Below, piece after piece: positions 1 through 35,827 of a DNA stretch of 35,827 bases. The stretch's first letter is position 1. Every line of letters starts with the position of its first letter. A program made the translations under genes and the position numbers. The notes beneath the pieces were generated by a model, which was not told the DNA's origin, searched no databases, and saw nothing but the letters and a program-made list of their open reading frames with translations. Source of the stretch: a virus; IMG/VR virus record IMGVR_UViG_3300037245_001760, positions 1-35,827 of that record. One strand, given 5' to 3'.

Positions 1-486
1 TGGAAAAAATCACAGGCGACAGGACATTTAAACGCCTATAGAATGCCAATGCGAGAAACCGAAGATATTTGTGTTTTTTATAAAAGCCAAGCATTTTATA
101 ACCCAATTTTAAAAGACAAACCTGCAGATAATATAAGACCTAAAAAGAAAAAAGCTAATAGTGGCTCCTGTTATGGAAAAGCAAATAAAATTCAAGAAAA
201 AAAGATACCATTAAATAAGTCGTTACCAAACCAAATTTTGGCGTTTAATTCTACTCAAAGTAACTTGCACCCAACACAAAAACCAGTCGATTTATTAGAA
301 TATTTACTGATTACTTACACAAAACAAAATGAAATAGTGCTCGATTTTACAATGGGGTCTGGATCAACTGGTGTCGCATGCCACAATTTAAAAAGGCGGT
401 TTATTGGCATTGAAAAAGATGCAGAATATTTTAAAATTGCAAGCCAACGTATAGAGCAAGCAAAATCACAATTAACTTTTATTTAA
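1..486 (+). CDS. DNA adenine/cytosine-N4 methyltransferase, C-terminal part (cut by window edge)
   Basis: The reading frame is open from base 1 and encodes 161 residues of a DNA amino-methyltransferase. The motif HPTQKPVDLLEYL followed by VLDFTMGSGSTGVA (SAM-binding motif I, FxGxGxT-like) and GIEKDAEYF near the C-terminus is typical of the beta class, where the catalytic DPPY motif lies N-terminal of the SAM pocket. The start (WKKSQATGHLNA...) corresponds to the middle of such proteins. The missing N-terminal half, with DPPY, is at 35606-35827 at the other end of the window, so both are parts of one gene. It probably modifies the phage DNA to protect it from host restriction. Whether it is an N6-adenine or N4-cytosine enzyme cannot be decided from sequence alone. 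Confidence 0.93.
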   Translation, partial: WKKSQATGHLNAYRMPMRETEDICVFYKSQAFYNPILKDKPADNIRPKKKKANSGSCYGKANKIQEKKIPLNKSLPNQILAFNSTQSNLHPTQKPVDLLEYLLITYTKQNEIVLDFTMGSGSTGVACHNLKRRFIGIEKDAEYFKIASQRIEQAKSQLTFI

Positions 487-492
487 AAAGTC

Positions 493-669
493 ATGGACCC
501 CAAACTTTACACAATCAACGAACTCAAACCACTCGCCGATGATCTTTGCTACATACTGGCTTTTGTTAAAGTGGACGGCCCTGTCTATAAAATCAGCAAT
601 AGGAAATTGGCATTAAAATTTGGGTTTAAAATTCTTGATGATTCAGAAATCGAGCAACAATCCTTTTAA
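493..669 (+). CDS. Small hypothetical protein (58 aa)
   Basis: An ATG at 493, 7 bases after the methyltransferase stop, opens 58 codons ending TAA at 667-669. The protein starts MDPKLYTINELKPLADD and ends EIEQQSF. I do not recognise it. It has no membrane segment or obvious DNA-binding motif and looks like a small soluble acidic-to-neutral protein. It is the last gene before the promoter at 701, so it probably closes the early operon that runs across the window junction. The close spacing supports it, but the Shine-Dalgarno is weak. Confidence 0.6.
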   Translation: MDPKLYTINELKPLADDLCYILAFVKVDGPVYKISNRKLALKFGFKILDDSEIEQQSF

Positions 670-700
670 ATGATAGTTTTAAATTAAATTAAAATTTATC

Positions 701-729
701 TTGACACCAAGTTGCACAATAGATAAGAT
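701..729 (+). promoter_or_regulatory. Sigma-70-type promoter upstream of 768
   Basis: TTGACA (701-706), a 17-base spacer and TAAGAT (724-729) form a near-consensus sigma-70 promoter in a 98-base gap between genes. Fourteen bases ending at the -35 box (AATTTATCTTGACA, 693-706) recur exactly at 28993-29006 in the other strong promoter candidate, which suggests a shared phage promoter class or flanking operator. Expected transcription starts at about 736 and drives the 768-4631 genes. Confidence 0.7.
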
Positions 730-766
730 TAGTTAAGACAACAAAATAAACCTTAATAGATAAGAT
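718..766 (+). repeat. 12-bp direct repeat AATAGATAAGAT over promoter and start region
   Basis: AATAGATAAGAT occurs at 718-729, covering the -10 box of the 701 promoter, and again at 755-766, ending one base before the ATG of the 768 gene. The offset is 37 bases. Two identical copies at these positions look like paired operator sites that could block RNA polymerase. The second copy also sits where a ribosome binding site would be expected; no good GGAG-like site is present there. Confidence 0.5.
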
Positions 767-767
767 C

Positions 768-1280
768 ATGGATTCAGCAGAAATAAAAGCGGAAGTTTTA
801 AAGCATTACACTTTGACCGAGATTGCAGAGCTAGTGCCTGATGGGGTGTTTTTAGGTAAATGGCATAAGACAAGCGGGCAAGACGTTTCACAAGTGATCA
901 ATAAACACTTGCTGGATTATCGGGTTAGGAATGCAATTTCTCTTGCTTTATTAAGACATAACCCAAAAAGAACATACCTTAATATATGGGGGGTACGTGA
1001 AAAACATGATAGACTACAGTTCGTCCTTGGAAGTATAGCCGTGCAAGGGTTACAACCGTCTAAAATACGAGATATCATCAATAATAGCAAGTACTCTATC
1101 AAAGAGATTTCTAACATGATCAAAAGACCAGCAACTTTAAGAGCTGGTAGGCCTAGCGATACGATTTATTATGGGTCAAGTCAAATTTCATTAACGATAA
1201 ACCGCCGCCGTAATTGTGAAGCTATAAGGCAAGGGCTTGCGGAAATTTTAAACGTTGAATATTCTAGGATGTGGGGATAA
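768..1280 (+). CDS. Hypothetical protein, first gene of the 701 transcript (possible regulator)
   Basis: The product has 170 residues and begins MDSAEIKAEVLKHYTLTEIAE. I do not recognise the family. Two segments look like helix-turn-helix or homing-type DNA-recognition helices: around residues 16-40, and around 105-130 (SKIRDIINNSKYSIKEIS). The last is followed by a basic stretch rich in Arg (NRRRN). As the first gene behind a strong promoter carrying a duplicated 12-base site, it could be a transcriptional regulator acting on that site; this is inference from position and composition. No membrane or secretion signal is seen. Confidence 0.75.
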   Translation: MDSAEIKAEVLKHYTLTEIAELVPDGVFLGKWHKTSGQDVSQVINKHLLDYRVRNAISLALLRHNPKRTYLNIWGVREKHDRLQFVLGSIAVQGLQPSKIRDIINNSKYSIKEISNMIKRPATLRAGRPSDTIYYGSSQISLTINRRRNCEAIRQGLAEILNVEYSRMWG

Positions 1281-1281
1281 A

Positions 1282-1674
1282 ATGCAATATTTAAACGATA
1301 TGTTAAAAAAACGAGACTTTCCTTTTTTGGTTTATATTGATGAGGAAGCGACGAAAACGCAGAATCTGCATTCATATTTTACAGGCGATATTTTTGAAGT
1401 AATTGGGGCCAGATCAACAGGAAATTTTATTGGAGTTAATTTAAGAGATTCAACGCCTTGCTTTTTGCCAAATGACAAACCGTATTATCAATTTTATCAA
1501 GAGCCAAAGAAGAAAGTTAAAAAGTATAAATGGCTGTACGTAAATTGTGATAATATAATCAAGTTGTCGTCAAACCTAGCAAAAGATGAAAAAGAGCTAA
1601 AATCAAAGTGGAATAATTATACAATGATTTTGCATAAAGTCAAAGAAACAATGATCGAAGTTGAAGAGGATTAA
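1282..1674 (+). CDS. Hypothetical protein with 'EPKKKVK' C-terminal module
   Basis: The product has 130 residues. I start it at ATG 1282, two bases after the preceding stop and after GGGGATAAA; an upstream ATG at 1255 would overlap the 768 gene. The N-terminal half (MQYLNDMLKKRDFPFLVYIDEE...) differs from everything else in the window. The C-terminal half, from QEPKKKVKKYKWL to EVEED, is paralogous to the end of the protein at 29344-29727. DNA identity is exact over 27 bases at the EPKKKVK site and 18 bases at the stop. I know this module from many phage small proteins but not its function. It probably has a regulatory or DNA-related role, which is speculative. Confidence 0.75.
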   Translation: MQYLNDMLKKRDFPFLVYIDEEATKTQNLHSYFTGDIFEVIGARSTGNFIGVNLRDSTPCFLPNDKPYYQFYQEPKKKVKKYKWLYVNCDNIIKLSSNLAKDEKELKSKWNNYTMILHKVKETMIEVEED

Positions 1675-1677
1675 CCG

Positions 1678-1747
1678 AAAGCCAAGCCTGACTCGCAATT
1701 ACCATCAGACGATACATGTATGGGTTGTATGACTGGCTTGGCTTTTT
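1678..1747 (+). terminator. Long-loop hairpin with U tract, terminator or small RNA
   Basis: A perfect 11-bp inverted repeat, AAAGCCAAGCC (1678-1688) and GGCTTGGCTTT (1735-1745), is followed by a T run and lies directly after the 1674 stop. The loop is 46 bases, unusually long for a simple terminator, and contains the perfect 10-base palindrome ATACATGTAT (1712-1721), which may be a protein site or a second stem. It separates the 768-1674 genes from ssb. Confidence 0.65.
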
Positions 1748-1774
1748 AAACGCAAAATGAAAAGGATTAAAAAC

Positions 1775-2233
1775 ATGGCGAATTTAAATAAAGTTTTGTT
1801 AATGGGGCGGATTACACAAGATATTGATAAAAGAGTAACGCCCCAAGGTCAATCAGTAGCTACGGTCAACCTTGCAACAAATGAGAAGTTTACCGACAAG
1901 CAGGGCAACAAGCAAGAGTCAACAGAATTCCATAGGGTTGTATTTTGGGATAAGTTGGCCGATCTTGTAAGCCAATATTGCAAAAAAGGATCTGGTCTTT
2001 ACGTTGAAGGGAGCATCCAGACTAAAGAGTGGAAGGACAAAGAAGGGAACAAACGTTGGACCACCGAAATTAACGGCCGGAATATGCAGTTTTTGGACTC
2101 AAGAGGGCAATCGAATCAAGGCGGTGGTCATGGACAATTAAGTAGACAACCAGAAACGCAAGGGCAAGGTATCCCAGGTAAATTTGGGCCAAGTGGAGAA
2201 GATGGCTACATTGATGATCAAATCCCTTTTTAG
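1775..2233 (+). CDS. ssb: Single-stranded DNA-binding protein
   Basis: The product has 152 residues. It starts MANLNKVLLMGRITQDIDKR, continues through the OB-fold pattern with TEFHRVVFWDKLADLV and KGSGLYVEGSIQTKEWKDKEG, and has a Gly/Gln-rich linker (about 112-140) and the acidic tip DDQIPF. All of these are hallmarks of bacterial-type SSB. It coats single-stranded DNA during replication and recombination, and its C-terminal tip recruits partner enzymes. I choose ATG 1775 over 1757 because AAAGGA lies at the right distance and all SSBs begin close to the NKVLLMGR strand. It is probably a partner of the ERF annealing protein at 29907. Confidence 0.96.
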   Translation: MANLNKVLLMGRITQDIDKRVTPQGQSVATVNLATNEKFTDKQGNKQESTEFHRVVFWDKLADLVSQYCKKGSGLYVEGSIQTKEWKDKEGNKRWTTEINGRNMQFLDSRGQSNQGGGHGQLSRQPETQGQGIPGKFGPSGEDGYIDDQIPF

Positions 2234-2248
2234 GTAAAGGAGCAGATA

Positions 2249-2503
2249 ATGAAAACTAAAGTAATTTGGGAGCCTGGAGACATTAGGGGCGGGGTACAAG
2301 TTTGTAACTTTAATGAAGATAGAAAAACTTTTTGTATTATTGCGTATTTAGAGCCAATACCTCACATTACATCGAAACGTAGGTACCTCCTTGTCCGCTT
2401 GTTTACAGGTGAGTCTCTCCAAAAAAGTGCGGGTGAAAGTGAAGAGGAGTTAGCCCAGTACTTAACGGAAAACCAATATAAGATCGCAAGCAGGGCGTAT
2501 TAA
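2249..2503 (+). CDS. Small hypothetical protein (84 aa) sharing its N-terminus with TerL
   Basis: The product has 84 residues with a good ribosome site (AAAGGAG) upstream. It begins MKTKVIWEPGDIRGG. Bases 2255-2274 are identical to 8851-8870 at the start of the terminase large subunit (MTKVIWEPQ). The rest is unlike TerL: a beta-rich segment (CIIAYLEPIPHITSKRRYLLVRLFTG) and an acidic helix. I do not recognise the family. No membrane segment is seen. It lies in an operon with the following small genes. Confidence 0.75.
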   Translation: MKTKVIWEPGDIRGGVQVCNFNEDRKTFCIIAYLEPIPHITSKRRYLLVRLFTGESLQKSAGESEEELAQYLTENQYKIASRAY

Positions 2504-2569
2504 CCTCTTAAGGTAAAGAAAACGGGTTAACCTTAACTAACAAAATTCTTAAGTAAACTTGGAGACGTA

Positions 2570-2758
2570 ATGCATAATTTTATTGTTGCATTAGTGTTGT
2601 CAACAAAGGTTGAAAGCGGGACTAATCTTGAGTTGATAGTCGAGGTTATCAGAGCACAATGTTATAAATCAGCGACAAGAAAGCTTGAATCAAAGCTTAG
2701 AGAAGAAAAGGGATTTGACACGATTTTGTTGCGATCCGTTAACCAACTAAGTATTTGA
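2570..2758 (+). CDS. Small hypothetical protein (62 aa)
   Basis: The product has 62 residues, starts MHNFIVALVLSTKVESG, and is preceded by TTGGAGACGT, an acceptable ribosome site. The N-terminal hydrophobic run is short and followed by charged residues, so it looks like a soluble alpha/beta protein, not a membrane one. The C-terminal half is basic and helical (YKSATRKLESKLREEKG). I do not recognise it. The 66-base gap before it contains TTAAGGT/ACCTTAA arms (2508-2514 and 2530-2536) with no U tract. Confidence 0.65.
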   Translation: MHNFIVALVLSTKVESGTNLELIVEVIRAQCYKSATRKLESKLREEKGFDTILLRSVNQLSI

Positions 2759-2767
2759 GGAGACTAA

Positions 2768-3073
2768 ATGTATACAGAACACGCAATAGCCAGAATCAAA
2801 GAGCGGTTAATTTCAGACGAAGCAATAAATATGGTTTTGGCTTTCGGAAGTGTTAAAATTTCAAAAGAGTGCTTAGAGTACAAGTATAACGGCTTGATTG
2901 TCATTACTTGCATTCTAGGTAACGAAATCATTACAGCCTACAATACATCGAAAGTTGATAAGATGAACAAGCGCAAAGTTTACAGCAACCGAGATCCAAA
3001 GGCGACCGCAAAGAATAAGCACAAGAATTTGAGAAAAAAACGGAAGTGGCAAATGAACCAAATTTCAAGGTAA
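2768..3073 (+). CDS. DUF4258-like small basic protein
   Basis: The product has 101 residues, with GAGGAGAC upstream of the ATG. The start, MYTEHAIARIKERLISDEAINMVLAFG, matches the 'HA..R..ER.IS...I..VL..G' pattern of DUF4258, a small family with a RelE-like appearance found in phages and mobile elements. The following strands (YNGLIVITCILGNEIITAYNTSK) fit the conserved 'vvt.y' part. The C-terminus (about 70-101) is extremely rich in Lys/Arg and likely binds nucleic acid. No antitoxin partner is evident, so a toxin role is not supported. Confidence 0.7.
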   Translation: MYTEHAIARIKERLISDEAINMVLAFGSVKISKECLEYKYNGLIVITCILGNEIITAYNTSKVDKMNKRKVYSNRDPKATAKNKHKNLRKKRKWQMNQISR

Positions 3074-3075
3074 TT

Positions 3076-3465
3076 ATGAAAGATCATCATAAAATGAGAG
3101 CGTGGGCCTTTGGAGCCGAACAATATTTATATTTAGCCGATGACGGTCTTTTTTACGAATTAGGCAGTAAAGAAGATGAGATTCCTTTACATGTTTTAAT
3201 TGAAGCAAAATGGCCCATTGAATCCTGCACAGGGTTAAAAGATAAGAACGGCAAGCTGATTTATGAGGGGGATAGGGTAAAAGCATTTTATTATTGCCAC
3301 CATGGACAAACGAAGCGTGAAATAATCGGCAATATTTTTATGCAAGATGGAAGCTGGTGTATTGGAAATAAAAAACTTGGGATGAGGTTAGACAATTTAG
3401 ATTTTTCAGACCAAGGAGTTGAAATAATCGGTAATATCCATCAAAACCCTGAGCTATTAAAATGA
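3076..3465 (+). CDS. YopX-like protein
   Basis: The product has 129 residues. The motif TGLKDKNGKLIYEGD, a second small beta core, and the ending VEIIGNIHQNPELL are the signature of the YopX family, common phage proteins of unknown function. I use ATG 3076, three bases after the previous stop, because family members start with M..(I/H)KxRAW and this gives MKDHHKMRAW. A start at 3046 would overlap the previous gene. The stop overlaps the start of rusA (ATGA), so the two are translationally coupled. Confidence 0.85.
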   Translation: MKDHHKMRAWAFGAEQYLYLADDGLFYELGSKEDEIPLHVLIEAKWPIESCTGLKDKNGKLIYEGDRVKAFYYCHHGQTKREIIGNIFMQDGSWCIGNKKLGMRLDNLDFSDQGVEIIGNIHQNPELLK

Positions 3466-3884
3466 AAGTATTAGCCGTAATAGATATTCGCCCGTTTCCA
3501 CAGCCAAGGATCAACCATAATGGGAAGTGGAAGCATGAAGCACAAAGGTATTTTGCCAAGGTAAGGGAGTTGCAACAGATTATTTCCTTAGAAAAGAATC
3601 TTGATTTAGGCCGTGAATTGGACCTGATTTTTGTCTTTGCAATTCCTAAGAGTTGGAGCCAAGGCAAGCGGGGTACTCATTACAAAAGGCCTCACTTGCA
3701 AACGCCTGATTTATCGAATTGCATTAAGGCTTTTGAAGATGCGCTTTATAATAATAACCATCCGTTAGGGCTTGATGACAAAGAGGTTTATTCTATTTCA
3801 GCCTTGAAGGTTTGGGGCAAAACTGATAAGATAATAATATTAGAGCCAGAGGATAAATTAACTCAAATACAAGGACTATTATGA
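3462..3884 (+). CDS. rusA: RusA-like Holliday junction resolvase
   Basis: The product has 140 residues. It opens with beta-strand IRPFPQPR, then has the basic region KSWSQGKRGTHYKRPHLQ, the core TPDLSNCIKAFEDALYNN and the acidic pair LGLDD. RusA proteins cut four-way junctions using a cluster of Asp residues. Here D83, D93 and D105/D106 are visible, while the second position of the usual PDxDN motif is Ser (PDLSN). I recall similar variants in phage members but cannot verify activity. It likely resolves branched DNA before packaging. It overlaps its neighbours by 4 bases on both sides. Confidence 0.88.
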   Translation: MKVLAVIDIRPFPQPRINHNGKWKHEAQRYFAKVRELQQIISLEKNLDLGRELDLIFVFAIPKSWSQGKRGTHYKRPHLQTPDLSNCIKAFEDALYNNNHPLGLDDKEVYSISALKVWGKTDKIIILEPEDKLTQIQGLL

Positions 3885-4027
3885 GATATGAAATCAAAGA
3901 GTATCCAAACGGCTGGTTTGTCATCACCGACAACGGCAAAGAAACAAAACAAGTATTTTCAAATATGTTCGCTAGTAAATATGTTTGCGAGTCATTAAAC
4001 CGACAATCGAAACAAGGGATTTTATGA
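3881..4027 (+). CDS. Small hypothetical protein (48 aa)
   Basis: This is a 48-codon gene starting ATG 3881 in an ATGA overlap with rusA and ending TGA 4025-4027 in another ATGA overlap with the next gene. The product begins MRYEIKEYPNGWFVITDNGK, a beta-hairpin-like pattern (short strand, NGW turn, strand), and ends in a basic stretch. Double translational coupling makes it credible despite its size. Function is unknown. Confidence 0.65.
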   Translation: MRYEIKEYPNGWFVITDNGKETKQVFSNMFASKYVCESLNRQSKQGIL

Positions 4028-4248
4028 TTTTAATTGAACTACACCCGTCAGATCATGACGAAACCATTTTTATAAATCCTGATAATATTGTATCAGTCGT
4101 AGGAATCAAGGATTTGAACATGGATTCAGTGAGCAAAAGCGTTGAGTCAGTGATAACATTGGCAGACGGCGTGGGGCTTCCATTCGAAATAGGCAAAAGG
4201 GCAATGGTCGGCACTATAATAGAATTAATTAAGGAGCAATTAAAATGA
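4024..4248 (+). CDS. FlbD-like small protein
   Basis: The product has 74 residues and I start it at ATG 4024 (MILIELHPSDHDE), coupled to the preceding stop. Its layout is MI.L......IFINPDNIVSV, then VITLADGVGLPFEIGKRAM and a final helix GTIIELIKEQL. This resembles the FlbD-like family: short proteins with two strand pairs around an INPxxI motif and a TLxxG turn, frequent in phages with no known phage role. Its stop overlaps the holin-like gene start. Confidence 0.6.
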   Translation: MILIELHPSDHDETIFINPDNIVSVVGIKDLNMDSVSKSVESVITLADGVGLPFEIGKRAMVGTIIELIKEQLK

Positions 4249-4631
4249 TACCATTAATGGCCTTAGCGGGTGAATTCCTTTTTAAGAGAATGTTGAAGGA
4301 AATCAACAAGAATTTTGATAAAGTTTCTGACGGCGGGCTTGATGAAATCGGGAAAAAATCTATACAAAAAAATCTTGAGATTGTCAAAAAGCACGGCGAA
4401 CAAATCGGATATGCAAGAGGGCAAGCAGAATCAAGACCATTCTGGAAGTCCAAAAAGTTCTGGGTTATGGTGCTTGGCGTGGTTATCCCGCTGATTGAGC
4501 GTTACACCAATGCAAACCTAACAACAGAGATCATTTTTACCATTGAAGGGGTTTTAGGGGCTTATTTAGCTGGGCAAAGCTGGCATGATCACGGCAAGAC
4601 TAAACGTCAAGTAATCGAGATTAAAAAATAA
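4245..4631 (+). CDS. Holin-like membrane protein
   Basis: The product has 128 residues. An N-terminal amphipathic, highly charged region (about 10-70) is followed by two hydrophobic segments, KFWVMVLGVVIPLIERY (71-87) and EIIFTIEGVLGAYLAGQSW (95-113), and a short basic tail. The FWKSKKFW lead-in, two segments and polar tail are typical of small phage holin-type proteins that perforate the inner membrane at lysis. It lies outside the late lysis-like pair at 28244-28943 but just upstream of the transglycosylase lipoprotein at 5415. Holin function is inferred from topology only. Confidence 0.6.
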   Translation: MIPLMALAGEFLFKRMLKEINKNFDKVSDGGLDEIGKKSIQKNLEIVKKHGEQIGYARGQAESRPFWKSKKFWVMVLGVVIPLIERYTNANLTTEIIFTIEGVLGAYLAGQSWHDHGKTKRQVIEIKK

Positions 4632-4632
4632 T

Positions 4633-4730
4633 CTTATTATACTTTAACCCCGTAATGTATAATAAGCAGATCCATATTATACACTTTGAAATAACGTGTA
4701 TAGAAAAACGCAAAAATCTATACACTTTGA
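4633..4730. promoter_or_regulatory. Array of TATACAC inverted/direct repeats, operator-like
   Basis: The 121-base gap between 4631 and 4753 is full of related sites: CTTATTATAC (4633-4642) pairs with GTATAATAAG (4657-4666); that site in turn pairs with TATTATAC (4675-4682); TATACAC (4678-4684) pairs with GTGTATA (4696-4702); GTGTATAG (4696-4703) pairs with CTATACAC (4718-4725). TATACACTTTGA is repeated exactly at 4678-4689 and 4719-4730. This looks like a multi-site operator for one dimeric regulator, or a terminator (first stem) followed by an operator. No good -35/-10 pair is obvious, although TTGACA occurs at 4727-4732. Confidence 0.65.
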
Positions 4731-4752
4731 CAAACTTATTTAAGGGGGATTT

Positions 4753-4974
4753 ATGAGTGGCAAAGACCAAAGACTTGAAGACTTTAAAAGGCTAAAAAAT
4801 GTGCATGATTCAGTAAATTATGGCTTAGTATTCTTGCCTAAAGCTATTGCCGATTGTGCATCCCTAGAAGACCTAACCACAGCTTATCTTTTAGATGTTA
4901 GCAGGATCAATGCCCAACTTATTGTAGTTAAAGAGGTGTTCGACGATATTGTAAAGGATAAAAATGAAAATTAA
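4753..4974 (+). CDS. Small hypothetical protein (73 aa)
   Basis: The product has 73 residues, helical and charged, with AAGGGGGAT just upstream of the ATG. It is the first gene after the repeat array at 4633-4730, so it is likely expressed under that control. Sequence features are a charged N-terminus (MSGKDQRLEDFKRLK) and a helical C-terminal half (INAQLIVVKEVFDDIVKD). I do not recognise it. Confidence 0.65.
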   Translation: MSGKDQRLEDFKRLKNVHDSVNYGLVFLPKAIADCASLEDLTTAYLLDVSRINAQLIVVKEVFDDIVKDKNEN

Positions 4975-5209
4975 ATTATATTCCTTAGCGGATATTTTAG
5001 ATCAACATCCAGATCCTGTTAAAGTTTCCAGAAAGGATTGTGATGGGCTTTTGGAATATCCTGTTTGGTTAGTAGGTGCGATGACAGGCAGAGTTGCAGT
5101 ATTACGCAGGCCAGGAGAAAAAGAATTATGCCAAGTAGCCTCAGATATGTGCCAATGGGTTATCTATCAGCAAGGCATGCAAACTTGTTTCGCTGATAAA
5201 AGATTTTAA
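4964..5209 (+). CDS. Small hypothetical protein (81 aa)
   Basis: The product has 81 residues, and its ATG overlaps the end of the previous gene by 11 bases. It starts MKIKLYSLADILDQHPDPV and contains four Cys (KDCDG, ELCQ, DMCQW, QTCFA). The middle (EYPVWLVGAMTGRVAVLRRPG) looks like two beta strands. There is no signal peptide. I do not recognise it. Confidence 0.65.
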   Translation: MKIKLYSLADILDQHPDPVKVSRKDCDGLLEYPVWLVGAMTGRVAVLRRPGEKELCQVASDMCQWVIYQQGMQTCFADKRF

Positions 5210-5227
5210 CCGAGCAATGGAGAAAGG

Positions 5228-5413
5228 ATGAAATTAATTTTAATATTAATCGGGTCATTAGCACTGGTTTCATGTAATGAGCTTTCAATGTCGGAAGTTA
5301 ATGAAAAGGTTAATTGGTGCTTAGAGCATAAAAGGGACGCTAAGATCTACTATAACGATGTTAATTGGCCTATTAGAGTTAATTGCGTTTATGGTAAATC
5401 GGTGGTGCGATAA
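5228..5413 (+). CDS. Small phage-encoded lipoprotein (61 aa)
   Basis: The product has 61 residues: Lys at position 2, a hydrophobic core LILILIGSLA, then the lipobox LVSC with Cys16 as the predicted lipidated residue. The mature part of about 45 residues has two further Cys (WCLEH and VNCVYG) that could form a disulfide. AAGGATG precedes the start. It is likely an outer- or inner-membrane lipoprotein facing the periplasm. Possible roles are superinfection exclusion or o-spanin (Rz1-like), but it lacks the Pro-rich character of Rz1, so I do not assign one. It is followed two bases later by a second lipoprotein gene. Confidence 0.75.
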   Translation: MKLILILIGSLALVSCNELSMSEVNEKVNWCLEHKRDAKIYYNDVNWPIRVNCVYGKSVVR

Positions 5414-5414
5414 A

Positions 5415-5885
5415 ATGAAAGTAATATTTCTAACAATCTTAATACTCATTTCATCTTGCAGTAGCGTTCAAAAGAGGGGCACCCCGATTAAGGCAGATCC
5501 CCCGGCAATGGACTGGATCTTGGCGGCTATTTGCTATGTTGAAAGTAAATGCGTAAGGACCGAGGCGGGCGACTTGGATCAAAAGGCTAAGGCACACGGG
5601 GCTTTTCAGTTCAAATACGCTACTGCAAAGTCAATGTATAGGCAGATTTTAGAAAAAGGCGGAAAGGTTGATGGACTAAGCGGGCAATTGCATGTGGTTC
5701 ACCTATATGATTATGATATTTCGTATCAACTCGCTAAAGCGTTATTTATCCAGTGCAAAAAGAAGGTCAAAACGATCCTGAAGGCCGTTGATTGCTACAA
5801 CAAAAGCCAAGGGTGGGCGGTAAGTCATAAAATGGCGGGTAAGTCGATTTATGCGATGAAAATAAAAGCTTTGCTAAATATATAA
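5415..5885 (+). CDS. Lysozyme-like lytic transglycosylase lipoprotein
   Basis: The product has 156 residues. I start it at ATG 5415 because this gives a clean lipoprotein signal, MKVIFLTILILISSC with Cys15; the ATG at 5358 would add a non-signal leader overlapping the previous gene. The mature part has ILAAICYVESKC with a candidate catalytic Glu43, then HGAFQFKYATAKSM (compare G.(F/L)Q(I/F) of SLT domains) and AVDCYNKSQGW. This is a lysozyme-like fold that would cleave peptidoglycan. Membrane anchoring is unusual for an endolysin. It could act at lysis together with the holin-like 4245 protein, or locally remodel the wall. Confidence 0.72.
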   Translation: MKVIFLTILILISSCSSVQKRGTPIKADPPAMDWILAAICYVESKCVRTEAGDLDQKAKAHGAFQFKYATAKSMYRQILEKGGKVDGLSGQLHVVHLYDYDISYQLAKALFIQCKKKVKTILKAVDCYNKSQGWAVSHKMAGKSIYAMKIKALLNI

Positions 5886-5898
5886 TTAGGTGCTATAA

Positions 5899-6120
5899 AT
5901 GAAGAAAACTTACAAAGAGGAAAAAGACTTTGGATTAAAAAAACATGTGAATTTCAATGAATACGATAAGACTTCTTTCCGGTTGACCAAAAAAGAAGTC
6001 AGCAACATGATTAGAAACGCTGAATTTTTGACACCTGAGACACAGGAAAGTTTTGTAGAACTGGCAAAGGCAATCCATAAAAGCGTTTTAGATAAAAAAC
6101 TTGATTTTAGCAATGGATGA
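5899..6120 (+). CDS. Small hypothetical protein (73 aa)
   Basis: The product has 73 charged residues, starting MKKTYKEEKDFGLKKHVNF. A helical second half (LTKKEVSNMIRNAEFLTPETQESFVELAKAI, broken here only for description) suggests a compact helical protein. Its last codons overlap the next small gene (6113) by 8 bases. I do not recognise it. Confidence 0.6.
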   Translation: MKKTYKEEKDFGLKKHVNFNEYDKTSFRLTKKEVSNMIRNAEFLTPETQESFVELAKAIHKSVLDKKLDFSNG

Positions 6121-6280
6121 TCTAAACTTTGAAGACCAAATAAAATTAAACGAAATCATGACGACTTTTGATCCGATAGATGAACCGATTGAAAGCCCGC
6201 AAAACTATTTTTCATTCTTGAATTCAAGAAAAGAACGAGATAAGAAACGAAGTAAAAACCGAGGTGGTAAAAATGGATGA
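6113..6280 (+). CDS. Small hypothetical protein (55 aa)
   Basis: There are 55 codons from ATG 6113, overlapping the previous stop, to TGA 6278-6280, which overlaps the ATG of the next gene. The N-terminus is acidic (MDDLNFEDQIKLNE), while the C-terminus is very basic (SRKERDKKRSKNRGGKNG). This split-charge design suggests a nucleic-acid or protein adaptor. It is supported by dense overlaps, not by homology. Confidence 0.5.
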   Translation: MDDLNFEDQIKLNEIMTTFDPIDEPIESPQNYFSFLNSRKERDKKRSKNRGGKNG

Positions 6281-6485
6281 GTACGAAGCATGCGGCGAGG
6301 TTTATGACGAAATAAACGAGGTCATAAACGAGATTATAAATCAAGACTTGAAAGAAGAGCTAGAACAAAATCTTGAGGAACTATGTCGAAGTAATGAACA
6401 CAGCACGCCATCAGGGCGTATGCTTGGACTGGATGCATACCTACAAGAGTGCAAAAACCAATTGATGAATGAAGAGGTGGAATAA
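6273..6485 (+). CDS. Small acidic hypothetical protein (70 aa)
   Basis: The product has 70 residues, strongly acidic (MDEYEACGEVYDEINEVINEI...). I prefer ATG 6273, with GAGGTGG six bases upstream, over the in-frame GTG at 6264. It is predicted all-helical with heptad-like spacing at about 5-40, possibly a coiled coil. It may be a partner of the basic protein encoded just upstream; this is inference from charge and adjacency. Confidence 0.6.
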   Translation: MDEYEACGEVYDEINEVINEIINQDLKEELEQNLEELCRSNEHSTPSGRMLGLDAYLQECKNQLMNEEVE

Positions 6486-6586
6486 TGGGATTTGATATTA
6501 TCATTCAAAGCTTTTATGTCGCCTTTATTTATAGTACAATTCGAACTGTCAAATATTTCTTTACAGTTGTAGCTCAAAATAAGTGA
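6485..6586 (+). CDS. Putative 33-aa membrane microprotein
   Basis: An ATG at 6485 in a TAATG overlap with the previous stop, preceded by GAGGTGG, opens 33 codons. The product is largely hydrophobic and aromatic (MGFDIIIQSFYVAFIYSTIR, then TVKYFFTVVAQNK), so it could be one membrane helix. Size makes this uncertain, but the start context is as good as that of its neighbours. Confidence 0.45.
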   Translation: MGFDIIIQSFYVAFIYSTIRTVKYFFTVVAQNK

Positions 6587-6605
6587 GTAAACCATTGATT
6601 TTCAG

Positions 6606-6671
6606 GTTCAGCACTTGGCGGTCATCCGCACTGGACATTAACCGTGCCTTAATTAAAACAGGCACTTTTTT
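6606..6671 (+). terminator. Structured intergenic segment ending in a terminator
   Basis: GTGCCT (6644-6649) and AGGCAC (6660-6665) form a 6-bp stem followed by six T (6666-6671), a plausible intrinsic terminator. Just upstream, GTTCAG (6606-6611) pairs with CTGGAC (6631-6636, one G-U) around an inner GCGG/CCGC stem (6618-6621, 6626-6629). The 108-base gap therefore holds a compact folded element plus terminator, which may be a small RNA tail. Confidence 0.6.
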
Positions 6672-6694
6672 AAATTTAATAAAGGATTAAAACA

Positions 6695-7006
6695 ATGAAG
6701 TTTTTATTTTTTCTATGCCTTTGTTTATTCCCAATGTTTGCGCTAGCGCAAGTTGGAGACGTAGCAAAGAGTCCATATGGCATCTTAACTTTTGAGGTGT
6801 TTGAGGGTACACCTGATATTCTGAAACCCGAATCAATGGGTGAATTTATACACAGCCCACATGCTACCTACGGAACTGTTGCGATTGGAAGCGTTGCCAC
6901 CCTAAAATTTGGAAAGCTGGCAAGTGCTTCATATAAATTGGATATTATCCATCAAGATTCTTTTATCAAGAAAGGCAAATTGAATCCTGAGGCGTATTTA
7001 AGTTAG
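6695..7006 (+). CDS. Secreted (Sec signal) hypothetical protein
   Basis: The product has 103 residues. MKFLFFLCLCLFPMFALA is a typical Sec signal peptide, cleaved after Ala18 (ALA|Q). The mature part of about 85 residues is beta-rich with no Cys and contains GEFIHSPHATYGTVAIG. It would reach the periplasm or outside. I do not recognise it. Stand-alone position between a terminator and a structured gap suggests its own expression (AAAGGATTAAAACA before the ATG). Possible roles include blocking superinfection or host-envelope modification, both speculative. Confidence 0.7.
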   Translation: MKFLFFLCLCLFPMFALAQVGDVAKSPYGILTFEVFEGTPDILKPESMGEFIHSPHATYGTVAIGSVATLKFGKLASASYKLDIIHQDSFIKKGKLNPEAYLS

Positions 7007-7042
7007 TTAAATTTGTGTTCAAACGTTAATGTTTAAGCACTT

Positions 7043-7082
7043 TGGCCCTGCAAGTCTCTTGATAGGCTGTTAGACGGGGCCA
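7043..7082 (+). ncRNA. Structured intergenic segment, possible small RNA or leader
   Basis: TGGCCC (7043-7048) pairs with GGGCCA (7077-7082), and inside it GTCT (7054-7057) pairs with AGAC (7072-7075), giving a nested two-stem fold in a 100-base gap. No U tract follows, so it is not a plain intrinsic terminator. It shares the motif GCACTT(T)GGC with the folded segment at 6611-6619. Confidence 0.35.
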
Positions 7083-7106
7083 CCAACCGAAAGCGAGGTA
7101 AACCCT

Positions 7107-7322
7107 ATGAGTAAAATCTTACATACAAAAACAGGGGCGGCAAGAGATAAAAGACGACTTGAAAAAAGTTACATGACAGGCTATTCCAAGCGAGAAAAAA
7201 CAGGCTTTAGCATCACTCAAGAGGAACTTGACAAACAGAAAAAGGAATTTTATGAGAGGACAGAACCGATTGAAGTTGTGAAGAATAAACGGGCCTCATC
7301 TGATTTTTACTGGACTAATTAA
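7107..7322 (+). CDS. Small basic hypothetical protein (71 aa)
   Basis: The product has 71 residues, preceded by GCGAGGTAAACCCT. It is rich in Lys/Arg in the first half (GAARDKRRLEKSYMTGYSKRE) and ends DFYWTN. It is likely soluble and nucleic-acid-facing. I do not recognise it. Confidence 0.6.
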   Translation: MSKILHTKTGAARDKRRLEKSYMTGYSKREKTGFSITQEELDKQKKEFYERTEPIEVVKNKRASSDFYWTN

Positions 7323-7351
7323 GTTAGTTCCAAAATCGAACATACTGAAAA

Positions 7352-7645
7352 ATGACTAAAATTAACGTAAGTGGGGATAACACCATCGATTACATGTTTG
7401 ATAACTTGACATATGTGGACGTACAACATATCGTTAGGCAACTAAAAGGGGTATCCAGCGAGTTTATTAGGGCTATGATTCTGGAATTTTTTATTGTAAT
7501 ATCACGAAATAAAAGAAAAAGGCAAAAAGAAGAGAAAGAATTGCTCAAGCGGGAAAGAATGAAAAGTTTAATAAGCCAAATTTTGGCAGAAAGTAAAGTA
7601 CACCTCAGGATTAAACAGATAAGTATGGAGAACGGTTTTGAGTAA
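7352..7645 (+). CDS. Hypothetical protein (97 aa), basic coiled segment
   Basis: The product has 97 residues. The N-terminal half (MTKINVSGDNTIDYMFDNL) is followed by a hydrophobic helix (IRAMILEFFIVI) and a long charged helix (RNKRKRQKEEKELLKRERMK). A single short membrane-like segment cannot be excluded. The ribosome site is weak. I do not recognise it. Confidence 0.55.
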   Translation: MTKINVSGDNTIDYMFDNLTYVDVQHIVRQLKGVSSEFIRAMILEFFIVISRNKRKRQKEEKELLKRERMKSLISQILAESKVHLRIKQISMENGFE

Positions 7646-7814
7646 ATTAGAGTTAGATATTAATAAGTGGGAAGCTGATTTTGGGTTATGTAGTGAGGAG
7701 GTAGGTAGGCTCACTGATAGTCGAAATTTACAACACTCAAAGGAAATAAAAGAAGGATTTAAGAAGATAGCAAATGGTTTAACCAAGTACCTATTCAGTA
7801 AAAAAAATGAGTAA
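7638..7814 (+). CDS. Small hypothetical protein (58 aa), TTG start
   Basis: A TTG at 7638, seven bases after GGAG, opens 58 codons (SKLELDINKWEADFGLC...) ending TAA 7812-7814, overlapping the terminase small subunit start by 8 bases. It fills the otherwise empty 161-base gap. It is helical and charged. It overlaps the preceding gene by 8 bases, as is usual in this genome. Confidence 0.5.
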   Translation: MSKLELDINKWEADFGLCSEEVGRLTDSRNLQHSKEIKEGFKKIANGLTKYLFSKKNE

Positions 7815-8280
7815 ATTAACCCCCAAGCAAGAAATGTTCTGCAAAGAATACCTGATTAATTTTAACGCAACTCAAGCAGCGGTTAAGGCGGGGTATAGCA
7901 AAAAGACAGCGCAAACCATTGGGGCCGAAAACCTTACAAAACCAATTATACGTGACTATTTACAAAAAGCGATCAACGAAAGAACGGAAAAACTCGGAAT
8001 TGATGCTGATTGGGTATTAGCTCAAGCGGTATTAATCCAACAAAGATGTATGCAAGTCGAGCCAGTGATGGAAGTTGTTGATGGTCAAAAAGTCAAATCA
8101 GGTGAATTTAAATTTGATGCAACCAACGCAATCAAGGCACTTGACACGGTAGGTAAGCATGTCAATATCAAAGCTTTTGATAACACCGTCGATTTAAAAG
8201 GCCAGTTGAACGTTACGGGGGTTTTATTAACTCCGGCAAGTCCAGGATCAATTAAAAAATGGGAAGAGAAGAATAAATGA
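7807..8280 (+). CDS. Terminase small subunit
   Basis: The product has 157 residues. The start MSKLTPKQEMFCKEYLINF, NATQAAVKAGYSKKTAQTIG and the LTKPIIRDYLQKAI helix are the classic Terminase_2 (TerS) N-terminus: a helix-turn-helix DNA-binding domain that recognises the packaging site. The central part (about 60-110) is the helical oligomerisation region. It sits three genes before TerL, in the usual order. It binds phage DNA as a ring and hands it to the large subunit. Confidence 0.93.
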   Translation: MSKLTPKQEMFCKEYLINFNATQAAVKAGYSKKTAQTIGAENLTKPIIRDYLQKAINERTEKLGIDADWVLAQAVLIQQRCMQVEPVMEVVDGQKVKSGEFKFDATNAIKALDTVGKHVNIKAFDNTVDLKGQLNVTGVLLTPASPGSIKKWEEKNK

Positions 8281-8546
8281 GCCTTAAATTAGAGTTAAAC
8301 CCAGCGACAATAGACACTAACGAGGTCAAACCATTTAGCATCAGAGCACGCCAAAATTTTAACATATATGAGATTGAAGGGGTCGTTGTTAAAGGAAAGG
8401 ATTTTACGCCTTTTTTAATAAGGACAGCAGAAAGCGGTTTGTTGGGGCGCGATGATTTAACCTCATTTCTTGATCTTGCTGAAAATGGGCTTGGTGGCGA
8501 CTGTAAAGCGTTTATTAAATCTATTAAAATAATAAAAGAGGAATAA
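8277..8546 (+). CDS. Hypothetical protein between terminase genes (89 aa)
   Basis: The product has 89 residues in an ATGA overlap with TerS. It starts MSLKLELNPATIDTNEVKPF, contains a central beta segment (YEIEGVVVKGKDFTPFLIR) and ends in a charged helix. I do not recognise it. Coupling to TerS suggests a packaging or early-morphogenesis role. Confidence 0.65.
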   Translation: MSLKLELNPATIDTNEVKPFSIRARQNFNIYEIEGVVVKGKDFTPFLIRTAESGLLGRDDLTSFLDLAENGLGGDCKAFIKSIKIIKEE

Positions 8547-8572
8547 ATAAATCTTAAATGGAGCTTTGACAA

Positions 8573-8848
8573 ATGAAGGAAGACGAAAAAAAAGAAAGGA
8601 AAATTATTGCCGATATTAACGCAATAAGCCACAGAGAGCAGATGCAAAAAATTGTTGATAACATGATCTCAACTGTTCAAAAAATGCTTTTAGATGCAGA
8701 AAAAAAAGAACATACGCCAGAAAAACAAAAAGAATATTGGCGAATGCAGTTTATAAACTCATTAATAGCCGGGAGATCAGAACAGAATATCAAAGCAAGC
8801 AACGTACTTTTAAATGCTGATAATTTAATTAAAGAAATCTTTGGGTAA
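8573..8848 (+). CDS. Hypothetical helical protein between terminase genes (91 aa)
   Basis: The product has 91 residues, highly charged and predicted all-helical (KEDEKKERKIIADINAISHR; KKEHTPEKQKEYWRMQF). It is preceded by TGGAGCTTTGACAA, and its stop TAA overlaps the TerL ATG (TAATG). No family is recognised. It might be a coiled-coil packaging accessory. Confidence 0.6.
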   Translation: MKEDEKKERKIIADINAISHREQMQKIVDNMISTVQKMLLDAEKKEHTPEKQKEYWRMQFINSLIAGRSEQNIKASNVLLNADNLIKEIFG

Positions 8849-10311
8849 TGACTAAAGTAATTTGGGAGCCCCAAGCTGGCAGTCAGGTTCAATTCATGAC
8901 TTGCCCAGCATTCGAATGCTTATTCCACGGCTCAAGGGGTAACGGCAAGACCGATGCTTTGTTGATGGACTTTGCTCAGCATGTAGGCCAAGGCTGGGGT
9001 GTTGCTTGGAGAGGAATAATATTCAGACAGACAATACCCGCACTAGAGGACCTCATATCTAAATCAAAAAAGTGGTTTCCGCTAATATTCCCAGATGCTA
9101 CCTACAACAAAACAACCCACGTTTGGCAATTCAAGACAGGCGAAACTCTTAAACTTGCACAATTCCGCAACATTGACGACTATCAAAAATATCACGGTCA
9201 TGAATACGCTTTTATCGGTTGGGAAGAGTTAACCAACTGGGCAAGCTCAGACGGGTACGAAGCTATGATAACTTGTTGTCGATCATCAACGGAGGGGGTA
9301 ATACTCAAGATAAGGGCGACTTGCAACCCGCTAGGTCCGGGGCATCATTGGGTAAAAAATAGATTCATCGATCCAAGTCCAGATGGCAAGGTCTTTTTCG
9401 TGAATAACCAAAGCAGGGTTGCAATACGGGGCCGTACTGAGGAAAACAGGATCTTACTGAAAGCCCAGCCCGATTACATCCAGACTCTTATGAACATTAC
9501 AGACGAGAATAAGCGTTCTGCTTGGTATCTAGGATCATGGGATATTGTAAGCGGGTGCGCTATCTCGAGTGTTTGGACGCCTTCAAGGCATATCTTAAGA
9601 CCGTTTAAGATCCCCCCAAGTTGGACTTATTGCCGATCTTATGATTATGGATATTCAGCACCGTTCAGCGTGGGTTGGTGGGCTATTTCGGACGGAACCA
9701 CAGCGAAGGTAGAGGAAACTTTAGAAATCGATTACAATGATACTGGCAGAGAATGGGGTGAATCATCCCCAATAGAAGAAACTTTGCTCATAGATAAGCA
9801 TTACCAAAAAGGGACTTATTTTAGAATAGCTGAATATTATGGAGCAAGTGGGCCGAATAAGGGTGTCACGATGCAAGTGCCAGATGTCGCCAAAGAGATC
9901 TTGAGGATTGAGGAACGTTTGGGGATCAAGGGCAAGATAAGGCGGCATAATTCAATTGCAGATGCCTCAATATTCGATGCAATACCCGGGGCGGTTTCAA
10001 TAGCAAGACAATTTGAAAACAGCGGTGTGGTTTGGTCAAGATCGGAGAAAAAGGCGGGTAGCAGAAAACAAGGTCTTGACTTGTTACGAAGCTTGTTATA
10101 TAATTCGATTAAATTCAAGACAGAAAAACCTGGACTTTATATCTTTGACACTTGCAGGGATTGGATTAGAACAGTCCCCACTTTGCCGATGGATTCAAAG
10201 GACATTGAGGATGTTGACACAAATGGCGAAGATCATATCTACGACGAGACTCGATACATGATTTATAGAGCTGATAAAAAGTTGCATAAAGTGAGAATTG
10301 GACAAGGATGA
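8848..10311 (+). CDS. terL: Terminase large subunit
   Basis: The product has 487 residues, normal for the family. Walker A is HGSRGNGKTD (about 27-36), Walker B-like is AFIGWEEL (121-128), followed by the coupling region with ATCNPLGPGHHWVKNRF. The nuclease half starts near residue 265 (SYDYGYSAPFSVGWW), with further acidic positions (SIADASIFDA). The ATPase pumps DNA into the prohead and the nuclease cuts the concatemer. The first 7 residues share 20 bases of DNA with the 2249 gene. Its stop overlaps the portal start (ATGA). Confidence 0.96.
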   Translation: MTKVIWEPQAGSQVQFMTCPAFECLFHGSRGNGKTDALLMDFAQHVGQGWGVAWRGIIFRQTIPALEDLISKSKKWFPLIFPDATYNKTTHVWQFKTGETLKLAQFRNIDDYQKYHGHEYAFIGWEELTNWASSDGYEAMITCCRSSTEGVILKIRATCNPLGPGHHWVKNRFIDPSPDGKVFFVNNQSRVAIRGRTEENRILLKAQPDYIQTLMNITDENKRSAWYLGSWDIVSGCAISSVWTPSRHILRPFKIPPSWTYCRSYDYGYSAPFSVGWWAISDGTTAKVEETLEIDYNDTGREWGESSPIEETLLIDKHYQKGTYFRIAEYYGASGPNKGVTMQVPDVAKEILRIEERLGIKGKIRRHNSIADASIFDAIPGAVSIARQFENSGVVWSRSEKKAGSRKQGLDLLRSLLYNSIKFKTEKPGLYIFDTCRDWIRTVPTLPMDSKDIEDVDTNGEDHIYDETRYMIYRADKKLHKVRIGQG

Positions 10312-11705
10312 CAACAGATAACCCTGATTTTAAGCATCCTGAATACTTAGCCCATTTTCCAGATTGGGGGATTTCGAGGGTAGTTTCAAAAGGGTCAAGG
10401 GCGGTTAAGTCTCAGGGGACCAAACTTTTGCCGGGGCTGTCAACACAAACCGATGATGATTATTCGACTTATAAACTAAACGCCATTTTTTACACGGTAA
10501 CAAAAAAGATAATTAGTATTTTGGCCGGGGCAGTATTTAGACTGCCATACACCACCAATGAAGATATTGGCGAGAAGGAAAAAGTAAAGCTTGAGTCAAT
10601 CTCAATAGATGGTTTGGACTTTTCGGAGTTCGCAAAAAGCACGTTGAACGAAATCTTGACGGTTGGCAGGAATGGTATTTTGGTCGAAATGACACCAAGC
10701 GGCGAGGCTGTTTTGATATCGTTCAAAGCTGAGAATATCCTAAATTGGTCGACTGAGCTGATAGACGGAAAACAAAAACTTTCATTAGTCGTTTTAAGAG
10801 AATTTATTGAAGAGAAGAAAAAGTTCGAGAGTAAAACAACCGAGCAACTGAGGGTTTTATTACTAAAAGAAGGCAAATATGTTATCGAGTTATACCGTAA
10901 AAGTGAAGATAAAACAGGCGAAAGTAAATTTGAGTTAAAAGAAACGACAACACCGGATAAGTTTGAGGAACCGCTTGACTTTATCCCATTCACTTTTATT
11001 TCTAGTGAGGACACGACACCAAAAGTGAAGGAAAGCCCAACTTTAGAAATTGCAAATATTAACCTTGCTCATTATCGAACGGATGCAGACTACAGGCACG
11101 GACTAAGATTCACAGCATTGCCAACGCTTTTATTAACTGGGTTCGATCCAGATGAAAAATACGCTGTTGGGTCGCAAACTGCGATAATTACGAACAATGA
11201 AAACGGAGACGGGAAGTACCTAGAATTCCAAGGGAAAGGATTAGACTCTTTAGTCGTAGCATTGGCAGACCTTGAAAGGCAAATGATCTTTTTGGGTGTG
11301 CAATTTGGCGAAGAAAAGAAAGGGGTCGAAGGGGACAAAAGCCAGATGATCCGAAAAAGCACTGGGCTTGCAACCTTGTCTAGTGTAACCAAAACCCTTG
11401 AAGCGGGGCTAAACCAAGCATTAAGATATTTAACAGAGTGGCAAGGGCTTGGTGAAATTAAGATTAGTTTAAATAAAGACTTTTTGGAATTTAAGTTAGA
11501 TGTTGAGGTCTTAAAAGTGTTGCAATCAGGTCAAGTAATGGGCCAAATACCTGCAAAAGTAGTAAATGAGTACATAGCAAGAGCCGGATTATTACCGGAC
11601 GATTTAAGTGTTGATGATATTCAGGCAGAGCTTGACAGTCAGCAAACAAAAGAATTTAACTCCAGTGGAGATAATAATAATGGCAATCAACAAAGAGAAG
11701 TTTGA
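10308..11705 (+). CDS. Portal protein (DUF4055-like)
   Basis: The product has 465 residues. HPEYLAHFPDWGISRVVSKGSRAVK and TKKIISILAGAVFRLPY at the start, and LNLAHYRTDADYRH-like NINLAHYRTDADYRHGLRF in the middle, are characteristic of the DUF4055 portal group. A late helical region (SSVTKTLEAGLNQALRYLTEW) would form the stem and crown. It makes the dodecameric channel at the head vertex through which DNA enters and leaves. Position directly after TerL and before scaffold and coat confirms it. Confidence 0.92.
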   Translation: MTTDNPDFKHPEYLAHFPDWGISRVVSKGSRAVKSQGTKLLPGLSTQTDDDYSTYKLNAIFYTVTKKIISILAGAVFRLPYTTNEDIGEKEKVKLESISIDGLDFSEFAKSTLNEILTVGRNGILVEMTPSGEAVLISFKAENILNWSTELIDGKQKLSLVVLREFIEEKKKFESKTTEQLRVLLLKEGKYVIELYRKSEDKTGESKFELKETTTPDKFEEPLDFIPFTFISSEDTTPKVKESPTLEIANINLAHYRTDADYRHGLRFTALPTLLLTGFDPDEKYAVGSQTAIITNNENGDGKYLEFQGKGLDSLVVALADLERQMIFLGVQFGEEKKGVEGDKSQMIRKSTGLATLSSVTKTLEAGLNQALRYLTEWQGLGEIKISLNKDFLEFKLDVEVLKVLQSGQVMGQIPAKVVNEYIARAGLLPDDLSVDDIQAELDSQQTKEFNSSGDNNNGNQQREV

Positions 11706-12309
11706 GGGGTTAGATGATACCCAAAAACTGAGGTATGAAAAAATAAATGATGATGTTTTTGCTTTAAGAGAGGAAACGTCAAAGATCGATAAGGACAAAA
11801 CGAACGAGTTTCGAACAAACAACATTGCTCAAGCTGAAAAGATCAAAGAGTTGACGTCAAAGCTCGAAGGGCTTGCGAAGGTAGAAGAGGACAACCAAGC
11901 AAAGACAAAGGCTAACGAAACGCAAGCGGAAAAGCTGAACAGGCTTGAGTCAAAACTTGAAGAAATAACCTTGCAAGGGCAAAAATCAGCAAGGGAAGCT
12001 ACCGAGCTTAAAACGAATAAAGGTTTTAACGAAGCACTATCCAGCATTCAAGGGTTAGGAGACGGAGCAGGAAAATTTATTAGTGCAACTTATGGCAACG
12101 GCTTGGCATTAGAGAACGGTCAAGTAGTGAAGAACGAAAACGGGGTTTTAACCCCTGTGAAAGAATACATTGAAGGGCTTGACAAGGCTGGTAGCTTTGA
12201 CATGCTTAAAAAACAATCTAACGGTGGCGGTGCTAACGGCGGACAACAGACAAACAACACCACCTTTAGCGGGATGACAATTGATGAGCAAGCTAAAGGG
12301 GGCAACTAA
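11680..12309 (+). CDS. Capsid scaffold protein
   Basis: The product has 209 residues from ATG 11680 (MAINKEKFEGLDDTQKLRYE), overlapping the end of the portal gene by 26 bases. The upstream ATG at 11608 lies deep in the portal and is less likely. The middle (about 25-120) is a long charged coiled coil rich in Lys, Glu and Ala. The C-terminus is Gly/Asn-rich and disordered, ending TIDEQAKGGN. Length, composition and place between portal and coat fit a scaffold that nucleates the prohead. Confidence 0.82.
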   Translation: MAINKEKFEGLDDTQKLRYEKINDDVFALREETSKIDKDKTNEFRTNNIAQAEKIKELTSKLEGLAKVEEDNQAKTKANETQAEKLNRLESKLEEITLQGQKSAREATELKTNKGFNEALSSIQGLGDGAGKFISATYGNGLALENGQVVKNENGVLTPVKEYIEGLDKAGSFDMLKKQSNGGGANGGQQTNNTTFSGMTIDEQAKGGN

Positions 12310-12320
12310 TATGAGGTAAA

Positions 12321-13502
12321 ATGGCACTTACAAACACGTTAACAACTTTGATCCAGACTATTGCAGCAAGAGGGGTTATCAGCTTGAGGAATCAGGTTTG
12401 GATGACTAGACTTGTGAATCTTGATTATAAGGCAGAAGCAAGAGAAAAAGGGGACACAATCGATATCCCCATCCCAGTTGCAAGGGCGACAAGCGCAGTA
12501 ACACCCGCAGCAGTTCCAAGCGATCCTGAGAACACAACCACTGTAAAAAAACAAATCGAGTTAGACCAATGGCAAAAATCAAACTTTGGTTTAAAAGACG
12601 ATGAAATGAATAAAATCATGGCAAGTGATTTCTATATCCCTTCCGCTATGCAAGAATCATTTAAGGCGTTAGCTGGGGATATTAACGCAAGTGTATTCCA
12701 ACAATACAAAGGCGTTTACGGTTATGTTGGGACGGCTGGAACTACTCCTTTCGGATCGGGGGTTACAACTCTAAGTTCTATCAATTGCAGAAAAATCTTA
12801 AATCAGCAACTTGCACCAAGGGATTTTAGATCATTGGTCATGGACGTTGATGCGGAAGCCGCAGCTTTATCATTGCCAGCTTTTAGCGATGCTGAAAAGA
12901 CAGGTAGCGGCAACGAAAAGCTTTCAGGTGAAATTGGGCAAAAGTTTGGTTTTGGTAACTATTGGGATATTGACGTTCCAACTCATACCGCAGGGGATTT
13001 GGGCGGGACTGGTGTTGATACTGTCATTAAATCAGCAACAGCCCACGCTATTGGGGTGACGACTTTGACAATCACAGTTGGAGCAACTAACGATTTGTCC
13101 TTGCTTGAAGGGGATATTATCACTATCGCAGGGGATGACCAAACCTATGTTGTTACAACTGCAACTGGAACTGTTTCAGCGACAGCGGACGGTAGCGTTA
13201 TAATCCAGCCTCCTTTGAAGGTCGCTTTGACTGGATCAGAGGTTATTACTTTAAAAGCAAGCCACGTTGTAAACCTTGCTTTCCATCGTGATGCTTTCGC
13301 TTTGGCAATCAGGCAACCGGGGCAAGGGCTTGACGAATTGGGCAAAGAAAAGAGGACAACCGCAACTGTTCAAGATCCTTTGAGCGGCTTAATCATGCGG
13401 GTTGAGGTGATTGACCAATATAAGCAAAGGACTTGGGAGGTTGATGCGCTTTGGGGCGTTAAGCTGGTAAGACCTGAGTTAGTGGTAAGATTGGCAGGGT
13501 AA
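12321..13502 (+). CDS. Major capsid protein, P22 coat type
   Basis: The product has 393 residues. MALTNTLTTLIQTIAARGVISLRN and the following RLVNLDYKAEAREKGDTIDIP region are the N-arm of P22 gp5-like coat proteins; the QKSNFGLKDDEMNKIM segment also fits. Residues about 225-315 form a Thr/Val-rich beta insertion that would project from the HK97-type fold. It builds the icosahedral head around the scaffold. GAGGTAAA precedes the start and a terminator follows, allowing high expression. Confidence 0.93.
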   Translation: MALTNTLTTLIQTIAARGVISLRNQVWMTRLVNLDYKAEAREKGDTIDIPIPVARATSAVTPAAVPSDPENTTTVKKQIELDQWQKSNFGLKDDEMNKIMASDFYIPSAMQESFKALAGDINASVFQQYKGVYGYVGTAGTTPFGSGVTTLSSINCRKILNQQLAPRDFRSLVMDVDAEAAALSLPAFSDAEKTGSGNEKLSGEIGQKFGFGNYWDIDVPTHTAGDLGGTGVDTVIKSATAHAIGVTTLTITVGATNDLSLLEGDIITIAGDDQTYVVTTATGTVSATADGSVIIQPPLKVALTGSEVITLKASHVVNLAFHRDAFALAIRQPGQGLDELGKEKRTTATVQDPLSGLIMRVEVIDQYKQRTWEVDALWGVKLVRPELVVRLAG

Positions 13503-13511
13503 TAAACCATG

Positions 13512-13532
13512 GGGGTGTAAAAACCCCTTTTT
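13512..13532 (+). terminator. Intrinsic terminator after the coat gene
   Basis: GGGGT (13512-13516) and ACCCC (13523-13527) form a 5-bp GC-rich stem with a 6-base loop and five T (13528-13532), only 10 bases after the coat stop. It probably gives partial termination, setting a high coat-to-downstream ratio. Confidence 0.75.
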
Positions 13533-13544
13533 AAAAAAGGTATT

Positions 13545-13811
13545 ATGGCAAAATTAAAAACAATTAAAATTAAGAGTGGTGAAAGCTTTGCGCTCATCAA
13601 TGAATCCGATTTCGACAAAAAGATTCATGAAAAGTTTAAAGAGCAAGAGCAAGAGCAAGAATTAGAGGCCGAACCCGAGCAAACAAAGTTAAAAAACGTC
13701 AACAAGATGAAAAAAGTTGAAGTTATCAAAGAGCTTGAAGACCTCGGTATCGAATTTGAAACGAACGATCACAACGAACTCAAAAAGCTGTTAACCGAAA
13801 GCAGGGCATAA
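13545..13811 (+). CDS. Small protein with HeH/SAP-like C-terminus
   Basis: The product has 88 residues. N-terminal KLKTIKIKSGESFALIN is followed by an acidic Gln/Glu-rich linker (EQEQEQELEAEPEQ). The C-terminal part, MKKVEVIKELEDLGIEFE then NELKKLLTES, resembles the helix-extended-loop-helix (HeH/SAP) fold often encoded beside phage capsid genes. It may bind DNA or head proteins during assembly; this is an inference. Confidence 0.7.
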   Translation: MAKLKTIKIKSGESFALINESDFDKKIHEKFKEQEQEQELEAEPEQTKLKNVNKMKKVEVIKELEDLGIEFETNDHNELKKLLTESRA

Positions 13812-13812
13812 T

Positions 13813-14127
13813 ATGAGTCAAAATTACATTTTATTAGACGGGGTGACTGGGACGGGTGCGGGCGATCCGATACCCGTAGGCGACCAGCAAAACGTACCTA
13901 TCCGCATACCTGTACAAATTAGCGGTATTACAGTTGCAACCGTGGTAATGCAAGCTACACTCGATGATCAAGGCGCCGTGAACGGTGGAACGGCTGTTTG
14001 GGAAACAATCGTGAACGGGTCGTTTACAGCTAATACCATGACAAGCCTTGATACAGCATACCGTTTTATCAGGGGCAACGTAACAGCTTGGACAAGCGGA
14101 ACGATCACAGTCAGAGCGAGGTTTTAA
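13813..14127 (+). CDS. Head decoration/structural protein candidate (104 aa)
   Basis: The product has 104 residues, all beta in character. MSQNYILLDGVTGTGAGDPIPV is followed by repeated Thr/Val-rich strands and ends ITVRARF. The pattern 'ATVVMQATLDDQG... WETI' is seen in many small virion surface proteins placed right after the coat gene. There is no Cys and no signal. A decoration or Ig-like stabiliser role is inferred. Confidence 0.65.
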   Translation: MSQNYILLDGVTGTGAGDPIPVGDQQNVPIRIPVQISGITVATVVMQATLDDQGAVNGGTAVWETIVNGSFTANTMTSLDTAYRFIRGNVTAWTSGTITVRARF

Positions 14128-14645
14128 TGACTTTCCCTCTAAATCAGCAAGTACCCACAGCAGATTCATTAAACAACAATACTTTTGTTGATGTAGTCGG
14201 CAATAAAAACGATGGACACACAGGCGATTCAATAATGGCCTTGGTTCACGTGCTGAACGATCATGCGCATAAACCACAATTAGTTTACCCGACGTTGGCG
14301 GCGGCTGTGACTTTAACTAAGGCCGCTGGGGCTTATGCAGCTTTTCCGACTCCGACAGAGATAGTTCCAGTCTCAACCATAACAGATGATTTTGACGTTC
14401 ATTTTATCACTGTTAGCAATGTTTCTGCAAACGGCGATTATGAAATTTGTCTTTATTCTGGTGCGCCTGCAAGTGAAGTTCTAATCGGTTGTGCTTCTTT
14501 TCAAAGAACGGCTAACAAAGATCATGCGAATTTAAAAATACAAACGCCATTAATCCCCGCAAATGTAAGGATTTCTGCTGCCATATCAAGTTCTAATGCT
14601 GCGGCTGACACTGCGGATGTTAAAATTGAATACCATTTATATTAA
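14127..14645 (+). CDS. Head decoration/fibre-like protein
   Basis: The product has 172 residues from ATG 14127 (TAATG overlap); starting at 14088 would overlap the previous gene. After a short MTFPLNQQVPTADS leader comes a helical segment, and from about residue 85 a beta domain (DVHFITVSNVSANGDYEICL; IPANVRISAAIS; DVKIEYHLY). The last pattern is familiar from phage head-decoration proteins near the coat gene. It shares its MTFP(L/I)xQ start with the next protein, suggesting a common anchoring leader. Confidence 0.7.
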   Translation: MTFPLNQQVPTADSLNNNTFVDVVGNKNDGHTGDSIMALVHVLNDHAHKPQLVYPTLAAAVTLTKAAGAYAAFPTPTEIVPVSTITDDFDVHFITVSNVSANGDYEICLYSGAPASEVLIGCASFQRTANKDHANLKIQTPLIPANVRISAAISSSNAAADTADVKIEYHLY

Positions 14646-14647
14646 TT

Positions 14648-15100
14648 ATGACTTTTCCGATTGATCAAAATACAATAGGCAGAGCAAATGAAAAAGGCGG
14701 AAAACTTGTCTGGATGATTAACAAGACAGGTGCAAATTCTGTCAAAGGTATTATTGTTGATGCAAGCAGTACGACGGCGGACGCTTTCGGGGTTGTTGGT
14801 GCAGATGACCCAGATCCAATAGGTATTATTTACGATGAAGGGGTTCCAGACGGGCAACTATGCAGGATTGTTGATCATGGGCCAGCGCAAGTTTTATTAC
14901 AAAATTCAACGGCTGCAACGCTTGGTTTTTGGGTTAAAGTATCTGACACAATACCGGGCAGAGCCGATGCAACAAATGCATCCCCGCCTGGTGGAACGGT
15001 CAACGCTATTGACGACCATTTTACAGAAGTTGGGCATTGCCTAGAATCAGTAACGGCCGGAACCGATAAACTTTGTTGGGTAATGCATCATCAAAATTAA
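14648..15100 (+). CDS. Head decoration-like protein (DUF2190-like region)
   Basis: The product has 150 residues, starting MTFPIDQNTIGRANEKGGKL. The core GIIYDEGVPDGQLCRIVDHG, QVLLQNSTAATLGFWVKVS and the final EVGHCLESVTAGTDKLCWVM describe a small beta barrel. 'Value resets, colour of Gly turns and a C-terminal hydrophobic strand' fit DUF2190-type or similar capsid-associated proteins. Location between coat and minor head genes supports a head-surface role. Confidence 0.65.
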   Translation: MTFPIDQNTIGRANEKGGKLVWMINKTGANSVKGIIVDASSTTADAFGVVGADDPDPIGIIYDEGVPDGQLCRIVDHGPAQVLLQNSTAATLGFWVKVSDTIPGRADATNASPPGGTVNAIDDHFTEVGHCLESVTAGTDKLCWVMHHQN

Positions 15101-16183
15101 ATGGCTAATCCAAATGACGAAATCCAAAGCAAGATCATAGCAAGAGAGATCAAGCTTGCGAGGGTTGAAGAGGAGCTTGCTAGAAAGGTGCAAGGCACTT
15201 TGTTAGGACTTAAGAAGAAAGTCGAAAAGGAATTAACTTTTTTTTACCCCAAAGATGACGGGTCTTTTGACATTAAAGCGCAACAACTGACAGAATTTAC
15301 AAAAGAAATTGATTCTCTGATTGATGACAGCTATAAGATTGTCAAAGATGACGTTTTCGAGCATGTGAATGGAGTCGCAAGCTCACAAGCCAGCTTTATA
15401 CAAAAAACGGTTAATGATGCTTTTAAAGCCCCTTTAATCAATAAAACGCTTGGTGATCAGACTCTAAAGAATTATGCGAACGGTGTTTTTATCGAAGGGA
15501 CGAAAGTAGGCGACTGGATAAACGCTGGTAAGGGTTCGAACGTTCAAAGTGATGCAAAAAAGAACAAAACAAGGATTGAAGGGATTGTAAGAAACGGTTT
15601 GTTGCAGGGTGATCCTCTTAAAAAAGTAGTTGATGACGTTGCCAAGATATCAGATTTAACGAGACAACATGCCGAAGCGATTGCAAGGACCGCAAGCCAA
15701 ACGGCGGCTAATCAAGTAAAACTTGATGTTTATAAGCTAAATGATGATGTAATCAACGGCGTTCAATGGGTTTCGACCTTAGACAAGCGCACAACCGAGA
15801 TATGCATTGATTTAGATGCTAAGATATGGGTTTACGATGAAAACGGGTTTTTAAAGCCATCAGGACATGGCAAAGTATTTCCTGGGCCTATTGCACATTG
15901 GCGGTGCAGATCAACCCAGATACCAGTAACAAAAAGCTTTGGTGATCTTGGAAAAGCCCCGAGGTCAAGGCTTGCAGGAATGCCACAAGGAACGAGGGCA
16001 AGTATGGGCGGTCAAGTTACAGAAACGATGAACGCTAGACAATGGGTAGAGAAACAAAGCGAAGCAACCCAAATTAAAATGCTGGGCAAGAAAAAGACCG
16101 AGCTTTTAAGAGCTGGTAAACTTGATGATCGATCTTTTACCAATTTTAAAAATGAGCCTTTAACCTTAAAAGAACTTGAATAA
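15101..16183 (+). CDS. Minor head protein, Mu F-like
   Basis: The product has 360 residues. The N-terminal third is a charged helical region. From about residue 165, KVVDDVAKISDLTRQHAEAI and ARTASQTAANQVKLDVY lead into the Mu F / SPP1 gp7 signature: VQWVSTLDKRTTEICIDLDA, then GKVFPGPIAHWRCRSTQIPV. These head morphogenesis proteins bind the portal and are carried in a few copies inside the head. The conserved Cys/His/Cys arrangement is intact. The C-terminus continues with a helical tail. Confidence 0.9.
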   Translation: MANPNDEIQSKIIAREIKLARVEEELARKVQGTLLGLKKKVEKELTFFYPKDDGSFDIKAQQLTEFTKEIDSLIDDSYKIVKDDVFEHVNGVASSQASFIQKTVNDAFKAPLINKTLGDQTLKNYANGVFIEGTKVGDWINAGKGSNVQSDAKKNKTRIEGIVRNGLLQGDPLKKVVDDVAKISDLTRQHAEAIARTASQTAANQVKLDVYKLNDDVINGVQWVSTLDKRTTEICIDLDAKIWVYDENGFLKPSGHGKVFPGPIAHWRCRSTQIPVTKSFGDLGKAPRSRLAGMPQGTRASMGGQVTETMNARQWVEKQSEATQIKMLGKKKTELLRAGKLDDRSFTNFKNEPLTLKELE

Positions 16184-16212
16184 TGAACCATTCACCCGAG
16201 ATTTAAAATAAA

Positions 16213-16686
16213 ATGGCCTTTGCAGTAGGGACAAATAGCTATATCAGTGTATCCGATGCGGACACGTATTTTTTAGACCGCAATAACTCTTTGTGGACTG
16301 GAACGGATGAGGTGAAGGAATCGGCTTTAATTAATGCAACAGATTATCTTGATTCTTTTTATTCGGGTCAATGGATTGGCAATGTTACCGACATAGATCA
16401 AATTTTAGCATGGCCTAGGTCCGGAGCCACAAACAGAAACGGCAAGTCAATTGATAGCACGGTAATTCCAGCACAAATCGAGGCGGCAACTTGCGAGCTT
16501 GCGGTTAAGGCTTTATCAGACACACTCAACCCGGATACCGATCCAGGCGGGCAAGTTAAGAAAGAAAAAGTTGGAAGCCTTGAGGTTGAGTACAATGATT
16601 ACGCCATCCCAGTGAAGAAATATAATTTTGTTCAAGATTTACTTAGGGGATTGATTGAAGCATCAAACAAATTAATAAGGTCTTAA
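16213..16686 (+). CDS. Head-tail connector, DnaT-like ssDNA-binding-domain type
   Basis: The product has 157 residues. NSYISVSDADTYFLDRNNSL, ALINATDYLD, ILAWPRSGATNRNG and VIPAQIEAATCELAVKAL match the phage head-completion family named in databases after a 'putative DnaT-like' domain; it forms a ring below the portal. The final part (GSLEVEYNDYAIPV) fits the beta arm. Position two genes ahead of the HK97 gp10-like protein supports the adaptor role. Confidence 0.82.
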   Translation: MAFAVGTNSYISVSDADTYFLDRNNSLWTGTDEVKESALINATDYLDSFYSGQWIGNVTDIDQILAWPRSGATNRNGKSIDSTVIPAQIEAATCELAVKALSDTLNPDTDPGGQVKKEKVGSLEVEYNDYAIPVKKYNFVQDLLRGLIEASNKLIRS

Positions 16687-16687
16687 A

Positions 16688-16933
16688 ATGGCGAATAAAA
16701 GAAGTATTGAAAATGCGAAAGAACTTGTGACCGTAGGCAGCGTTGAAAATGCCAAAAATACAAAACCAAAAATCAGTATTGAAAACGCAAAATATGATAA
16801 GAAAAAAAGGATTCTTTGCGATTCGTGCAAGCACCTTGCAAGACGGCAAAACGGTAATTTAATTTCATGCTCTAAGAATCTTAGAGGTATTATCAAACAT
16901 ACTTTTGATTGTGTAGACTATGAAATATCGTAA
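16688..16933 (+). CDS. Small Cys-rich protein with three SxENAK repeats
   Basis: The product has 81 residues. SIENAK (6-11), SVENAK (18-23) and SIENAK (30-35) recur at exactly 12-residue spacing in the basic N-terminal half. The C-terminal half has CDSC (44-47), Cys61 and Cys75, a probable zinc-binding knuckle. It may be a small DNA- or RNA-binding protein. Placement inside the head-tail block suggests an insertion (moron-like) between connector genes. I do not recognise the family. Confidence 0.65.
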   Translation: MANKRSIENAKELVTVGSVENAKNTKPKISIENAKYDKKKRILCDSCKHLARRQNGNLISCSKNLRGIIKHTFDCVDYEIS

Positions 16934-17158
16934 AAAACCCGTAGTAATCGATGCTATTATATTTGATGGTACTAATTATAAAGAATGCATGAACTTTCTT
17001 AAAGGGAATTTCGATCCGACTTTAAATTACCCTAATGTTGTCACACACGAAGGTACCGTTTCTATATCTATAGGCGATTATGTTGTTAGGGGGGGGTAAA
17101 GGATGATTACTACCCGTGTAAACCTGATATTTTTGAGCAAACACATGAGGCGGTATGA
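16920..17158 (+). CDS. Phage 'YPCKPDIF' protein split by a -1 shift at a G8 run
   Basis: ATG 16920 reads 59 codons (MKYRKKPVVIDAIIFDGTNY ... SIGDYVVRGG) to TAA 17097-17099. The remainder of a well-known small phage protein family, whose C-terminus runs GDY(I/V)(I/V)KG-VKGE-YPCKPDIF, follows in the -1 frame as VKDDYYPCKPDIFEQTHEAV, ending TGA 17156-17158 in an ATGA overlap with the next gene. The break is at eight G (17089-17096), with G GGG GGG in frame directly before the stop. This may be a sequencing error, slippage mutation, or programmed -1 frameshift. The function of the family is unknown. Confidence 0.75.
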
Positions 17159-17562
17159 GCAAGCAAACTAGGCGGGCAAAATGGTTTAAAATTGTAGGTA
17201 AGTTTGATCAATCGGTAAGTGGCGAAGTTCGCAGGGTTGGGAAAACGAATTACAACACCACAACAGGGGATTTTGACAAAACCTATATTGCTCAAGTCTG
17301 CAACATTGTAAGGGTGGACTCGACAAACGCGGACACTGAAAAGAATACAAAAAAGCCTGAGAATGCGTTTATTCTGGCTTTTAACGAAGTTCTGAGAACC
17401 TATACTGATTCAACATGGTCAAGTTTTACGGCAAGCACGGCGGTTCCTTTCGTGCCTAATAACGATGATGAGATTTATTTTGATGGTGGAACGACAAAGA
17501 ATTTTACAGTTAAAAATTTAGATGCTAATGATTTGGGCGTTTATGAGATCACAGCAAAATGA
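17155..17562 (+). CDS. Head-tail joining / virion structural protein
   Basis: The product has 135 residues, beginning MSKQTRRAKWFKIVGKFDQ. It is beta-rich, with GEVRRVGKTNYNTTTGDFDK and, at the C-terminus, FDGGTTKNFTVKNLDANDLG. It is probably the stopper or adaptor between connector and tail, judged by order (16213 connector, this gene, HK97 gp10-like, tail terminator, tube). Sequence alone does not give a firm family. ATGA overlaps at both ends show tight coupling. Confidence 0.65.
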   Translation: MSKQTRRAKWFKIVGKFDQSVSGEVRRVGKTNYNTTTGDFDKTYIAQVCNIVRVDSTNADTEKNTKKPENAFILAFNEVLRTYTDSTWSSFTASTAVPFVPNNDDEIYFDGGTTKNFTVKNLDANDLGVYEITAK

Positions 17563-17981
17563 CAACTAAACAAGAGCTTGTTAAATTCCAAAGCGGGTTT
17601 GATAAGACAATTGCAAGCCTGTCTAAAAGGTTGGGTGCATTTGGCAAAGCGATCCAAGAGGATCTTCTATTATTAAATAAGGTTGCAGCATTTAAATTTT
17701 TCGAGAATGTAATAAAAAGAACGCCTGTAGATACTGGACGGTTGAGGGCTAATTTTCAGATCGACACGAAAACGAACTCGATTAAAATTGATGCAACGGC
17801 AAAACCAGCGAATCCAAGTTTGCCCGCTTCAAAGATTTATTGGGTGTTCAATAATATCGATTATCTGATTCAGATTGAGCAGGGTAGTAGTAGGCAAGCC
17901 CCACAAGGGATGATTAAGCTTGCATTGCAACAGGTTGATGCTGAAATAATAAAAGAAATGAAATTAAGGGGTTTGATTTGA
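17559..17981 (+). CDS. HK97 gp10-like head-tail protein
   Basis: The product has 140 residues. The motif KFFENVIKRTPVDTGRLRANFQ is the hallmark of the HK97 gp10 family ('TPVDTGRLRxS/N'), followed by a strand region and the C-terminal segment QIEQGSSRQAPQGMIKLALQ. These proteins act at head-tail joining or tail completion. The start is ATGA-coupled to the previous gene, and its stop overlaps a TTG start. Confidence 0.9.
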   Translation: MTTKQELVKFQSGFDKTIASLSKRLGAFGKAIQEDLLLLNKVAAFKFFENVIKRTPVDTGRLRANFQIDTKTNSIKIDATAKPANPSLPASKIYWVFNNIDYLIQIEQGSSRQAPQGMIKLALQQVDAEIIKEMKLRGLI

Positions 17982-18382
17982 GTCTTGCAACGATACAACA
18001 GGAATTAGAGGGTTATATTGCGACTCAAATGACGGCCAATTTGTTAGGGGTGAAATACACTTTTGAGACGGTTCCTTTTGAAACTGATCCAGAATCAAAA
18101 GAGGATTGGCTAAGATTCACGATAGACCCAAATATTTCAACAAAATTAGAAATGGGTTTCAACGGTGGCCATGACGTTACGGGGTTAATTTTTGTTAACG
18201 CATTTGGCCAAAACAAGCGAAATCTTTATGATAAATTGGACACTGTTATTTTATTTTTAAGACAAAAGCAGATCCCAGGTACTTCAATTTTTACAGAGGA
18301 AGCAAGCGATTTTAACACAATCCTAGATCCAGCGGGATTAAACGTAATGATGGAAATTAATTTTAGATCACAAGGGGGTTAA
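17978..18382 (+). CDS. Tail terminator / tail completion protein
   Basis: The product has 134 residues from a TTG start at 17978 (TTGA overlap, AAGGGG upstream). The protein begins MSLATIQQELEGYIATQMTA. The central FETDPESKEDWLRFTID, the HDVTGLIFVNAFG strand and LYDKLDTVILFLRQKQIPGT match the small alpha/beta tail-terminator group (DUF4128-like; 'W.R.ti...........G......G...V.vf.p.g.G...l..l.d.i...f'). It caps the tail tube and sets its end. Confidence 0.78.
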   Translation: MSLATIQQELEGYIATQMTANLLGVKYTFETVPFETDPESKEDWLRFTIDPNISTKLEMGFNGGHDVTGLIFVNAFGQNKRNLYDKLDTVILFLRQKQIPGTSIFTEEASDFNTILDPAGLNVMMEINFRSQGG

Positions 18383-19804
18383 ATGTCCGAACTAGGCAGA
18401 CAGACAATATTTTCACAACAGGTGCACGTTAAAAAAGAAACAACAACAGGCACTCAAATCAAGCCCGCAAGTGACGGGACGGATGCAATCATCTTGACTG
18501 ATCTTGAAATCAATCAAGCGACTGGTAGTACGCCGAGCGATGAAATCCGCAACAGCCAAAACATAAAAGACCAAGTTCAAAACCAACCAAAAGCGGGGGA
18601 TTTTTCGGCTGGGATGTATTTTAGACCGCAAGGGGTTAATACTTCAACCAAAATTATTGATGGATTGATGGGTGATCCATTGCTTGAATCGTTGATGGGT
18701 ATAAAGCTAGCCTTTACAGCTCTGATTGACGGGGTAATTGCCACGTCGACGACCACAATTGATTTCACTGCTTTGAATTTGACTGCGAGTGAGGACATAC
18801 CGCAAAGAGGAACTATCACGGTTGCCGTGGGCGGTACTACTGAAATGATTCTTTATAATGGGGTAACAATCACAGGCGTGAGCGGGGCTTATGCTGGTAG
18901 TTTTAATAATTGCACTAGAGATTACGCTTTAGATGCTGCAACGATTACAGCGGGTGGCGAAACGATCACAGGATCAAGCCCAATCTACAAACAGAGCCTA
19001 ACAAGGCCGTCCAATTCGTTCTATAGAAAAAATGATGGTACTGGTAAGCAAGGGCGTGGTTTGGTGCTGGAAGGTGCAACAATTGATGTCAACGTTGATG
19101 GATATGTTCAACTTGCTTTGACTGGCAAGAACATGGGAACCGGAGTCACTGGTATTGGAAGCTTATCAGCCGATGCAAACGCCGTTGCAGATATTGTATT
19201 ACAATCAGGCGAAGCAAAAAAGTTTTCAGTTGGGTCATTGATCTTTAACGAAACACAACCAGCAAAAATTAATTACCTGGTCTTGGCAGTCGATCTCACA
19301 ACAGACACATTGACTCTTGATAGTGCTGTAACGACGTGGACAACAAGCGACGTTGTAAAAGCCTATTTGCCAGTTGATGACGTTTCAGCTTTTTTAGATG
19401 CTTTGCATTCAAAAGACACAGTTGTTTATTTTGACGGGGTTTCCAAGAAGGTCAAGGATACCACAATCAACATTTCCGCACCTGTTATAATGAATGAGGA
19501 TGAAATTTCACCTGATCCAATATCAGCGTATGTAACGGATCGAAGGGATATTAATTTATCATTAAACGTCCACCTTAAAAATTCTGAATTAGATTTTTAT
19601 TCGAATTCTATCAACGATGTCAAACAAAAGATTGAATTTAGATTCGGTGATGGAACGGCGGGTAAAACGGTTTGGGTTATTTTTCCAGTTTGTGCGATTG
19701 ATGCGCCTGTTGAAACAACCGATCAACCAAGTTATAATCTCGCAATCACAGCAACCGCACTTGATACGGTTCGTGAAGATTCTTGCTTCATCGTAGTAGT
19801 TTAA
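18383..19804 (+). CDS. Major tail tube protein
   Basis: The product has 473 residues, starting MSELGRQTIFSQQVHVKKET. Features typical of long tail-tube proteins are the N-terminal strand followed by DLEINQATGSTPSDEIRNSQ, and the repeated Thr/Val/Asp-rich beta domains. A central Ig-like insertion with TITVAGGTT-like turns and a C-terminal domain ending NLAITATALDTVREDSCFIV are also seen. Its size, greater than the usual 200-300 residues, implies at least one extra surface domain. It lies just before the frameshifted chaperones and the tape measure. Confidence 0.82.
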   Translation: MSELGRQTIFSQQVHVKKETTTGTQIKPASDGTDAIILTDLEINQATGSTPSDEIRNSQNIKDQVQNQPKAGDFSAGMYFRPQGVNTSTKIIDGLMGDPLLESLMGIKLAFTALIDGVIATSTTTIDFTALNLTASEDIPQRGTITVAVGGTTEMILYNGVTITGVSGAYAGSFNNCTRDYALDAATITAGGETITGSSPIYKQSLTRPSNSFYRKNDGTGKQGRGLVLEGATIDVNVDGYVQLALTGKNMGTGVTGIGSLSADANAVADIVLQSGEAKKFSVGSLIFNETQPAKINYLVLAVDLTTDTLTLDSAVTTWTTSDVVKAYLPVDDVSAFLDALHSKDTVVYFDGVSKKVKDTTINISAPVIMNEDEISPDPISAYVTDRRDINLSLNVHLKNSELDFYSNSINDVKQKIEFRFGDGTAGKTVWVIFPVCAIDAPVETTDQPSYNLAITATALDTVREDSCFIVVV

Positions 19805-19813
19805 ATTAATTAC

Positions 19814-19834
19814 GCTGGTTACAGTGTAGCCAGC
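19814..19834 (+). terminator. Hairpin after tail-tube gene
   Basis: GCTGGTTAC (19814-19822) and GTAGCCAGC (19826-19834) form a 9-bp stem (one G-U) with a 3-base loop, 10 bases after the tube stop. There is no T run, so it is more likely an mRNA-stabilising or processing hairpin than a strong terminator. It would protect the abundant tube message. Confidence 0.5.
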
Positions 19835-19857
19835 ATCAACAATCATATAAGGTTTAT

Positions 19858-20268
19858 ATGAAACTTAATTTTTCTGAGAAAAAAAAGTACACAGTAAAAG
19901 TCAAAGACGGGTTGGAAGTTGTAGTAGAACCTTTGAGTATGACAAGAGAGAACGAGCTTTTGAGACTTTGCAGAATTGAGAGAGGGAGTTCAAAAATTGA
20001 GGGTGACCTCAAGGGCAAGAACATGGTTAAAGCGGTTACTTTAAAAGATGACATTGACCACCTCGAAAACAATATTTTAGTCGCTCAAGAATCATGGAAA
20101 AGCTGGGATCTTGTCGACTCTACAAAAGGGAAACCAGTAAAATGCAACTCTGAAAATATCAGGTATTTATTTGACCATTTTTTTAAACTTGCTAATGATG
20201 TTGTCGTCGAATTTAACAACATGGTTGAAGCAGACAACGAAACACTTGGAAAAGAAAAAAAAACATAG
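19858..20268 (+). CDS. Tail assembly chaperone, short form (G-like)
   Basis: The product has 136 residues, starting MKLNFSEKKKYTVKVKDGLE. It has a beta start and then a helical region with ITLKDDIDHLEN-like KDDIDHLENNILVAQESWKS and EFNNMVEADNE. It lies directly between tail tube and tape measure, where siphophages encode lambda G-type chaperones. The gene ends ...GKEKKT with TAG 20266-20268 just after a run of nine A, allowing the -1 extension described separately. It binds the tape measure during tail assembly. Confidence 0.85.
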   Translation: MKLNFSEKKKYTVKVKDGLEVVVEPLSMTRENELLRLCRIERGSSKIEGDLKGKNMVKAVTLKDDIDHLENNILVAQESWKSWDLVDSTKGKPVKCNSENIRYLFDHFFKLANDVVVEFNNMVEADNETLGKEKKT

Positions 20269-20612
20269 TTGAGTATTCAGCATGGCAAAAAACAAGACCA
20301 AAAGATCCGCCAACTTGTTTTGAATGCAGAGACTTACACGATGGCAACCCCCCATGTGATAACTTAAAAACGGATGTAGAAAAAGAAAGCTTTGTTTGTT
20401 ATCAATACAATAAAGTTGAAATTTTAGAGGGTAATAAAATTGCCTATTTCGTTTGGCAATTGATGAGTATTGCAGAAAGACCGTATCCCCAAAGGGCTAC
20501 GAAACCTGTTCATTTTAGACTTTCGGGCTTGCTTGATTGGGTTAAATTCTATCACGGCACAAGACAAGACGTTGAAAAAGTACTACAATTCGAACAAGAG
20601 TTTTTAAAATGA
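19858..20612 (+). CDS. Tail assembly chaperone, frameshifted GT-like fusion
   Basis: A -1 shift at the A9 run joins the short chaperone (135 residues) to an open frame with no start of its own, 20262-20612 (116 residues, beginning NIVEYSAWQKTRPKDPP), to give a 251-residue fusion. The stop TGA 20610-20612 overlaps the tape measure ATG. The T-like part has four Cys (PTCFEC, NPPCD, SFVCY), possibly zinc-binding, then a helical tail (LLDWVKFYHG, VEKVLQFEQEFLK). This matches the lambda G/GT arrangement: the minor fusion recruits tail-tube subunits onto the tape measure. Confidence 0.88.
20256..20262 (+). other. -1 ribosomal frameshift site (A AAA AAA)
   Basis: Within nine A (20255-20263), the zero-frame codons are GAA AAA AAA ACA TAG, so A AAA AAA is a perfect slippery heptamer, one codon before the stop. 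After slipping, reading continues AAC ATA GTT in the open downstream frame. I did not find a strong downstream stem by eye. Confidence 0.85.
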
Positions 20613-23600
20613 TCGTAGAAATCCCTTTTTCAGCAGACAAAGCCGCCAAGTCAACGGCTAAATTTTCAAAGGCCTTAAACGAGTCGAGCAGCTCTATGAC
20701 AAAGGCGGGTAAAACCGCTAAAAATCTAAACTCAGGAATTAGTAAGACCGCCAAAGTCGCTGGGGTTGCAACCGTAGCACTCACAGCCCTAGCAGCCGCC
20801 GCCGCAACAAAGCTAGTCCTCAAAGCGTTAGACAATTACAGACAATTTGAAAAGGGTTTGGTTGGCGTAGGAAAAACCGCCGATTTATCAGGTAAAGCCC
20901 TTGAGGATATGGGAAAGCAAATTGCTGATATGAGTTTGCGTTTACCTATTGCCACAACCGAGCTTTTGAGCATTGGGCAAATGGCTGGTCAATTAGGGGT
21001 TAAGGGGTCTGAGAATATCCTAAATTTTACAGAGGTCATTGCAAAGATGACCAGAGCAACCGACCTGACAGGCGAAGCGGCAAGCACCATGTTAGCTCGA
21101 ATCCTGAATGTCACAGGTGAAGGAATCCCACAAATAAATAAACTAGCCTCCGTAATCGTTGCGCTTGGTAATAGTTCAGCAGCTACCGAAAGCGAAATCA
21201 CCCAGATGACTAACGAGATTGTCAAAGTCACGGCATTATTTAAAGTCAGTTCAGGCGAAGCCGCCGCAATGGCCGCCACTATGAAATCTTTAGGTATTCA
21301 ATCAGAGCTTGGCCGTTCGGCTATGAGCAAAACATTTCAAGCCTTAAATAAGTTAACCAAGGCAGGCGGTAAGGACTTAGAAAAGCTCGCAGAACTCACA
21401 GGAATGACAGGCGAACAATTCAAAAAGACATTTAAAGAAGATTCAACAGGGGCCTTTCAAGCTTTCGTTGAAGGGCTGGGCAAATTAGACCCTACAGACG
21501 TTGCAGATAAATTAAAAGAATTTGGTTTATCAGGCGAGGGGATTTTGAATGTTCTGCCCGTACTCGCTCAAAAGTCAGCGTTGCTTGGTGAGAAGCTTAA
21601 TATCGTCAAAAAGGAGTTAGCGGATACAACCGCCTTAAATAACGAGTTTGCTAGATCACTAGACACTTTGGACTCAAGAATGATTCTTGCAGAAAATACG
21701 TGGAATAATCTTTTAACAACGATAGGTAAAGAGGTTGAACCACAAGCGACCATTATCCTTGAACAATTTATTAATTTAATTAACGACAATAAGGAAACTA
21801 TCAAAAGCGGTGCAAAACTAATAGCCGAGGGGGTTTCTCTTGTTATTTCTTCATTCGATAAAATATTAAAATTCAGGAAAGAGCTTGAAGTAGCAGGAAA
21901 ATCTTTCAGGGCTGGGTTGCCTGTATGGATGGGTGGTAGTAAAGAAAGCGTAGAGGACATAAATAGGCAAATTGCAGCGATGAAAAACTTGGAATTTGCA
22001 CAAGGTAAATTAGCGGCAAAACGTAAACAGATTGCAGCCGATGAGAAAAAAATATTTGATGATAGGGAAAAACGAAAGAAAAAGGCTGGTAGTTCAGAAT
22101 CTCCAAATCAAAGGATTTTAGCTAGTTCTGGAGTTGACCCTTTATTAGGCTCCCAAACAGCTAGACGAAAAGCAGCGCAAGAAACTGAGGACTTTCTTGA
22201 TGACATGCTTAGAGAAGAAGAAAACGGCAGAAAAGAATTAGAAGACCAACTACATAAAGACAAGCTAGACAACATTGCAGAAATCAACCAATCATTGAAA
22301 GACGGTGCGCTCACAGCTAGCGGTCAATTCGTAGCTGATTTAATCAGCGGCTCAGACAGGGCGGTTGCAACTTTGGTAAGTGGACTAGCTCAAGCTGGCG
22401 GTCAAGCAATAGGGGCGCAAGTAGGCGGTGCGGCTGGCGGTCAAATCGGGGGTATTGTCGGCGGTGCTATATTCGGAACCTTCACGGCTGGAATCGAGCA
22501 AGCGAGGCTTGAAGCTGAAAAACTCGCACAAGGATTTAAAGACCTTGAGCAAACTCAACAAGATTTTAATCAGGAGTTCAAGAAAGCAACAGGCAAAAAT
22601 GAGGATCTTTCAGAGTTTACCAGAATAGCAGCTACTATAAGACATTTCGAAGCACTTAGGGCTGGGACAACAGGCGGAAGCGCAAGACAAAAAGCAGAAC
22701 GACAAGCATTTTCAAAGATAATTTTGCAACTCGAACAAGACCTTGAAAAGTTAAGGCAGTCAATAAGTCAATCGATCATTTCTAATTTGGGTCAAATCCA
22801 AGCATTAAAAGACCAGAAAAAAGCATTTGTTGACAGCGAGAACGAGACAAGAACACAAGCAAGAATTATTGCAGACAGTACAGCGGCCATTGCAAGTTTA
22901 ATAAGCGAAGTTTCAACGCTTGAAAGCCAGTTTGTGAATCTCGACACCAAGTCAGTTGGCTACGATAAAATTTTAGGCGATCTTGCCGACAAATCAGCCG
23001 AATTGCTTGAAGCTGAAGGAGAAAGGTTCAACGGGCTTATGACCTTGATTAACGCTGAGAAATCATTAAAAAGTGAATTTGTAGATTACCAAAAAGCGTT
23101 TTCAGAAAGTCTCAACGGCAAAACAATAGCTGAGCTTACACAGGACTTCAACATGGCCTTAAGTGGCATCCAAGGGGCGGATGGTGCGGACGGTATGCAA
23201 GCGGCTTTTGACGAATCAAACACCATACTTGACCAAATCGCAGGATTAACGCAAGATTCAATTGGGGTGCAACAAAACATTATTAAAACCCTTGAGGACT
23301 CCCAAAAAAGCATTTTTGATAAAATCTTTGAATTAACTAGTGGTGGTTTTTCACCTGATCAAACTTTTGCCCAAAAACAGAGCATTTTTGATACTTTGGT
23401 TTCCAAGGCTCAAGGTGGCGATCCCCTAGACATTTCAAGACTATTAGATTTTACCGATACGTTTTTGCAATCAGCACAAGACCAATTTAAATCAAGCCAA
23501 GCATTCACAGATATATTTAATAATATCGTCAATGATGTTTTACCAAGCTTATTGGGTACTACAGAGGCGGGCATACAGACAGCAGAAACCGAGGTAGCAA

Positions 23601-23800
23601 CTTTAGAGGGTAGCCTTTTAACTCTTAACACAAGTTTGAACGACACGTTAACCCCCGCAATAACGAACTTAGATTCGTCTATCCAAGCTTTAACAGCGGC
23701 CGTTAATGCAGAGTTTACAACAGCAACCACAAAAGGCGGGGTTACTGCAATAGCACCCGATGGGTCAACTTTTACCCGTCCAGTTGCGAGGACTTTCTAA
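20609..23800 (+). CDS. Tail tape measure protein
   Basis: The product has 1063 residues, the longest gene. The N-terminus is Ala/Lys/Ser-rich helix, with a hydrophobic segment near 48-72. The TAPE-measure-type phage core follows (TTELLSIGQMAGQLGVKGSE; MTRATDLTGEAASTMLARIL). A Gly-rich hydrophobic segment lies at about 590-632 (GGQAIGAQVGGAAGGQIGG), and after it coiled coils. It sets tail length: at about 0.15 nm per residue, roughly 160 nm. It likely enters the host membrane through its hydrophobic parts during DNA ejection. ATGA-coupled to the GT-like fusion. Confidence 0.95.
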   Translation: MIVEIPFSADKAAKSTAKFSKALNESSSSMTKAGKTAKNLNSGISKTAKVAGVATVALTALAAAAATKLVLKALDNYRQFEKGLVGVGKTADLSGKALEDMGKQIADMSLRLPIATTELLSIGQMAGQLGVKGSENILNFTEVIAKMTRATDLTGEAASTMLARILNVTGEGIPQINKLASVIVALGNSSAATESEITQMTNEIVKVTALFKVSSGEAAAMAATMKSLGIQSELGRSAMSKTFQALNKLTKAGGKDLEKLAELTGMTGEQFKKTFKEDSTGAFQAFVEGLGKLDPTDVADKLKEFGLSGEGILNVLPVLAQKSALLGEKLNIVKKELADTTALNNEFARSLDTLDSRMILAENTWNNLLTTIGKEVEPQATIILEQFINLINDNKETIKSGAKLIAEGVSLVISSFDKILKFRKELEVAGKSFRAGLPVWMGGSKESVEDINRQIAAMKNLEFAQGKLAAKRKQIAADEKKIFDDREKRKKKAGSSESPNQRILASSGVDPLLGSQTARRKAAQETEDFLDDMLREEENGRKELEDQLHKDKLDNIAEINQSLKDGALTASGQFVADLISGSDRAVATLVSGLAQAGGQAIGAQVGGAAGGQIGGIVGGAIFGTFTAGIEQARLEAEKLAQGFKDLEQTQQDFNQEFKKATGKNEDLSEFTRIAATIRHFEALRAGTTGGSARQKAERQAFSKIILQLEQDLEKLRQSISQSIISNLGQIQALKDQKKAFVDSENETRTQARIIADSTAAIASLISEVSTLESQFVNLDTKSVGYDKILGDLADKSAELLEAEGERFNGLMTLINAEKSLKSEFVDYQKAFSESLNGKTIAELTQDFNMALSGIQGADGADGMQAAFDESNTILDQIAGLTQDSIGVQQNIIKTLEDSQKSIFDKIFELTSGGFSPDQTFAQKQSIFDTLVSKAQGGDPLDISRLLDFTDTFLQSAQDQFKSSQAFTDIFNNIVNDVLPSLLGTTEAGIQTAETEVATLEGSLLTLNTSLNDTLTPAITNLDSSIQALTAAVNAEFTTATTKGGVTAIAPDGSTFTRPVARTF

Positions 23801-23801
23801 A

Positions 23802-26426
23802 ATGATAAAGCTAAAGATAACTTATGATGGGACCGATTATTTTATCAGCCCAGACGACAAAGAGGGGATTGACCCAGACACTTCAACCCTTGTATTTTGG
23901 GCGGGTGCTTTACTCACATCCTCTGATATTATCATAAAGTCTGATTCTCCTTTTGGCGGGTATGTTGCAGCTCGAAAAGGTGGCTTCACTTTATCCCCTA
24001 ATGTATTGCCATTTCCAGCACCTAAAAAGGTTGCCGTCAAAATTTGGCAAGATTCCACAATTTTAGTCGAAGGGAATGCGATTTTAGAGAATGTTTTGGA
24101 TAGTTCGGTTTCTTATGAGCTTTATGAGCCGGAGTATGCACAAAATGCTTTAGACGTTCCAACCGCAAGCGAGTCAAAAATTTTAGACAGCAACGGGGTG
24201 ATTGTCGAAGGTGCGGTCATCCCCCTTTATTTTGGTGACGTTACTTTAAGGTCAAATTCTCATTTACTCGCAAGAAAAGAATTGAAATCGGGTGATCCTG
24301 CAAATTCTGCAAGGTTTTATGATTCTGGTCTTGATACAAGCTTAGTTGTGTTCGATGATGCGGTTGAAATTACCTCAAATGTTACGACTAGCACCGATGA
24401 GTTCATAATGGAGCCTAAACCGATAGGAGAGATCAGGGCACACGGAAGAAACACAACCTACAGCACTTTAAACGATCTTTTTAGTTGGGGTGCTACAAAA
24501 CTAGGGTTATCCTTGAACACCACCAACGCAAGGGCAACCAGTCCAGAACTTTCTTTCTTTTTAACGGAGCAAGAACGAGTTATTGACGTTTTAAACAAAC
24601 TTAGCGTAGCCTATGCTCATTTATTTTATATTAGAGAGGGGGTTTTATATCTTGTTGATATGCTCCTTTTCGGAACCACCCACGAATTGACAGAAAACGA
24701 TATCACAGAACATAGCTCAAGCTATAAATATGATAAACCAAGGGATTCAATTATATCTACATGGGTGGTTTCAAACCCCACAACAAACAACGCTGGATAC
24801 CCTTTGCAACTCGATATATCCAAGTCTCAAACTGTTTTGCTTGAGAGTACAACAGGTGCTAGTCGAAGGATTGAAAACTATTACCATGAGGTTGAAGTAT
24901 CGGGGGGCGAGTTAGTTAACACTGAGGCCATTTCTAACCTTAAAAATATTGGAACGATCCAGCAAAGGCCAAGTGCAAAGATCGAGCTTACTTTTGCCCA
25001 AGATATTAGCCCGGGTGATAAACTCACTTATACCGACACGACCTTACTTGATGATACAAATATTATCTTTTTTGCAAGAGAGCTCCAGTTTAATATGCAA
25101 CAAGATGCAAAACAAGTTATTGGTGACGGCATATTTTTTCAATCAATCGCCACGCCCACAACAGGCCAATCAGAGCATATTGAAAGCGGAGTTCTGAAAG
25201 GTCAATCAAGGTTTAGGTTTGGTGTTACAGTTGACCAGACCAATGCAGCAGATGCTGATTATACCACTTTAAAAGCCGCATTAGATGCTTTGACTTCGGG
25301 TGGGCGTATTTTTATTAGAAATGGTACTTATGATTTAAATAATTATGATCTGGGTAATTTGCCGTGGGAGCTCGAAGGACAAACACAAGACGGTGTAATC
25401 ATCCAAAAAAGTGTTGACGATGCAAACCCCTTATTTGATTTGACAACAAACGACAAAAGGGTTGTTTTTAAAAACTTGACCTTGAAGTCAGACGGGCACA
25501 CAACAGCGCATGAAATGATCGATGTAACGGGGGCGCCTGATTGTGATTTAATATTTGATAGCTGTGTTATTGAATCAGACCAAACAAGGGCCATTGATGC
25601 AACTAACAAAAGTCTAACTATAAGAAATTGTACTACTTTGTCAAAAATATTAATAAGACACCTGACGACTTCTACCTCTTTTGAAACTACCGTGAAAATA
25701 TTTAATAACACACTTGTCCAAGTAGCAGGAGCTGAAAGCCTGAGCAATCCAGTTATTGGACTTGGCGGGGCTCACAACACAAGATACGCCACTATTGACG
25801 GAAATAACTTTTCAAACGTTGTGGATGGTAGTGTTAATATAACAAACGGGCTTGCCACAGTTATAAACAATAAGATAATAAATATTCTGCCAACGGCAGG
25901 GCCAGCAAATTCTGATAGGGTGAGTATCAGGGTGCAGACTAGCGAGCAAGCGATTATCACAGGCAACAAAATATCGTTAGATGAGCCAGCAAACACAAGG
26001 GTAATGGGATTTCTGGCAATATGGGTTGCGAACAGCGGGAATTTGGAAACAAGTATTATTGCAGGAAACAAAATAACTCTAAAGTTAGAATTAGAGAATA
26101 CGTGGGGGCGCAACATAGAGGGAGTGACTTTGGCGAGCACAGATAGTTGTATCGTCAAAGAAAACACTATTAATATTGATGTTGACACTTACACGACACC
26201 TACAGCGAAAGCCCCCAATGGGGTTCATATTTCCGGATCAAGCGATAACGTGCAAGCAATTTCGAATTTTTTAACAAATACAAGAGCAAGTGGCACGGCT
26301 GGTGATGCGATATTGGTTGATTCTGGTGCGAACGATTGCGCCGTAAAGGACAACCGAAATTTAGCAGGATTTACGAATGTTTTAACCGACAACGGCACAA
26401 ACACAAAAATTTTGGACAATATTTAA
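23802..26426 (+). CDS. Distal tail protein with beta-helix (tailspike-like) C-terminus
   Basis: The product has 874 residues from ATG 23802, right after the tape measure stop; an in-frame ATG at 23760 lies inside the tape measure. Residues about 1-470 look like a tail-tip scaffold (strand-rich, with FFLTEQERVIDVLNKLSVAY and AHLFYIREGVLYLVD resembling tail hub proteins). From about 475, DADYTTLKAALDALTSGG then RIFIRNGTYDL open a right-handed parallel beta-helix of pectate-lyase type, with repeated N-N-x-I rungs to the end. The beta-helix could bind or cleave a host surface polysaccharide. No catalytic residues can be asserted. Confidence 0.82.
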   Translation: MIKLKITYDGTDYFISPDDKEGIDPDTSTLVFWAGALLTSSDIIIKSDSPFGGYVAARKGGFTLSPNVLPFPAPKKVAVKIWQDSTILVEGNAILENVLDSSVSYELYEPEYAQNALDVPTASESKILDSNGVIVEGAVIPLYFGDVTLRSNSHLLARKELKSGDPANSARFYDSGLDTSLVVFDDAVEITSNVTTSTDEFIMEPKPIGEIRAHGRNTTYSTLNDLFSWGATKLGLSLNTTNARATSPELSFFLTEQERVIDVLNKLSVAYAHLFYIREGVLYLVDMLLFGTTHELTENDITEHSSSYKYDKPRDSIISTWVVSNPTTNNAGYPLQLDISKSQTVLLESTTGASRRIENYYHEVEVSGGELVNTEAISNLKNIGTIQQRPSAKIELTFAQDISPGDKLTYTDTTLLDDTNIIFFARELQFNMQQDAKQVIGDGIFFQSIATPTTGQSEHIESGVLKGQSRFRFGVTVDQTNAADADYTTLKAALDALTSGGRIFIRNGTYDLNNYDLGNLPWELEGQTQDGVIIQKSVDDANPLFDLTTNDKRVVFKNLTLKSDGHTTAHEMIDVTGAPDCDLIFDSCVIESDQTRAIDATNKSLTIRNCTTLSKILIRHLTTSTSFETTVKIFNNTLVQVAGAESLSNPVIGLGGAHNTRYATIDGNNFSNVVDGSVNITNGLATVINNKIINILPTAGPANSDRVSIRVQTSEQAIITGNKISLDEPANTRVMGFLAIWVANSGNLETSIIAGNKITLKLELENTWGRNIEGVTLASTDSCIVKENTINIDVDTYTTPTAKAPNGVHISGSSDNVQAISNFLTNTRASGTAGDAILVDSGANDCAVKDNRNLAGFTNVLTDNGTNTKILDNI

Positions 26427-26455
26427 TTACAGTTATTCGAAAAATTCGAACACCT

Positions 26456-26552
26456 TAAAAAGGGCCATGGGCGCTTCCAATAAAGATAGAGGGTTAGCTA
26501 TAATAACCAGCCTTTAAAGCCAGTAAAAAGGGCCATGGGCGCTTCCAATAAA
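26456..26552 (+). repeat. 29-bp direct repeat duplicating a translation start
   Basis: A 29-base sequence is present exactly at 26456-26484 and 26524-26552 (offset 68). Each copy holds AAAAAGGGCC, an ATG and the codons for GASNK. The second ATG (26535) starts the 289-aa tail protein. The first (26467) starts a 16-codon frame. Between them GGTTA (26492-26496) and TAACC (26504-26508) can pair. TTCGAA also occurs twice just before, at 26436-26441 and 26445-26450. Confidence 0.85.
26467..26517 (+). CDS. 16-codon leader ORF in the first repeat copy
   Basis: ATG 26467 with AAAAAGGG just upstream reads MGASNKDRGLAIITSL and stops TAA 26515-26517, seven bases before the second repeat copy. The start signal is identical to that of the next real gene, so it should be translated. 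It may be a leader peptide or only a relic of tandem duplication. Confidence 0.35.
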   Translation: MGASNKDRGLAIITSL

Positions 26553-27404
26553 AACAATAAGATGCAGATAATTACAAATCGAATAGGCGACTTTAGTGAG
26601 GTGACGGAAAACCAAGATTCAGGTTTTCCTCAAGAGAATATCCTCAATATTTTTAAAAATCAGGTTTCCAAAGGGCTATTATCGAGCATCACCTATAAAC
26701 TGGCAGTATCTGCAACTCAATTAGACGAAACGACCAAGCAAGGGGTTTATATTGGCAATTCGAATGCGTTATATTACAAAGTTATTTCAAAAATTGGCGG
26801 GGCTACTCAACAAACAATCGAGGGTTCTTTTAACAATCTGGTTTATATTGATAGTGCTATCACTTATTCTAGCGATCAATATATTGATGGGGGTTTTGTC
26901 ATTAATTCGAGCGGATCTTTAACAATTAATGCAGGGGTTACGGTTCATGTTGCCAAGGCCACGAATCAAGATAAACAAGTATTTATTGAGCTTGAAAGTT
27001 TGCTGGAAGCTTACACAATCGAAGTAACGGTAGAAACCGATGAATCACAAGTTGATTGCGGGATTATCAGAGCTGGCTTTATTTATGAGCCTTTCAGCCC
27101 AGATTGGAGTCTTGTCGAGGGAGAAAGAGATTTGTCAATTCGTAGACAGCAGCAAAGCGGAGCTATCTATTATAAGAAGCGGGCTAAGCTTAGAACCTTA
27201 TCAGGTATTTTTCGCACCGATAAAGAAAGCCAATACAAAGACAAAGCTTATTTTGACAAACAATTAAGTGAACCAGTAGCAGTCAAATACCATTCATTAA
27301 ATTTAAGGGGTATTATCTTTGGCACAATGCCAACCCCAACAACGATCACAACCACCGGATTAAATTATCAAAACGTAGCATTTAAAATAGAAGAGGGGGC
27401 TTAA
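26535..27404 (+). CDS. Distal tail/baseplate protein (289 aa)
   Basis: The product has 289 residues from ATG 26535. An internal ATG at 26562 lacks a ribosome site, so I keep the first. The N-terminal part (NRIGDFSEVTENQDSGFPQE) is followed by beta-rich domains and, from about 185, GFIYEPFSPDWSLVEGERDL and the basic-aromatic RRQQQSGAIYYKKRAKLRTL with YHSLNLRGIIFGTMPTPTT. The second half resembles parts of tail proteins that join the fibre to the tip. It is coupled to the next fibre gene (TAATG). The exact family is not recognised. Confidence 0.65.
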   Translation: MGASNKNNKMQIITNRIGDFSEVTENQDSGFPQENILNIFKNQVSKGLLSSITYKLAVSATQLDETTKQGVYIGNSNALYYKVISKIGGATQQTIEGSFNNLVYIDSAITYSSDQYIDGGFVINSSGSLTINAGVTVHVAKATNQDKQVFIELESLLEAYTIEVTVETDESQVDCGIIRAGFIYEPFSPDWSLVEGERDLSIRRQQQSGAIYYKKRAKLRTLSGIFRTDKESQYKDKAYFDKQLSEPVAVKYHSLNLRGIIFGTMPTPTTITTTGLNYQNVAFKIEEGA

Positions 27405-28171
27405 TGTCATTATTCACAGATAAAAGTATAGAGTTAAATAGTGCTGACAATACCGAGTCTAAGATAGAAGGGGATTCAAACAGAACGACTTTAGGAAATG
27501 TCCTTTTCGCTTGGCGTGCGTTATGGAATAATGTAGTAAGAGCCGAAATCACAGCCGAAGCGGGGGCTGACACTACCAACAAAGATGATGCAGAATTGTC
27601 TTTTAAGGTTTCGGAGGGTGGGGTTCTTGCCGAAGCTTGGCGCATTCTGCAAGGTGGGAATCTGAAGCCAAGCCTCGGGAAAGGGCTTGATTTTTCGGCC
27701 AAAACGCCTGGAGCAGGGATGACAAGTCAGCTTTTTGATAATTATGAAGAGGGAGCTTGGACACCAATAGTTACTAGTGATGGTAATAATATTACCACAC
27801 ACCCAACCCCGGGGGTTTATAATGATCAAGACGGCACTTATACTAAAATAGGAGATATTATTGTAGCCCCGTTTTATGTTTCTTTTGATATCGGGGTCAC
27901 TGGGGGTGGAATAACTTCATGGAGAATTGAGGGGCTCCCTTTTGTCACCTCTGCTGTTGGACCAACCTTTATAGCAGTGTCTTTTGACGTAATTAGAGTC
28001 GGTAGAGCAGGTTTTTCCCCATATGGTCGAATAGGGCCAAATGATACAAAAATCCTGTTGCTTATGACACCACATTCAACAAGCGTGCAAGGTAATCTAG
28101 TCGAGTCTGACATGGCCGCAACAGGGAATAATATTATTTATCGTGGTACAGCAGTTTATAAAACAACATAA
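27404..28171 (+). CDS. Tail fibre / receptor-binding protein
   Basis: The product has 255 residues. The start MSLFTDKSIELNSADNTE and the centre SQLFDNYEEGAWTPIVTSDG, with NDQDGTYTKIGDIIVAPFYV, are hallmarks of phage fibre tips ('LDDYEEGTWTP... G.YTKIG'). The C-terminal half is a beta domain likely to contact the host surface. As the last virion gene, it is probably the main determinant of host range, together with the beta-helix protein at 23802. Confidence 0.85.
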   Translation: MSLFTDKSIELNSADNTESKIEGDSNRTTLGNVLFAWRALWNNVVRAEITAEAGADTTNKDDAELSFKVSEGGVLAEAWRILQGGNLKPSLGKGLDFSAKTPGAGMTSQLFDNYEEGAWTPIVTSDGNNITTHPTPGVYNDQDGTYTKIGDIIVAPFYVSFDIGVTGGGITSWRIEGLPFVTSAVGPTFIAVSFDVIRVGRAGFSPYGRIGPNDTKILLLMTPHSTSVQGNLVESDMAATGNNIIYRGTAVYKTT

Positions 28172-28182
28172 AAGAGGAAATT

Positions 28183-28233
28183 ATGGTATCACAAAAGAAC
28201 CAATCTAAGATGCCTATCAAACTCATATTTTAA
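28183..28233 (+). CDS. Very short ORF (16 aa) before the lysis-like pair
   Basis: ATG 28183 has AAAGAGGAAATT upstream, an excellent ribosome site, and reads MVSQKNQSKMPIKLIF to TAA 28231-28233, ten bases before the next gene. It is either a real microprotein or a translated leader coupling the membrane protein gene to the fibre gene. Confidence 0.3.
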   Translation: MVSQKNQSKMPIKLIF

Positions 28234-28243
28234 AAAGTTAAAG

Positions 28244-28492
28244 ATGCAAGTAGACTTTGACAATCTTTTAAAAATTTGGCCTATAATCGTTGCATTTGTG
28301 GTTTTCTTTGCAATGACTTGGAAAAACCAACGGTTAATCATTCAAAAGCTTTCTCAAATCGACATCAACTTAATCAGACACGATGAACATATTAATGAAC
28401 TTTTCCACCATAAAGAAGATTGTCTTAAACGGCGTGTTGATTGCGAAAAGAATTTTTTATCGAAGCGTGACCATAATCAAGCCCACACGTAA
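28244..28492 (+). CDS. Small single-span membrane protein (lysis-associated candidate)
   Basis: The product has 82 residues. One hydrophobic segment, WPIIVAFVVFFAMTW (about 12-26), is followed by an amphipathic charged helix and two Cys (EDCLKRRVDCEK). The layout suits an XhlA-like or i-spanin-like protein anchored in the inner membrane. Its position between the last fibre gene and a cell-wall-active candidate supports a lysis role, but there is no diagnostic motif. Confidence 0.55.
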   Translation: MQVDFDNLLKIWPIIVAFVVFFAMTWKNQRLIIQKLSQIDINLIRHDEHINELFHHKEDCLKRRVDCEKNFLSKRDHNQAHT

Positions 28493-28493
28493 A

Positions 28494-28943
28494 ATGGAAA
28501 TTGAGCTGCAAAGGGGCCTTGACAACGGAGTTTCCACAACAGGGCAATTAAAGATTGATGGCGTTTTAGAATGCTTCACACTTGAGGATACCGAACAGCC
28601 AATTAAAATTTTGGGGAAAACAAGAATCCCCTCTGGTCGGTATAGGATCAAGCTAAGGTTCAAGGGTTCAATGGTTAAGCGTTACAAGTCGAGATATAAC
28701 CTTGACGGGATGCTCTGGCTTCAAGACGTAAGCAACTTTAAATATATTTACATCCATATAGGCAATATATCCACCGATACAGACGGATGTATTTTAGTGG
28801 GCAACGGGTTGGATCAATCTGTTTTAGATGGGGCTGTCAAACAGAGCATAACCCACTCAACGGATGCCTACAAGTCCATCCACCCACAGATTGCAACCGC
28901 AATTGCAGAAAATCACAAAGTTTTTATTACAATAAAAGACTAA
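28494..28943 (+). CDS. DUF5675 family protein, possible wall-active lysis enzyme
   Basis: The product has 149 residues from ATG 28494 (MEIELQRGLDNGVSTTGQL); the start at 28383 would overlap the previous gene by 110 bases and adds unrelated residues. FTLEDTEQPIKILGKTRIPS then GRYRIKLRF and YIHIGNISTDTDGCILVG match the DUF5675 layout. The conserved His and Cys (H.G ... DTDGC) recall L,D-transpeptidase-like active sites. A peptidoglycan role is plausible, especially next to a membrane protein at the end of the late genes, but unproven. Confidence 0.7.
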   Translation: MEIELQRGLDNGVSTTGQLKIDGVLECFTLEDTEQPIKILGKTRIPSGRYRIKLRFKGSMVKRYKSRYNLDGMLWLQDVSNFKYIYIHIGNISTDTDGCILVGNGLDQSVLDGAVKQSITHSTDAYKSIHPQIATAIAENHKVFITIKD

Positions 28944-29000
28944 CATCCCAATATATTGAGAGGTATTTTGATTTATTTGCGAATATAATAAGAATTTATC

Positions 29001-29028
29001 TTGACAGGTTTTTTAAAAGGAGTATATT
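29001..29028 (+). promoter_or_regulatory. Sigma-70-type promoter for the early/replication block
   Basis: TTGACA (29001-29006), a 16-base spacer and TATATT (29023-29028) lie in the 136-base gap after the last late gene. The 14 bases ending at the -35 box are identical to those at 693-706. Downstream genes include ERF recombinase and replication proteins, so this is the likely early promoter. Confidence 0.7.
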
Positions 29029-29079
29029 AAAATTAGAGACAGAGATTAACTCAAAAACAACCCAAACTGGAGATTTAAA

Positions 29080-29277
29080 ATGGCTGATTTTCTAAATGTA
29101 AGCGAGCTTAAAACAGGTGATATTTTAACAAACACAAATCATGGTTTTGATATTGAAATCGGAGAAATCGGCAAGAAAAACACCCGCTACGTAAATCTTG
29201 AAACTGGCGAAAAAGTGAAAAGTTTCACTAGTAAATTTAACTTCATGCTTAGAGAAAGCGTATTTATTTTAAAATAA
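29080..29277 (+). CDS. Small hypothetical protein (65 aa)
   Basis: The product has 65 residues, first gene after the 29001 promoter, with CTGGAGATTTAAA upstream. The start MADFLNVSELKTGDILTNTN and DIEIGEIGKKNTRYVNLETG suggest a small SH3-like beta barrel ('k.GDil' and 'v...tG' turns). Its function is unknown. As a first early gene it may act on the host, which is inference. Confidence 0.65.
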   Translation: MADFLNVSELKTGDILTNTNHGFDIEIGEIGKKNTRYVNLETGEKVKSFTSKFNFMLRESVFILK

Positions 29278-29343
29278 CCTCAAAACAGAATTGTTCAAAT
29301 AAAGCAGATTACTTTTAATTAACTTACAAAATTTGGGGATAAA

Positions 29344-29727
29344 ATGGTTGAATTTAATAAAACATTGATTGAAATCGAGGAAGAATATGGGTTCAACGGA
29401 AAAGTACAGCATCAAAGTTGGGGCCAATACTGTTATATGTTTATTGTCGGGCGGAAAGTAAGAAACAAGCGCTTTATACTAGAAGATTCAAATAATGGAG
29501 ATATTGAAACTTATCACCCCGATAAAAAAGAGTGGCGAGTATATCAAGAGCCAAAGAAGAAAGTTAAAGTTTGGAAATTTGAGTTTGTAGTCTCAACTGA
29601 GAGCCGCCCGTGCATCCGTTTGTCTAGAATCCATTATAAGAGCATTGAGGAGGCTGCAAATCACTTGTCAGGTGTTAAAGTCCTTTGTAAAAAAGAATGC
29701 ACCATGAAAGAAGTTGAAGAGGATTAA
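29344..29727 (+). CDS. Hypothetical protein with 'EPKKKVK' C-terminal module, paralogue of 1282
   Basis: The product has 127 residues. Its 13 bases ending in the ATG (29334-29346) equal those of the 1282 gene (1272-1284); the C-terminal half from QEPKKKVKVWKFEF to EVEED is related; and the stop region is identical over 18 bases. The N-terminal half (MVEFNKTLIEIEEEYGFNGK) is unrelated. This looks like a shared C-terminal targeting or binding module joined to different heads. Confidence 0.75.
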   Translation: MVEFNKTLIEIEEEYGFNGKVQHQSWGQYCYMFIVGRKVRNKRFILEDSNNGDIETYHPDKKEWRVYQEPKKKVKVWKFEFVVSTESRPCIRLSRIHYKSIEEAANHLSGVKVLCKKECTMKEVEED

Positions 29728-29907
29728 ATGTTAACTCTTGAAGATGCACAAAAGGACTTAAAAACAAGGCAAGATTTAATCAAAGTTTACATGCAGGATT
29801 TGAAAGAATTAAACAAGCGGTCAAAAGAGAAGTCCAGATTGATTGCTGAATTTAAAGAAGTTGAGAAAAAACTATTAATTTACATTGATTATTTACAGGG
29901 GGATTAA
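29728..29907 (+). CDS. Small coiled-coil protein (59 aa)
   Basis: An ATG at 29728 directly after the previous stop opens 59 codons ending in a TAATG overlap with the ERF gene. The preceding GAAGAGGATT supplies a ribosome site. The product (MLTLEDAQKDLKTRQDLIKV ... QGD) is a charged helix with heptad pattern. Coupling to ERF suggests an accessory to annealing, though no family is known to me. Confidence 0.6.
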   Translation: MLTLEDAQKDLKTRQDLIKVYMQDLKELNKRSKEKSRLIAEFKEVEKKLLIYIDYLQGD

Positions 29908-30515
29908 TGAGTAAAGAGAAAGTCGAACCGTTAACATTATTGCAAAAATTATTAGACATACAACAAAGGTTGAGGGTTCCAAAAGAAGAAAAAAATGAAT
30001 ACGCTGGATTCTCGTATAAATCTGCTGTTCATATCATCGAGAAAGTAAAATCATTACTCAAAGAGCACAAGTTGGTTTTAACAATTGAATATGAGCCTGT
30101 CTTAGTCGGCGACTGGCATTATATCAAAGCTACCGTTTCACTCGCTTGCATAGAATCAAAAGAGTCAAAACTTTGTGTTGCATATGCCAGAGAAGCGAAA
30201 GAAAAAACAAAGTCTGATTGTGGTCAACTGACAGGTGGAGCCTCAAGCTATGCGTTAAAATATGCGCTATCATGCTTGTTTTGCCTTGATGACTCTAAGG
30301 ATGATCCAGACAGCCAGAAACACGAACCAGCAAAGCAACAAATCAAAAAATCAGATTTCGAAATTAAAAACGCTGAATTGCTAAAAGAGATTAGGGGGTT
30401 TGTCTTGCAAATGAATGACCAGCACCAAGCGCAATCTGTCAAAGAAGTCCAACAAGCGATCAAGTCAGAAAATCAAATCCAGCTCAAAGAACTTTTAAAA
30501 ATTTACAAGGGGTAA
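29907..30515 (+). CDS. erf: ERF-family single-strand annealing protein
   Basis: The product has 202 residues. The signature KNEYAGFSYKSAVHIIEKVKS, YIKATVSLACIES and especially the motif KSDCGQLTGGASSYALKYAL then FCLDDSKDDPD identify the ERF family. It anneals complementary single strands for phage recombination and genome circularisation, usually with SSB (1775) and a resolvase (3462). The C-terminal 60 residues are a variable helical tail. Confidence 0.93.
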   Translation: MSKEKVEPLTLLQKLLDIQQRLRVPKEEKNEYAGFSYKSAVHIIEKVKSLLKEHKLVLTIEYEPVLVGDWHYIKATVSLACIESKESKLCVAYAREAKEKTKSDCGQLTGGASSYALKYALSCLFCLDDSKDDPDSQKHEPAKQQIKKSDFEIKNAELLKEIRGFVLQMNDQHQAQSVKEVQQAIKSENQIQLKELLKIYKG

Positions 30516-30517
30516 TT

Positions 30518-30907
30518 ATGAAAACAAACACACTCAAAAAAGGTAAGCTTTTCCAAAAAGCTGGGTTATTGACGAAAAGTGAGAAGGTGTGGGTTTGGGA
30601 CACTGAGCATCGTCGCATTTATCATGGTACAGAAGAAAAACCAGTAGTAAGAACAGCACTGCCAATGTCAATAACAACTTCCACTCTGTTTATTTTAATC
30701 CCAGCAGCCAATTGTGTAGAGCTGGGTAAATGTTTAGTTGAACTTAATAATGATTGGTGGAATAATTTTTGCGATCCTAAAAGGAAAGAAAATTTTTTAT
30801 ACCATGAAAAAGAGCCTCTTGAATGGATGAGGAGCGATAACGAAACCGATGAAAGGGCAAAAGCTATTGCGAGATACTTAAAACAAAAAGGGAAATTATG
30901 GACATAA
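30518..30907 (+). CDS. Hypothetical protein, paralogue of 34838
   Basis: The product has 129 residues, two bases after ERF. MKTNTLKKGKLFQKAGLLTK plus the later IPAANCVELGKCLVEL and a C-terminal AKAIARYLKQKG match the protein at 34838 (MNTNTLEQGKIFEKAGIL; APAANCEELGVYL; AQAVEWHLKQK). The centre differs. The C-terminal stretch suggests a short helix. Its function is unknown. It overlaps the next gene by 10 bases. Confidence 0.75.
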   Translation: MKTNTLKKGKLFQKAGLLTKSEKVWVWDTEHRRIYHGTEEKPVVRTALPMSITTSTLFILIPAANCVELGKCLVELNNDWWNNFCDPKRKENFLYHEKEPLEWMRSDNETDERAKAIARYLKQKGKLWT

Positions 30908-31473
30908 ATCAAATAATCAGATCAACCAGCGTTTTAAAGGATGATAACACAAGCCTTTACGAATTACTCGAAGCCTTTGAAGAAAGCCAAGGTTTTGAAG
31001 CTGAAAGCAAAGAAGAACAGGTAATCTTGAAAAAAATCGATACCTGGTTTAATGTCAAGCTTGAGGACTATTTGGGTGCTATTGTCAGCCTATCAGATGC
31101 GAGTAAAGTTATTGGCGCAGAAAAAGAAGTCTATAAGCGCAGGATTGCAGAAACCGATAAACGCAAGGCAAGCATTGATAAGGTTGTTGATTTCCTTTCT
31201 GGACGGCTCAAAGAAGGAATTGAAGCAAAATTTAAAGGGGTTGAAACAAAAGGTTGTTTATTTATCGAAACCTCGAAAGGTAAAGCCACAATTAAGAAAA
31301 AAGCACCTAAATTGATCCAAGACGAAAATGATTTAAACAAGATCCCTGCAAAATGGCTTGAAACAATCGAAACAATCCGGCCATTAAATAAGGAAATCAA
31401 AAAAGCTTTGGAATCAGGGCAAACCGTTGAAGGGTTCCATCTTGGAGAAACCAAACGGTTGGAGATTAAATAG
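30898..31473 (+). CDS. Siphovirus Gp157-like protein
   Basis: The product has 191 residues. The N-terminal helix with TSLYELLEAFEESQGFEAES, the long alpha-helical middle (IGAEKEVYKRRIAETDKRKA), then ETSKGKATIKKKAPKLIQDE and KIPAKWLETIETIRPLNKEIK match the siphovirus Gp157 family, commonly adjacent to annealing proteins. It is thought to act in phage recombination or exclusion; the precise role is not settled. Confidence 0.85.
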   Translation: MDINQIIRSTSVLKDDNTSLYELLEAFEESQGFEAESKEEQVILKKIDTWFNVKLEDYLGAIVSLSDASKVIGAEKEVYKRRIAETDKRKASIDKVVDFLSGRLKEGIEAKFKGVETKGCLFIETSKGKATIKKKAPKLIQDENDLNKIPAKWLETIETIRPLNKEIKKALESGQTVEGFHLGETKRLEIK

Positions 31474-31474
31474 A

Positions 31475-31867
31475 ATGAGCGATTTTTTGAACCAAGATCA
31501 AGCGGCTATTGCTTTGGGCGTTACTGTCTATAAGTTAAGGCAATGGCGTTATGAAAATTGTGGGCCTGTCTACACACGATCAAAAACTTGTGGGCGTGGG
31601 CATAAAGTGCTTTATTCAAGGGAGCATATTGACCAGTTTGCAAAATGGTTAAATCCAAGCCTAACGCAAAAAGAACAAATCAGGGTTGCTAAACTCAAGA
31701 AAGGGAAAAGGCTGATCGATTTGATTATTGATAAAGGGGGCGTTTCTGTCTTTTCGGCTTCTTTAGGTGTAAGCATAACGTCTGTCAAAGGCTGGTATTA
31801 TGCAGAATGCTACCCAAATGAATTAAGCATTGCAAAAATCAACGAAACTTTCGGATCGGATTTATAA
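31475..31867 (+). CDS. Regulator with two helix-turn-helix domains
   Basis: The product has 130 residues from ATG 31475 (MSDFLNQDQAAIALGVTVYK); the start at 31427 overlaps the previous gene. Residues 4-58 form an excisionase/MerR-like winged helix (LGVTVYKLRQWRYENCGPVY, KVLYSREHIDQFAKWL). Residues 78-128 form a second Cro/YdaS-like HTH (RLIDLIIDKGGVSVFSASLG, SITSVKGWYYAECYP). It is followed immediately by the phased AACAAG repeats, which could be its binding sites. Likely a transcription or replication regulator. Confidence 0.75.
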   Translation: MSDFLNQDQAAIALGVTVYKLRQWRYENCGPVYTRSKTCGRGHKVLYSREHIDQFAKWLNPSLTQKEQIRVAKLKKGKRLIDLIIDKGGVSVFSASLGVSITSVKGWYYAECYPNELSIAKINETFGSDL

Positions 31868-31868
31868 A

Positions 31869-31910
31869 AACAAGTTCGAACAAGTCAAAACAAGCTTTAA
31901 TTAAAACAAC
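31869..31910 (+). repeat. Phased AACAAG repeats, cluster 1
   Basis: AACAAG starts at 31869, 31879 and 31889, exactly 10 bases apart; AACAAC at 31905-31910 is a weaker fourth copy. The helical phasing puts them on one face of the DNA. GTTCGAAC (31874-31881) is a palindrome within. They lie in the 59-base gap after the double-HTH gene. Operator or iteron function is inferred. Confidence 0.6.
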
Positions 31911-31926
31911 ATTTTAAAGAGGATAT

Positions 31927-32244
31927 ATGGTAATGGATGCCAAGACTTTAGAAGCTTTGAAAGGCTCAATTAAAAAATGGGAAGGGATTGTCAAAGGTGA
32001 AATTATGGATAATGGAATAGACAATTGCCCTCTATGTGAATTATATTTTGGTGGCTATGAATGCCAGCCTTGCCCTGTTTATCTCAAAACCAAGAGAATT
32101 GATTGTGATGAGACCCCTTATATGGATTGGGTTGCTTTTTGGGATGGGAAATCTGTAGACAAAACAGCAAATTGCCCAGAATCCAGACGACTAGCACAAG
32201 CAGAAGTTGACTTCTTAAAATCGTTATTACCAAAACAAGTTTAA
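31927..32244 (+). CDS. Small Cys-rich protein, probable zinc binder
   Basis: The product has 105 residues from ATG 31927 (AAAGAGGATAT upstream). The pattern CPLCELYFGGYECQPCPVYL, then IDCDETPYMDW and ANCPESRRL, with 7 Cys, is a known phage small-protein type of unknown function ('nC.LC......C..CPV.......C..TPY'). It likely binds one or two zinc ions. Its last codons lie inside repeat cluster 2. Confidence 0.75.
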   Translation: MVMDAKTLEALKGSIKKWEGIVKGEIMDNGIDNCPLCELYFGGYECQPCPVYLKTKRIDCDETPYMDWVAFWDGKSVDKTANCPESRRLAQAEVDFLKSLLPKQV

Positions 32245-32260
32245 AACAACCTAAAACAAG
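32234..32260 (+). repeat. Phased AACAAG/AACAAC repeats, cluster 2
   Basis: AACAAG (32234-32239), AACAAC (32245-32250) and AACAAG (32255-32260), spaced 11 and 10 bases, end four bases before a -35-like TTGACC. The first copy overlaps the end of the 31927 gene. Same family of sites as cluster 1, 365 bases away. Confidence 0.6.
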
Positions 32261-32263
32261 TTC

Positions 32264-32291
32264 TTGACCATTTAATCAAAGGCTGTATTAT
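32264..32291 (+). promoter_or_regulatory. Possible promoter next to repeat cluster 2
   Basis: TTGACC (32264-32269), 16-base spacer, TATTAT (32286-32291). The TCTTGAC core is shared with the 701 and 29001 promoters. The -10 box overlaps the ATG of the 32290 ORF, so transcripts from here would skip that ORF and begin with the 32373 gene. Confidence 0.4.
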
Positions 32292-32376
32292 GAAAACACC
32301 ATTCAGGGTTTGGTTTGCGGTTTTGCTTTGTGGGGTCGCTATTTTGATGACAATCAATTATTTAAGCCGTTTATGA
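32290..32376 (+). CDS. 28-aa membrane microprotein candidate
   Basis: ATG 32290 reads MKTPFRVWFAVLLCGVAILM then TINYLSRL, stopping at TGA 32374-32376 in an ATGA overlap with the replication gene. Basic ends with a hydrophobic middle give one clear membrane helix. It has AAAGG seven bases upstream (AAAGGCTGTATT). It might be a leader for the replication gene or a real small membrane protein. Confidence 0.45.
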   Translation: MKTPFRVWFAVLLCGVAILMTINYLSRL

Positions 32377-33284
32377 CAAGAGCCAGGGCAACAAGATTTA
32401 GAACAACAAGAATTTTCATTCCTGATTATTTAGATATTGAGAATCTAATTGTTGAGAATGAGAAACCAAAGTTTAATTCTTGGTATTCAGAACCAGCAAG
32501 TATCTCTAAATTATTTAGATTGCTTTTATTTATTGGGAATGATGACAGTAAAAATAAACACGAAATAGGGCAATCAAGCCGTTCTTTGACCGCTTTAGGG
32601 GTATGGTTGGCAAGGTATGATTATCAAAAGCATAAATGGATTCTACCGTCAAAAGGTGCAATCCAAGGTTGGATCAAAAAGCTTGTAAATGAGGGGGTTC
32701 TTGACTCTAACTTTGACTCTCTAAACCTTTTTTTATTGGTAAAAGAGTTTAAAAAATATTGCAATTTAAGGGATGCTGGATTAGTTTGTCAAGAAAAGGT
32801 TAAAGCCCCCTTCAAGCCCCCTCTAAGCCCGCCAGAAATAAAGGCAAACGAGGATTTAAAAAAAGGGGTTCAAGCCGACTATAAACTTACTAAAGATAAC
32901 ACTATAACAAAGCTTAAAGAAAACTCTCTAAAAGAAAATCAACAACCCATAAGCCAAGAACCAAAGAGAGAGAGATTAACAAAAGCACCTGATCATTTTG
33001 ATTCTGGATTATTAACTAAGTGGGCAAACAAAAAAGGGATTTCTAAAACAGACCTTGAGAATCATATTGACAATTGTTTGATCCATTTTAAATCATCAGG
33101 AAAAATGAAAGCCAGTTGGAGAGCAACAATCCAAAACTGGATAAATCGAAGCGACCAGTTTAAACCAAAACTTTCAAAATACGAAAGCAACCAAAAACTC
33201 TTTAAAAAGCACATCTACGATGGACGAGAAACAAAAAAAGAAATTCATACTTTGGGTATTATCCACGTTGACAGCAAATTATAA
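32373..33284 (+). CDS. Replication protein, DnaT-like C-terminus
   Basis: The product has 303 residues from ATG 32373; the in-frame TTG at 32310 adds residues encoded inside the 32290 ORF. The N-terminal 120 residues look like a winged-helix region (SLTALGVWLARYDYQ, GAIQGWIKKLVNEGVLDS). The middle is Lys-rich and disordered. The C-terminal domain LLTKWANKKGISKTDLENHI and HFKSSGKMKASWRATIQNWI is the DnaT/primosomal type found in phage replisome organisers. It probably opens the origin and recruits the loader encoded next (65-base overlap). Confidence 0.75.
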   Translation: MTRARATRFRTTRIFIPDYLDIENLIVENEKPKFNSWYSEPASISKLFRLLLFIGNDDSKNKHEIGQSSRSLTALGVWLARYDYQKHKWILPSKGAIQGWIKKLVNEGVLDSNFDSLNLFLLVKEFKKYCNLRDAGLVCQEKVKAPFKPPLSPPEIKANEDLKKGVQADYKLTKDNTITKLKENSLKENQQPISQEPKRERLTKAPDHFDSGLLTKWANKKGISKTDLENHIDNCLIHFKSSGKMKASWRATIQNWINRSDQFKPKLSKYESNQKLFKKHIYDGRETKKEIHTLGIIHVDSKL

Positions 33285-33882
33285 TAATGCTGAATTCAAC
33301 GACTCAACAATGGAAGCTTGGAGAATAGGTTTAGAAGGGCTTAAAATGAGCGAGATTGAAAAAGGGGTGGTCAAGGTCATAAGAGACCGTAAAAGTCCAT
33401 TCATGATAACCGTGGGTGAATTTAGGGGGTATTGTGACGAAAAAGAAACCGTTGAAACTGCATATCAGGATTTTTTAACAGGTGTATCCTCAAATAAAAC
33501 GCCAATATTTAAAAATTCAGCAATTGCGGAAGTGATCAGGCTTTTAGGTGGTATTAGTTATCTAAAAGCACTGGATTTAAAACAATTACAATTTATCAAA
33601 AATGATTTTTCAAGGATTTACGGAAGTATAAGCGGTCAAGAACACAGACAATTAATCAACCTAAAGCCAAAAATGCTTTATTACATGGATGTTGATTCAG
33701 ATGGAAACGAGATTGAAGTGTGTGAAGTTATTAAACCTAAATTTGATAAGATCCTGTTTGTCGGTTATAATGACCAAGAAAAATTAGAATTATCAAGCGG
33801 GTTAGAAAAGCAAGAGTTGCTTGAGCCGAACCACAAAAATTTAAAAAAGCTTGGTGAATTAACTAAACTAATCGGGGGTTAA
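33220..33882 (+). CDS. Probable replicative helicase loader
   Basis: The product has 220 residues. The N-terminal domain MDEKQKKKFILWVLSTLTAN, followed by helices and RKSPFMITVGEFRGYCDEKE, resembles the small helical loader domain of phage proteins such as SPP1 G39P ('fPP..gE...'). The C-terminal part (about 130-220) has a helical region and an acidic tail. It would load the host helicase at the phage origin, following the organiser gene it overlaps by 65 bases, in the normal organiser-loader order. Confidence 0.65.
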   Translation: MDEKQKKKFILWVLSTLTANYNNAEFNDSTMEAWRIGLEGLKMSEIEKGVVKVIRDRKSPFMITVGEFRGYCDEKETVETAYQDFLTGVSSNKTPIFKNSAIAEVIRLLGGISYLKALDLKQLQFIKNDFSRIYGSISGQEHRQLINLKPKMLYYMDVDSDGNEIEVCEVIKPKFDKILFVGYNDQEKLELSSGLEKQELLEPNHKNLKKLGELTKLIGG

Positions 33883-33883
33883 T

Positions 33884-34117
33884 ATGGGCGACGGTGCAGA
33901 CGACCAGTGCGAGTATTTAGAAAGGCAACACGTGGATAAAAAGAGGAAGGATGTTTTGTCATTGAGTCAAGAAACATGGACAACCGCAAACGGTCAAGTT
34001 TTAAAATTGTGTGATATGTCATCAAGCCATTTATCAAACTGTATTAAGCTTATTGGCAAAACTAAATTATCTATGGAAAATGAATTAAAAAAAAGGATTC
34101 AGAAAAATCAAAATTAA
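33884..34117 (+). CDS. Small hypothetical protein (77 aa)
   Basis: The product has 77 residues, with GGGGGTTAAT before the start. The part ETWTTANGQVLKLCDMSSSH then LSNCIKLIGK matches a recurrent small phage protein type ('WTT..G..i...DM...HL.N.i..l'), function unknown, with a Lys-rich C-terminus. TAATG overlap with the next gene. Confidence 0.65.
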   Translation: MGDGADDQCEYLERQHVDKKRKDVLSLSQETWTTANGQVLKLCDMSSSHLSNCIKLIGKTKLSMENELKKRIQKNQN

Positions 34118-34578
34118 TGGAAATCTATTTCATAAAAAAGCAAACCGTCTTTATTCCAGATCCAGCTGATGATTACAGTAAGGAAAAGTTTGCCAAGATA
34201 AAGCATAACGAAGTTGTCAAGGTAACGATCGTAAGGCCAAGAAATGTTTTATTTCATCGTAAATTCTTTAAATTACTTGATATAGCTTTCGATAATTGGA
34301 ACGATTCTGATATAGTTGTTAACGAGATAAGAGTCAAGGTCACAAGGGAATCCTTTAGGAAAAAATTGATTATTTGGGCTGGGTACTATGAAGAAATCTT
34401 TTATCCAGACGGGACTTCCATAATCGAAGCTAAATCAATATCCTTTGCAAGTATGAAACAAGACGAATTCGAAGGGCTTTTTTCTAACATGATCAACGTA
34501 ATCCTTGAGCGATTTTGCACAAATTATACCGAGCAGGATTTAAGGGATCACGTTGATCAAATTTTAAACTTTGCATGA
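34117..34578 (+). CDS. DUF1367 family protein
   Basis: The product has 153 residues. VRPRNVLFHRKFFKLLDIAF, the RESFRKKLIIWAGYYEEIF segment, AKSISFASMKQDEFEGLFSN and a final helix (ERFCTNY) match DUF1367, phage proteins near replication and recombination genes, often in the position of NinB-like proteins. No activity is established. Start is in a TAATG overlap. Confidence 0.88.
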   Translation: MEIYFIKKQTVFIPDPADDYSKEKFAKIKHNEVVKVTIVRPRNVLFHRKFFKLLDIAFDNWNDSDIVVNEIRVKVTRESFRKKLIIWAGYYEEIFYPDGTSIIEAKSISFASMKQDEFEGLFSNMINVILERFCTNYTEQDLRDHVDQILNFA

Positions 34579-34589
34579 AAGGACAAAAC

Positions 34590-34841
34590 ATGAGTGAAAT
34601 TTTAAAAGGGCTTGAGCCTTTATTTAAAGAAGCAAAAGAAAAAGACTTGATCTTCTATTGCAGGTATCAAGGTCTTTACTTTACACCACAAGAGTTAAGA
34701 GATCAGCATGGTAAAGGTAAGTTTGTTTGGGGATTTGTTAATTGGGAAGTAGTGCCTAGAAATACCCCTATTAAATCCTTAGAGAGATTGATCGCAAGAC
34801 AACAGAAGAACCTTGAGGATCTTAAAAAGAGGTTTGGATGA
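34590..34841 (+). CDS. Small hypothetical protein (83 aa)
   Basis: The product has 83 residues from ATG 34590, with AAAGGACAAAAC upstream. The alternative ATG at 34575 (ATGA overlap) would add MKGQN. The centre LIFYCRYQGLYFTPQELRDQ then GKFVWGFVNWEVV is a beta-rich core, and the end is a charged helix (RLIARQQKNLEDLKKRFG). I do not recognise it. Confidence 0.65.
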   Translation: MSEILKGLEPLFKEAKEKDLIFYCRYQGLYFTPQELRDQHGKGKFVWGFVNWEVVPRNTPIKSLERLIARQQKNLEDLKKRFG

Positions 34842-35257
34842 ACACAAACACACTTGAGCAAGGCAAGATATTTGAGAAAGCTGGGATTTTACAGGAAACT
34901 GAATTGGTCTGGGTAAAAAGTGTTGCCTATGGGGACGGGATTGGCTGGAATAAAACATACACAGACAGTCGGAAAAGAGCAACAGAAGCAATCAAGAGTG
35001 ATAACTACTATGAGGTTGAAATACTAGCACCAGCAGCCAATTGTGAAGAGTTGGGGGTTTATTTAGCTTCAATAGGCTTAAGAGTGATGCAGGAAATATA
35101 TTCAACACGTGATGAATGGGATGTGGCAACAAAAGAGTGCCCTTGCTGTATGGGATGGGCATTCGAAGGAATCAAAGCAAAAAACGAAAACGAAGCCAGA
35201 GCGCAAGCAGTTGAATGGCATCTTAAACAAAAGGCCGTCAATGAAAACTTGCGTTAA
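34838..35257 (+). CDS. Hypothetical protein, paralogue of 30518
   Basis: The product has 139 residues. Start, AANC(E/V)ELG core and the C-terminal LKQK are shared with the 30518 protein. It adds ECPCCMGWAFEGIKA, a Cys-pair segment absent from the paralogue. Unknown function. ATGA-coupled to the previous gene, and overlapping the next by 17 bases. Confidence 0.75.
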   Translation: MNTNTLEQGKIFEKAGILQETELVWVKSVAYGDGIGWNKTYTDSRKRATEAIKSDNYYEVEILAPAANCEELGVYLASIGLRVMQEIYSTRDEWDVATKECPCCMGWAFEGIKAKNENEARAQAVEWHLKQKAVNENLR

Positions 35258-35609
35258 TTGCGGAAAGCAACCGACCGAAAACCATCACTACAAGGGGATA
35301 TACTCTAATCAATTTGGAGGCGGTGGCGGTAACCTTAAAACTTTCGATTGGATGGTTTCAGAGCTTTGCAGGGGTTGTCATAGGGCTATTCATGATATGT
35401 CGGGACAATTTAAGCGCATGAACAAGGAGTTATTTTCAGAAATCCAATTAATTTGGTCTTTTGAGACTATCCAACGTAAGATTGCCCGTGGGGCTTGGCA
35501 AGCTAAGACAGATTTGACAGTGGATTTGAACAAATCAGGCCATGAATTATTTTTGCAGATGAAAGAAATTGAACGTAAAATTGAACAGGGTGGAATAATA
35601 ATATTATGA
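35241..35609 (+). CDS. HNH-like zinc-binding protein
   Basis: The product has 122 residues from ATG 35241 (MKTCVNCGKQPTENHHYKGI); an upstream ATG at 35109 lies in the previous gene. CVNC (4-7), HH (15-16) and SELCRGCHRAIHDM supply two Cys pairs and His residues in the order of small HNH nucleases and related Zn folds, here with a compact loop. It may nick DNA or only bind it. ATGA overlap with the methyltransferase start. Confidence 0.7.
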   Translation: MKTCVNCGKQPTENHHYKGIYSNQFGGGGGNLKTFDWMVSELCRGCHRAIHDMSGQFKRMNKELFSEIQLIWSFETIQRKIARGAWQAKTDLTVDLNKSGHELFLQMKEIERKIEQGGIIIL

Positions 35610-35827
35610 TTGGATTGCACCAAGGGGATTGCCTAGAAGTGATGAAAGGGATTGAATCAGGGTCTATTGATTGTATTTTAGATGATCCGCCTTATGGGAC
35701 AACGGCTTGCAAATGGGATTCAATAATAGATTTAGATTTAATGTGGTCTCAATTGGAACGAATTATAAAACCTAATGGGGCTATTGTTTTATTCGCTGGG
35801 CAACCTTTCACAAGTAAGTTAATTATG
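35606..35827 (+). CDS. DNA adenine/cytosine-N4 methyltransferase, N-terminal part (cut by window edge)
   Basis: There are 74 codons from ATG 35606 to the window edge: MIGLHQGDCLEVMKGIESGS, then DCILDDPPYGTTACKWDSII and AIVLFAGQPFTSKLIM. DDPPY is the catalytic motif IV, and QPFTSKL(I) is the usual continuation in this beta-type group. The frame ends exactly on a codon and the left edge resumes in the same frame, but homologues typically have about 11 residues between LIM and the W(E/K)K at base 1, so a short stretch is missing. Full length would be about 246 residues. Confidence 0.93.
   Translation, partial: MIGLHQGDCLEVMKGIESGSIDCILDDPPYGTTACKWDSIIDLDLMWSQLERIIKPNGAIVLFAGQPFTSKLIM

Follow-up and report, generated by a model that had tools for sequence, protein, structure and literature searches.

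A small, widespread phage gene of the phrog_419 type is split by a run of eight guanines abutting a stop codon, and an unprogrammed change in the length of this mutable guanine homopolymer, in what looks like an accessory gene, probably explains the split. The IMG/VR record is the entire window, i.e. the whole 35,827-base stretch analysed here, and represents a tailed phage carrying terminase, portal, P22-like coat and tape-measure genes. The zero-frame product of the gene, MKYRKKPVVIDAIIFDGTNYKECMNFLKGNFDPTLNYPNVVTHEGTVSISIGDYVVRGG, ends at a TAA directly after the eight G (junction DNA: ...GAT TAT GTT GTT AGG GGG GGG TAA AGG ATG...), confirming the claim of the earlier note that a G GGG GGG tract in front of a stop interrupts the gene. 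The 20 missing residues are intact in the -1 frame, encoded by GTA AAG GAT GAT TAC TAC CCG TGT AAA CCT GAT ATT TTT GAG CAA ACA CAT GAG GCG GTA TGA, and the TGA (17156-17158) overlaps the ATG of the next gene (17155) as ATGA.

Searching with the phrog_419 profile, we found that the 59 zero-frame residues score 46.9 bits (5e-12) and that the same residues followed by the -1 extension score 79 bits (8e-22) over the full domain. Scores in both frames indicate that the homology is not due to chance, and both the assignment to a known small phage protein and the intact C-terminus ending in ATGA, as the earlier note had proposed, are borne out. The codon-usage log-odds of positions 17100-17156 were +5.0 in the -1 frame versus -4.7 and -18.0 in the remaining two frames, and the YPCKPDIF motif lies in the -1 frame only, so that this copy does not carry the phrog_419 domain in one continuous frame. 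A distant phage homologue is annotated as PGDYG protein. Re-initiation as a source of the C-terminus was considered and rejected given that no start codon occurs in the -1 segment; the ATG at 17104 is in the +1 frame and opens an unrelated 22-aa peptide. As deposited, the gene is predicted to yield a truncated protein of 59 aa that is probably inactive.

Features of the split gene, its neighbours and the tail-chaperone site (window coordinates)
Feature	Position	Strand	Remarks
Head-tail adaptor, phrog_477	16213..16686	+	Upstream neighbour of the split gene, structural module
Zero-frame ORF, 59 aa	16920..17099	+	First three quarters of a protein of the phrog_419 family, cut before the conserved YPCKPDIF motif
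Eight-G run	17089..17096	+	In the zero frame the last seven read G GGG GGG
Zero-frame TAA stop abutting the G tract	17097..17099	+	
-1 frame continuation VKDDYYPCKPDIFEQTHEAV, then TGA	17096..17158	+	No ATG/GTG/TTG start in the -1 frame
Next gene, 135 aa	17155..17562	+	No family match; own SD-like GAGG upstream
Neck1/tail-completion protein, phrog_169	17559..17981	+	Downstream neighbour
Tail-chaperone -1 site, A AAA AAA	~20256-20262	+	Conventional; ORF 19858-20268 continues in the -1 frame to 20612

Examination of the homologues argues for a change in tract length. All of the 80 homologues fetched from IMG/VR (66 distinct proteins) read through the junction without a break and carry exactly one Gly there, positioned between a basic residue and Val or Ile; their junction G runs span 2 to 5, mostly with only 2-3 consecutive G. 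To compare tract lengths we scanned 2.9 million viral contigs and a genome collection with a pattern in which AGGGGGG, with 6-12 G permitted, precedes the family C-terminus, an exact pattern that divergent relatives could escape. The viral contigs yielded three family members, whereas none of the seven matches in the genome collection belonged to the family (3 of 10 matches overall). Two of the three relatives are intact, with six G in frame and a single Gly: L097 (AGGGGGGTAAAGGGC), which has AGGGGGGTAAAGG in common with the window gene, and L099 (AGGGGGGTGAAGGGC). The third, L098, has seven G that read in frame as Lys-Gly-Gly-Val (KGGV) within a degraded gene whose N-terminal half is broken elsewhere; this family copy lies at 1315-1422 on the minus strand of another phage record, and its N-terminal half and Gly-Gly junction are in different frames. 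In all three, the C-terminus continues the reading frame found directly upstream of the tract. Reading of the sequence agrees with the earlier statement that six or nine G would place the C-terminus in frame with the 16920 ORF, and refines it: with six G the product has the length seen in the family (RG-VKDD), whereas a -1 slip on eight G gives RGG-VKDD, one Gly above the family. Because relatives with six G at the junction are read through, an ordinary homopolymer indel is the most likely event, rather than programmed frameshifting. The earlier note had suggested comparing tract lengths in related phages. This comparison succeeded for the two intact six-G family members, but no close relative of the phage was found by megablast of the region against phages, by IMG/VR searches with the head protein, terminase, portal and 135-aa protein, or with an exact pattern spanning the tract; tract lengths were therefore compared across the wider family.

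The position of the gene suggests that it is accessory. An MCP search gave 15 relatives of the phage (39-54% identity), and in those carrying both the adaptor and the neck genes there is no phrog_419-type gene between the two; one MCP relative (L084) has a homologue of the split gene at another location. With no such gene in that interval in the relatives, the split gene looks like an accessory insertion, and a real loss-of-frame allele would plausibly be tolerated. The 135-aa gene downstream has its own SD-like sequence and need not rely on read-through from the split gene. Upstream lies an 81-aa ORF (16688-16933) without family match; it contains internal near-repeats (SIENAK / SVENAK / SIENAK), and its C-terminal half has Cys residues. 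Two further ORFs of the tail region, 18383-19804 (473 aa) and 23760-26426 (888 aa), are long and intact but matched nothing in Pfam or PHROG at the thresholds applied.

What caused the length change, when it happened and which way it went are inferred: the ancestor would have had a G tract in frame at the Arg-Gly-Val junction, either of six G, as in the intact relatives, or of nine G (Gly-Gly), and a gain of two from six or a loss of one from nine would have produced the recorded eight, putting the last 20 conserved codons out of frame. The in-frame Gly-Gly of L098 indicates that such a form can arise and thus that a nine-G ancestor is possible. Counting against a length change, the path from six to eight takes two steps or one double slip, while that from nine takes one, and the preserved -1 frame is equally predicted by programmed frameshifting. 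The intact -1 reading frame implies that the change either happened very recently or does not exist in the DNA. A recent slipped-strand allele in a tolerated accessory gene has somewhat less than an even chance of being the cause; a consensus error at the longest G tract, absent from the DNA itself, is a lesser but still substantial possibility. In a survey of frame transitions, Antonov et al. (2013, PMC3711429) expected sequencing errors to account for most singleton breaks supported by homology. The break coincides with the longest G/C homopolymer of the window, the next longest being six. By composition, a run of at least eight G/C is not rare, 0.2-0.9 being expected in 36 kb (Markov order 0-4). 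In 0.79 Mb of other fetched viral contigs there were only two, both inside open frames. Among the A9, A8, T8, G6 and C6 homopolymers only A9, which is the tail-chaperone site, coincides with a broken frame; the A8, T8, G6 and C6 runs were checked inside genes and are in frame. The contig is thus not indel-prone in general, and the assembly is good overall.

Besides the G tract, the only frame transition detected in the window is that of the tail chaperone. Codon-model transitions near 11652, 28420 and 33140 turned out on inspection to be ordinary gene overlaps; downstream of a small ORF (28244-28492), a DUF5675 (PF18925) / phrog_1501 protein is encoded at 28383-28943 in an ordinary overlapping frame. 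The tail-chaperone ORF has a weak match to phrog_313 and ends GAA AAA AAA ACA TAG (TAG at 20266-20268); its -1 frame runs into the beginning of the tape-measure gene and has a coding-like score. Hence, when the earlier note counted the G tract as a second -1 site, it was right that a first one exists. Programmed frameshifting at the G tract itself is quite improbable. It would have ribosomes slip on G GGG GGG before the UAA, producing a 79-aa long form beside the 59-aa short form, and programmed FRAMESHIFTING does find in AGG GGG GGG TAA a perfect re-pairing heptamer in the correct frame, with the stop as next codon possibly adding a pause and with an extension that is intact, of the right length, similar to coding sequence in codon usage and terminated by an ATGA overlap. 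The split, however, is conserved in none of the 80 homologues and is absent from the in-frame six-G relatives, the predicted product would have two Gly where all homologues have one, and the short form would lack the conserved YPCKPDIF motif. A 3' stem is likewise missing, three stretches at or after the tract giving z = +0.27, +0.59 and +1.22, compared with z = -1.88 for the region 3' of the tail-chaperone site, which folds somewhat better than shuffled sequence, and no clear SD stimulator was seen by eye 10-14 nt upstream. Furthermore, GGG-GGG heptamers are weak in E. coli, though other hosts could differ: in E. coli without a stimulator G_GG.G_GG.U was the least shifty heptamer (0.018%; no exact value for N = G was found in the main text), and A_AA.G_GG.G is summarized as the only efficient X_XX.G_GG.N motif (PMC4066793). 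A literature search by title and abstract found no case of phage poly-G recoding.

The earlier note had also raised a change in tract length, by mutational slip, phase variation or sequencing error, and this idea stands, with six G in the relatives, except for regulated phase variation, for which we found no positive evidence. That the tract acts as a contingency locus, turning the protein on and off across the phage population, is more improbable still than programmed frameshifting. It is a long mononucleotide tract in a coding region whose length (eight G) sets the frame, lengths of 6, 6, 7 and 8 occur among the relatives and the window, and poly-G tracts are a classic phase-variation element in Campylobacter and Neisseria (PMC6321876, PMC5953494). 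Against this, the tract is a short one of six G in the two intact relatives and only 2-3 G in most of the family, indicating that a long tract is not conserved; moreover, the phage has no other long G/C tracts and the gene has no recognisable surface or receptor-binding function. Overall, we consider it unlikely that G GGG GGG plus UAA is a second -1 recoding or phase-switch site setting the amount of accessory protein with or without the conserved C-terminus. An old split in an abandoned, decayed gene is the least credible reading and very improbable: L098 demonstrates that family copies do decay in structural modules, but an old pseudogene should have lost the C-terminus, which here is stop-free and adds 32 bits over 20 residues. 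Should the eight G prove real and be read by -1 slippage, the phage would have an unusual recoding site made up of G only and lying outside the tail-chaperone gene. Mainly, the case carries a caution: where relatives have an in-frame tract at the same codons, a metagenomic phage gene that breaks at a perfect slippery heptamer provides no evidence of recoding by that alone.

Compared with the PHROG family phrog_419 (unknown function), the phage copy has the signature MKYRKKPVV...GDYVVRG...YPCKPDIF across its two frames but is split at the junction where the fetched homologues are continuous. The homopolymer-indel singletons of Antonov et al. (2013, PMC3711429) resemble it closely: one family member is broken exactly at a homopolymer, the homologous continuation is intact in another frame and the break is not conserved. 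Indels in the G runs of herpesvirus thymidine kinase (reviewed in PMC5009743) similarly put a conserved C-terminus out of frame through a change in G-run length and are accompanied by low-level compensatory frameshifting, so that G slippage might in theory yield a small amount of full-length product here; unlike that system, ours is bacterial, and neither selection for the break nor a rescued product is in evidence. With the lambda G/GT-type tail chaperone the gene shares a slippery heptamer and a -1 extension overlapping the next gene, but it does not encode a tail chaperone and frameshifting is not a feature of its family, the real tail-chaperone site of the window being the A AAA AAA heptamer at about 20256-20262.
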